Part shown: positions 1 through 43,216 of the stretch, piece after piece
How the letters are laid out: every line of letters starts with the position of its first letter
Position numbering within the stretch: the first letter of the stretch is position 1
Source of the DNA: an uncultured Erysipelotrichaceae bacterium
Lineage (GTDB): Bacteria > Bacillota_I > Bacilli_A > RF39 > UBA660
Length of the DNA stretch: 43,216 nucleotides
Assembly: GCA_902800945.1 (NCBI GenBank)
Contig: CADCFX010000027.1
Coordinates: 1 to 43,216, forward strand
Reading direction: 5' to 3'
Notes under the pieces: model-generated
Databases searched by the model: none
Seen by the model: only the letters and a program-made list of their open reading frames with translations
What the model was told of the DNA's origin: nothing
Translations under genes and position numbers: made by a program

Positions 1-1
1 A

Positions 2-2716
2 ATAAATATTTATTACAAAACAAATGGAGATTGGCAGTTATTAGGAAAAGTTAAAACAACTGCAAGCAATACTTATGTATTTATTGATAATAATAATAAT
101 GAAAGTACCATTAATAGTTCTAATCAAATAGATCTTCCACAAGGAACAATTGGAATAAAGGCTTCTTATGATACTAAAAGTTACTCATCGAATCTAACAT
201 TAGCTTTTAAATCACAATTAATTAATTCTGATAAAGTTCGAAGTTTATATAATGGAAAAGACACATTATACGTTTATAACATAAATACGTTATATGCTAG
301 TAAGGGAAATAATATTTACTCTTCTCCTAACTATGGATATACTATAAAAAGTAATATTAAGAGTGTCATGAACGAAATAGACCAAGAAAGATATGGTACA
401 ACAGATATGGCTCACGAATACGATTATATGCTATATACAAGAATTAGCGGCGGCATCACGGACGAGAAAAAAGATGTAACATTTAGTAATGATGTACTAA
501 ATAGAAGAATAGTAGCCGATTATACCGCTTATGCATATGAAAAACGCGATTTCAGTTCAGAAGTATTAACAGCAGACGAAATTTATGATTACGGAATAAT
601 AACAGAGCAGAAGAACGGAACCTTCTATGATTTATTACCAATAGGAGTGTATGCTAATTTAGATACAATTTCTGTAAAAGGATATAAAACAGGCGTTGAT
701 ATACCAGCCACGTCTTCTATTATCAACAACTGGCGTGGAACCGGCAGAGATATGCTCATTGTCAAAGCCAAAGTGGCGGCGGATCAAACCAACAGATATA
801 ATTCTTCTACAGAAACATATAGTGGTATGCAATTATCATTTACCGCATATTATGATTGGGATAGTATTTCCGATTATGGAAATAGTTTAACAAATACTAT
901 AGCTTATAAATCAAATAGTGGTAATTTAAGTAATGGTTTTGCAGATAGTTTATCAAGCTTATCCGCAGGAACTCTACAAGATAAAGATTTAATGGAAGAT
1001 CTCGATAATGATGGTAACCCAGCTGGTACTGCAACGGATACTGTTTATGCCCAAGTGCCAGGTATAATCTCCTTTAATACAGCTTCTGATGCATCTTTTA
1101 GAAAAGGTGTTAAAACAGCTGATATGACTAAGTTTGTTGATGGTCATGATGGCACAGTCATTGCCTCAGCAGGGGGATATTATTCATATCAATTGCGTTA
1201 CCAATCACAAAAAAACATGTTAAGTAGTGGCCTAGTATTGTATGATGTATTTGAAGAATATGATGATGGCGTAACTCCAAGATGGAAAGGGTCGTTTGTC
1301 AATATTAATACATTACAACCAGAATTACTTGGAGTTAAACCGGTTGTGTACTATTCAACATCTAAAAACATAAATCTATATGAAAATGGAAAAGCAACAA
1401 TTGATGTTCCACATCCTTCCGCTGCTGACTTGTCGAATGAAAGAATTTGGTCTACAGAAGCTCCAAGCGATTTAACTAAGGTAACAGCAATAGCAATTGA
1501 CTTGAGGAAAGATACTAATGGCAACGATTTCACATTAGGTTCAGAGGAAAGTATTACCATGACTGTAACAATGCAAGCTCCAATTGAAAATGCCAAACAA
1601 TTAGAGGCACAAAATGCTAAGGCGCTTAATGCAGCATGGTGGGAAGGCTCAACTAAACAAGGGGAGGAAAACCCGCATTTTAACTTCTCTGTTTATGAAT
1701 GGACAGAAGTTAAGATTAGAGATGTCCAACTAGGAATAGATAAAAAGTCATATGTAGCTTCTGGTACCATAGAAGAACCGACAGTTGTTCAAAAAGGAGA
1801 AAAAATAATATATGATGTCGTAGTAGATAATAAGAGCAATTATGAATCTTTCCAAGATGTTTATGTTTATGACTATCTTCCAAGTGCCGTTACTTCTCAT
1901 CCTAATCAGTATGCCTATTATAAAGAAGGAGAAGGGGATATTAATAATTACAAGTTAATAAAAGATGATGGCCTTATTGATTATACTCTTGATAAAAACA
2001 AGAACACTATAAGATTCAAAATAAGTCAAATCTTATCAGGAGAGAATATTCACATCTTAATCCCAGTTACTGTTACGACGAATGAGAAAGAAGTAATAAA
2101 AAACAAAGCTGAGTTAACGGGATTTAATAACAAATCATTAAGTATAGTATCACCGATTACTTATCATATAAGCGATTCCGGGGCAATAAGTATTACTAAG
2201 CAAGTCAAAACAAAATATAAAACTGCCGGAATAGATAATACACGAGATTTTAAATTTAAAATAACTCTCATTTTGCCAAATGAAGAAGAACAAAATGATG
2301 AATATATACTGATTAATCAGATCCCTGATTTAGACTTGTTAAATACTAAATATGGGGATGTGGAATTTACAGATGGTATTGGCTATTTCACATTAAAAAA
2401 TGGAGAATCAATAAATCTCTTCAATATTCCATTTGGATTTGGCTATAAAATTGAAGAAGAAGATTATCCAAAAGAAGAATATGAGTCATCTATTAGTTCA
2501 AGTACCGGAATAATAACCTCTAATAATAAAATAGATATAATAGCAACTAATACCTACTTATTAGATATTAAACACCCAGAAATAATCAATAATGATAATC
2601 CGGAAACTAGTACATATTCAAAAGTTTTAAGAATAATAATATTAACTCTTTCTTTATCATTATTACTTTATATTACTATTAAAAAGAATAAAGTACCTAA
2701 ATTCTCCAACAAGTAA
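2..2716 (+). CDS. Surface protein, 5'-truncated, with DUF11-like and pilin-type Ig domains
   Basis: The reading frame is open from base 2 without a stop, so the gene starts before the window; the ATG at 368 has no Shine-Dalgarno and is internal. Numbering from that ATG, residues around 470-600 look like a DUF11-type extracellular repeat ('VQKGEKIIYDVVVDNKS'). Residues around 605-735 resemble the streptococcal pilin isopeptide-linkage fold (FKFKITL near the start, KNGESINLFNIPFGFGYKIEEE, ending in ATNTY). The C-terminus has NPETS, a hydrophobic segment (LRIIILTLSLSLLLYI) and a KKNK tail, as in a sortase substrate, although NPETS is not a canonical motif. It is probably a long, wall- or membrane-anchored adhesin-like protein. 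The upstream domains are not recognised. A strong terminator follows. The sortase at 34899 is a candidate partner (inference). Confidence 0.8.
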   Translation: MNIYYKTNGDWQLLGKVKTTASNTYVFIDNNNNESTINSSNQIDLPQGTIGIKASYDTKSYSSNLTLAFKSQLINSDKVRSLYNGKDTLYVYNINTLYASKGNNIYSSPNYGYTIKSNIKSVMNEIDQERYGTTDMAHEYDYMLYTRISGGITDEKKDVTFSNDVLNRRIVADYTAYAYEKRDFSSEVLTADEIYDYGIITEQKNGTFYDLLPIGVYANLDTISVKGYKTGVDIPATSSIINNWRGTGRDMLIVKAKVAADQTNRYNSSTETYSGMQLSFTAYYDWDSISDYGNSLTNTIAYKSNSGNLSNGFADSLSSLSAGTLQDKDLMEDLDNDGNPAGTATDTVYAQVPGIISFNTASDASFRKGVKTADMTKFVDGHDGTVIASAGGYYSYQLRYQSQKNMLSSGLVLYDVFEEYDDGVTPRWKGSFVNINTLQPELLGVKPVVYYSTSKNINLYENGKATIDVPHPSAADLSNERIWSTEAPSDLTKVTAIAIDLRKDTNGNDFTLGSEESITMTVTMQAPIENAKQLEAQNAKALNAAWWEGSTKQGEENPHFNFSVYEWTEVKIRDVQLGIDKKSYVASGTIEEPTVVQKGEKIIYDVVVDNKSNYESFQDVYVYDYLPSAVTSHPNQYAYYKEGEGDINNYKLIKDDGLIDYTLDKNKNTIRFKISQILSGENIHILIPVTVTTNEKEVIKNKAELTGFNNKSLSIVSPITYHISDSGAISITKQVKTKYKTAGIDNTRDFKFKITLILPNEEEQNDEYILINQIPDLDLLNTKYGDVEFTDGIGYFTLKNGESINLFNIPFGFGYKIEEEDYPKEEYESSISSSTGIITSNNKIDIIATNTYLLDIKHPEIINNDNPETSTYSKVLRIIILTLSLSLLLYITIKKNKVPKFSNK

Positions 2717-2723
2717 TAATAAA

Positions 2724-2756
2724 ACCATCACATTTGTGATGGCTTTATTTTTTCCT
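2724..2756 (+). terminator. Terminator of the surface protein gene
   Basis: Stem CCATCAC/GTGATGG (2725-2731 with 2736-2742) closes a four-base loop and is followed by a T-rich stretch. It lies between convergent genes and may act in both directions. Confidence 0.85.
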
Positions 2757-4038
2757 ATTTATTAACTACCTCTTCTAAAGCTAAATTATTATCCATTATA
2801 TACTTTGCCAACTTTTTACTTCCCACATATCTTAAATGCCATGGTTCGTATCCATAACCAGTAATACTTTCTTTTCCTTTAGGATACCTTAAGATAAATC
2901 CATAATCACTAATAATAGAATGTAAGTATTTATATAACTCATTTAATTCTTCCGCCGAGTCAAAATTCCACTTGCCATGTATACAAGCACAGATATCTAT
3001 TGCAAGCCCTGTCTCGTGTTCACTATGTCTCGGTTTAGCTACATACATATTTGCATGTTCTGTTTCTTTTTCTTCAGCAACTTTATTATATAAATCTTCT
3101 TGATCGACAGTGTATCTATAACCACTTTGTAATTCAATTACATATCCTTTCTTTTTCATTGCTTTTTTTAATTCCAAGAAAGCGTAATAAACCGCTTCCT
3201 CCATCAAGCTCTCTCTTTTATCAATACTAGGGCATTTTGAATCATATGCAATTATCTTATACTTCAAATCATTAGGTATACTGTGCTCCTTATTAATTAG
3301 AATCTTGTATTTATTATAAGATTCCTCAACTAGCCAATCAAATATTTTATGGTCTTTTATTAATTCGGGGTGATATTGGACACCTAACATACAGGCTCCA
3401 TCTCTAGTGTATTCTACTGCTTCAACTATATCATCATCAGCTTTAGCAGAAACCACTAAGGAATCAGGAATTCTTGCTACAACATAAGTATGTAGTGATG
3501 GAACTCTAATCTCTTTTTCATTATATATTCTTTCCATTATGGTTCCTTTTTTAATTTTTATTCTATGCTTAGAACTCTCAATTGTCTGAATTTCTTTTGT
3601 TACATAATGATCGTGATTATTTATTCTATTTTCTTCCAACCTAAACAAGTATGGCTTAATATCCTTATTAGCTTCATAAGTGGCATTTATAGAAAGCTTT
3701 TTATTGCTTAATCTATCCTCAACTATGTTTAAGAATGTGGTCATAGCCTGCATTCCTAGACATACCCCCAAAAATGGCTTGTGATTTTTTATAGCATCGT
3801 CAAAAATCTTATAAAACTCTTTTTTTATACATCTACCTCCTGGCCATATGTAAGCGTCGCATATATCAAAATATTGTTTTACATCACTATTTAAAATACC
3901 TATAGGAATAGCCCCGGAGTCAACTACCATCTGTTCATACATTCTAACAAATGATGCTTTATCTTGATAAGGGTCGTTATCATCATTTTTCAAATTATAA
4001 GTTGGTAGTATACCAACAACTATTTTTCCCTTAATCAT
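2755..4038 (-). CDS. Fusion of class I glutamine amidotransferase-like (C26/PuuD-type) and VanY D,D-carboxypeptidase (M15B)
   Basis: 427 aa. Residues 1-245 form a class I amidotransferase/gamma-glutamyl hydrolase-like domain with nucleophile Cys93 in FLGVCLGMQ and the His223/Glu225 pair in GVQYHPEL, as in the PuuD/peptidase C26 family. Residues ~265-415 form an M15B VanY-type domain: SGYRYT, then S339-E-H341-xx-G-L-A-I-D348 (zinc ligands His341 and Asp348), and EPWH (Glu398 catalytic, His401 zinc). Both active sites look complete. There is no signal peptide or membrane segment, so the protein is probably cytoplasmic, unlike typical VanY. The start ATG has GGAG upstream (4045-4050). Plausible role: trimming of muropeptides at gamma-glutamyl and D-Ala-D-Ala bonds during wall recycling; this is inferred from the two domains. 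The gene stands alone, convergent with the surface protein. Confidence 0.85.
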   Translation of the reverse strand: MIKGKIVVGILPTYNLKNDDNDPYQDKASFVRMYEQMVVDSGAIPIGILNSDVKQYFDICDAYIWPGGRCIKKEFYKIFDDAIKNHKPFLGVCLGMQAMTTFLNIVEDRLSNKKLSINATYEANKDIKPYLFRLEENRINNHDHYVTKEIQTIESSKHRIKIKKGTIMERIYNEKEIRVPSLHTYVVARIPDSLVVSAKADDDIVEAVEYTRDGACMLGVQYHPELIKDHKIFDWLVEESYNKYKILINKEHSIPNDLKYKIIAYDSKCPSIDKRESLMEEAVYYAFLELKKAMKKKGYVIELQSGYRYTVDQEDLYNKVAEEKETEHANMYVAKPRHSEHETGLAIDICACIHGKWNFDSAEELNELYKYLHSIISDYGFILRYPKGKESITGYGYEPWHLRYVGSKKLAKYIMDNNLALEEVVNK

Positions 4039-4172
4039 AGTATCATCTCCATAAAATAATTATAACAAAGAGGCTTATTAATTCCAACAGTATTATCATA
4101 GACAAGCTAGATGTGGTAGAAAAGAGCTTTATTACATGTTACAATAATATAAAATGAAAGAGGTGTTTCTAT

Positions 4173-4640
4173 ATGAGTAGAATACTAGTTTGTTACTTTT
4201 CTGCAAGTGGAGTAACTAAAAAAGTGGCAGAAAGAATAACAGAAGCAGTAAATGGAGATATTTTTGAAATAGAGCCCCAAGTAAAATATACAACTGAAGA
4301 CCTAGATTGGAACAACAAGCAAAGCAGAACGTCGATAGAGATGAGTGATAAAAGCTCTCGTCCAGCCATTGTTAAAAAAGTAGATAACATCGATACTTAT
4401 AATACGATTGTTATCGGCTTCCCAGTTTGGTGGTATACCGCTCCAACTATTATTAATACCTTTATCGAAGAAAATGAATTAAAAGATAAAAAAATATACA
4501 TATTCGTAACAAGTGGCGGTTCTAGCCAAGCTGGTAGTTTTAAAGATTTAAAAGAACAATATCCTAATTTAAACTTTATAAGTGCTAAAAGATTCAATGG
4601 AAATGAAGACGTAGAAGAGTATATAGAATGGGTAAAATAA
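4173..4640 (+). CDS. Flavodoxin
   Basis: 155 aa, the usual length of a short-chain flavodoxin. The N-terminal strand and phosphate loop (ILVCYFSASGVTKKVAE) bind the FMN phosphate, and the later VIGFPVWWYTAP segment supplies an aromatic residue next to the isoalloxazine ring. It probably carries electrons in the cytoplasm or acts as a flavin-dependent reductase of the flavodoxin_4 type; the physiological partner is unknown. RBS AAAGAGGTG precedes the ATG. It is followed by a lipoprotein gene after 14 bases and an alpha/beta hydrolase, possibly one operon. A second, more divergent flavodoxin lies at 9761. Confidence 0.9.
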   Translation: MSRILVCYFSASGVTKKVAERITEAVNGDIFEIEPQVKYTTEDLDWNNKQSRTSIEMSDKSSRPAIVKKVDNIDTYNTIVIGFPVWWYTAPTIINTFIEENELKDKKIYIFVTSGGSSQAGSFKDLKEQYPNLNFISAKRFNGNEDVEEYIEWVK

Positions 4641-4654
4641 GAAGGAAAAATAAG

Positions 4655-5122
4655 ATGAAAAGAAAAGTATTGTTGATAGTTTTTATGTTATTAACACTTT
4701 GTTTAGCCTCTTGTAAATCAGAAGAAAAAAAAGAAGAGAAGAAACCGATTACCAAACAAGAAGAAAAAATAAACATCAGTGAAAGAAAACAAAGAATTAT
4801 CAACCTAATAAAAACCGAAATGATTAATCAAAACCATATGTTGACAGATAATATCAAAACTCTTGATATTACAAAGGTTTATTTATATGGTTATTATAGT
4901 GAGACTGGAAAAAAAGACTTTGAGATAGGATATACTTATTCCTGTCAAAGCGAGGAGAATTGTATCAAAGGACTTAATTCAGAGCCAAATACGAGCAACA
5001 CTATATGGATAAATATGGATAGCGAAGAAACTAAGATTTATAGTATAAATACTGGAATAAGTATCAGTGCGAGTGATATTAATAGTAAAAGATACCTAAG
5101 AATAGGAGAATTAGTAGAATAG
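4655..5122 (+). CDS. Small lipoprotein of unknown function
   Basis: 155 aa from the ATG at 4655, chosen because GAAGGA lies just upstream and the product then opens with a clean type II signal peptide: MKRKVLL, a hydrophobic core, and lipobox LCLASC with Cys20 as the lipidated residue. An in-frame ATG at 4628 would put extra charged residues before the signal and would overlap the flavodoxin. After the lipobox comes a highly charged Lys/Glu linker (~20-50), then a globular domain of ~100 residues with one Cys pair (CQSEENC), which could form a disulfide outside the cell. No family recognised. It sits between flavodoxin and hydrolase with short gaps. Confidence 0.75.
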   Translation: MKRKVLLIVFMLLTLCLASCKSEEKKEEKKPITKQEEKINISERKQRIINLIKTEMINQNHMLTDNIKTLDITKVYLYGYYSETGKKDFEIGYTYSCQSEENCIKGLNSEPNTSNTIWINMDSEETKIYSINTGISISASDINSKRYLRIGELVE

Positions 5123-5131
5123 AGGAATAAT

Positions 5132-5938
5132 ATGTTTAATAATGCTAAAAATGCAAAACTAGAAATTGAAGATACTTACGTAGATTATATTTCTTTTGGC
5201 AGAGGTAAAAAGAATCTAATATTGATTCCTGGAGTGGGAGAAGGATTAAAAACTCTAAAAGGTTATGCAATCCCATTCTCTGTGATGTATAGAAAATATA
5301 CCAAGGACTATAAAGTATACTCATTTAGTAGAAGAAATAAAATGCCTAATGGTTTTACCACAGAAGATATGGCAAAAGATATTATTAAACACATGAATGA
5401 TTTGGAAATCAAAAAAGCTGATGTGGTAGGAGTTTCTCAAGGAGGAATGATTGCTCAATATTTAGCAATCCATGCCCCCGATAGAATTAATAAGCTTGTC
5501 TTAGTAGTAACTGTACCAAAGCCTAACAATGTAATAGAAGAATCTGTTAATACGTGGTTAAAAATGGCTAAAGAAAAAGACTTTAAAGGCATTATAATAG
5601 ATACTGCAGAAAGATCATATGTTGGAAAATACTTAGAAAGAAATAAAAAGCTCTACAAATTATTGAATTTTTATAAAAATAGAGCTACATATGATAGGTT
5701 TATTATTGAAGCAGAAGCGTGCTTATCACATAATGCCTATAATAAATTGGATCAGATAAAGAATCCTACACTAATCATTGGAGCTCAAAAAGATAGAGCG
5801 GTAGGTATAGAAGGATCTAAAGAGCTTCATGATAGAATTACCGGAAGCGAATTATATATCTATGAAGATTATAGCCATGGGGTATATGAACAAGCGAAAG
5901 ACTTTAATAGTAGAATATTGACATATTTAGAAAAATAA
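5132..5938 (+). CDS. Alpha/beta hydrolase
   Basis: 268 aa, typical of the alpha/beta-hydrolase fold superfamily. The nucleophile elbow is GVSQGG with Ser102, the acid is probably Asp221 in IGAQKDRAVG, and the base is His249 in DYSHGVYEQ, in the canonical order. The oxyanion-hole region is LIPGVGEG (~32-39). No signal peptide, so an intracellular esterase or related hydrolase; the substrate cannot be told from the sequence. RBS is GAGGAAT before the ATG. The stop codon directly abuts the CIRCE element of the next gene, so transcription of the heat-shock gene is separate. Confidence 0.88.
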   Translation: MFNNAKNAKLEIEDTYVDYISFGRGKKNLILIPGVGEGLKTLKGYAIPFSVMYRKYTKDYKVYSFSRRNKMPNGFTTEDMAKDIIKHMNDLEIKKADVVGVSQGGMIAQYLAIHAPDRINKLVLVVTVPKPNNVIEESVNTWLKMAKEKDFKGIIIDTAERSYVGKYLERNKKLYKLLNFYKNRATYDRFIIEAEACLSHNAYNKLDQIKNPTLIIGAQKDRAVGIEGSKELHDRITGSELYIYEDYSHGVYEQAKDFNSRILTYLEK

Positions 5939-5965
5939 TTAGCACTCGCTATTGACAAGTGCTAA
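5939..5965 (+). promoter_or_regulatory. CIRCE element (HrcA operator)
   Basis: TTAGCACTC, nine bases, AAGTGCTAA. This matches the CIRCE consensus TTAGCACTC-N9-GAGTGCTAA at 17 of 18 positions. The -35 box of the hsp20 promoter lies inside it, so HrcA binding should block RNA polymerase, giving heat-inducible expression. Confidence 0.93.
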
Positions 5966-5980
5966 TTATAGTGGTATTAT
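5952..5980 (+). promoter_or_regulatory. SigA-type promoter of hsp20
   Basis: TTGACA (5952-5957), 17-base spacer, TATTAT (5975-5980). The -35 box is a perfect consensus match and overlaps the CIRCE element. The leader to the ATG at 6073 is about 85 bases. Confidence 0.85.
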
Positions 5981-6072
5981 TTAATTGTAATAAGAAGAAA
6001 ATCTTATTATAGGTATTAAAATTATATTTGTGCTACCTAGTCGTAACACGTTATGAAAGGAAGTTGATATAT

Positions 6073-6507
6073 ATGATGTTAGTACCAAGAAAGAACAGCT
6101 TTGACTTGTTTGATGATTTCTTTGACGAGGATTTCTTTCCAAGAGATGATTTTTTTCCAAAAAAAGATAGAAATCTAATGAAAACGGATATCAAAGAAAA
6201 GAAAGATAGATTCATTTTAGAAATTGATTTGCCAGGATTTGAAAAAGACAAAATTAACATTTCATTAGAAAAAGGATATTTAAAGATTCATGCTAAAGTG
6301 AATAAAGAAGAAAAGAAAAATGACGACGAAAAATTTGTACGTCGCGAAAGGTTCTTTAGTGAATGTTCACGTAGCTTCTACGTTGGAGAAGATATTAAAG
6401 AAGAAGAAATCCACGCTGAGTTTAAAAATGGTATATTAAGAATAGAAATACCTAAAAAAGAAGCAATATCAGGAACTAAAGAAGTAAAACAAATACCAAT
6501 CAAATAA
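6073..6507 (+). CDS. Small heat-shock protein, Hsp20 family
   Basis: 144 aa from the ATG at 6073, which has GAAAGGAAG eight to nine bases upstream; the upstream in-frame ATG at 6028 has no RBS. An N-terminal Phe/Asp-rich arm (residues ~6-35, repeated FDDFF/FFP motifs) precedes an alpha-crystallin domain (~36-130: LEIDLPGFEKDKINI, then the GILRIEIPK strand with its I-x-I-type end). It is an ATP-independent holdase that keeps unfolded proteins soluble. Control by CIRCE is directly supported by the operator upstream. A terminator follows, so the gene is monocistronic. The very acidic, Phe-rich arm is notable. Confidence 0.95.
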   Translation: MMLVPRKNSFDLFDDFFDEDFFPRDDFFPKKDRNLMKTDIKEKKDRFILEIDLPGFEKDKINISLEKGYLKIHAKVNKEEKKNDDEKFVRRERFFSECSRSFYVGEDIKEEEIHAEFKNGILRIEIPKKEAISGTKEVKQIPIK

Positions 6508-6512
6508 TAAAG

Positions 6513-6536
6513 AATCAGCTTATGCTGATTTTTTTA
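6513..6536 (+). terminator. Terminator of hsp20
   Basis: Stem AATCAGC/GCTGATT with a TTAT loop, followed by a T run. Confidence 0.9.
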
Positions 6537-6543
6537 GTAAAAC

Positions 6544-6572
6544 TTGACGAAAAGGGGGGCGTAATTTAAAAT
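6544..6572 (+). promoter_or_regulatory. Probable promoter of the zinc-ribbon gene
   Basis: TTGACG, 17-base spacer, TAAAAT, just after the hsp20 terminator and 30 bases before the next start codon. Confidence 0.65.
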
Positions 6573-6602
6573 ATTAAACCATTCAGAGGAGAACAGGAAA
6601 AT

Positions 6603-7022
6603 ATGGAAATAAGAACGTGTAATTGTCCCGCCTGTGGGGCACCTATTGATGTGTATAATAAAACTAGATCATGCCCATACTGTGGCTCAATCCTAATATA
6701 CAACAATACTGGGGCTTCAATTTCTGCCTGCGAAAATGCATTAGAAAAATGTTTGTCTTATGAACAATTGTTACAAGAAAAGACAGACGAAGTACGCAAC
6801 TATAAAACTGGGGCATTTAGTACAATATGCTCAACGATTAGTGTTTGTATGGCATATTACGTCTGGGGTTTACCGCTGGAATTATGCTTTGTACCAGCTA
6901 CATATTTTGCCATAAGTGGTATAAGTGTTGCCGCTTTAATGAGAGCTATTAAAGAAAAAAAAGAACTAGAATCTCAGAATCAAAAAGAAGATCTGGGAGA
7001 AGAAAGACGTCTGAAACTATAA
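6603..7022 (+). CDS. Zinc-ribbon membrane protein, unknown function
   Basis: 139 aa. The N-terminus has two CPxC knuckles (Cys8/Cys11 in CPACG and Cys24/Cys27 in CPYCG), a classic treble-clef/zinc-ribbon layout. A short linker with a coiled-coil tendency (~45-65) leads to two hydrophobic segments (about 70-85 and 92-112) and a charged Lys/Glu/Arg tail. It therefore looks like a membrane protein with a cytoplasmic zinc ribbon, a common layout in proteins of unknown function. RBS is AGAGGAGAA. Its own promoter and terminator make it a single-gene unit. No specific function can be assigned. Confidence 0.75.
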   Translation: MEIRTCNCPACGAPIDVYNKTRSCPYCGSILIYNNTGASISACENALEKCLSYEQLLQEKTDEVRNYKTGAFSTICSTISVCMAYYVWGLPLELCFVPATYFAISGISVAALMRAIKEKKELESQNQKEDLGEERRLKL

Positions 7023-7038
7023 CTATTAATATCACTAT

Positions 7039-7057
7039 AAAGGAGAAATCCTTTTTT
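7039..7057 (+). terminator. Terminator with GAAA tetraloop
   Basis: Stem AAAGGA/TCCTTT closed by a GAAA tetraloop, followed by T residues. It is nearly the same as the terminator at 8323, so the next gene is bracketed by twin hairpins. Confidence 0.8.
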
Positions 7058-7113
7058 GCATACTATCCAAAGAAGTTTATCTTATTAAAAAGTATAACTG
7101 GCAAAGGAAAAAA

Positions 7114-7164
7114 ATGCCATTATTTGCAAATAATCTGAGCAAGTGGTACCACAACACCATTTAA
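7114..7164 (+). CDS. Possible 16-residue upstream peptide
   Basis: ATG at 7114 with AAAGGA five bases upstream encodes MPLFANNLSKWYHNTI and stops at 7162-7164. The stop overlaps the start of the strong AAAGGAGG site of the next gene, an arrangement that would allow translational coupling. A chance small frame is also possible; the only support is spacing and the RBS. Confidence 0.3.
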   Translation: MPLFANNLSKWYHNTI

Positions 7165-7176
7165 AGGAGGGCGTGT

Positions 7177-8313
7177 ATGGTAACAATAACTAAAAAGGCA
7201 CACGAAATGACAGGAATGTTAATAAACGCCCTATCAATAGAGGGGGGCCAAACAGAAGCACAAGAATACATATTTAAACATGGTTTAATATGCTATCATA
7301 AAGACTCGTATTTACGTAACAATGGCTTCGACAACATAGCAAATTCAAACCTATTAAAAGTTGAAAGAATAGATTCTAAAAAAGTATTAGCAGATCCATA
7401 CATACAAAACTTCAAATGCACTTATGACATTTCGGGAAACATAGTTATGGGACTTGAAAGGAAAATTCCGGGATACTATCTTGCTAAGTACAGAGAAGAC
7501 AAAAGAGATCCGTATACATTTGCCAGAATAACGAGCTATTGTTATACGAATATTCCTCTTTTACTACCTGTTTTATATGAGGGAGTAAACAGAAAAGAAG
7601 AATGGATGACGGTTGAACCATATGAAATTATGACTCATAATTCAAGAGCCGTAAAAGCGCGCGGCCGTGTTTTATTGTTGGGATGCGGATTGGGCTATAG
7701 TGCATTTAGATTGGCTTTGGAAGAACAGGTTAAAAGCATAGATATTGTTGAATTAAGCCCCGACGTCAAAAAGCTTTACGATAAAAATGTACGCGACATA
7801 ACTCCTAATAGAGATAAAATAAATGACATAATACTAGATGATGCTATAAAATACTTATATTCAACAAAATTAGAAAAATACAATCACATAGATGTCGACA
7901 TATGGCGTGATACTTTGGACATGATTTATCCGTATTTAAAGTGTTTAGCACTAGAAGACCAATATCCAGATGTAACCTTTTCTTACTGGATAGAAAATAC
8001 TTTTTATACAGATTTACAAGCAGAGTTGTTAAAAATAATGCTTTATCTTTTAGTTGGTAGTGATGGATATTTTGAAGAATGGACTATACCTGGACTAAAT
8101 ACATTGGCAAGATATATTATAAGAAAATCAGAAATAACCATTTCAAGTCCGGCGGATTTAAACAGACTATTGAACCCAGCCTATTTGAGAAAAATGGTGA
8201 AAGAATTTGCCTTAACCAATCCTGACGATGTTGAAAAGATTGGCGCGGACGTAGGGAAATATATAACGGCTGGAATGTCAAGCGTCAATAAATCTCAGAC
8301 ACATATGCTTTAA
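7177..8313 (+). CDS. Methyltransferase/spermidine synthase-fold protein of unknown substrate
   Basis: 378 aa. A Rossmann-type SAM-binding core is visible at ~163-200: GRVLLLGCGLGYSAFRLA is motif I, and VELSPDVK places acidic Glu192 at the end of strand 2, where the ribose hydroxyls of SAM (or decarboxylated SAM) would bind. The layout (N-terminal beta-rich ~160 residues, then the core) resembles spermidine-synthase-like proteins, but the catalytic motifs of true polyamine synthases were not found. The C-terminal ~100 residues are helical and unrecognised. The strong RBS AAAGGAGG fixes the start. It is transcribed alone between two GAAA-loop terminators. Function unknown; a methyltransferase is the best guess. 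Confidence 0.6.
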   Translation: MVTITKKAHEMTGMLINALSIEGGQTEAQEYIFKHGLICYHKDSYLRNNGFDNIANSNLLKVERIDSKKVLADPYIQNFKCTYDISGNIVMGLERKIPGYYLAKYREDKRDPYTFARITSYCYTNIPLLLPVLYEGVNRKEEWMTVEPYEIMTHNSRAVKARGRVLLLGCGLGYSAFRLALEEQVKSIDIVELSPDVKKLYDKNVRDITPNRDKINDIILDDAIKYLYSTKLEKYNHIDVDIWRDTLDMIYPYLKCLALEDQYPDVTFSYWIENTFYTDLQAELLKIMLYLLVGSDGYFEEWTIPGLNTLARYIIRKSEITISSPADLNRLLNPAYLRKMVKEFALTNPDDVEKIGADVGKYITAGMSSVNKSQTHML

Positions 8314-8322
8314 GACTACTTT

Positions 8323-8344
8323 GAAGGAGAAATCCTTCTTTTTT
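8323..8344 (+). terminator. Terminator of the methyltransferase-like gene
   Basis: Stem GAAGGA/TCCTTC with a GAAA tetraloop and a six-base T run. Confidence 0.9.
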
Positions 8345-8378
8345 CATGGTATAATCAATTTAGAAAGTAGATGATATC

Positions 8379-9746
8379 ATGGCTATAATTGGTACATTTA
8401 TGGTACCTCATCCTCCTTTAATTGTACCGGAGATAGGAAAGGGGGATGAAAAGCAAGTAGAAAAAACACTTAACTCTTATCAAGAAGTTGCTAAAGAAAT
8501 AGCAAGGTTAAAACCGGAAACAATAGTAATATCCAGTCCTCATGCTAGGTACTATAGTGATTACTTTTACATATCTGGTAGTGAAAATGTAAAGGGCAAT
8601 TTTGGCTCGTTTGGTGCAAGTAGCATAATTTTTGATGAGGAAATAGACATTGAATTAGCTAAAGAAATAGAAAGAATCGCCGAAAAAGATAGTTTCCCTA
8701 GTGGATGTATAAAAGATGAAGTTCTTGATCATGGCACAATGGTGCCATTGTATTTCATCAGAAAAGAATTGCCTAAATGTAAAATAGTAGTTGTTGGCTT
8801 GTCAACTTTACCACTTTTAGACAATTATCATTTGGGTATGATAATTAATGAAGCTGTGCAAAACATAAATAGGAAAGTAGTATATGTTGCTAGTGGAGAC
8901 CTATCTCATAAGTTACAAGAATATGGTCCATATGGTTTTATTAAAGAAGGACCGATATACGATGATAGAATCATGAAAACAATGTCTAGCGGAAACTTCA
9001 ATGAATTATTAGAATATGAAGAATCATTTTTAGATAAAGCTGCCGAGTGTGGCCATCGTTCTTTTACCATTATGGCCGGGACCCTAAATGGATATAATGT
9101 ACAAAGTAAACAACTATCTCATGAAGATGTTACCGGTGTAGGGTATGGAATATGTACCTTTTACCCACAAGAGAGAAGCAAAGATAGAGATTTTTATGAT
9201 AAATACCTAAACGATACCCTAATTAAAACACAAAGCAATGATGAATATGTTAATTTAGCTAGAAAAACAATTGAAACATATATAAAAGATAATATAAAAA
9301 TAGAAGTACCAGAAAATACTCCTAAAGAATTATTAAATAATAAAGCTGGAGTATTCGTTTCAATACACAAACTTGGCACCCTTAGAGGCTGTATTGGTAC
9401 CTTTTTACCAACTACTGACTCCATCGCCACGGAAATAATAAATAATGCTATCAGTGCTTCTACTGAAGATCCGCGTTTCAGACCGATAACAGAAGATGAA
9501 TTGAAATATTTGGAAATAAATGTCGACGTCTTAAGTAACCCACAACCAATAGAATCTCAAAATCAGTTGGATCCTAAAAAATATGGTGTAATAGTAACAA
9601 GCGGATATAAAAAAGGATTATTACTGCCAGATTTAGAGGGAGTAGATACCATAGAAGAACAAATAGCTATTGCTAAAAATAAAGCAGGAATTCTAAAAGA
9701 TGAAGAAATATCATTAGAGAGATTTACAGTAACTCGTCATAAATAG
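8379..9746 (+). CDS. MEMO1-like/AMMECR1 fusion protein (AmmeMemoRadiSam system A+B)
   Basis: 455 aa in two domains. Residues 1-~265 are MEMO/LigB-like (class III extradiol dioxygenase fold): [35 protein letters not shown] and SGDLSHK give the conserved His/Asp residues that line the metal pocket in this family. Residues ~285-455 are an AMMECR1 domain with the signature LRGCIGTF at ~332 and EDPRF at ~363. In many bacteria and archaea these two domains are fused or adjacent and accompany a radical SAM protein (AmmeMemoRadiSam system); no radical SAM gene lies nearby here. The biochemical role is unsettled. TATAAT at 8350-8355 may be its -10 box, directly after the upstream terminator. The next gene follows after 14 bases. 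Confidence 0.9.
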
Positions 9747-9760
9747 TAAGGAGATAAAAT

Positions 9761-10213
9761 ATGAAAAAAATATTTATTTACTATAGTCATAGCGGTAATG
9801 GAGATTTAGTAGCAGAATTCTATAAAAAAAAGGGATATGATGTAGAAAAGATTATTCCTAGTAATCCTTTACCTAAGAACAAGTTCCTATCCATTTTAAT
9901 AGGAGGATATAAAGCAAGTGTTGGCTATAAAGACAAATTAAAAAAATTATCTATTGATCCAAATAATTATGACGAAATAATTATTGGTTCTCCAATTTGG
10001 AATAGTCGCTTATCTTCTCCTATTAATTCTTTATTAAATAAAATACAATTGGCTACTAAAAAAACGACCTTTATACTATATAGTGCTAGTGGGAAACCTA
10101 ATAAAGCTACTGAGCTATTAAAAAAACATTATCCTAAATCAAGAATAATAAATCTAACTGAACCAAAAAAGTATCCACAAGAATTCGAAGATATTTTAAA
10201 AAAGAAAGGATGA
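9761..10213 (+). CDS. Flavodoxin-like protein
   Basis: 150 aa. The N-terminal KKIFIYYSHSGNGDLVAEFY is a flavodoxin phosphate-binding loop, and IIIGSPIWNSRLSSPI is the second flavin-contacting loop with Trp. A basic patch in the middle (KASVGYKDKLKKL) is typical of the small flavodoxin family that acts with membrane or quinone substrates, but that is only suggestive. It starts the redox cluster 9761-12004 (flavodoxin, GNAT, nitroreductase, PNPOx-like), whose genes are spaced by 4-8 bases and are probably co-transcribed, perhaps with the MEMO-AMMECR1 gene. RBS is AAGGAGATA. Confidence 0.82.
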   Translation: MKKIFIYYSHSGNGDLVAEFYKKKGYDVEKIIPSNPLPKNKFLSILIGGYKASVGYKDKLKKLSIDPNNYDEIIIGSPIWNSRLSSPINSLLNKIQLATKKTTFILYSASGKPNKATELLKKHYPKSRIINLTEPKKYPQEFEDILKKKG

Positions 10214-10217
10214 TAAA

Positions 10218-10694
10218 TTGATTATAGAATACAATTCTAGGTATAATGATAGTGTTAAAGAACTATTATATGAATTACAAGAGTATATAATGAATCTTGA
10301 TCAAGAAAAATATAATACTATCAGTCCTGAATATAAAGAACAGTACTTTAATAAAGTAATGAAAGAAGTAAGAGAATATCAAGGGAAAATAATGTTATAT
10401 GAAGAAAACAATAAAATAATTGGCTTGATTATTGGATGTATAAACAATGAAGAAACAAATGATTTTGATTTCCATGCTCCGAGAAGAGGGCGTATAACAG
10501 AATTTATAGTTAATAAAAAGTATCATGGTAAGAAGATAGGTCAAAAACTATTTAAAGCTATGGAAGAATACCTTCATGGTTTGGGATGTAAAGATATCTT
10601 AATAGGAGTCTTTGCTTATAATGATACTGCAAGAAGATTTTATGAAAAAAATGGTTATCATTTAAGGATGATAGAAATGACTAAGAAAGGGTAA
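10218..10694 (+). CDS. GNAT family N-acetyltransferase
   Basis: 158 aa, starting at TTG 10218: AAAGGA sits seven bases upstream and no ATG fits. GNAT fold: motif A is present as ITEFIVNKKYHGKKIGQKL, containing the acetyl-CoA pyrophosphate loop of the Q/R-x-x-G-x-G/A type (here HGKKIGQ), and motif B as the late FYEKNGYH segment. It acetylates an unknown amine or protein. It begins only four bases after the stop of the flavodoxin gene, with its RBS inside that gene, so the two are translationally linked. Confidence 0.88.
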   Translation: MIIEYNSRYNDSVKELLYELQEYIMNLDQEKYNTISPEYKEQYFNKVMKEVREYQGKIMLYEENNKIIGLIIGCINNEETNDFDFHAPRRGRITEFIVNKKYHGKKIGQKLFKAMEEYLHGLGCKDILIGVFAYNDTARRFYEKNGYHLRMIEMTKKG

Positions 10695-10699
10695 ATAAT

Positions 10700-11203
10700 A
10701 TGGAATTTATAAATGTAATAAAAGAAAGATTTTCAACAAGAAAATTCTCAAATAAACAAATCGAAAGAGAAAAACTAAATAACATTTTAGAAGCCGGAAG
10801 AATAGCTCCTACAGCTAAAAATTTACAATCTTTTAAGATATATGTAGTTGAGAGTGATGAGGGATTACAAAAAATTGATAAAGCTACCAGATGCCGTTAT
10901 AATGCTCCAACCGTATTAGTTATATGTGGAGATAAGAATGGTTATAGTCATGGAGATCATTCCTTTGTAGATATAGATACTTCCATTGTAACAACTCATT
11001 TAATGTTAGCAGCTACTAATGAAGGAGTAGATAACATTTGGATCGGGTTATTTGAACCAGAAGTCTTACAAAAAGAATTAGAAATACCAGATAATTATAT
11101 CCCCGTTACTGTTTTGCCACTTGGCTATAAAACAGAAGACTATACACCAAGTCCAATGCATACAATGAGAAAGAATATAGAGGAATTAATTGAATATAAA
11201 TAG
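10700..11203 (+). CDS. Nitroreductase family protein
   Basis: 167 aa, a short member of the FMN-dependent nitroreductase family. The N-terminal RFSTRKFSNKQIEREKL and AGRIAPTAKNLQSFKIY carry the conserved Arg and Ser/Asn residues that hold the FMN phosphate; the central DIDTSIVTTHLMLAATNEG is the dimer-interface helix, and VLPLGYK is near the end. It is likely a homodimeric NAD(P)H oxidoreductase; the substrate is unknown. It lies five bases behind the GNAT gene and eight before a PNPOx-like gene, within a group of flavin proteins. Confidence 0.92.
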   Translation: MEFINVIKERFSTRKFSNKQIEREKLNNILEAGRIAPTAKNLQSFKIYVVESDEGLQKIDKATRCRYNAPTVLVICGDKNGYSHGDHSFVDIDTSIVTTHLMLAATNEGVDNIWIGLFEPEVLQKELEIPDNYIPVTVLPLGYKTEDYTPSPMHTMRKNIEELIEYK

Positions 11204-11211
11204 GAGATGAA

Positions 11212-11616
11212 ATGATGAAAGAAGTATATGAATTTATAAACGAATGTGGAACCTATTATCTAGCTACAATAGAAGATAATAAGCCAAGAGTAAGGCCTTT
11301 TGGAACTATCAATCTTTACGAGAATAAACTTTATATCCAAACTGGTAAATCAAAAAATGTATATAAACAAATAGAAAAAAATAATAACTTTGAAATATGT
11401 TGTTTTAAAGAAGGTAAATGGTTAAGAGTATCAGGTGAATTAATAGCAGATGATCGTATACAAGCCAAAAAATCTATGTTAGATAAATACCCAGATTTAA
11501 GAAGTATGTACGATGAAAACGATAGTAATACATCTGTATTATATATTAATAATGCTATTGCAACATTTTATTCATTCACAGAAGGACCAAAAGAAATTAA
11601 GTTAAATAATAGCTAG
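11212..11616 (+). CDS. PNPOx-like flavin-binding split-barrel protein
   Basis: 134 aa. Pyridoxamine 5'-phosphate oxidase-like split barrel: YYLATIEDNKPRVRPFG is the first FMN-contacting strand, GKSKNVYKQIEKNNNFEICCF the central helix and strand, and LRVSGEL the following strand. Proteins of this size bind FMN or F420-like cofactors and reduce small molecules; many act in stress defence. RBS GGAGATGA. The end of the frame (KLNNS then TAG at 11614-11616) overlaps by eleven bases an open frame in +1 that encodes a PPC domain with no start codon of its own. A frameshift would fuse the two; see that entry. Confidence 0.85.
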   Translation: MMKEVYEFINECGTYYLATIEDNKPRVRPFGTINLYENKLYIQTGKSKNVYKQIEKNNNFEICCFKEGKWLRVSGELIADDRIQAKKSMLDKYPDLRSMYDENDSNTSVLYINNAIATFYSFTEGPKEIKLNNS

Positions 11617-12004
11617 AATAGACAAGGGCGAGGAAATATTAGAAAAAATAAAAGAAATATCTTTAAAAGAAAATATAAAACTAGCTTCAGTATCCGCTTT
11701 AGGAGCCACTAACGATTTTACTGTTGGAGTTTATAAGATCGACGAGAAAAAGTATTATTCAAATGATTTTCAAGGTAATTACGAAATAGTATCATTAACA
11801 GGAACTATTAATACGATGAATAACGAATTTTATACTCATATTCATATGAGTGCTGGAAATGAAAATGGAGAAGTCTTCGGAGGACATCTCAATAAAGCTA
11901 TAGTAAGTGCCACTTGTGAAATGGTAATAACAATAATAGATGGTAGAGTAGATCGTATACTAGATAAAGATATAGGTTTAAATCTATTTAAATTTGATGT
12001 ATAA
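11606..12004 (+). pseudogene. PPC (DUF296) domain gene lacking a start codon, or downstream half of a frameshifted fusion
   Basis: From the in-frame stop at 11603-11605 the frame is open for about 130 codons and encodes an almost complete PPC/DUF296 domain: RIDKGEEIL at the start, ASVSALGATNDFTVGVY, the SLTGTIN strand, and the HIHMSAG / GGHL motifs that in this family bind metal with His residues. The first ATG in frame is 11816, beyond two thirds of the first half of the fold, and no GTG or TTG occurs before it. The ten or so residues that normally precede RIDKGEE are missing. The frame is +1 relative to the PNPOx gene, which overlaps it, so removing one base near 11614 would give one fused PNPOx-PPC protein. 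It could be a decayed gene, a real frameshift, or a sequence error. Confidence 0.6.
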
Positions 12005-12005
12005 G

Positions 12006-12027
12006 AAGGAGTACCAACTCCTTTTTT
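12006..12027 (+). terminator. Terminator of the redox cluster
   Basis: Stem AAGGAGT/ACTCCTT with an ACCA loop, followed by T residues. Confidence 0.9.
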
Positions 12028-12047
12028 AAATAATAATAGTTCTCTAA

Positions 12048-12075
12048 TTTACTAATAATATATGTATGTTATAAT
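12048..12075 (+). promoter_or_regulatory. Probable pta promoter
   Basis: TTTACT, 16-base spacer, TATAAT (12070-12075), 24 bases before the start codon. The -35 box is weak, the -10 box perfect. Confidence 0.6.
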
Positions 12076-12099
12076 TTATAAGGAAAGAAGGCAAAGTAA

Positions 12100-13095
12100 A
12101 TGAGCTTTATTAATAATATAATAGAAAAAGCTAAAAAAGAAAAAAAGACAATAGTTTTACCAGAAAGCAATGATCGAAGAGTCTTAGAAGCTACAGAAAA
12201 GATTCTTAAGAACGATATTGCTAATATAATCCTAATTGGCAGTGAAAAAGAAATAAAAGAAAACAGTGAAGGATTAGATATAAGCGCTGCTAAAATAATT
12301 AATCCTGTAGATTATACTAGAACAGATGAACTGGCTAATAAAATGTACGAGTTGAGAAAAGAAAAGGGAATGACTCTTGAAGAGGCTCATAAGCTCCTGC
12401 TAACAGATTATATGTATATTTCGTGTATGCTAGTGAAAGAAGGACTAGCAGATGGAGTAGTATCAGGAGCTTGTCACTCATCAGCTAATACCTTAAAGCC
12501 AGCTTTACAATTAATAAAAACTGCTCCAGGAGTAGAATTAGTATCCGCGTTCTTCCTTATGGTAGTTCCAGATTGTCAATATGGATATAATGGAGTATTT
12601 GTTTTTGCTGATTGTGGATTAGAACAAAATCCTACTTCAGAAAAATTAGCAGATATAGCATATTCGGCATCTAAATCATTTGAGTTGCTTACTGGCGAGA
12701 AAGCCGTAACGGCTATGCTATCTCATTCTACAAAAGGTAGCGCCAAACATAATGATGTTGATAAAGTAGTAGAAGCAGTAAATATAGCCCGTGAAAAATA
12801 TCCAACTTTAAATGTTGATGGAGAATTACAATTAGATGCTGCTATAATACCTGAAATTGCCGAATCTAAAGCCCCAGGATCTCAAGTTGCCGGTCGTGCT
12901 AATACTTTAATATTCCCTGATTTAGATGCAGGAAATATTGGTTATAAATTGGTTCAAAGGCTAGCCAAAGCTGAAGCATATGGCCCTATTACCCAGGGTA
13001 TTAATAAGCCAGTTAATGATTTATCACGTGGCTGTTCAGCAGATGACATCGTCGGCGCTGTAGCTATAACAGCATTGCAATCCTCTCATAAATAA
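12100..13095 (+). CDS. pta: Phosphate acetyltransferase
   Basis: 331 aa, the normal size of the short (class I) Pta. It converts acetyl-CoA and phosphate to acetyl phosphate, the first step of the Pta-AckA route that yields ATP and acetate in fermenting bacteria. Visible family signatures: KTIVLPESNDRRVLEA at the N-terminus, SGACHSSANTLKPAL, the C-terminal LSHSTKGSA, and PGSQVAGRANTLIFPDLDAGN (quoted in part) around the active-site Arg and Asp. RBS AAGGAAAG. No ackA lies in the window. The rhomboid-like gene follows after 12 bases. Confidence 0.97.
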   Translation: MSFINNIIEKAKKEKKTIVLPESNDRRVLEATEKILKNDIANIILIGSEKEIKENSEGLDISAAKIINPVDYTRTDELANKMYELRKEKGMTLEEAHKLLLTDYMYISCMLVKEGLADGVVSGACHSSANTLKPALQLIKTAPGVELVSAFFLMVVPDCQYGYNGVFVFADCGLEQNPTSEKLADIAYSASKSFELLTGEKAVTAMLSHSTKGSAKHNDVDKVVEAVNIAREKYPTLNVDGELQLDAAIIPEIAESKAPGSQVAGRANTLIFPDLDAGNIGYKLVQRLAKAEAYGPITQGINKPVNDLSRGCSADDIVGAVAITALQSSHK

Positions 13096-13107
13096 TATGG
13101 TGATAAG

Positions 13108-13668
13108 ATGACAAACCTAAATAAGTATTTTTCATATAATTCAAAAGTAATACTCAGTTTTTTCTTTATTTGTTTAGTATTACTTATCATTGATTATCTA
13201 ACTATGCATAAACTAAGCGATTTCTTAGCCTTAAAAAAGGGATCAATCTTTAATCCTTTAACCTATTTAAGAATGGTAACAAACTCTTTTGTAAGTAAAG
13301 ATTGGAATCACTTTCGAAGCAACTTTGTTTATATTCTTTTATTAGGACCAATGCTAGAAGAAAAGTATGGAAGTATAGCTATATTAAAAATAATGCTACT
13401 AACCTCAGTAATAAGTAGTATTGTAATACTATTATTCTCCAAAAGAGGAGCATTAGGAGCTAGTGATATAACATTTATGATGATCGTTCTAAGTTCTATC
13501 GTAAATATCCAAGGAGGAAAAATACCAATCACATTAGTACTTATAGTCTTATTCTACGTTGTCGATGAAATAATAAAAGAATTATTACATATTAATGATA
13601 ATATTTCCCATCTATCCCATTTAGTAGGAGCTGCTTGTGGATTTATATTTGGTTTTTATCTATTATGA
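13108..13668 (+). CDS. Rhomboid-like intramembrane serine protease
   Basis: 186 aa with about five or six hydrophobic segments. Rhomboid-style motifs are present in order: WNHFRSNFVY (H-x3-N, helix-2 oxyanion region, ~66-75), GALGASDITFMM with Ser119 as nucleophile, and SHLSHLVGAACGF with His171 as the likely base. The usual GxSG nucleophile box reads GASD, so Asp replaces the Gly after Ser, which is unusual and may affect activity. The start is supported by GGTGAT three bases before the ATG. It stops with TGA. Substrate unknown. Probably transcribed with pta. Confidence 0.72.
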   Translation: MTNLNKYFSYNSKVILSFFFICLVLLIIDYLTMHKLSDFLALKKGSIFNPLTYLRMVTNSFVSKDWNHFRSNFVYILLLGPMLEEKYGSIAILKIMLLTSVISSIVILLFSKRGALGASDITFMMIVLSSIVNIQGGKIPITLVLIVLFYVVDEIIKELLHINDNISHLSHLVGAACGFIFGFYLL

Positions 13669-13697
13669 TTGATTTTACACTTTATTAGAATTATAAT
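13669..13697 (+). promoter_or_regulatory. Probable promoter of the gene at 13724
   Basis: TTGATT (13669-13674), 17-base spacer, TATAAT (13692-13697). Confidence 0.65.
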
Positions 13698-13723
13698 TAA
13701 ATCATAATTCAGGGAGTGATAAA

Positions 13724-14524
13724 ATGGACATAATAGAGATGATAAATAATAACAACATTCAAGGTTTCATAGATAATGTAGCTCAATGCATGGGGAGAAT
13801 TGCCGAGATTGAAAAAGCCTTACTATGTAACAGAAGCTTTCCCATTTTTATAAAGCTTTCATTTATAAAAAATAATGATTGGGTTGGTAAAAATAAGTTT
13901 TATGATGATTTAATGGATGATTTAGCACAATTTACTACAGAATATAGTTATCCTGATTTAATCTTCTTGGCTAAGAAATATCCTTCTGATAAATCGTATT
14001 ACTTGATAAAAGCTCTTCAACAGGTTACTAGAGAGAATAGTGCTAAGTTTTTAGGACATCTTTGGGAAAACGGACTAGGGATTGAGGCACTAGATGAAGC
14101 TATACAACAAAACATAGCAGAGCATAGTGCCAGAGCTAGAGCAGCGTTATATCTGGGCCGAAAAAACTCCTTTATAAACAACTTCGGATTGGCTTGCTCA
14201 ATAATTGAATCTGATTTGCCAATACAAGAACAAATAGAGCAGTTAGCTATTCTATATGCCAAAGCCAAAAATAATAAAACAGTAACTGACGAAAATCGAG
14301 CTATGATTCTAATATCTCTTCATCTGTCCAATCTTGCTGATAATCATCTAAATGATTTAAGTGAAAGCGAATTAGAAATAATTAAGAGGATAACTTCAGA
14401 GCCACTTACGTATGATGAGATGGAACCGGACTCGACTTTAAATGAAGATCAATTAGAAGAAAATCCTCATGGAATAGCGATTGTTTTTACTAGGCCCACT
14501 AAGGAAAAAAGAGCCATATCATAA
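13724..14524 (+). CDS. Hypothetical cytoplasmic protein, mostly helical
   Basis: 266 aa, not recognised. No signal peptide or membrane segment. The composition is that of an all-helical protein, with short helix-turn-helix-like units (YPDLIFLAKKYPSDKSYYLIKAL; residues ~75-100 and AILYAKAKNNKT ~200) that could be TPR- or HEAT-like, but no clear repeat period was found. The C-terminal ~45 residues are acidic and proline-containing, probably disordered. It has a good promoter and GGGAGTGAT as RBS. The next gene follows after 22 bases. No function can be offered. Confidence 0.7.
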   Translation: MDIIEMINNNNIQGFIDNVAQCMGRIAEIEKALLCNRSFPIFIKLSFIKNNDWVGKNKFYDDLMDDLAQFTTEYSYPDLIFLAKKYPSDKSYYLIKALQQVTRENSAKFLGHLWENGLGIEALDEAIQQNIAEHSARARAALYLGRKNSFINNFGLACSIIESDLPIQEQIEQLAILYAKAKNNKTVTDENRAMILISLHLSNLADNHLNDLSESELEIIKRITSEPLTYDEMEPDSTLNEDQLEENPHGIAIVFTRPTKEKRAIS

Positions 14525-14546
14525 TATATATACATGAGGTAGATAT

Positions 14547-15020
14547 ATGAACAATAAAAGATTAAAAATAATTGTTTTAATACTGAGCATAATAGTAATT
14601 AGCTTGATTGTATTTTCCATAGCATCCTACAATAGAAGCTTAGAAATAAAAAGAGAAAATATTGAAAAAATAGGATTAAAAATAGTAGTAAATAAGAAAG
14701 AATACCCAGTAAAATTAGTTAATAATGATACTGTATTATCCATTCAAAAGAAACTACCAATTACCAATTATTTTACAAAATACGAAGATAGTTTATACTA
14801 TTGTAAACTAGATAATGGAGTAAATATAGATGGTGAAATCGTTTCCAAAGTTAAGCCCAAGGGAATATACTATCATACTGGATGGAATAGTATAGTAATT
14901 GCTTATAAAGAGTATACATTTAAGAAACAGAAACTAGTATATCTTGGATCAATAGATAATAATATTCCTAATAAGAATAGTATTCAGGAGATAACCGTTG
15001 ATACAAACGAAAAGGATTAA
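14547..15020 (+). CDS. Membrane-anchored cyclophilin-like protein
   Basis: 157 aa. An N-terminal membrane anchor (residues ~7-27, IIVLILSIIVISLIVFSIAS) precedes an extracytoplasmic domain. That domain resembles the bacterial cyclophilin-like family (cyclophil_like2): a first strand with LKIVVNKKEYPVKLVNND, a LPITNYF segment, then GIYYHTGWNSIVIAYKE and LVYLGSIDN, matching the family's G-D-I-x-Y-x(3)-N-x(4)-F and I/L-G-x-I/L-D-D/N pattern. Such proteins have the cyclophilin fold but usually lack prolyl isomerase residues; function unknown. RBS TGAGGTAGA. The stop codon lies inside the terminator stem. Confidence 0.7.
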   Translation: MNNKRLKIIVLILSIIVISLIVFSIASYNRSLEIKRENIEKIGLKIVVNKKEYPVKLVNNDTVLSIQKKLPITNYFTKYEDSLYYCKLDNGVNIDGEIVSKVKPKGIYYHTGWNSIVIAYKEYTFKKQKLVYLGSIDNNIPNKNSIQEITVDTNEKD

Positions 15021-15042
15021 TCTTTAGATTAATCTCTTTTTT
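15015..15042 (+). terminator. Terminator between convergent genes
   Basis: Perfect eight-base stem GATTAATC/GATTAATC with a TTTA loop and a following T-rich run on the plus strand. Confidence 0.85.
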
Positions 15043-17118
15043 AATACTCTTCCTTCTCGTGTGCCTAAAAATAGTAATTCATTTTCGTAATTCCGAAAAT
15101 GTACTTTTCTTGCATTTAAACTTTCAATTTCTCTGGCCATATAGTCTCTATATCTTTCCAATTGATCTGATGCTTGTGATAATGCTTTAATTCGTCTTTC
15201 CATACTATCTCTGTCATAAGTTCCAATTAGAAATTGTTTTATACTCATAGTACCAAGTACATCAGCATATCTTCTTAAAGGAGAAGTTAGATGCGAGTAA
15301 AAAGGAATTTCCAAACCTTCATGTCCAGGGGAAACAAGGCTATAATATGCATAATTACTATTGTCTAGTATTTTCAATAGAGGGAAAGAATAATCTATAG
15401 ACTCCCTCGCGTTTACTTCTCTTTTGATGGCTTCAATCTTATCTCTTCCACCATTTATACCACAATTTCTAAAAGGGAAAGGAACTCCTGTTTCACTTGC
15501 TATCTTAGCAATACTACTATTAGTATGTATCATAAATGTAGTAACTACATTTACTCCATCGGCACTAACAGCCCCAGTTTTTTTCAAATCGTAAAACCAG
15601 GGCAGCCTTAGCAATATCTTGAAAATCACGTATTACTTCGCTAGACTCCGGATCGCCACCAATTAAATTGTCATAATCTTGATAATCATAGTTGGTTTTT
15701 ATTCGTATTTTCTCAGGCTTTATTTCTGTTTTTACGGGGGTTCCAGTAATTTCATCGAAATAGAAGTAATAACTAATGCCTAAAACATCTTGTCCAGCAT
15801 TTAAGCTCATTAAGCCTTGCGATAATTCTAGAGGAAACATCGGTATACAATACCCATTACTATAATATATAGATTCAGTCCTGATTCTAGCTTCAAGCAT
15901 TATGCTTGAATTAGAAGATAAATAATCATTTGGATTAGGTATTAAATAAGCTAACGGGTCAGCAATATGTACTCCTGCTACTAACAAACCGTTTTCTCTT
16001 GTAACTGATATTGCGTCATCTATTTCGTTTGGATTATGATCAAAAGTATAAATTCTTCTTTCCGTATTCCCCAAAACCGCCATTCTATCAGAAATCAAAA
16101 TAGTAGGAGCATTATATTTTACTAATTCCGCCTCGCTCAGTATGGGCATATCAAATTTTTCTCTTATTCGATATGAATAGTTCAAATCAGCTCTAGATCC
16201 TTCAAATGGGAATTGGCCATTTATTCCAAGTATCAATTTATTCTTTTCGTGTCGTAACCAGTCTTTATTTTCTTCATTTTGTCCTTTTATAAGTCCATCT
16301 ATAAATCTTCTAATAAGAGCTTCATAATCCCTTTTTTGTTCTTCCGTTATCTTAAAATCCGAATCTGTTACAATTCTTTTAAAGACATGTTGAAAATGCG
16401 CCCAATCCGAATCGTAACCTAATAATAAAGAATCTTTAAGGGCTATTAAGTATTTTTGTATTACAATTTTTATTAATGGAGAACCACTTTTATTTACCGC
16501 ATTGATAAGTCGTTCTCTCTTTCCTGAATGAGGTAGCTGAGAAGGGTCAATATGCCCCGTATTTTCACCAATAGTATTACCACTTTTGCTATATCTTGAT
16601 AGCATCTGATTAAACAAGCTATAGTTCTTTAAACCAAAAACAACATACATGAGTATAGATTCTAAGTTCTTTTTAGAATTGTCATATTTTTTTACCAAAT
16701 CATCTGGATATTCCTTTTTCTTTTCTTCCAGTTTTTCTTTGGCCTCTAAAAGAGTAGAGAAATAGGAACAATTATCATCTCCTATATTAATTATTTCCCC
16801 CAGGACGTTTTCTAGTGAAGCAAAGAAAAAATCTACAAGTCTTGTATCTCTGATCACCTTTATCTGGCCCTTCTTAAAAGATTCTTTGTCTTTTATCAAC
16901 TCGCCTAAAACTTCTATGGCACTACTTAGAATGCTTAAATCATTCTCTCCATCATAGGTAAAGGAGCTTAATTCATCTTCTATAATAGTTTTAACCACAA
17001 CTGCTAAGCGACTTCTACTCATCCTTTGGAATACTATTTCAATAGAGTCGCCACTTTTCCATTCTTCTAATTTTTTCCTAACATTTCTCAAATACACATC
17101 TTCATTTTGTTTACTCAT
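15024..17118 (-). pseudogene. RNB-domain ribonuclease (RNase II/R family) interrupted by a frameshift
   Basis: Two overlapping frames make one gene of about 700 codons. The first (17118 down to 15565) holds ~300 residues of unrecognised, mainly helical sequence and the first half of an RNB domain: FDHNPNEIDDAIS is the active-site Asp cluster (the second Asp is Glu here), followed by VAGVHIADP and IPMFPLELSQGLMSLNAG. The second frame continues exactly where the first stops: GAVSADGVNVV and YSHLTSPLRRYAD, the late RNB motif. The switch is at a run of seven A on the coding strand (15578-15584); six or nine A would restore one frame. No cold-shock or S1 domain is seen, so it is not ordinary RNase R. 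Start chosen at 17118 because GAGG lies six bases before it. Decayed gene, phase-variable gene, programmed +1 shift or read error are all possible. Confidence 0.75.
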
Positions 17119-17161
17119 AATATACCTCATTTATAATTTTATTATAAAATCTAACCTCTCT

Positions 17162-17199
17162 GAATTCAAGGATTAAACCACCAGTTGAGCGAATTCAAC
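17162..17199. promoter_or_regulatory. Possible operator in divergent promoter region
   Basis: GAATTCAA occurs twice (17162-17169 and 17191-17198), and GTTGA-N6-TCAAC forms an inverted repeat (17184-17199) just upstream of the -35 box for the cysteine desulfurase. A regulator binding here could affect both divergent genes; short AT-rich repeats can also arise by chance. Confidence 0.3.
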
Positions 17200-17209
17200 G
17201 TTATTTTTA

Positions 17210-17238
17210 TTGTTAATCATTAAATAATTAGATAGAAT
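17210..17238 (+). promoter_or_regulatory. Probable promoter of the cysteine desulfurase operon
   Basis: TTGTTA (17210-17215), 17-base spacer, TAGAAT (17233-17238), 24 bases upstream of the start codon. Confidence 0.65.
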
Positions 17239-17262
17239 TGTTAAAGAAAAGAGGGAATTATT

Positions 17263-18378
17263 ATGATTTATTTAGATTATAGTGCAACTACTCCAGTTAA
17301 TAAGGAGGTAATAGATTCTTATTCTAAAGCTTGTGAAAAGTATATTGGGAACCCAAACTCTTTACATAGACTAGGAACAGAAGCTAAAGAGGTAATTGAT
17401 GCCTCAAGTAAACAAATAGCTAATATTCTAAATATTAAGCCAACAGAAATAATATATACAAGCGGAGCTTCAGAAAGCAATAACACTGCAATTAAAGGTG
17501 TGGCACTGAAATATGCTAATCGCGGGAAACATATTATCAGTACAGAGTTAGAGCACTCATCTATTATTGGACCATTAAACTATTTGATGGCTCAAGGATA
17601 TGAGGTCGATTTTGTAAGTTTAAAAGAGAATGGAGAAATAGATTTAAAAGAATTAGAAAATCTAATTAGAGATGATACTATTTTAGTAAGTATATCTTCT
17701 GTAAATAGTGAAATAGGTATCAGACAGCCAATTGCCAAAATAAGTGAAATAGTAAAAAAACATCCTAAATGTTTATTTCATAGCGATATGACTCAAAGTG
17801 TTGGTAAAGAAAACATTGATCTTTCGCTAGTTGATTTAGCCTCATTCTCTGCTCAAAAATTCTATGGAATGAAAGGAATTGGAATTTTATATAAGAGAGA
17901 AAACCTTAATATTGAACCTTTAATACATGGGGGGAAAAGCACTACGATATATCGTAGTGGAACGCCTGCTTTACCATTAATAGTATCTATATCTAAAGCT
18001 TTAAGATTGGTTTATGAGAACTTCCAAGAAAAATATAAACACGTAGAAGAGATGAATAAATACTTAAGAGAGAGAATGAGTAAAATGGATATTTTTGTTA
18101 ATAGTCCAGAACATGCAATTCCTCATATCTTGAATTTCTCTTTAAATGGCATTAAATCTGAAACTATGCTGCATGCTCTAGAAGGAGATGATATCTTTAT
18201 TTCCACTCAAACAGCTTGCTCAGTTGGTGATTATTCAAGAGCAGTCTTTGCTGTTACTAATAGTAAGGACAAAGCCTCATCTAGCATGCGTGTAAGTTTA
18301 TCATATTTAACTACTAAAGAAGAAATTGATAAGTTTATTACTTCTTTAGACAAACATATAAAGGAGCTAAAAAAATGA
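17263..18378 (+). CDS. Cysteine desulfurase (NifS/IscS family)
   Basis: 371 aa, a class V PLP aminotransferase that takes sulfur from cysteine, leaving alanine and an enzyme persulfide. Visible residues: IYLDYSATTPV start, His98 in TELEHSS stacking on PLP, Asp175 in FHSDMTQ, Lys199 in SFSAQKFYG (PLP Schiff base), and Cys319 in QTACSVGDYS as the persulfide-forming cysteine. In most family members the Lys motif reads S-x-H-K; here it is SAQK, a minor deviation. RBS GAGGGAA. Its stop overlaps the thioredoxin start (ATGA), and the third gene also overlaps, so these three form a tight operon. No iscU/sufU scaffold gene is adjacent, so the sulfur acceptor is unclear. Confidence 0.93.
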   Translation: MIYLDYSATTPVNKEVIDSYSKACEKYIGNPNSLHRLGTEAKEVIDASSKQIANILNIKPTEIIYTSGASESNNTAIKGVALKYANRGKHIISTELEHSSIIGPLNYLMAQGYEVDFVSLKENGEIDLKELENLIRDDTILVSISSVNSEIGIRQPIAKISEIVKKHPKCLFHSDMTQSVGKENIDLSLVDLASFSAQKFYGMKGIGILYKRENLNIEPLIHGGKSTTIYRSGTPALPLIVSISKALRLVYENFQEKYKHVEEMNKYLRERMSKMDIFVNSPEHAIPHILNFSLNGIKSETMLHALEGDDIFISTQTACSVGDYSRAVFAVTNSKDKASSSMRVSLSYLTTKEEIDKFITSLDKHIKELKK

Positions 18379-18638
18379 AAGTAATTAAAATTACTGCGGT
18401 ATGGTGTGGAACATGTTTAATAATGAATAAAACTTGGAATAAGATATTAAAAGAAAAAGACATTGAAACAGTCAGCTTAGATTATGATATGGATGAAGAA
18501 GAGGTTACTAAATATAATCCTGGAAAAAAATTACCGGTATTTATCTTTGAAAAAGATAATCAAGAAGTAAAAAGAGTAGTTGGAGAACACTCTTATGAAG
18601 AAATGATAGAAATAGTAGGTGAATTAGAAAATGAATAA
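18375..18638 (+). CDS. Thioredoxin-like protein
   Basis: 87 aa, a short thioredoxin fold with active site Cys11-Gly-Thr-Cys14 near the N-terminus (VWCGTC) and the cis-Pro loop KLPVF. No signal peptide, so cytoplasmic. It overlaps the desulfurase by four bases at ATGA and the membrane gene by eight. It likely passes electrons to or from the membrane protein next door, or reduces the desulfurase persulfide; this is inferred from operon structure only. Confidence 0.88.
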   Translation: MKVIKITAVWCGTCLIMNKTWNKILKEKDIETVSLDYDMDEEEVTKYNPGKKLPVFIFEKDNQEVKRVVGEHSYEEMIEIVGELENE

Positions 18639-19857
18639 GTATCTAAAATATCTTCTTATTCTAATAATTCCCCTTATTTTATTAACAAATGTTTCTGCTA
18701 AAGAAAAAGTAACTCTTTATTTCTTTCATGGAGATGGATGTCCTCATTGTGCAGCTGAAGAAAAATTTTTAGAAAATAATAAAGAAGAATTAAAAGATGT
18801 TGAAATAGTAAAATATGAAGTATGGAATAGTGAAGAAAATAGAAAACTATTAAAAAGTATTGGCAAGAAATTTAGTATGGAAGTATCAACAGTTCCCTTT
18901 AATATTATTGGCAATACAATAATAAAGGGCTATTTGGACGATTCTAGTACTGGTAAGAAAATACTTAATACTATTTATTATTATCAAGATAAAGAATACC
19001 ACGATTATGTTAAAGACTTTATTAATGGCGACGAAACTATTGTGGAAGTAAACGAAGAAGCAGTTAATTATAAAAGAAAAGAAAACCAAAAGTCTATACA
19101 TACTATCAAGATTCCTCTAATAGGAGAGGTGGATTTAGAAAAAGTATCATTATCATTTGCGACCGTTTTGATTGGCTTAGTTGATGGATTTAACCCTTGT
19201 GCTATGTGGGTCTTGCTTTTTCTTATTAGTGCTTTAATAGGAATGAAAGATCGCAAAAGAATGTTTATAATTGGTTTTTCTTTTATACTAACATCTGGTT
19301 TAGTATATTTAGCTATATTATTGTCATGGATTAATATAGTTGTTAAAGTAAGCACTTCCGTACTATTTAGAAATATTATCGCTATTGTCGCTATAATAGG
19401 AGGCCTAATTAATCTTCGCAGCTATATAAAATCATTAAAAGAAGATGATGGCTGTGACGTAGTTGATGACAAAAAAAGGAAAAAGATTTTTACAAAAATA
19501 AAAAGCTTTACGAAAGAGAAGAGCTTATTACTTTCTATTCTTGGCGCCATGGGATTAGCAGTATCCATTAATATAGTAGAATTAGCCTGTTCAGCCGGAT
19601 TACCTCTAGTATTTTCAGAATTGTTAACAATTAATAATATATCTGGTATTAACGCATTATTATATATCTTAATTTACATTTTATTCTTTCTAATTGATGA
19701 CATTATAGTATTTACTATTGCCGTTATAACAATGACTTCTAACGGTATATCTAGTAGATTTAATAAATATTCACACCTAATTGGAGGGATAATAATGTTA
19801 GTAATAGGACTATTATTAATCCTTAAACCAGGGTGGTTAATGTTTACCTTTAAATAA
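18631..19857 (+). CDS. Extracytoplasmic thioredoxin domain fused to a CcdA/DsbD-like transporter
   Basis: 408 aa. A signal sequence (residues ~5-22, ending VSA) leads to an extracytoplasmic thioredoxin domain with Cys37-Pro-His-Cys40 (FHGDGCPHC) and cis-Pro89 (TVPF). Then at ~172-400 come six hydrophobic segments of the CcdA/DsbD family. The two membrane cysteines of that family are present: Cys190 in DGFNPCAMW and Cys320 in VELACSAGLP. Such proteins move reducing power from a cytoplasmic thioredoxin across the membrane; here donor (the upstream thioredoxin), channel and outer acceptor domain are encoded side by side. Compared with DsbD, the single thioredoxin domain is at the N-terminus. A terminator follows. 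Confidence 0.92.
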   Translation: MNKYLKYLLILIIPLILLTNVSAKEKVTLYFFHGDGCPHCAAEEKFLENNKEELKDVEIVKYEVWNSEENRKLLKSIGKKFSMEVSTVPFNIIGNTIIKGYLDDSSTGKKILNTIYYYQDKEYHDYVKDFINGDETIVEVNEEAVNYKRKENQKSIHTIKIPLIGEVDLEKVSLSFATVLIGLVDGFNPCAMWVLLFLISALIGMKDRKRMFIIGFSFILTSGLVYLAILLSWINIVVKVSTSVLFRNIIAIVAIIGGLINLRSYIKSLKEDDGCDVVDDKKRKKIFTKIKSFTKEKSLLLSILGAMGLAVSINIVELACSAGLPLVFSELLTINNISGINALLYILIYILFFLIDDIIVFTIAVITMTSNGISSRFNKYSHLIGGIIMLVIGLLLILKPGWLMFTFK

Positions 19858-19880
19858 GATATTTTATATCTTATTTTTAA
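19852..19880 (+). terminator. Terminator of the cysteine desulfurase operon
   Basis: Stem AAATAAGATA/TATCTTATTT with a TTTTA loop; the stop codon lies in the first arm. Confidence 0.8.
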
Positions 19881-19912
19881 ATGGTATAATAATAAAGAAT
19901 AGAGGGCTAACC

Positions 19913-21883
19913 ATGAGAAAAAAACAAAACGATCAATTAAAAATTAGTATACTTTTGTTTTTACTATTAGTAATAGGCATTGGCTATGCCTATCTAACAA
20001 GTAATCTTTCTATCTCGGGAGCTGCTCAAGTAACCGGAAATACTTGGGATATACATTTCGCCAATATACAAATAAAATCGGGGAGTATATCTGCTAGCAG
20101 TATACCAACAATAGATTCTAACAAAACTAGCATTGCTTATTCGGTCTATTTAGCTAAACCAGGAGATTATTTTGAATTTACTGCCGACATTGTTAATGCT
20201 GGAACTATTCCAGGCATAGTTTCATTAAGTTCTTTAACAGGCTTAGATCCACAATACTTAAATGTTATCGACTATTCCATTACATACGATTATGGTTTAC
20301 CAGTAAACGTCAACGATATTCTTAATGACGGTGCTACTAAAACCATAAAAATAAGAACTTATTACAAAGAAGATATTACAAAAGAATCTTTACCATCAAC
20401 AAATATAGATTTAAACTTAGTTTATAATATTCAATATGTCCAAGCCGATACCCCCGAAGATACTGCTAGCGATATAATTCAAAATTTAAGCACTAATAAC
20501 TCCTCCTGCTTTAACAAATATATCGGAGAAGTAACTGATCAAGTTGGCCAAACTAAAACTGCAACTAATGTTTATTTTAATAACTGCTCTGATAAGAGAA
20601 ATATAATATTCGGAGGATTCTGTTGGCAAATGATACGTACTACCGAAACTGGTGGCATAAAGATGATATATAATGGTGAACCAGTAGATGGTAAATGTCA
20701 AAGCAATAGAGAATACCAAAAGGGTATTGTCGGTACGACAGGAGATGAGAAGTATCTTGCTAATAGTGTTTTGTATGGTAGAAATTTTACTTATGATAAA
20801 ACCAATAATACCTTCACTCTAGTAGATACCTTTACTTCTACCTGGAGCGACTCTACCTATGAAAACATAATAGGAGCGTATACGTGCTATAACAATTCTA
20901 ATACGTGTACAACGCTATATAGCATAAATGGATACAAATCAAATACTACTGGTTACGCAGCAGAATATACTATAGGAAATACTAATTATTATGAAATTGG
21001 AACAAGTCCTCTTAATGCTCAATATGGCTCCCCATCTAAAGTTGGCTATATGTTTAATAAAACTTATACTTACATGCTTAAGTATTTAACGTCAGACCCT
21101 ATTAAATATGGTAATTCATTTACTTATGACACCAATACAAATACTTACACCTTGTCTGGTACTACAGAGACCATAACTGATTGGTCAACAGGTTATAACA
21201 CTATCAATAATACTCATTATACTTGTTGGAATGCTAGCGGAAGTTGTAACACCATTTCCTATATTTACTATACAACCGATGAATTTGCCACCTATTTTGA
21301 TATGTCAAATGGCATAGGAATAAGTGATGCAATAACAGAAATGCTCCATGCCGATAATGTAAATCATTATAATTCAAGTATTAAAGGCATAATAGATACT
21401 TGGTATGCTAAATACTTATCTTCTTATACTAATAAGTTGGAAGATATAGTTTATTGTAATGACAGAACTATCTTAGACATTGGTGCAATGAATCCTAATG
21501 GAGGAAATACTTATAATTATTCGTGGCTTAATTTTAAAAACTTTATTCAATCCACATCATTAGTATGTACCAATATAACAGATCAGTTTGCCGTGACTAA
21601 TAATAAAGCCAAGTTAACATATCCTGTCGCCTTAATTACACTTGAAGAACTAGGAAATATTACTAGTGATTCTTTAAAAGCAACTGGAACTTGGTATCGA
21701 TCTTTGACTCCTGATTATTATGCAGGAATGGCAGCATTTAACTACGCTATCGATTATGACGGCTCAGTTGATTATACCCCTGCCAGTGAAAGTGGAGGTG
21801 TTCGCCCAGTGGTAAGTTTGGGATCTAATTCTTCAATTGTTTCAGGAACTGGGAGCGAAGCTGACCCTTGGATAGCAGGATAA
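19913..21883 (+). CDS. Secreted TasA/camelysin-like protein with C-terminal RPV-type domain
   Basis: 656 aa. N-terminal membrane/signal segment (ISILLFLLLVIGIGYAYL, residues ~10-28) followed by SNLSISGAA and NTWDIHF, a layout like SipW-dependent TasA/camelysin proteins. Residues ~35-175 form a beta-rich domain containing PGDYFEFTADIVNAG, shared with the protein at 22434. Residues ~230-656 start with FCWQMIRTTETGG and end with GVRPVVSLGSNS...GSEADPW; similar ends occur in the proteins at 32902 and 41888 (DUF6273-like by appearance). Inside it two ~80-residue stretches repeat (YGRNFTYDKTNNTFTL and YGNSFTYDTNTNTYTL), each with a CW/CY...C pair. Very Asn/Thr/Tyr-rich. No sorting signal. Probably a cell-surface or released protein; function unknown. 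Confidence 0.7.
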   Translation: MRKKQNDQLKISILLFLLLVIGIGYAYLTSNLSISGAAQVTGNTWDIHFANIQIKSGSISASSIPTIDSNKTSIAYSVYLAKPGDYFEFTADIVNAGTIPGIVSLSSLTGLDPQYLNVIDYSITYDYGLPVNVNDILNDGATKTIKIRTYYKEDITKESLPSTNIDLNLVYNIQYVQADTPEDTASDIIQNLSTNNSSCFNKYIGEVTDQVGQTKTATNVYFNNCSDKRNIIFGGFCWQMIRTTETGGIKMIYNGEPVDGKCQSNREYQKGIVGTTGDEKYLANSVLYGRNFTYDKTNNTFTLVDTFTSTWSDSTYENIIGAYTCYNNSNTCTTLYSINGYKSNTTGYAAEYTIGNTNYYEIGTSPLNAQYGSPSKVGYMFNKTYTYMLKYLTSDPIKYGNSFTYDTNTNTYTLSGTTETITDWSTGYNTINNTHYTCWNASGSCNTISYIYYTTDEFATYFDMSNGIGISDAITEMLHADNVNHYNSSIKGIIDTWYAKYLSSYTNKLEDIVYCNDRTILDIGAMNPNGGNTYNYSWLNFKNFIQSTSLVCTNITDQFAVTNNKAKLTYPVALITLEELGNITSDSLKATGTWYRSLTPDYYAGMAAFNYAIDYDGSVDYTPASESGGVRPVVSLGSNSSIVSGTGSEADPWIAG

Positions 21884-21900
21884 TAGAAAGGAATAATAAA

Positions 21901-22386
21901 ATGAATTCAAAAATAAAAGATTTACTAAAAGATAAAAAAAGCATTTTAGTATTCGATGTGGATGGAGTGCTAGCACCTATTGAATATGGAGAATATAACC
22001 ATTATTGCGTTGATGACGAAGAATGTGCTAGACAAATTGAATCAGGAATAGACATTTATTCAAGTGTAAAGCCGATTAAAACAATGCAAGATTTCTTGAA
22101 AAATAAAAATATGGACAATATTTATGTCATAACATTAGTAATGAATAATAAAGAGTTTCTTCAAAAATTAACATTCTTAAGAAAAAACTATAATATTAAA
22201 GAAGAAAACTGTTATATGGTTTTTAAAGAAAGAGATAAACTATTATTATTAAATGAGATAAAAGAAAAATATCCCGATTTAGAAGATAAATACATTGTGT
22301 TTATTGAAGACACAGTTAGCAATCTATCATATGTTATGAAAAATTCTAATTATTCAACAGTTCATATTAGTTCTTTTATGCAATAA
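21901..22386 (+). CDS. HAD-like hydrolase
   Basis: 161 aa from the ATG at 21901 (AAAGGAAT upstream; an in-frame ATG 33 bases earlier lies within the previous gene's end and has no RBS). HAD motif I is clear: ILVFDVDGVLAP with Asp19 as nucleophile and Asp21 as acid/base. A VITLVM segment (~75-80) is a plausible motif II with Thr, and VFIEDTVSNL (~140) a plausible motif III/IV region. The cap is small. It is cytoplasmic, and sits between two secreted-protein genes that share a domain; whether the phosphatase is linked to their processing or only co-transcribed is unknown. Confidence 0.75.
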   Translation: MNSKIKDLLKDKKSILVFDVDGVLAPIEYGEYNHYCVDDEECARQIESGIDIYSSVKPIKTMQDFLKNKNMDNIYVITLVMNNKEFLQKLTFLRKNYNIKEENCYMVFKERDKLLLLNEIKEKYPDLEDKYIVFIEDTVSNLSYVMKNSNYSTVHISSFMQ

Positions 22387-22433
22387 TCAAAAAATATGTT
22401 AAAATAAAATTGAAGAACGAGGGAGTTGAATCT

Positions 22434-22976
22434 ATGAAAAAAAAGTTGATCATTGTTTCTATATTCATACTAATATTCGTTGGAGGATTTTTATTACTAA
22501 ATAAAAGATCATATTCCCTAGAAGATGAAACAGTAGATACATCAAAAATCCTATTAGCTGATATTAGTAATATAGAAGCTGTCGAAACTGCTACTTATGA
22601 TAGTACTCCAACAATTGAAAAGAATACTATTAATAACATATCATTATCATTTAGAAATCCTGGCGACTATATTACTTTTGACTTTGTTCTTAAAAATCCA
22701 AGTAATAAAGATGGAATAATTGCAGGTATTAATCATGATAATATTAAATGTATTGGTGAAACAGACGATTTAGAATCTGTATGTAAGAATATATCCGTTG
22801 ATTTAACTTATAAAAGTAATAATAAAGAAGTAAAAAAGAACGATATTATATTTGCTAATAGCACAACACCAATAAATGCTACGATTATATATAACAATGG
22901 ACCTAATGTAAAAGAAAACATTGACGCTAGTATCGAAAACATGAGTATTGAATTAATAATAGAAGAGAACAACTAA
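22434..22976 (+). CDS. Membrane-anchored protein with TasA/camelysin-like domain
   Basis: 180 aa from the ATG at 22434 (GAGGGAG eight bases upstream). One N-terminal hydrophobic segment (residues ~5-22) then an outer domain. It contains FRNPGDYITFDFVLKNPSNKDG, quoted in part as NPGDYITFDFVLKNP, which lines up with PGDYFEFTADIVNAG in the protein at 19913, and has the same succession of strands; it is therefore a single-domain relative of that protein's N-terminal part. Two cysteines (CIGE and VCKN, ~105 and ~116) may form a disulfide. No sorting signal. Function unknown; a minor surface-fibre or accessory subunit is conceivable. Confidence 0.65.
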   Translation: MKKKLIIVSIFILIFVGGFLLLNKRSYSLEDETVDTSKILLADISNIEAVETATYDSTPTIEKNTINNISLSFRNPGDYITFDFVLKNPSNKDGIIAGINHDNIKCIGETDDLESVCKNISVDLTYKSNNKEVKKNDIIFANSTTPINATIIYNNGPNVKENIDASIENMSIELIIEENN

Positions 22977-22991
22977 TACAGTTGTTTTTTT
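22968..22991 (+). terminator. Terminator after the gene at 22434
   Basis: Stem AACAAC/GTTGTT, seven-base loop, followed by a run of T. Confidence 0.8.
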
Positions 22992-22995
22992 AATT

Positions 22996-23025
22996 CACTA
23001 AAAAAGGTTCATAAATATGAACCTT
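22996..23025 (-). terminator. Terminator of the minus-strand proline-rich protein gene
   Basis: Stem AAGGTTCAT paired with ATGAACCTT, with A residues on the plus-strand left side giving a T run on the minus strand. The stop codon of the minus gene lies in the stem. Confidence 0.88.
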
Positions 23026-24775
23026 AAAATGAATTGGTGGCTTCTGTATTGCTAGTTGAGCTATTGTAATCTTTATAATACTCAGAATTATTATATGTCA
23101 TACCACCAAGATTTTCTGAAAAGAATTCTAGTGGAGAACCTTTAGCACTCTCCATGAAAGCTTCTAACATCTTGTTTTGTTCTTCTTCATTTACAGTTAC
23201 TGCTTTGCTATCATCAAAATTTGCTATTTTAGCATTTTCTTCAATTTTTATTTTAGCATTACCTTTAACATATTCTTTTCCTGCATTAGCAGAGAAAGCA
23301 ATATCAGTAACATTATTATTAGCCTTAATATCAATAGATCCAGACATTTTCGAATCTTCTTCAGCATTAATAGTATAATCAAATTTTACTTCATTATCAT
23401 CAAAAGCATATATTTTGAATTTTGCCATCTCTTTACCAGCCACTTTAAACGTAGCATTTGTTGCATCCCCATCTTTAACTCCAACAAATGTTATTTCATT
23501 GTTTTCATTTCCAGGAAGCATTGCACTTTCAAAATTTCCGTCATTTGAATAGAAATATAATTCTTTTTCTTCTTTATTATATAAGTCAAAGCCTACAACG
23601 TCAGTTTTAATAGAATAAATATTAATAATGATTTTATAATCTTCTTCTATAGAATCATAATTGGTATCTTCAGCAGCCTCTTTAAATTCTTCTTTAGTTA
23701 AGCCAGTTTTTGTTATTATTTCCATTGCTTTATTATCTTCATACAAACCATTAATTATAGCTTTGTTCAAAGCTATATACTTATTCTTATCAATAGTTAG
23801 AACATTTTTGGTAGTTTTAATTTCGCTTCCGTTAACATTCAAAGTATAATTATCTTCTTTAGTAAAATCTTCTTCTTTTAATTCGCCGAATAACAAACCT
23901 TTTACTTTATCAATCAAATATTGTAAATCATCAGAATTAATAGTTTCTTTATCACTAAAAAGCATCTTATAACTTTCATCTTGCGATAAATCCATAGATT
24001 TAACGATTCTTTCATCACTAGATAGTTTATAGAATAAATAATCATTTTTAACATATAATATGGCACCCAGTTCTTTATTATCAGATCCTGTCATAGAAGC
24101 TTTACCTTCTATTAATTTATTCTTGCTATCTATTCCGCCTTTTAGCTTATATTTATAATTAGCAAAAGACTTCATTTCTTCAATATTAGTATCAAAAGTA
24201 AAATCAATATCGTATAAACTAGATCCCAAATTTACTTGATCGATTTTTTTGTTAAGGTTTGTAGATATCTTATCAACTGTTGCTTGAAATACATTTTTTG
24301 GTGAAGCCATGAAGTTTTTCGCAATCATAGGATAAATTACAAAATATCCCAATAAGGCAATTGCAATTAAAACTATAATAATTATTAAAGGCTTTTTAAT
24401 ATTCTTCCCTTTATCTACTTTTTCTGTAAATCCAGTATTAGTCACATCTTGACTAGGAAAAGGAGCTGTTTGTGGTGTTGGATTAATACTAGGAACAGGT
24501 TCCGGTTGTATAGCAGAACTTGGCTCTCCCGGTGGAGCCTGATTTAAATCTGTCTGTACAGGAGGAATAACCTCGCTAGGCTGAACAGAAGGAATAGGAG
24601 GTACCGGTTCTTGTACAGGATTTGTACTTGGATCATCACTATGTTCAGGTACTAATGTTACAGGTTCTTCAGTACTAGGCATAGGAGGTTCAATCGTAGG
24701 AGGATTTTCTTCTGGCTTATTAAATAATTCATTTGGATTAATATTGTTGTCAGGGGATATATTATTCTCTGGCAT
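23024..24775 (-). CDS. Membrane protein with proline-rich cytoplasmic tail and large outer domain
   Basis: 583 aa. Residues 1-~125 are Pro/Glu/Asn/Ser-rich and lack order (NPPTIEPPMPSTEEPV, repeated P-x-V/E patterns). A Lys patch then one transmembrane segment (~131-153, PLIIIIVLIAIALLGYFVIY) place the N-terminus inside. The outer part (~160-560) is made of alternating strands (YKLKGGIDSKNKL, DYLFYKLSS, KMSGSIDIKA) and resembles the DUF6583-type proteins common in uncultured Bacilli; this match is by appearance only. No sorting signal or lipobox. RBS region AAAGAGTGTGAT before the ATG. Divergent from the CPBP gene. Function unknown. Confidence 0.65.
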   Translation of the reverse strand: MPENNISPDNNINPNELFNKPEENPPTIEPPMPSTEEPVTLVPEHSDDPSTNPVQEPVPPIPSVQPSEVIPPVQTDLNQAPPGEPSSAIQPEPVPSINPTPQTAPFPSQDVTNTGFTEKVDKGKNIKKPLIIIIVLIAIALLGYFVIYPMIAKNFMASPKNVFQATVDKISTNLNKKIDQVNLGSSLYDIDFTFDTNIEEMKSFANYKYKLKGGIDSKNKLIEGKASMTGSDNKELGAILYVKNDYLFYKLSSDERIVKSMDLSQDESYKMLFSDKETINSDDLQYLIDKVKGLLFGELKEEDFTKEDNYTLNVNGSEIKTTKNVLTIDKNKYIALNKAIINGLYEDNKAMEIITKTGLTKEEFKEAAEDTNYDSIEEDYKIIINIYSIKTDVVGFDLYNKEEKELYFYSNDGNFESAMLPGNENNEITFVGVKDGDATNATFKVAGKEMAKFKIYAFDDNEVKFDYTINAEEDSKMSGSIDIKANNNVTDIAFSANAGKEYVKGNAKIKIEENAKIANFDDSKAVTVNEEEQNKMLEAFMESAKGSPLEFFSENLGGMTYNNSEYYKDYNSSTSNTEATNSF

Positions 24776-24907
24776 ATTATCACACTCTTTCTATTTTTTT
24801 ATAAAACAATTATACCAAATATTGTTTCATTATAATATAAAAACTTTAAAAACAATTCTAAAAAAGATAATTTTTGATATAATAATATAAGAAAATAGGT
24901 GTTGGCT

Positions 24908-26986
24908 ATGCATAACAAAAAACTAAATATATATGTTTATTTTTTAGTAGTTTTATTATATTATTTAATATTTGAACTATTAACCAGTTATACTCTAGGT
25001 CCTTTCGCCTCAATAATTCGTTACAGCAAATATGGCTTTTATATCATTACCGAAGTGTGCTGGCTTGCTTTAGTTCTGCTAGCTATATTTCTTTTTAAGG
25101 ACGGTAAGATATTTGCTAATAAAAAAGAGGGGGTTTTTAAAACATTGTATATTTGTTTCCCTCTAACTTTTATTTCGATTGTATATACTGTTGGTAACTT
25201 TAGAAATCTTCTCGGAGCACCCATAATAAATATTGTCGGTTTGATAATTTATGCATTTACCATAGGACTTACAGAAGAATTACTAGTACGTGGTTGGATA
25301 TTAAATAGATTTTTTAATAAATATAATAAAAGGAAAGAAGTATACCTTTCCATATTCTTCAGTGCACTTATCTTCGGGGGAATGCATATTGCTAATATTT
25401 GGACAGGAGGACAAACAATCCCCCAAACGTTACTACAAGTTCTGTTTGCCACCGCCGCAGGCATATTCTTTGGTGCAGCCTATTTTAGAACGAAAAACAT
25501 TATTGGTATGGCCATCGTTCATGGCTTTTACGATTTTAGTATCCTCATTGGTGAAATAAACTATTTTAGAGACTGCACAACGACAGATGTAAGTAGTATA
25601 GCAAGATATCAAATGGTTTTAACTTTAGGCAATTGTTTAATTCTTCTTCTATCAGCAATAATTATAATGCGTAAAAGCCAAACAAATTCTAGTTTTGGTG
25701 AAGAAGTAACTCCAATTATCGAATCTAAAGATAAAGAATTAAAAAGCAAAGCTATTATTGCTTGTATTATTATATATTTTGTGACCAATAATGTCCCTTT
25801 AAGTTTCTTTGGGGTTACAACCGAAGATTTAAAAAACTATCAAAAATGCTATTATTACCCAGAAATAAATATGAACAATGTTGAAACTTCATATAATAAT
25901 TATACTGAGTACACTATAAAAAATGAAAATGTATCATATCATTTTCTTAACGACAATTCTAAATTGGTATTAATCGTTGATAAAAAGAAATATCAACTAG
26001 CCAAGGATATAATTGATTTTAAAATTATTAACAATAACAATAAATATACTATTTATTATTTAATAAAAGAGGAAAAGAGTAGTAATACAACCATTTTTTA
26101 TTCTACATATTTAGATATCAATTCACTATCTAAAGATGAAAAGTATATAAAAGCTTTTAAAAAGTCTTTTACAAAACAAGGATTACCACCTTCCAATACA
26201 CTTGGTGCTATCAAAGAGGTTGGTTATGAACATCTATTTCCACTCGTAAAAGACTATAATAATAATATTCTCTTAATCGATGAAAACAATGTCGTTAGAA
26301 GAATAACTATTGATAAATCAAGTAAAGGAGATCTTATAATTCTGCAAGAAAAAAACAAAATAGAGCAATTAAAAAAAGAATTATATGAGATAATACCCTT
26401 TAAAGATTATAAAAGTATTGATTACTTAGATGTATACCAAGAAAACAATACAACTATTGATAATATAGATACAAGAATACTATTAAACAATAGTTATAAA
26501 CTATCAAATAAAGAGGAAATTGAATTGTCAGTATACTCCGATAATTGCTTTATAAACAATCCGTGCCAAGGAAATGCATATGTTAATAACTTAGAACTTA
26601 TTAACAAGCTAAAAGCTCTCTACAACAAAGATGTAAACGATATTACTTCTTTTAACATGAATAATGGTATAGTAGAATTAAACAATGATTACTGGATTTA
26701 TTTTAACAAGAATGATTCAGTCATTGAACGAATAAGTATTATAGAAGATGCTTATCTTGATGATGAAGACTTTATAATAGAAGAAAAAGCAGGATTCATT
26801 TACAATGACATGCTTAGCAAATATAGTGAAATAGATAATTCTATAATAACTAATAATGGCGATAAAGAAGAATTAAAAAGGTACTTTAAGAGTCATCAAA
26901 AAGATTTTAGTACTTTCACACATACCTTTAAATATGATAAAGAGGCCAATAGATATTTTTATTATAGTACTTCAGTAAACAAATAA
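24908..26986 (+). CDS. CPBP-family intramembrane protease with large extracytoplasmic domain
   Basis: 692 aa from the ATG at 24908 (AGGTG six bases upstream; the in-frame GTG at 24899 is part of that RBS). Residues 1-~255 are the CPBP/Abi (CAAX protease-like) core: TEELLVRGW holds Glu123, Glu124 and Arg128, GGMHIANI His160, and MAIVHGFYDFS His205, all catalytic or structural residues of the family. A further transmembrane segment (~283-299) then leads to a ~390-residue outer domain with no known motif, rich in Asn, Tyr and Lys. Most CPBP proteases are 200-300 residues, so this fusion is unusual. It has its own terminator. Substrate unknown. Confidence 0.88.
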   Translation: MHNKKLNIYVYFLVVLLYYLIFELLTSYTLGPFASIIRYSKYGFYIITEVCWLALVLLAIFLFKDGKIFANKKEGVFKTLYICFPLTFISIVYTVGNFRNLLGAPIINIVGLIIYAFTIGLTEELLVRGWILNRFFNKYNKRKEVYLSIFFSALIFGGMHIANIWTGGQTIPQTLLQVLFATAAGIFFGAAYFRTKNIIGMAIVHGFYDFSILIGEINYFRDCTTTDVSSIARYQMVLTLGNCLILLLSAIIIMRKSQTNSSFGEEVTPIIESKDKELKSKAIIACIIIYFVTNNVPLSFFGVTTEDLKNYQKCYYYPEINMNNVETSYNNYTEYTIKNENVSYHFLNDNSKLVLIVDKKKYQLAKDIIDFKIINNNNKYTIYYLIKEEKSSNTTIFYSTYLDINSLSKDEKYIKAFKKSFTKQGLPPSNTLGAIKEVGYEHLFPLVKDYNNNILLIDENNVVRRITIDKSSKGDLIILQEKNKIEQLKKELYEIIPFKDYKSIDYLDVYQENNTTIDNIDTRILLNNSYKLSNKEEIELSVYSDNCFINNPCQGNAYVNNLELINKLKALYNKDVNDITSFNMNNGIVELNNDYWIYFNKNDSVIERISIIEDAYLDDEDFIIEEKAGFIYNDMLSKYSEIDNSIITNNGDKEELKRYFKSHQKDFSTFTHTFKYDKEANRYFYYSTSVNK

Positions 26987-27012
26987 AGATATACGAAAGT
27001 ATATCTTTTTGT
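26985..27012 (+). terminator. Terminator of the CPBP gene
   Basis: Stem AAAGATATAC/GTATATCTTT with a GAAA loop, followed by T residues; the -35 box of the next promoter starts at 27009. Confidence 0.9.
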
Positions 27013-27037
27013 CTTTTTAAAAGAAACATGGTATATT
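27009..27037 (+). promoter_or_regulatory. Promoter of the three-module locus
   Basis: TTGTCT (27009-27014), 17-base spacer, TATATT (27032-27037), 22 bases before the ATG at 27060. Confidence 0.65.
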
Positions 27038-27059
27038 ACAGGCAGTTTGGGTGATAACT

Positions 27060-28277
27060 ATGGTGGCCAAAAAATCTTTGTTAAGTATTAAACAACTTAT
27101 TGAGTCTTATCCTGACTATGGAAGATTTGCTTTTCATACTCTAGCTATACAACTAGGAATCGAACTAAGCGATGAAGAATTCTGTAGTATAGTTACTAGT
27201 ACGAGTGAGAATGAAAAAGATTGGATTATTATTTACTGCCAAAATAGGACTATAAAAGTATACATAGGAAAGGACAAGTATTGCGTAAGAATTACTCCCC
27301 CAAAGGGAGATTACATTATAGAAACGTGCCATTATTATGATAATAAAAAAGCAACAACGGAACGATTTTTATTGGTAACCGATGATGGGAGAATAACCGT
27401 TAAAAACAATAATACCTCTGGAACCATCGTTGTAACTAATGTTGATTCTACCATCAAAAGAACAATTGAGGAAGACAATATATACACTAACGAAAACATA
27501 TTAGCTGCTAAATATAGAAGGTTTAGTAATGAATTTCAAACAGATAATATAAGTCAATACAAAGAAACTATATATTTTCCAGGAATGGAAGGACTTTATT
27601 ACAGTGAATTAAGTAGCGTATGTGGCGAATATAAATCAGAAGCATCTGCGACACTAACGGTTCCAGATAAAGAAGTTGCTTTGTCAGAAAAAACATATGA
27701 ACTATATGACAGAATTGGAGTTTATTCCAAGGCCTCATTAAAAAGGCCCAAAATAGTTTATGCTTGTAATTATTATGAAGAAGATAGTGCCAATTATCTG
27801 AATTTAGAAATAACCAAGATTATTAGCTCTTTATGTATTAAACTATCTTTGAATGATGAAAAAAGCAGAATTGTAATTGATTGCTCAAGGTATAATGCCA
27901 TAACTATAACAGATTTGCAATTGCTAAAAGAAAAACTAAAGATCTTATTAAGGGGAAATCCTTGTCTTCGGTTAATTATAATGTACTTAGACAATCTCAT
28001 AATAAAAGCTACTAAAGCGACTAATGTCGAATTTAGAAACCTTATTACCTCTCTTAATTATCCATATGGGTATTTGCTAGCTGAGGAGATAGTTTCTGAT
28101 GATGATGATATCTTTGATTTTATTATTAATAATGGCAAAACCATAGGAAGAGTTCCTCGTAGGCTAATGGAAAATAGAGCAGAAGAGTTATGTAGTTTAA
28201 AAATAAATGAGTTGATTTCTAGAATCAAAATCCCGGATATAGCATTAGGTAAAAGTTCTAGAAGAACCAAACATTAA
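27060..28277 (+). CDS. Unrecognised protein, single copy of the tandem module (A)
   Basis: 405 aa from the ATG at 27060 (GGGTGAT four bases upstream). No signal peptide or membrane segment; cytoplasmic. The protein matches, segment by segment, the two halves of the next gene. N-terminal part: P-D-Y-G...LAIQLGIELSDEEF; middle: a beta-rich stretch and YFPGMEGLYYSELSS; C-terminal part: RPKIVYACNYYEED, then IKLSLNDEKSRIVID, then LDNLIIKA. That C-terminal set (aromatic-Cys/Tyr strand, IKLSLND, leucine-rich helix ending in LDxLI) is the most conserved part of the module. Residues ~345-395 carry an acidic loop and a helical tail. No similarity to any family I know. Confidence 0.75.
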   Translation: MVAKKSLLSIKQLIESYPDYGRFAFHTLAIQLGIELSDEEFCSIVTSTSENEKDWIIIYCQNRTIKVYIGKDKYCVRITPPKGDYIIETCHYYDNKKATTERFLLVTDDGRITVKNNNTSGTIVVTNVDSTIKRTIEEDNIYTNENILAAKYRRFSNEFQTDNISQYKETIYFPGMEGLYYSELSSVCGEYKSEASATLTVPDKEVALSEKTYELYDRIGVYSKASLKRPKIVYACNYYEEDSANYLNLEITKIISSLCIKLSLNDEKSRIVIDCSRYNAITITDLQLLKEKLKILLRGNPCLRLIIMYLDNLIIKATKATNVEFRNLITSLNYPYGYLLAEEIVSDDDDIFDFIINNGKTIGRVPRRLMENRAEELCSLKINELISRIKIPDIALGKSSRRTKH

Positions 28278-28287
28278 TATGTTTGGT
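28266..28287 (+). repeat. Hairpin between modules A and B
   Basis: ACCAAACAT/ATGTTTGGT with TAAT loop spans the stop codon of the first gene. No T run follows, so it is more likely an RNA-processing or attenuation structure than a terminator. Confidence 0.5.
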
Positions 28288-28334
28288 TAGAAGAACAATT
28301 ATATGATATAGTATAAAAGGTTTTGGTGATATAT

Positions 28335-30893
28335 ATGGAAGAAAAATATATAAATGGTATTATACTACGTGGATATATATTTCTTGTTGAGAAAAATCCT
28401 AATAATTGGAATGTGGTAAAAGAACTAGCAGAATTGCTAGATTTTTACGTGGGAGAAGAAGAATTTAAATACGCTGAAGTTGAAACAATAATAGTGGCTA
28501 AAGAACAAGATGAAAGGGAAGAACAAGATGAAAGGGAAGAGCAAGCTGAAGAAGAACAGGATGAAGAAGAAAGACAGATAGTTACAATCACCTGTCAAGA
28601 AAAAACTATTGAAATACATACTAGAGAAAATTACTATAGTATAACTATATCCACATCAAGTTGTATATATCGCCGAGAGTATCTTATGCAAGAATACGTC
28701 GGTGATACGATACCATATTATGATGATGACGGCGAATTGAGTAACGAAGAGAAAACAAAATTAAAAGTAAATCCATTCAAAATCGAAGAAGAATATACTG
28801 TTATTGAAGGGGACTATAGGTTTACTATTTTGAGCAGCGAAGATGATGAAATAGTAACTATTGAAATGGGAAATACGGGTGTAAAAAGAACTTTGTCTAG
28901 ATATACAGATTATGATGACATGGGAAATATGAGCAATTACTGCCAATTGAACTGTAATCAATTAAAAATGGATGTGGCGGAGCAATTTAATGAAGTAGCA
29001 TATTTTCTAGACCCAAATGATATGTTTCACTTTTTTTACAGCGAGATAGACGGAATATACACCATAAAAGGCGCAACAACCCTGGGAGTGCCCCAGCCAT
29101 CCCCAATTGCCCCTGAAAACGAAAGAGAAGATGAACTGTTCGGTAAAATTGGTCTTAATTATGAAACAACAGATAAAAGAAGAAGACCTATAATCACATA
29201 TAGTTGTAAAAGTTACGATGAGGCCTATGATGATTTTGATATAAAAATAATAAAAATCTCGAGTGTATTAGATATCAAAATTAGTATAAATGACGAAAAA
29301 CATCGTTTAACAATTTTCGGAAACAATGAAAATAATATAGGAATAGATGAATTATTAACATTAAAACAAGAATTTAAAAAAATATTAAGAAAAAAGTCTT
29401 CCTATAAATTGTTCGCATCATATCTGGATGAGTTAATAACTAGAGCCATTAGAAGATGGAAAATTGAAGAAGTTTCTCATGCACCATTGGAAAGTGGACA
29501 ATTATATATTAATGAATCCGAAGAACTTGATGAAGAAGACTATGCGCCTGCCAAGTGGACGTTGGGAACTTATGCCGAAGACTTACTTGATTTTTTGGCT
29601 GCTCAAGGATACACACTTATTGATGTACCAGCGGAAGAGTTCTCAAAAAGAATAGCCGATCTCGAACTATATAGAGGGCACCTAAAAGAAGTGTTTAACA
29701 AAATTGTTGTAAAACAACTTGGTGAAATAACTGGTATAGTAGATAAGAGAAAATTAATGAGATTCAGAGAACAAGCTTGTAAAAAGCCAACAGATGTAGA
29801 TTTGGCATCAACGATATCAAATGTGTTAGGGCTAACTTTTGAAAAGGAAAATTTCTGCGAACTATTCCCATCTGATGACGAAGAAAAAGGGATAAAGGGT
29901 TTGGCAATTGAAAATAAAAATGAGCTATATCAAATAAATATACTAGATAACGGCTATGAAATAATGACTATAAAAAACAATTCTAATTATGAAATAAAAA
30001 GAGAGTATCAATACCTACCACGCCTTCCTCTTAAAGAAAGTATTACAATTCCTTTAGGCTTTTGCGATTTCATAATAGAAAAGCATAGAGGAAACAAGTA
30101 TCTTATTAGAGTAAAAGGCGATAACTTTGATTTGGCGCGATCTTATGCATATGATTTCATTACCATTGGTGACACCACTGCCTATTTCAGGACATTTTCT
30201 AATGAAGTAAATATAAAGCGCTTATCTCAAAAAGAGAAGTTGATATATTCAGAGGATCCGGACTACTTTGCTGAGTTAAGAACTAAAGAGTATAAAGGAA
30301 GCTACAAATATGTAGCTGGTGCAATAAATTGTGAATATGATGAGGCTTTTCCTTTACCAGAAAATGAACTGGAAAGAAGTGTAGTAGAAAACTTATCTAC
30401 TCCTCCAAGTATATATTTTTGCTGTTACTATCAAGAAAATGAAAAAGAGAAGGAATTAAAAGTATTCATAGCGAAGCGTAATTCACAAGTATTCTTACAT
30501 GTAATCAATGACTCAATTGATGAGTTTTACATATTAGCCGGAATTGACCACCCAACTATTACTACGAACGATTTGTTTTATATAATGAATTCTCTACCAG
30601 ACGCGATTAAAAATAATCAGCTATGCTTCATTCTGATTAAAGAGTATCTAAACGAGTTAATTATAAGAGGGAATAACCGCCAATTAAGTGAACACATCGC
30701 AGAGATAACTACCTACAATAATGATCAATTAGATGCAATCATGAACGGAATAAGATTGAAGGAAGGCTTATTAACACTTAGTTTAGAACAACTAGCCGAG
30801 AAGATAATGGAAAGCAAAGAAGATCTTCTGGAACTTATAAAAAATACCGAAATAAAATCTCCACAATTAATAAAAAAATCAGAGGACATATAG
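28335..30893 (+). CDS. Unrecognised protein with two tandem copies of the module (B and C)
   Basis: 852 aa from the ATG at 28335 (GGTGAT four bases upstream). Module B is about residues 1-450, module C about 455-852. B has YSCKSYDEAYDD, IKISINDEKHRLTI, YLDELITRA; C has YFCCYYQENEKEK, VFLHVINDSIDEFYI, EYLNELIIRG, each in the same order and spacing as in the protein at 27060. B also contains YSEIDGIY as in A's YYSELSS. An acidic insert near residues 57-82 (see the repeat entry) is specific to B. No membrane segment or catalytic motif recognised. Next gene starts eight bases after the stop, with its RBS inside this gene. Function unknown; likely an adaptor, sensor or polymerising protein, but that is a guess. 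Confidence 0.75.
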   Translation: MEEKYINGIILRGYIFLVEKNPNNWNVVKELAELLDFYVGEEEFKYAEVETIIVAKEQDEREEQDEREEQAEEEQDEEERQIVTITCQEKTIEIHTRENYYSITISTSSCIYRREYLMQEYVGDTIPYYDDDGELSNEEKTKLKVNPFKIEEEYTVIEGDYRFTILSSEDDEIVTIEMGNTGVKRTLSRYTDYDDMGNMSNYCQLNCNQLKMDVAEQFNEVAYFLDPNDMFHFFYSEIDGIYTIKGATTLGVPQPSPIAPENEREDELFGKIGLNYETTDKRRRPIITYSCKSYDEAYDDFDIKIIKISSVLDIKISINDEKHRLTIFGNNENNIGIDELLTLKQEFKKILRKKSSYKLFASYLDELITRAIRRWKIEEVSHAPLESGQLYINESEELDEEDYAPAKWTLGTYAEDLLDFLAAQGYTLIDVPAEEFSKRIADLELYRGHLKEVFNKIVVKQLGEITGIVDKRKLMRFREQACKKPTDVDLASTISNVLGLTFEKENFCELFPSDDEEKGIKGLAIENKNELYQINILDNGYEIMTIKNNSNYEIKREYQYLPRLPLKESITIPLGFCDFIIEKHRGNKYLIRVKGDNFDLARSYAYDFITIGDTTAYFRTFSNEVNIKRLSQKEKLIYSEDPDYFAELRTKEYKGSYKYVAGAINCEYDEAFPLPENELERSVVENLSTPPSIYFCCYYQENEKEKELKVFIAKRNSQVFLHVINDSIDEFYILAGIDHPTITTNDLFYIMNSLPDAIKNNQLCFILIKEYLNELIIRGNNRQLSEHIAEITTYNNDQLDAIMNGIRLKEGLLTLSLEQLAEKIMESKEDLLELIKNTEIKSPQLIKKSEDI
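28503..28574 (+). repeat. 18-bp in-frame tandem repeat (EEQDER-type)
   Basis: GAACAAGATGAAAGGGAA occurs twice in a row (28503-28520, 28521-28538), followed by degenerate copies (28539-28556 and beyond). It encodes acidic six-residue units that could vary in number without breaking the frame. Confidence 0.8.
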
Positions 30894-30900
30894 TGTCAAG

Positions 30901-31938
30901 ATGAACAATAAAAAGAGAGGAGCCTTTTTAAAGAAAGCTCGTGAATCAAAAAAACTAACTCAAGAAGAACTTGGTAGGCTAATATTTTACTCAGATAAAA
31001 CCATATCAGCCTGGGAAAAAGGTATATATACGCCATCTGACTACGAAACTATAATTAAACTATCGGAGGTTTTAGACATATCTCCATTATCAATAATATA
31101 CGGTGAAGATAATACTACAGAACAAGAGCAAATCTATTCTTATTTTAATTATCAAAAACAAACAAAGTTAAAGCTAATAATTATATCCATTATTTTCTTG
31201 ATAACTTTAATAATCATTTTAATATCTTTTTATTTAACTAATCTTCGAGATACAACTAGTATATATAATATAATAACTAATAGAGATGATATAGTTATAA
31301 GAGATAGTTTTTATATTTATAATAGAAACACTAGTATTCTTTCTCTAAATAAAATAATAATTCCTGATAATAAGTATTATATTAACAAAATAGAATTGTT
31401 TTTTAGAGAGAATAATAGAAAAATAAAAATAATGTCTGGACCTAATGAAAATTATTATCTTCAAAATAATAATAGAGTTAATGAATATAGCTTAAAAGAT
31501 TTAATAAAAAAGAAACTATACTTAAGAATATACACTGGTGATAAAGAAATTCAAATACGATTGTTATTAACTAAAAAAGATAAACTTCTTTCTCCCAACA
31601 ACGTTAAGGAAACGAAGAGAGATGCAAATAATCAACTCGAAAACCTAGGATTTATTTATAAAGACGAAGAATATATTATGAGAAGAAATAACATTACAAT
31701 AAGATATAACGAGCCGGGAATTCTTAGTTTAATCAAAGAAAACAAAGATAATAATGAATACTTAAACAAGAGAATAAATAATGATAATATTACATATAAA
31801 AAGATTTATAGTAATGGAAAATATAAAGAAAAGATAATAACTACTAAGGAATATTCACTATGTAACCTTCAAGAAAAAACAGATATCAATCAATTATCCG
31901 AATGTTTAAATTACCTAGCTAAAGAGCTTAAAAAATAA
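30901..31938 (+). CDS. Membrane-anchored XRE-family transcription regulator
   Basis: 345 aa. Residues ~8-62 are an HTH_3/XRE DNA-binding domain (GAFLKKARESKKLTQEEL, then TISAWEKGIYTPS, then LDISPLSIIYGE). One transmembrane segment follows (~93-115, LKLIIISIIFLITLIIILIS), so the regulator is tethered with its ~230-residue C-terminal domain outside the cell, where it may sense a signal. That domain is Asn/Lys/Ile-rich and unrecognised. The RBS (GAGGAC) lies within the last codons of the upstream gene, so it is probably co-expressed with modules A-C and may regulate them; that link is inferred from spacing. A terminator ends the unit. Confidence 0.85.
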   Translation: MNNKKRGAFLKKARESKKLTQEELGRLIFYSDKTISAWEKGIYTPSDYETIIKLSEVLDISPLSIIYGEDNTTEQEQIYSYFNYQKQTKLKLIIISIIFLITLIIILISFYLTNLRDTTSIYNIITNRDDIVIRDSFYIYNRNTSILSLNKIIIPDNKYYINKIELFFRENNRKIKIMSGPNENYYLQNNNRVNEYSLKDLIKKKLYLRIYTGDKEIQIRLLLTKKDKLLSPNNVKETKRDANNQLENLGFIYKDEEYIMRRNNITIRYNEPGILSLIKENKDNNEYLNKRINNDNITYKKIYSNGKYKEKIITTKEYSLCNLQEKTDINQLSECLNYLAKELKK

Positions 31939-31968
31939 GAACTCTAGTATTTATAGAGTTCTTATTTT
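31937..31968 (+). terminator. Terminator of the three-module operon
   Basis: Stem AAGAACTCTA/TAGAGTTCTT with a seven-base loop and a T-rich tail; the stop codon is at its base. Confidence 0.88.
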
Positions 31969-32009
31969 ATATTTCTGTGATAACCTCTTCGCAAGAAAGG
32001 AGGTGCATT

Positions 32010-32747
32010 ATGAACAAAATAATTAAGTCACTATTATTATTGTCTCTTACATTTTTATTTGTAGGAAGTATAAAAGCCGAAGAGTGCAGTATTACAAACA
32101 ATGAAGGCGTTGAAATCTCCTGCGATTTTTATGAAGCATTAAGAGAATATTATTCTGACAACTTCTTATCGTTTATGACACAAAATGAGTATGATCAAAT
32201 CAAGAATAATGATATAGATGACATTGAGGTAATTACATATAATGAAGAGAATCCTTTTATCTCTGGCAGAGAAAATGGAAGAGGCACATACTTTGAAACA
32301 GCATACAAACAATTAAGAATTACTAGAAATGGTAACTTTATTAACGCTAACTTACTATGGGTTCAAAATCCAGTAACTAGAAGTTATGATGTGTTTGGTA
32401 TTAGATTTTACGGCCCAACTATAATAGGTACACCACTATTTAGAGAGTATTATACATTAAATGGCTCAACACATTCATCGTCTAATTACAGTCGTAAAGA
32501 CTTCACAAACGGATTTGGGATATCAGTAAAACTTCCTAATTATAGCGAGCTAGAATCAGATATAACATTCACATATTCTGGAAGTGGAGTTATTTATGCT
32601 TCATACCAACACGCTATAACCAACGTAAGTTTAACTCAAAGTAAAAAATATACTCTATCTTCTAGCGGTTATGGAAGCGTTTTGCTGTTTAATACCGATA
32701 TACAGCCTAAATACGATAACATGACAGGCGTTAGTATCCAAGGATAA
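32010..32747 (+). CDS. Secreted protein, unknown function
   Basis: 245 aa from the ATG at 32010, fixed by AAAGGAGGTG just upstream; an in-frame GTG at 31977 is not used because it lacks an RBS. A type I signal peptide (MNKIIKSLLLLSLTFLFVGS, cleaved probably after IKA, residue ~22) gives a product beginning EECS. The mature protein has two or three cysteines near the start, then ~200 residues of beta-rich sequence (ITRNGNFINANLLW, DVFGIRFYGP, SGSGVIYASYQHA). No sorting signal, lipobox or membrane segment, so it is likely released or held by another protein. No known family. Confidence 0.75.
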   Translation: MNKIIKSLLLLSLTFLFVGSIKAEECSITNNEGVEISCDFYEALREYYSDNFLSFMTQNEYDQIKNNDIDDIEVITYNEENPFISGRENGRGTYFETAYKQLRITRNGNFINANLLWVQNPVTRSYDVFGIRFYGPTIIGTPLFREYYTLNGSTHSSSNYSRKDFTNGFGISVKLPNYSELESDITFTYSGSGVIYASYQHAITNVSLTQSKKYTLSSSGYGSVLLFNTDIQPKYDNMTGVSIQG

Positions 32748-32767
32748 TAAGAATTGTTATCACCCGT

Positions 32768-32796
32768 AAAGTCAAGTGAATACTTGACTTTATTTT
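32768..32796 (+). terminator. Terminator after the secreted protein gene
   Basis: Ten-base stem AAAGTCAAGT/ACTTGACTTT with GAAT loop and T-rich tail. Confidence 0.9.
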
Positions 32797-32841
32797 ACGT
32801 TATTCAAAACTGTATATAAAGCCTAAAAAGAAGGCGAATCA

Positions 32842-32870
32842 TTGACTAAAATCAAAAGATATTATATATT
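32842..32870 (+). promoter_or_regulatory. Promoter of the gene at 32902
   Basis: TTGACT, 17-base spacer, TATATT. Confidence 0.75.
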
Positions 32871-32901
32871 TATTAGTGATAAGATGATGTGAGGTGTTAA
32901 G

Positions 32902-34287
32902 ATGAAAAAGAAGTATAAAAGAGCTTTATTAGCAATATCTATTATGTTCTTATTTGTTCTAGGCATCTCTACAGGATATGGATTTTGGAAATCTATTAAA
33001 GAAGGAGAAGTTTCAGATAAGTCTACAACTATGAACTGCTTCAAAGTGTATTATTCTAATAATAACGATTTCATTTCTTTAACTAATATTAAACCGATGT
33101 TAAATGAAGATGGTAAAGAAACTACTCCGTATACAATAACAATAACTAATACATGTAAAGAAGAAAAAGAAATACAAATAAGAATGAATATATTAGATGA
33201 TAATACCATAGACTTAAACGGATTAACCCTATTACTTTCCGGAAATCTTGAAAGTGGAGTTATTCTATATAATAGTCTTAAAAATACAAAATCTACTAAT
33301 CAATTAGTTAAAATCAGTAAATCTTTAGGAATAATGAAAGTTAAATCTAATGAAACGGTGAGAACTAATATTAAACTATGGTTTGATGAAAAAAGAATTA
33401 ATTATTTAGATCCTAGCACATCCTTCCGTGCTCAATTTGAAATAGTTGATACCAAGTTATCAGTTAAACCAAATTTTGCGGAGACGATACTATTAAATAC
33501 CGAAGTACTTGATGGAACAGGAATTAATTATGGGGAAGTTGGGATTAATCCTGGGTTGTATAAAATAACTAACAATGAAAGTGACTACTATTTTTTCCGT
33601 GGAGCAAGTACTAATAATTATGTGGTATTTGCCGATAAAACTTGGCGTATAGTAAGTATAAATAACGACCAAAGTATAAAATTGATACTTAACGATAGTG
33701 CAGGAAGAAGTCAGTATTCTTCCTATCGAAATGCTATGGATTACACCGGCTCAAAATACGTCTATAATAACAGTTTAGTTGATAATCAAAACAACAAGTA
33801 TTTATTGCAATGGTACAAAACCAATATTGAAGATAAGGGCTTTGATAAGATTGTAGAAGAAAGTAGTTTCTGCAATGATACATCAAATATCGTCGAAAAC
33901 TATCATCGCTATTTCTCTGCCTATAGTAGATTAGTAGCTGCTAAAGCCCCATCCGTATCATGTAACCCAACTGAAGAAGACTTTGGTGGTGTCATCAAAC
34001 AAAAAGTAGGATTAATAACGGCAGATGAAGTAGTAATGGCAGGTGGAGTTGATGGCGTAAATAATACAAGCTATTATCTTTATCAACCATATGATTTCTA
34101 TACTATGACACCAGCAGAATACTACGGCTATAATGCGTATGTGTTTAGTGTTAATGGAGCGGGCAGTATCTTAAAAACCACTGTTACAGACACTTTGCAT
34201 ATAAGACCTGTTATTAATATTAACTCATCTCAGACAGTGAATGGCTTGGGAACAGTAGATAATCCATATACGATAGAAACTAATTAA
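32902..34287 (+). CDS. Secreted/membrane-anchored protein with C-terminal RPV-type domain
   Basis: 461 aa. N-terminal hydrophobic segment (residues ~8-27) with STGYGFWKS, the type of leader found in TasA/camelysin-like proteins. Residues ~40-190 are a beta-rich domain (TTPYTITITNTCKEEKEIQI) with a Cys pair. Residues ~195-461 form the second domain, with the order KTWRIVSINNDQSIKLIL, two cysteines, VGLITADEVVMAGG, and LHIRPVININ followed by GTVDNPYTIE. This is shared with the ends of the proteins at 19913 and 41888. No sorting signal. RBS GAGGTG. The locus continues with an anchor protein and sortase, suggesting a surface role; no enzymatic residues are recognised. Confidence 0.72.
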   Translation: MKKKYKRALLAISIMFLFVLGISTGYGFWKSIKEGEVSDKSTTMNCFKVYYSNNNDFISLTNIKPMLNEDGKETTPYTITITNTCKEEKEIQIRMNILDDNTIDLNGLTLLLSGNLESGVILYNSLKNTKSTNQLVKISKSLGIMKVKSNETVRTNIKLWFDEKRINYLDPSTSFRAQFEIVDTKLSVKPNFAETILLNTEVLDGTGINYGEVGINPGLYKITNNESDYYFFRGASTNNYVVFADKTWRIVSINNDQSIKLILNDSAGRSQYSSYRNAMDYTGSKYVYNNSLVDNQNNKYLLQWYKTNIEDKGFDKIVEESSFCNDTSNIVENYHRYFSAYSRLVAAKAPSVSCNPTEEDFGGVIKQKVGLITADEVVMAGGVDGVNNTSYYLYQPYDFYTMTPAEYYGYNAYVFSVNGAGSILKTTVTDTLHIRPVININSSQTVNGLGTVDNPYTIETN

Positions 34288-34381
34288 AAACCCTAACCAT
34301 CCACTAAAACAACACCCAAAATATATATTGCCAAAAATAATCTTTAATAGTATAATCGTAGTATATAAGGGAGTAAGAATA

Positions 34382-34906
34382 ATGAAGAGGATAATGTTTT
34401 TTCTAGTAACTTTATTTGTAGGAATCATCAGCGTTAATGCAATGACTGAAAGCGAACTAGAAGCTAAATTAACTAAGAGCTATACTATTAATGGAGCGAC
34501 ATTTAAAGCAAGCGACTCACAAAAAGTATTGATTAAAAGATACTTGGATCAATACGAAGTAACAAATAATGAAGCTGATTACATCTCAAACAAAATAGAT
34601 GAAGCAAAAAACATTCTACAAGCTAGTGGTAAAGGAAGCTTCAACAATTTAAGTAGAGCCGATAAAGACAAAATAATTGCTCTATGTACAGATATTTCCA
34701 GCAATACCTCAGTAAAAGTAACGATAAACAAAGGTAAATTAGTTGTTTATGTTCCCGGAACTAATGACATTTTCTATTCAGCACCAGTTAATCCGGCTAA
34801 TGGAGATGTGGTACAAACAAGTGACACATTAACAGTTGCAATAGCGGGAGTGATTTCCGTATTAGGTATAGCTATAGCTGTAAGAAAAATTAGAGCTAAT
34901 GCTTAA
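34382..34906 (+). CDS. Small surface protein with signal peptide and C-terminal anchor
   Basis: 174 aa from the ATG at 34382 (AAGGGAG upstream). Signal peptide 1-20 (MKRIMFFLVTLFVGIISVNA), a helical middle region, an ISSNTSVKVTINKGK strand segment, and a C-terminal segment VNPANGDVVQTSDT (~136-149) followed by a hydrophobic stretch (150-166) and RKIRANA. The order polar motif, membrane segment, basic tail is that of a sortase substrate, though the motif is not LPxTG; QTSDT or NPANG would be the candidate sites. It overlaps the sortase gene by eight bases, so it is likely that sortase's substrate. Confidence 0.75.
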   Translation: MKRIMFFLVTLFVGIISVNAMTESELEAKLTKSYTINGATFKASDSQKVLIKRYLDQYEVTNNEADYISNKIDEAKNILQASGKGSFNNLSRADKDKIIALCTDISSNTSVKVTINKGKLVVYVPGTNDIFYSAPVNPANGDVVQTSDTLTVAIAGVISVLGIAIAVRKIRANA

Positions 34907-35540
34907 TAAAATAAAAATAAAAACAAAGGTGATTGTTAAGCAATTAGCAATTGCTTTTTTCTTTACATCTTTTTTCATATTCCTATCCTTAACAATTACC
35001 AAGAATAAAATAGACAAAAGTATTAGATTCATCAATAATTTTGCCGTTCTACAAAATTATAGTGGTAATAAAAATAAAAACATAAAAATAGATACAGTAA
35101 CTAGACGTTTAGTTGAATATCCTAGTTATGGGGATGTATGGGGGAAAATTAGAATACCTAAATCATCGATAGAAGCTAATATCTATCATGGGGATACCCT
35201 TAATCTGCTAAAATATGGCGTTGGCCATCATGCTGGAAGCTATTTCCCTGGAGAGGGCGGAACCATCTTGCTGGCCGGTCATAATAGTAGCCGTGATTTA
35301 GGTAGATTGCCCGAAGCTAAAATTGGTGACGAAGTCATAATCGAAGCCATTTATGGAAACTATACTTATAAGATTGATAGCTTTGAAGTACTTGAAGCTA
35401 AAGAACTAAATGAGAGACTACGAATTACCGACCAAAAAGAAACCTTAATAGTTTATACCTGTTATCCAGTAGATACACCGGGATATAAAAGTAAGAGGTA
35501 TATTATTTATGCTAGTTTGGTAGGTGATACCAATGAATAA
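34899..35540 (+). CDS. Sortase (class D-like)
   Basis: 213 aa. N-terminal membrane anchor (~14-34) and a sortase beta-barrel with catalytic His128 in LLAGHNSS, Cys188 in LIVYTCYP and Arg200 in SKRYIIYA. Leu-x-Thr-Cys is replaced by V-Y-T-Cys. The length and N-terminal anchor fit class D or E enzymes of Bacillota. It attaches surface proteins to peptidoglycan or to each other by cutting a C-terminal signal. Likely substrates are the overlapping upstream protein and perhaps those at 38739 (NPKTG) and at 2-2716 (NPETS). The downstream gene overlaps it by eight bases. Confidence 0.93.
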   Translation: MLNKIKIKTKVIVKQLAIAFFFTSFFIFLSLTITKNKIDKSIRFINNFAVLQNYSGNKNKNIKIDTVTRRLVEYPSYGDVWGKIRIPKSSIEANIYHGDTLNLLKYGVGHHAGSYFPGEGGTILLAGHNSSRDLGRLPEAKIGDEVIIEAIYGNYTYKIDSFEVLEAKELNERLRITDQKETLIVYTCYPVDTPGYKSKRYIIYASLVGDTNE

Positions 35541-36228
35541 AAAAACAAAAATCATCTTTAGCTACATATTATTATTTATCGAATCCATAATGCTTTTTAT
35601 CATCACAATACTCCTTGCTAGTAAGTGTACTATTCTAAATACCAAATATATAAAAAACACATTAGAAAAGAATAACTATTACCAAGAAATATATAAAGAA
35701 ATCCTAACAGAAATGTCTTACTATACAAATCAATCAGGATTTGAAGACAGTGTTTTAGATAATACTTTTACAATAGGCGAAATAAAATATGAGATTAACT
35801 CCTTTGTTGATAACACATATGGAGGGAAAAAAACATCCATAGATACAACGAAACTAGAAGAGAGATTAAGAAAGAATATAAACAATTTCATTAATAGCAG
35901 TAGCTTTAAAATTGTTGATGAAGAAGAAATAAACAAGTTTATAAAAACAATTGGTACAGTATATCAAGATGAAATTAAACTAATGGGATACTCAGATAAA
36001 GGACTCGGAGTTCTTACAAAGATAAACAATCTAAGCATTCTTATTTTTATTAACTACTATATTAAGAATAATATAGATATTAAAAATATCTTCATATATA
36101 GTCCTTTGATAAGTAAAATAACAAAAGACATAATCACTAGTTACTTTAATAACTTTATAGCTATTTCTATAGCATTTCTCTTCTTAGGTATAGTGCTAGA
36201 ATTATTAAAAAAAATAAAGAAATCATAA
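35533..36228 (+). CDS. Two-pass membrane protein coupled to sortase
   Basis: 231 aa from the ATG at 35533 (AGGTGAT four bases upstream, inside the sortase gene). Transmembrane segments near residues 7-29 and ~205-224 flank a ~170-residue outer domain (EIYKEILTEMSYYT, DNTYGGKKTSIDTTK), so it should form a loop outside the cell with both ends inside. The domain is helical and lacks known motifs. Overlap with sortase suggests it acts with it, for instance as a partner in substrate assembly; no direct evidence. A terminator follows the stop. Confidence 0.7.
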   Translation: MNKKTKIIFSYILLFIESIMLFIITILLASKCTILNTKYIKNTLEKNNYYQEIYKEILTEMSYYTNQSGFEDSVLDNTFTIGEIKYEINSFVDNTYGGKKTSIDTTKLEERLRKNINNFINSSSFKIVDEEEINKFIKTIGTVYQDEIKLMGYSDKGLGVLTKINNLSILIFINYYIKNNIDIKNIFIYSPLISKITKDIITSYFNNFIAISIAFLFLGIVLELLKKIKKS

Positions 36229-36240
36229 TAGATTTCTTTT
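36216..36240 (+). terminator. Terminator of the sortase operon
   Basis: Stem AAAGAAATC/GATTTCTTT with ATAATA loop; the first arm includes the last codons. Confidence 0.8.
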
Positions 36241-36256
36241 AAATTGTTTGTCTTTT

Positions 36257-36265
36257 TGCTATAAT
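36257..36265 (+). promoter_or_regulatory. Extended -10 promoter element
   Basis: TGCTATAAT, an extended -10 box, 26 bases before the ATG at 36292; no convincing -35 box. Confidence 0.5.
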
Positions 36266-36291
36266 AGACTTGAAGAATGAAGGGATTTAAC

Positions 36292-37380
36292 ATGAATCAA
36301 GATAATAAAACACAAGTTACAACTCCTCAAAACAATACTAATCAAGCTATAGGAGTAGAAGCGCATCCTGAAGCAACTGTTACCCCCAATGCGACTATTA
36401 ATACACCACCGGTAGCGGAAGCGCCGGCACAACCTGTAGAAAATCACCAACCCAAAATTCAAGATGAAGTAATATACAAAATCAAAGAAGAAAAAGGCGG
36501 CAATCTAATAGGTGTAATTCTTTTCTTTGCAATTATGTTTGCAGCTCTTTATTTCTTGCCAACTATAAATGAGAACATTGGTAAATTTATTCCGGGGATT
36601 TCAAACAATGGAACAATATCCAATCCGCCAGTTTCTGAAAAAGAAGAGAAGGAAACGGATAAAGAAGAAAAAGAAGAACTATTAGATTTGACAGGTTATG
36701 TGTCTAACGCTGTTATAGATAATTTACAATTAGGGAACTTTGTTAAAGATAAAAACACAGGAATCAATAGATTAGCCTTTTACATATTAAACAATGACGA
36801 TGATGTTTTCACCTTTAATGATAATACAATGTTTTACATTGATTTATACGAAAACGATAGATATTTGAGCAGTGCACTAGTTTATTCTTACAAAGATATT
36901 GGACCAAAAGAGTCAGTAGATTTCTCCGTCGTTTTACCGCTAGAAACTTACAACAAAGCTAATAAATTTAAACTAGTAAGAAAGAATAAGTCAGAATATC
37001 CGCCGGTTACTCTATCTATCCAAGAGGGTGAGTATAAAAAGCTATCTTGTTCTTTCAATAATAGTGTAGTAGATTATTATTTTATTGATAATTATCTAGA
37101 GATTATAAACGACTCATATTCAGAGAGTAAAACCGCAATTAATTACGCACAAGATCTAGAGAATTATCGTAATGAGTCCACAAAATACGCTAGTATTCCT
37201 AGCATAGACTATAATATTATCGAAACAAACGAAGGATTTAGTGTTAAGACAAGAATAGATTTGCAAGATATAAATGATTCTGATTTAAAAAAGTTGGCTA
37301 TTTATAAATATTTTAGTTATCATAAAGAAGCCAAAGTAGTATCATTTGAAATGAAAGCGTTAGGTTATAATTGTAGTTAG
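36292..37380 (+). CDS. Membrane protein with disordered N-terminus, unknown function
   Basis: 362 aa from the ATG at 36292; an in-frame ATG at 36277 forms part of the AAGGGA ribosome site and is not used. Residues 1-~65 are Gln/Asn/Pro/Thr/Ala-rich and disordered. A transmembrane segment (~72-92, LIGVILFFAIMFAALYFLP) orients the C-terminus outside, followed by an acidic linker (EKEEKETDKEEKEELL) and a ~230-residue outer domain with strands (DVFTFNDNTMFYIDLYEND, quoted in part as MFYIDLYEND) and two late cysteines. The layout copies that of the protein at 23024. It lies 11 bases upstream of scpA and is probably co-transcribed, although no functional link is known. Confidence 0.7.
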   Translation: MNQDNKTQVTTPQNNTNQAIGVEAHPEATVTPNATINTPPVAEAPAQPVENHQPKIQDEVIYKIKEEKGGNLIGVILFFAIMFAALYFLPTINENIGKFIPGISNNGTISNPPVSEKEEKETDKEEKEELLDLTGYVSNAVIDNLQLGNFVKDKNTGINRLAFYILNNDDDVFTFNDNTMFYIDLYENDRYLSSALVYSYKDIGPKESVDFSVVLPLETYNKANKFKLVRKNKSEYPPVTLSIQEGEYKKLSCSFNNSVVDYYFIDNYLEIINDSYSESKTAINYAQDLENYRNESTKYASIPSIDYNIIETNEGFSVKTRIDLQDINDSDLKKLAIYKYFSYHKEAKVVSFEMKALGYNCS

Positions 37381-37391
37381 GAAGTGCTCCC

Positions 37392-38114
37392 ATGACATAC
37401 AACTTTTGCATAAATGATTTTGAAGGACCTCTAGACCTCCTTTTACACTTAGTAAAAGAATCTAAAATGGATATCTATGAAATCAATATTAGAATGATAA
37501 TTGAGCAATATTTAGAATACATTCATTCTTTAAAAGAAAAGAATATTGATATAGCATCAGAATATCTAGTTATGGCATCAGAATTAGTTCATCTAAAAAG
37601 TAAAATGCTAATTAACAAAGAAGAAACTGAAGAGGAAAGTGACGAATACAATATTAATTCCGAAGAAGAATTGAGAGAAAGACTAATAGAATATGAAAAA
37701 TATAAAGAAATAACCAGAAGTTTATCAGAATTAGAAGAAAAAAGAAGTGAAGTGTATACAAAAATACCTGAAAACCTTAAAGAATTTGCCGATATAAAAA
37801 AATTACCTAAAGGCATTTTTGATCTCGATGATTTGTATGATGCATACTTAGCATATTTAAAAAGAAAAAAGCTAGAAAAACCATTAAATACTAGAATATC
37901 TCATAAAGAGATGAGTATTGAAGATAGAATTACATATATAAGAGATATTTTAAAAGAGAAAGAAAAAGTAGAATTCTTTGATTTGTTTGAAACGTTTAAC
38001 AAGGAAAATGTTGTAATTACTTTTCTTTCTATTCTTGAAATGGCTAAAAAAGATGAAATATATATAAGTCAAATTGACAATTTTAGCCCAATATATATAG
38101 AGAAGAGAGCGTAA
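37392..38114 (+). CDS. scpA: Segregation and condensation protein A
   Basis: 240 aa, the kleisin subunit of the Smc-ScpAB condensin. The N-terminal signature FEGPLDLLLHLVKESKMDIYEI is clear (FEGPLDLLLHL), followed by ASEYLVMASELVHLKSKMLI, the helix that binds ScpB/SMC neck; the C-terminus has the winged-helix that contacts the SMC head. Organises and segregates the chromosome. It is followed by scpB with one base between stop and start, the usual order in Bacillota. The RBS (AGGAAGTG) lies next to the previous gene's stop. Confidence 0.96.
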   Translation: MTYNFCINDFEGPLDLLLHLVKESKMDIYEINIRMIIEQYLEYIHSLKEKNIDIASEYLVMASELVHLKSKMLINKEETEEESDEYNINSEEELRERLIEYEKYKEITRSLSELEEKRSEVYTKIPENLKEFADIKKLPKGIFDLDDLYDAYLAYLKRKKLEKPLNTRISHKEMSIEDRITYIRDILKEKEKVEFFDLFETFNKENVVITFLSILEMAKKDEIYISQIDNFSPIYIEKRA

Positions 38115-38115
38115 A

Positions 38116-38673
38116 ATGAATTTGATTGGAGTTTTGGAAGGAATTTTATTTGTAGTAGGGGATGAAGGCGTAAACCTCAAACAAATATGTGATATCTTAA
38201 AAGTAGATAATGATGAAGCAAAAAGACTTTTGCTAGAGTTGAAACAACGATATGAAAGCGATAACTATGGCATAAGAATCAGTTATTTAGGAGATGCTTT
38301 TAAGCTTACTACTAAAAAAGAGCACAAAGAATACTATCAAAAACTAATAGAAAATCCAGACAGCAACACTTTGTCCGGACCAGCCCTAGAAATATTAGCC
38401 ATTGTAGCATATAATCAGCCTATAACTAGAGTAGAAATAGATGAAATGCGTGGAACCCAATCATCACATATGTTAAGGAAATTAGTTGCTAAAGGTTTGT
38501 TAAAAACTTCGGGAAAAAGCACAATGCCAGGGCATCCTAATTTATATGCTACAACTAGTGAATTCTTAGATTATTTTGGTTTGTCAACCATAGGAGATCT
38601 TCCGCCAATAGATATTCCAAAAGAAGAGCAAGAAGAAAAAGAGTTGTTTTCTTCAATATATAAAGATAAATAA
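38116..38673 (+). CDS. scpB: Segregation and condensation protein B
   Basis: 185 aa, a dimer of tandem winged helices that binds ScpA. Signatures: LEGILFVVGDEGV at the N-terminus, ALEILAIVAYNQPITRVEIDE (ILAIVAYNQPITR), and GRGT-like region here as MRGTQSSHMLRKLVAKGLL. Start one base after the scpA stop. C-terminal 20 residues are acidic and probably disordered. Smc itself is not in the window. Confidence 0.97.
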   Translation: MNLIGVLEGILFVVGDEGVNLKQICDILKVDNDEAKRLLLELKQRYESDNYGIRISYLGDAFKLTTKKEHKEYYQKLIENPDSNTLSGPALEILAIVAYNQPITRVEIDEMRGTQSSHMLRKLVAKGLLKTSGKSTMPGHPNLYATTSEFLDYFGLSTIGDLPPIDIPKEEQEEKELFSSIYKDK

Positions 38674-38738
38674 CATTATCTTCTCTTAACGGGTTGAAAT
38701 ATCATAAAATAAATGATTTAATATAATTGGTGATAGTA

Positions 38739-39758
38739 ATGAAAAAAATAAGTAGTATTTTAACAATTTTAGCAATACTTATATTAGTGCCATTTACGGT
38801 AAAAGCTGAGGAACAAATAACAAAGGAATCTCTAAGCAATGCTTACAGAGAAATACTTGCTTGCATGAAGGAAGGAAATCATACAGAACAAAAAATAACC
38901 ACAGAAAGTGGAGAAATAACAGCAACAGAGTGTAATGCCGAAATGGATTATAGTGGTATAAATATGGACGAATATATAACTGATACGCAAATCATATTCA
39001 TAGATGCTGCTGGTAAATCTTGGACTATGAATTACGAAATCAAAGAAAATGGCGATGTTCTATTCTCAACCACTTCAACTATAGATTCGCAAACAACATG
39101 GGAGGATTATCAAGTTGAAGAATCTAAAGGAGCAAATTTATTTATCGGCTATCCAGTTGTAACCAAAGCCAAAGGAATTAATCAGAATGATTCTTCTTAT
39201 TATATAGGCGATAAGGTCCTTGCTATGGCATTATCTGCTTTGGGAGAAGCTCTAGGAGGAAATACAAACACAGCTCAATATGTAGTAGTCAGTGATGATG
39301 TTGACTATCAAGGAGAGGCAACAGCAATTAAAGAAAGTGAATTTCCTGGCCACGCTATAGAATATGCTAAAGCTACAATGGGAACACAAGCGACTTCATT
39401 TGATGATAGTGATGATTTAGACACTTTTTTATTAACGACTACTCCCGATACTTCTGACGACAGTAAATATGTTGTAACTACTAGTTTACTAGTTAAAAGT
39501 TCAAAAGACTTAAGTGGTATTAATGGCCGTTTTGCTAACTACATAACTGATGAATCATCTAAAGAATCTGTAGATCCTATTATTAACGATGATGCTGAAG
39601 AAGAAAACGAAGAAGAAACCGAAGGAGAAAAAGAAGAACAGCAAGTAATAGTTAACCCTAAAACAGGATACTTCTTTAGCATAATTCCATTAACACTGCT
39701 TGCTTTAATAATTACCTTGATGATGCTAAGAAGAAAAAATTACTTTAATAAAATATAA
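38739..39758 (+). CDS. Surface protein with NPKTG sorting signal
   Basis: 339 aa from the ATG at 38739 (GGTGAT four bases upstream; the earlier TTG and GTG codons overlap that site). Signal peptide ~1-22 (MKKISSILTILAILILVPFT, then VKA), a mature domain of ~230 residues with a single pair of early cysteines (ACMKEG and TECNAE), a Glu-rich spacer (~280-300), then NPKTG (306-310), a hydrophobic segment (FFSIIPLTLLALIITLMML) and RRKNYFNKI. This is a textbook cell-wall sorting layout with NPKTG in place of LPxTG. The mature domain is unrecognised. The sortase at 34899 is the nearest candidate enzyme. Confidence 0.85.
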   Translation: MKKISSILTILAILILVPFTVKAEEQITKESLSNAYREILACMKEGNHTEQKITTESGEITATECNAEMDYSGINMDEYITDTQIIFIDAAGKSWTMNYEIKENGDVLFSTTSTIDSQTTWEDYQVEESKGANLFIGYPVVTKAKGINQNDSSYYIGDKVLAMALSALGEALGGNTNTAQYVVVSDDVDYQGEATAIKESEFPGHAIEYAKATMGTQATSFDDSDDLDTFLLTTTPDTSDDSKYVVTTSLLVKSSKDLSGINGRFANYITDESSKESVDPIINDDAEEENEEETEGEKEEQQVIVNPKTGYFFSIIPLTLLALIITLMMLRRKNYFNKI

Positions 39759-39760
39759 AA

Positions 39761-39790
39761 ATGTTATAAATTTCTTTATAACATTTTTTT
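39761..39790. terminator. Bidirectional terminator
   Basis: Stem ATGTTATAAA/TTTATAACAT with TTTC loop, T run on the right and A-rich flank on the left; it serves both convergent genes. Confidence 0.9.
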
Positions 39791-39802
39791 AAACTATAAA
39801 TA

Positions 39803-41551
39803 CTATTCTTTATTAGTTAGAAAACTACTAAGTTTTTCAATATCTGATTCTAGTACTTTAAATCCATTTTTAATTATATCAGGATTTGTAAGATCAACAT
39901 TAAGCATTTTTAATAAATCTAATGAATACATACTACTTCCTGATGATAAAAATTCAATATATTGTTCATTCGTTATTGTTTTATCATTTAGCAAAGAGTT
40001 TACTACAACGCTTGCTATAATAAGTCCAGTTGCATATTTATATGGGTAATAGCTCCATCTAAATAGATGGCCCAGTCTTGTCCACTCAACGCCGGCAACT
40101 TTATCATAAACAATATCTTTACCGTAGTATTTTCTGATTAGTTTATAATATCTGCTCGATAATTTTGTAGAACTCATTTTTCCCGTCCGCATTATATCAT
40201 ATAATTCCTTTTCAAATTCCGTATACATAGTTTGTTTAAACACAGAAGTAAAGTAATTTTCTATTTCTTTACTTAAATAAAATATTTTTTCTTCCTCCGT
40301 TTTGGCATTATCATAAAGATATCTATTAAGTAATATCTCATTTACAATAGACGCCGTCTCTCCGACAAAGATAGTACTATCTTCGTATATGTAGGGGAGG
40401 TTTTTCTTTGATAAATAATAATTAACTATATGACCCAATTCATGTACCAAGTTTTTTAAATCTACATAGGCTCCTCTAAAATTCATAAATGAATAGGTGT
40501 GCCAAGAAAAAGTAATTGATTGATGTTTATCCTGATCTGGCTCAGCATCTATATGACCATTTAGTAATTCATCTACAACTTCTAGATAATCATTTCCCAA
40601 AGGCTTCAAAGCATTCTTGATTATTTCAACTGCGTCTTGAAAAGAGTATTTTTTCTTAAAACCATTATCTAACGGGACGCCAAAATCATATAAATGTGGT
40701 TTTTTAATCCCTAATAAGCTAGATTTAATACTTAAATACTTTTGAATTAAAAACAGATTATTATTTACGGCACTTATTAAAGAATCTATAATTTTTATAT
40801 CTATGTTTTCTTCAAATAAAATCTTGTCTAACACAGATTTGTATTTCTCTAATTTGGCATTTTTGTTTCTATAATAAAATATTGTATTTATTACATCTGC
40901 AAATTTATCCTTTAATAAATCAAATTGTTGGTTAACAGTTATATATACCTGTTTTCTCGTTTTTCTATCTCTTGCAGAAAGATACTTGGCGAAGTTGGAA
41001 GAGGTTATTTTTACCATCTCGCCATCTATTTCAATTTCTCCATATTCTATATCCCTTAACATATTATTATATATAGCAAGCTGTGAATTGATTTCGTTAT
41101 TATTATTAACTATTTCCTGACTAACAGACTCTTCTTGAACATGTTCTTGTCTTCTAAATAAGTTGTCTAGATATAACTTATATGTATTTAGTCCTAAGTT
41201 TTTTGTAATATAATAAAACACTTTCTCTTTTCCTAACCCTAAGATTAATCTATCAATAAAAGCAAGCTCCAATTCCACTTCATTACTAAAATCTTCTGCA
41301 TCTTTCTTAAGTTTTATACATTCCTCAGAATGTATATTCTTATAATACATTAACGATCCGTAAATAAGAATATTATTGGTTAATTCTTTAATATCCCATT
41401 TTCTATTCAACATTTCTAATAATGAAACTTCATCTATTGTAGTATCAGAATATTTTTTAATTTTAGTCAACAATTCCTTTACTTTATCAAATTCTCTATA
41501 AAAATCTTCATTACTTTCAAACAAACCGGTTAAATTCCATTTCAATTTCAT
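39803..41551 (-). CDS. pepF: Oligoendopeptidase F family metallopeptidase (M3B)
   Basis: 582 aa from the ATG at 41551, with GGGAGGA upstream (an ATG at 41569 overlaps that RBS). The zinc motif HELGH is in LKNLVHELGHIVNYYLSKKNLPY, quoted in part, with the downstream Glu in ETASIVNEIL as third ligand. The N-terminal LKWNLTGLFES matches the family's W-x-L-x-x-L-Y/F start. Degrades oligopeptides of 7-17 residues in the cytoplasm. The usual GAYSSG box just before HELGH is not present; this copy has KHQSITFSWHTYSFMNFRGA instead, so it belongs to a divergent subgroup. The gene is transcribed alone. Confidence 0.93.
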   Translation of the reverse strand: MKLKWNLTGLFESNEDFYREFDKVKELLTKIKKYSDTTIDEVSLLEMLNRKWDIKELTNNILIYGSLMYYKNIHSEECIKLKKDAEDFSNEVELELAFIDRLILGLGKEKVFYYITKNLGLNTYKLYLDNLFRRQEHVQEESVSQEIVNNNNEINSQLAIYNNMLRDIEYGEIEIDGEMVKITSSNFAKYLSARDRKTRKQVYITVNQQFDLLKDKFADVINTIFYYRNKNAKLEKYKSVLDKILFEENIDIKIIDSLISAVNNNLFLIQKYLSIKSSLLGIKKPHLYDFGVPLDNGFKKKYSFQDAVEIIKNALKPLGNDYLEVVDELLNGHIDAEPDQDKHQSITFSWHTYSFMNFRGAYVDLKNLVHELGHIVNYYLSKKNLPYIYEDSTIFVGETASIVNEILLNRYLYDNAKTEEEKIFYLSKEIENYFTSVFKQTMYTEFEKELYDIMRTGKMSSTKLSSRYYKLIRKYYGKDIVYDKVAGVEWTRLGHLFRWSYYPYKYATGLIIASVVVNSLLNDKTITNEQYIEFLSSGSSMYSLDLLKMLNVDLTNPDIIKNGFKVLESDIEKLSSFLTNKE

Positions 41552-41608
41552 TCCATATCCTCCCATCATTTCTATTATATGATACTAAATAAATAAAAAA
41601 CAATAAAA

Positions 41609-41697
41609 AAGAACTTATTACAAGCTCTTACAATTCATATGATGCCTCGGTCCGGACTCGAATGAGCACGTTATTGCTAACACTGGATTTTGAGTTA
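41609..41697 (-). pseudogene. tRNA-Leu 3'-half remnant, copy 1 (with old terminator)
   Basis: On the minus strand: CTCAAAA anticodon loop, TCCAG, variable arm, a T-arm with its stem broken (GTCCGG/TGAGC region), an acceptor end with TCA in place of CCA, and an inherited terminator (AAGAGCTT/AAGAACTT, 41609-41629). The remaining 5' half of the tRNA is absent: sequence diverges just after the anticodon loop (41694-41697, TTATAC). This is the form left when an element integrates into a tRNA 3' end. Confidence 0.75.
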
Positions 41698-41887
41698 TAC
41701 TTTTTTAATATCTTAAAATACATGAATTGAATCGATATCAATCTCACAAAAACCCGCTAAAAAATAATGAATTTTGAAGGGTGGGATCATTTTTCGCAAG
41801 TATTATCAAATTTTTACACAACGAAGCTATATAGAATATACTTTCTATAATTTCTTTGCTAAAATAGTAATAGGAGATGGGCAAAAA

Positions 41888-42700
41888 ATGGAAGAAGAAA
41901 AAAAGAATAATAAAGGATTATATGTAATAATTGCGGTTTTATGCCTTTTAGTATTAGGGCTTGGAGGGTATATTATTTATGATAAAAGTTTAAGTAATAT
42001 TCAAAAAGATACTAATACAAATAACAAAAACCATAATGTTTACAAAGAAAAAAAAGAATCCAAAGAAGATGATAGCAAAAAAAATGATTCGGAAGAAAAA
42101 GAAAACCAAAAAAGAGAATACACTCCTTACGAAATAGGAGATAAAGTTACAGTAGAATTAAATGATTCTAATAAATCAACTTTTTATGTTCTAAAGCAAT
42201 CTTCTAAGAATGAAGAATATGTAACTTTATTTGCTGAAAAAGAAATTGGAACTAGTGCATTTCAAGAAGATTATACTGACGAGAATGAATTTGAAGGATC
42301 ACTAATTCAAAGTAAATTAAATGAATTAACAGCTAATTGGACAAATGTTAAAGAAAAGAGATTAATCACTGCCGAGGAAATTATAGCTACTGGCTTAACA
42401 AGTAAAAAGCAATGTGGCCCTTCAGAAAGTAATGTATGTGATGCTATTGAAGAGGATTCGTGGTTATTAGAAAAAAATGGAAATACTAATAATCAATATT
42501 GGACTATGTCTAAAGCTGTAGAAGATGCTGCTGGATCATACCCAAATAATAGATACGTTTATATAGTTACTCTAGACGGATATATTACAGGATATATAGT
42601 TGGATATAAACCGGGTAGTGAATGGAACAAAAAAGGAAATTTTGGTGATAATATGGGTATAAGACCAGTTATAGTAATAGCAAAGGAATATGTTAAATAA
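41888..42700 (+). CDS. Membrane-anchored protein with RPV-type domain
   Basis: 270 aa from the ATG at 41888 (AGGAGATGGG upstream). A farther in-frame ATG at 41774 would add 38 residues with no RBS and no membrane logic, so it is rejected. One transmembrane segment (~11-31, LYVIIAVLCLLVLGLGGYII), a Lys/Glu/Asp-rich linker (~40-80), then an outer domain (~82-270): EIGDKVTVELND, YVTLFAEKEIGT, LITAEEIIATG, a CGPSESNVC pair, WTMSKAV, and the final MGIRPVIVIA. The order matches the terminal domain of the proteins at 19913 and 32902. It is the only intact gene between two tRNA-Leu remnants, so it was probably brought in by an integrated element. Confidence 0.72.
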   Translation: MEEEKKNNKGLYVIIAVLCLLVLGLGGYIIYDKSLSNIQKDTNTNNKNHNVYKEKKESKEDDSKKNDSEEKENQKREYTPYEIGDKVTVELNDSNKSTFYVLKQSSKNEEYVTLFAEKEIGTSAFQEDYTDENEFEGSLIQSKLNELTANWTNVKEKRLITAEEIIATGLTSKKQCGPSESNVCDAIEEDSWLLEKNGNTNNQYWTMSKAVEDAAGSYPNNRYVYIVTLDGYITGYIVGYKPGSEWNKKGNFGDNMGIRPVIVIAKEYVK

Positions 42701-42725
42701 AATGGATTAATAATCCATTTTTTTA
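42700..42725 (+). terminator. Terminator of the gene at 41888
   Basis: Stem AAATGGATT/AATCCATTT with short loop and T run, ending just before the second tRNA remnant. Confidence 0.88.
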
Positions 42726-42727
42726 TT

Positions 42728-42785
42728 TGTGCCTCATGTTGGACTCGAACCGGCACGTTATTGCTACACTGGACTTTGAGTTATA
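42728..42785 (-). pseudogene. tRNA-Leu 3'-half remnant, copy 2
   Basis: GTGCCTCATGTTGG, ACTCGAACCGGCACG and TTGCTACACTGGACTTTGAG give a degraded acceptor/T-arm/variable arm/anticodon loop of tRNA-Leu on the minus strand (a base is lost in the variable arm, and the T-stem has two mismatches). Like copy 1, the match ends at the anticodon loop and continues as TTATATTTTT. Confidence 0.75.
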
Positions 42786-43017
42786 TTTTTAAATTAACGA
42801 AACAAATTGAAATACTATGAATGGGCTCTATTTTCATAATGTTATTTGTCATAATCGAAAACAATTAATATTAATGCGTTAAAGCTGATATTGCTGAGTT
42901 GATTGTCAGTCTTAAAATCTTCTGGTAAAAAACTAGTAATGTTTAAACGTCTTCGTCCCACCACCAGTCTGTTATTCTTTCTTCTATTATCACTACTATT
43001 CGTAGTCTTAATATAGA

Positions 43018-43051
43018 AAAATCCACCTAACTATAAGCATAGTATAGGTGG
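43018..43051 (-). terminator. Minus-strand hairpin with T run
   Basis: CCACCTA/TAGGTGG outer stem and ACTAT/ATAGT inner stem around an AAGC loop, followed on the minus strand by ATTTTT. It would terminate a minus-strand transcript from the region to its right. Confidence 0.6.
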
Positions 43052-43133
43052 AAAGACATTAGTCAGCAACACTCAACCTAACAATTAAGTGTTCCTTTTC
43101 GTATGAAGTTTCCTTCATCTGACCAAATAATAA

Positions 43134-43161
43134 CCAAAAAAAGAACTTATTACAAGTTCTT
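43134..43161 (-). terminator. Terminator of tRNA-Leu (copy 3)
   Basis: On the minus strand AAGAACTT, five bases, AAGTTCTT, then seven T. The same structure, with one change, follows copy 1. Confidence 0.85.
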
Positions 43162-43171
43162 ACAATTCATA

Positions 43172-43216
43172 TGGTGCCTCAGGCCGGACTCGAACCGGCA
43201 CGTTATTGCTAACACT
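43172..43216 (-). tRNA. tRNA-Leu, 3' part (gene continues beyond the window)
   Basis: On the minus strand: ...GTGTTAGCAATAACG variable arm, a perfect T-arm GCCGG-TTCGAGT-CCGGC, acceptor CTGAGGC, discriminator A and encoded CCA. The long variable arm and the anticodon loop CTCAAAA kept in the related copies indicate tRNA-Leu, anticodon CAA. The 5' half is outside the window, so whether it is complete cannot be shown. This is the best-preserved of three copies. Confidence 0.8.

Follow-up and report, generated by a model that had tools for sequence, protein, structure and literature searches.

The window, i.e. the whole stretch of 43,216 nucleotides analysed here, is one complete contig of a 1.42-Mb draft genome (G000), and the genes of interest all lie on its forward strand. 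The gene p1 (27060-28277) encodes a cytoplasmic protein of 405 amino acids (aa), which constitutes one copy of a module (A), and its start codon is backed by a GGTGAT ribosome-binding site (duplex energy -10.3 kcal/mol). The gene p2 (28335-30893) encodes a protein of 852 aa comprising two further copies, B (28335-29723), which carries an acidic low-complexity insertion (EQDEREEQDEREEQAEEEQDEEERQ), and C (29724-30893); they were defined by cutting the protein at residue 463, and conservation at the module ends is not sharp. Neither p1 nor p2 exhibits a signal peptide or a membrane segment. Upstream of p1 lies the gene of a CPBP/Rce1-type intramembrane protease (24899-26986; PF02517, E 5e-18) with a C-terminal domain of about 390 residues. 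Downstream of p2, the gene for an XRE-family regulator of 345 aa (30901-31938) starts 7 nt after the p2 stop codon and itself lacks a good ribosome-binding site. This protein was initially annotated as a membrane-tethered DNA-binding protein, and its features agree with that: it has an HTH_3 domain (residues 10-62, 30928-31086, E 1.4e-11), a single transmembrane stretch near residues 85-107 (about 31153-31221, judged by hydropathy on homologues), and a part of about 240 residues past the hydrophobic segment, which would face outwards. It is followed by genes for a secreted protein of about 240-245 aa with a signal peptide (32010-32747), an exported surface protein of 461 aa (32902-34287) that has homologues in all 15 genomes of the genus and served as the anchor of our site comparison, an exported protein of 174 aa with a C-terminal hydrophobic stretch (34382-34906), and a sortase (34899-35540; PF04203, E 9.7e-23).

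The initial annotation had claimed that two genes encode three copies of a module of about 400 residues, and all coordinates as well as the pairwise homology hold, with the sequence blocks it quoted all present and aligned in order and register. In blastp comparisons A matches B with E 9e-28 and C with E 6e-8, and B matches C with E 8e-4. The Smith-Waterman scores (300 for A-B, 144 for A-C, 87 for B-C) exceed everything obtained in 300 shuffles (maxima 70, 77 and 80, respectively), hence the modules are homologous far above chance. The family profile retrieves module B with E 7e-150, although this profile itself includes module B. Comparison with Pfam, NCBIfam, PHROGs, PADLOC and PDB families yielded no convincing match, only single sub-threshold ones, in agreement with the family having been described as unknown. 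Centrin and calmodulin, which came up in the PDB sequence search with E 0.09-0.7, were rejected as a mere EF-hand-like resemblance of the I-T-x-x-E-L motif. In a FastTree phylogeny, A and B pair with support of 0.99 and C branches off separately; together with the presence of B and C in one protein this supports the history proposed earlier, i.e. duplication (the A and B grouping) plus fusion (B with C).

Structures of modules A and C were predicted with AlphaFold2 from one and the same four-sequence alignment. The models (pLDDT 56 and pTM 0.46 for A, pLDDT 65 and pTM 0.64 for C) exhibit the same order of elements, comprising two helices, about 13 antiparallel strands, a helix, three to four strands and C-terminal helices. 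The expectation of one shared fold is thus borne out at the level of predicted secondary-structure order, which is a weak test of the fold because the same four sequences stand behind both predictions; no informative fold match was obtained. Comparison with the single-layer β-sheets of OspA and TCP10 gave Z up to 8.8 at rmsd 4.5-5.8, on the pLDDT-65 model and mixed with porins and apoB. The Foldseek and VIA matches (OspA, TCP10, porins, apoB and oxysterol-binding-protein-related folds) look like generic β-meander similarity to models of low to medium confidence.

A repeat search placed a terminator at the end of the protease gene (26985-27008, forward strand), with the inverted repeat AAAGATATAC/GTATATCTTT followed by a T-run, and the same arrangement is also visible in G014 and G007, two of the related genomes discussed below. 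It is followed by a predicted promoter-like site of p1 (27009-27037, forward strand; TTGTCT-17-TATATT with an extended -10 TG), identified in a consensus scan. At the far end, the gene set is closed by a strong rho-independent terminator with a 15-bp stem (31932-31968, forward strand). Of the single promoter and terminator that had been thought to bracket the set, the terminator stands, but the single promoter is doubtful, as p1 and p2 each have a -10-like element and a leader. Those of p2 are an extended -10-like element noticed by sequence inspection (TGATATAGT, 28304-28312) and a leader with a ribosome-binding site (GGTTTTGGTGAT, 28319-28330) that is common to module genes, both on the forward strand; a TGnTAnnnT -10-like element and a leader similar to GGTTTTGGTGAT stand directly ahead of the start codon in p1, p2 and the module genes of G014 and G007. 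These elements suggest that p2 probably has its own transcription start and that the duplication took in the leader. The p1 stop codon lies within a perfect inverted repeat of 10 bp (AACCAAACAT-taat-ATGTTTGGTT, 28265-28288), which has no T-run and may be an operator or a weak terminator.

To find modules elsewhere, a protein search of 146 relatives was followed by a profile search. The former identified module genes in G014 and G007 only and the latter added a partial one at a contig end in G010, so that, counting G000, four species of the genus have one. Profile matches to a histidine kinase in G011 and to trigger factor in G029 were dismissed as accidental similarity of helical or charged stretches. 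In 4/4 of these species the module gene lies directly 3' of the CPBP protease gene, whose product in G014, G007 and G010 is 49-60% identical to that of the window. The XRE gene comes directly after the module gene in G000, G014 and G007, and in G010 the contig breaks within the module and another contig starts within the XRE gene, which is consistent with linkage. The gene order that the initial annotation suggested looking for thus recurs in the three readable genomes, with the fourth consistent, but not in wider relatives, and at least six members of the genus have close XRE relatives without modules. Identity of the modules between species is 24-29%, as compared with 49-88% for the protease, HAD, surface protein, sortase and ScpA; taken separately, the protease and the adjacent 583-aa gene product range over 43-60%, the N-terminus of the XRE regulator over 63-79%, the 461-aa surface protein over 68-76%, ScpA over 82-88%, and the 174-aa protein over 83-93% inside the module clade. 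The best reading would be that the modules are a very fast-evolving, lineage-specific cytoplasmic family that was duplicated locally.

The genus has many long XRE homologues, and the secreted protein is a recurrent partner of XRE regulators across the bacterial family. Homologues of the secreted protein, 38 in total, occur in 19 of 59 genomes, and at least 22 of them are encoded directly downstream of an XRE match on the same strand, mostly without modules, and a genome search found its counterpart in G014 to be 75% identical. The XRE/secreted-protein pair often occurs in several copies per genome (window 30901-32747; L017-L022). Judging from gene neighbourhoods, the XRE regulator and the secreted protein form the unit that recurs, with the module added in one clade, since the pair is found repeatedly without any module. 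The self-contained regulatory or assembly system envisaged at first therefore holds as far as linkage in the four-species clade is concerned, but not as a general unit, in which the partner of XRE is the secreted protein that had been left out.

At the junction between the module and XRE genes, the two genes share 11 nt in G014, and the XRE start lies 1 nt after the module stop in G007 and 7 nt after it in the window. Predicted pairing with the 16S tail upstream of the XRE start amounts to -1.0, -0.3 and -6.4 kcal/mol, respectively. Seven module-less XRE homologues reach -8.2 to -10.7 kcal/mol, and the module genes about -9 to -11 kcal/mol. A start that abuts or overlaps the module stop, combined with a weak predicted ribosome-binding site, indicates that XRE is probably translated after the module gene. 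Its translation in the module clade would then probably depend on translation of the module gene by stop-start coupling, and co-expression of the two, as read from the gene arrangement, is well supported. A counter-example is the module-less XRE homologue of G008, which also lacks a ribosome-binding site at the ORF start used, probably owing to start-codon misassignment. An XRE gene directly downstream of its partner, and overlapping it in one species, also brings to mind type II toxin-antitoxin pairs, in which XRE would be the antitoxin of the module protein. We regard this as very improbable, because the regulator is membrane-anchored with an outer domain of about 240 residues, the module proteins (405-852 aa) show no match to a toxin family, and the regulator is found without the module in relatives.

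We tentatively favour a reading in which the module is functionally coupled to the regulator. The products of p1 and p2 would represent an undescribed cytoplasmic domain of about 400 residues, present in one or two copies and composed of two N-terminal helices, a long antiparallel β-meander and C-terminal helices. In the four-species clade the modules would come first in an operon that ends with the gene for the membrane-anchored XRE regulator, this regulator probably being made only once a module gene has been translated. The outer domain of the regulator would most likely read out the secreted protein encoded just downstream, with the signal presumably running from outside to DNA, and the DNA-binding domain may control its own operon and/or the neighbouring genes for surface proteins and sortase. 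The modules themselves would most likely serve as co-factors in the cytoplasm, where they may hold the regulator at the membrane, titrate it or tune it.

A wider, likewise undescribed family, to which a weak match in G360 (401 aa, a different genus) opened the way, bears on this reading. The family, termed here A4, comprises cytoplasmic proteins of about 400-440 aa from 13 of 150 sampled genera and three further ones, i.e. 16 genera, all belonging to the same GTDB family as the window. Its members have an N-terminal helical part with the motif F-x-I-P-I-D-x-x-R-x-x-D-Y, a β-rich centre and, close to the end, a helix with I-T-x-x-E-L. Alignment of the profile of the window family (A2) with that of A4 by hhalign gave a score of 57 (E 9.7e-7, probability 91%) over 300 colinear columns, compared with 33 for the best of 60 block shuffles, 20.5 for the best of 60 column shuffles and 15 for the reversed profile, at an identity of only 9%. 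The two groups are alike in length, layout, an I-x-K motif, and I-T-x-x-E/D-L with the helix after it. However, A4 proteins are single-copy, have no XRE neighbour and conserve other residues; their N-terminal motif is absent from the window modules, where the aligned place reads like L-G-I-E-L-S-D-E-E-F and shares the hydrophobic pattern alone. At this level of similarity, modules and A4 are taken as sister groups of one superfamily, the modules being a distant sister and not members of A4. A search of 395 genomes from the whole class, at reduced sensitivity, yielded no relatives, and neither did phage, plasmid or viral-contig collections. In two genomes a second undescribed family of about 345 aa adjoins module relatives (L068:273-1328 and L070:4810-5835, 31% mutual identity), and the L070 copy has no Pfam or PADLOC match. 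Interrupted or truncated relatives, with internal stops or split frames, were also noticed (L072:9682-10428, L078:2224-3622, and L069 of G257), which suggests repeated decay of the family, or alternatively draft sequencing error.

The A4 members are solitary, and occur in varied, mostly housekeeping contexts, with no recognisable XRE neighbour within the stretches read. Since this holds for 16 sampled genera, the basic function of the module cannot depend on the XRE regulator. Relatives lacking a link to XRE, which the initial annotation had named as evidence against its proposal, thus exist outside the four-species clade. These solitary relatives, their profile-profile homology to the modules, and the XRE/secreted-protein units that do without modules elsewhere all fit an explanation that we consider equally good as the tuning one and hold just as tentatively, namely that the modules represent a separate orphan family within this bacterial family, functionally unrelated to the regulator, which persisted or landed here, and that XRE merely borrows their promoter and translation. 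Against it speak the fact that the module species have retained both the linkage and the tight spacing despite a module identity of about 25%, and the poor ribosome-binding site of XRE at this place, which implies that module and XRE are probably obligately co-expressed.

Rapid divergence, change in copy number and patchy occurrence (13/150 sampled genera) might also be expected of conflict genes, i.e. anti-phage or toxin/immunity proteins, and the modules are indeed cytoplasmic, fast evolving, duplicated and located beside an XRE gene. However, the PADLOC matches are weak (JukB with E 0.0021 at 15 bits, for p2 only, and RmrA matched by the XRE regulator in the HTH alone), and we saw no catalytic motif, no relatives on phages, plasmids or viral contigs, and no defence-island neighbours, so that this explanation appears improbable.

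The history of the site points to another possible origin. In most relatives without the module, the 461-aa gene is followed by genes for a SigF/G-like sigma factor, SpoVAC, SpoVAD and SpoVAE, a gene like that of the 367-aa protein, and ScpA-ScpB. In the module clade, the 174-aa protein, the sortase and a membrane protein replace the sigma-spoVA genes (window 32902-38673, compared with L083-L089), and the protease, module, XRE and secreted-protein genes stand upstream of the 461-aa/sortase locus. SpoVAD was detected in none of the four module genomes, two of which are only 64-73% complete, and in 7 of the 11 other members of the genus; sporulation losses within the order RF39 have been described (PMC10868615). 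The lack of detectable SpoVAD, combined with a sortase locus in place of the sigma-SpoVAC-AD-AE genes, indicates that the locus was rebuilt around surface proteins. Four of the 16 A4 members, from four genera, stand close to spoVA or sporulation sigma genes, at no more than about 8 kb from spoVA: immediately 5' of the spoVAC-AD-AE genes in G064 (L091:9365-10777), one gene from spoVAC in G230 (L075:2342-3595), behind scpAB and about 3.5 kb from SpoVAD in G246 (L076:8780-9979), and about 7.5 kb from SpoVAD in G257 (L069:9401-10666). This proximity is a lead, not proof. It raises the possibility, to which we assign little likelihood, that the family is an ancestral sporulation-locus protein from near spoVA/scpAB, and that the window modules were repurposed after the clade had lost sporulation. 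The position of the window locus at the spoVA/scpAB site of its genus would fit, and so would SpoVAD being present in 15 of the 16 A4-bearing genomes; however, this co-occurrence is hardly informative, given how common SpoVAD is among background genomes of the family (41 of 49). Besides, in the stretches read 12 of the 16 relatives have no spoVA genes close by, the four that do could stem from the shared ancestry of a few loci, and the upstream regions by eye resemble ordinary extended -10 promoters, not those of forespore or mother-cell sigma factors.

The module family is absent from the standard family libraries searched and occurs within a large Bacilli-type group of uncultured bacteria, and the module clade provides a natural example of how a sporulation locus became one for surface proteins. 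Returning to the tuning reading, its most specific form would be a three-part device composed of a secreted ligand, a membrane XRE receptor-regulator and a fast-evolving β-meander co-regulator, the last from an undescribed family recruited when sporulation was lost and the sortase locus gained. We find this form conceivable, although rather unlikely as a whole.

Among known systems, RodZ-like HTH-TM proteins have an XRE-like HTH followed by a transmembrane segment. RodZ models did not match the window regulator in Pfam or NCBIfam scans, and the genomic context differs. Lactococcin-972-type ABC export operons (a small secreted protein, an ABC ATPase and permeases) adjoin the XRE/secreted-protein units in some members of the genus, and one permease near such a unit matches TIGR01654 with E 3.5e-7, at 29 of 189 bits and thus below the family cut-off; such export genes are absent from the window locus. 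A parallel in mode of action is provided by the ToxR/CadC one-component regulators, in which a single chain links a DNA-binding domain in the cytoplasm through one transmembrane helix to a sensing domain outside, with partners encoded nearby (PMC6320335, PMC5430869, PMC7496328). The window regulator would work similarly but is not a member of this group, as it has an XRE/HTH_3 domain instead of the OmpR-type winged helix, an outer domain that matches nothing, and, unlike ToxR and CadC, a recurrent partner that is secreted. The widespread, multi-copy XRE/secreted-protein pair resembles a simple outside-to-DNA signalling system and, if it is true that the modules tune the regulator, the locus studied here would represent an unusual three-part one-component system.
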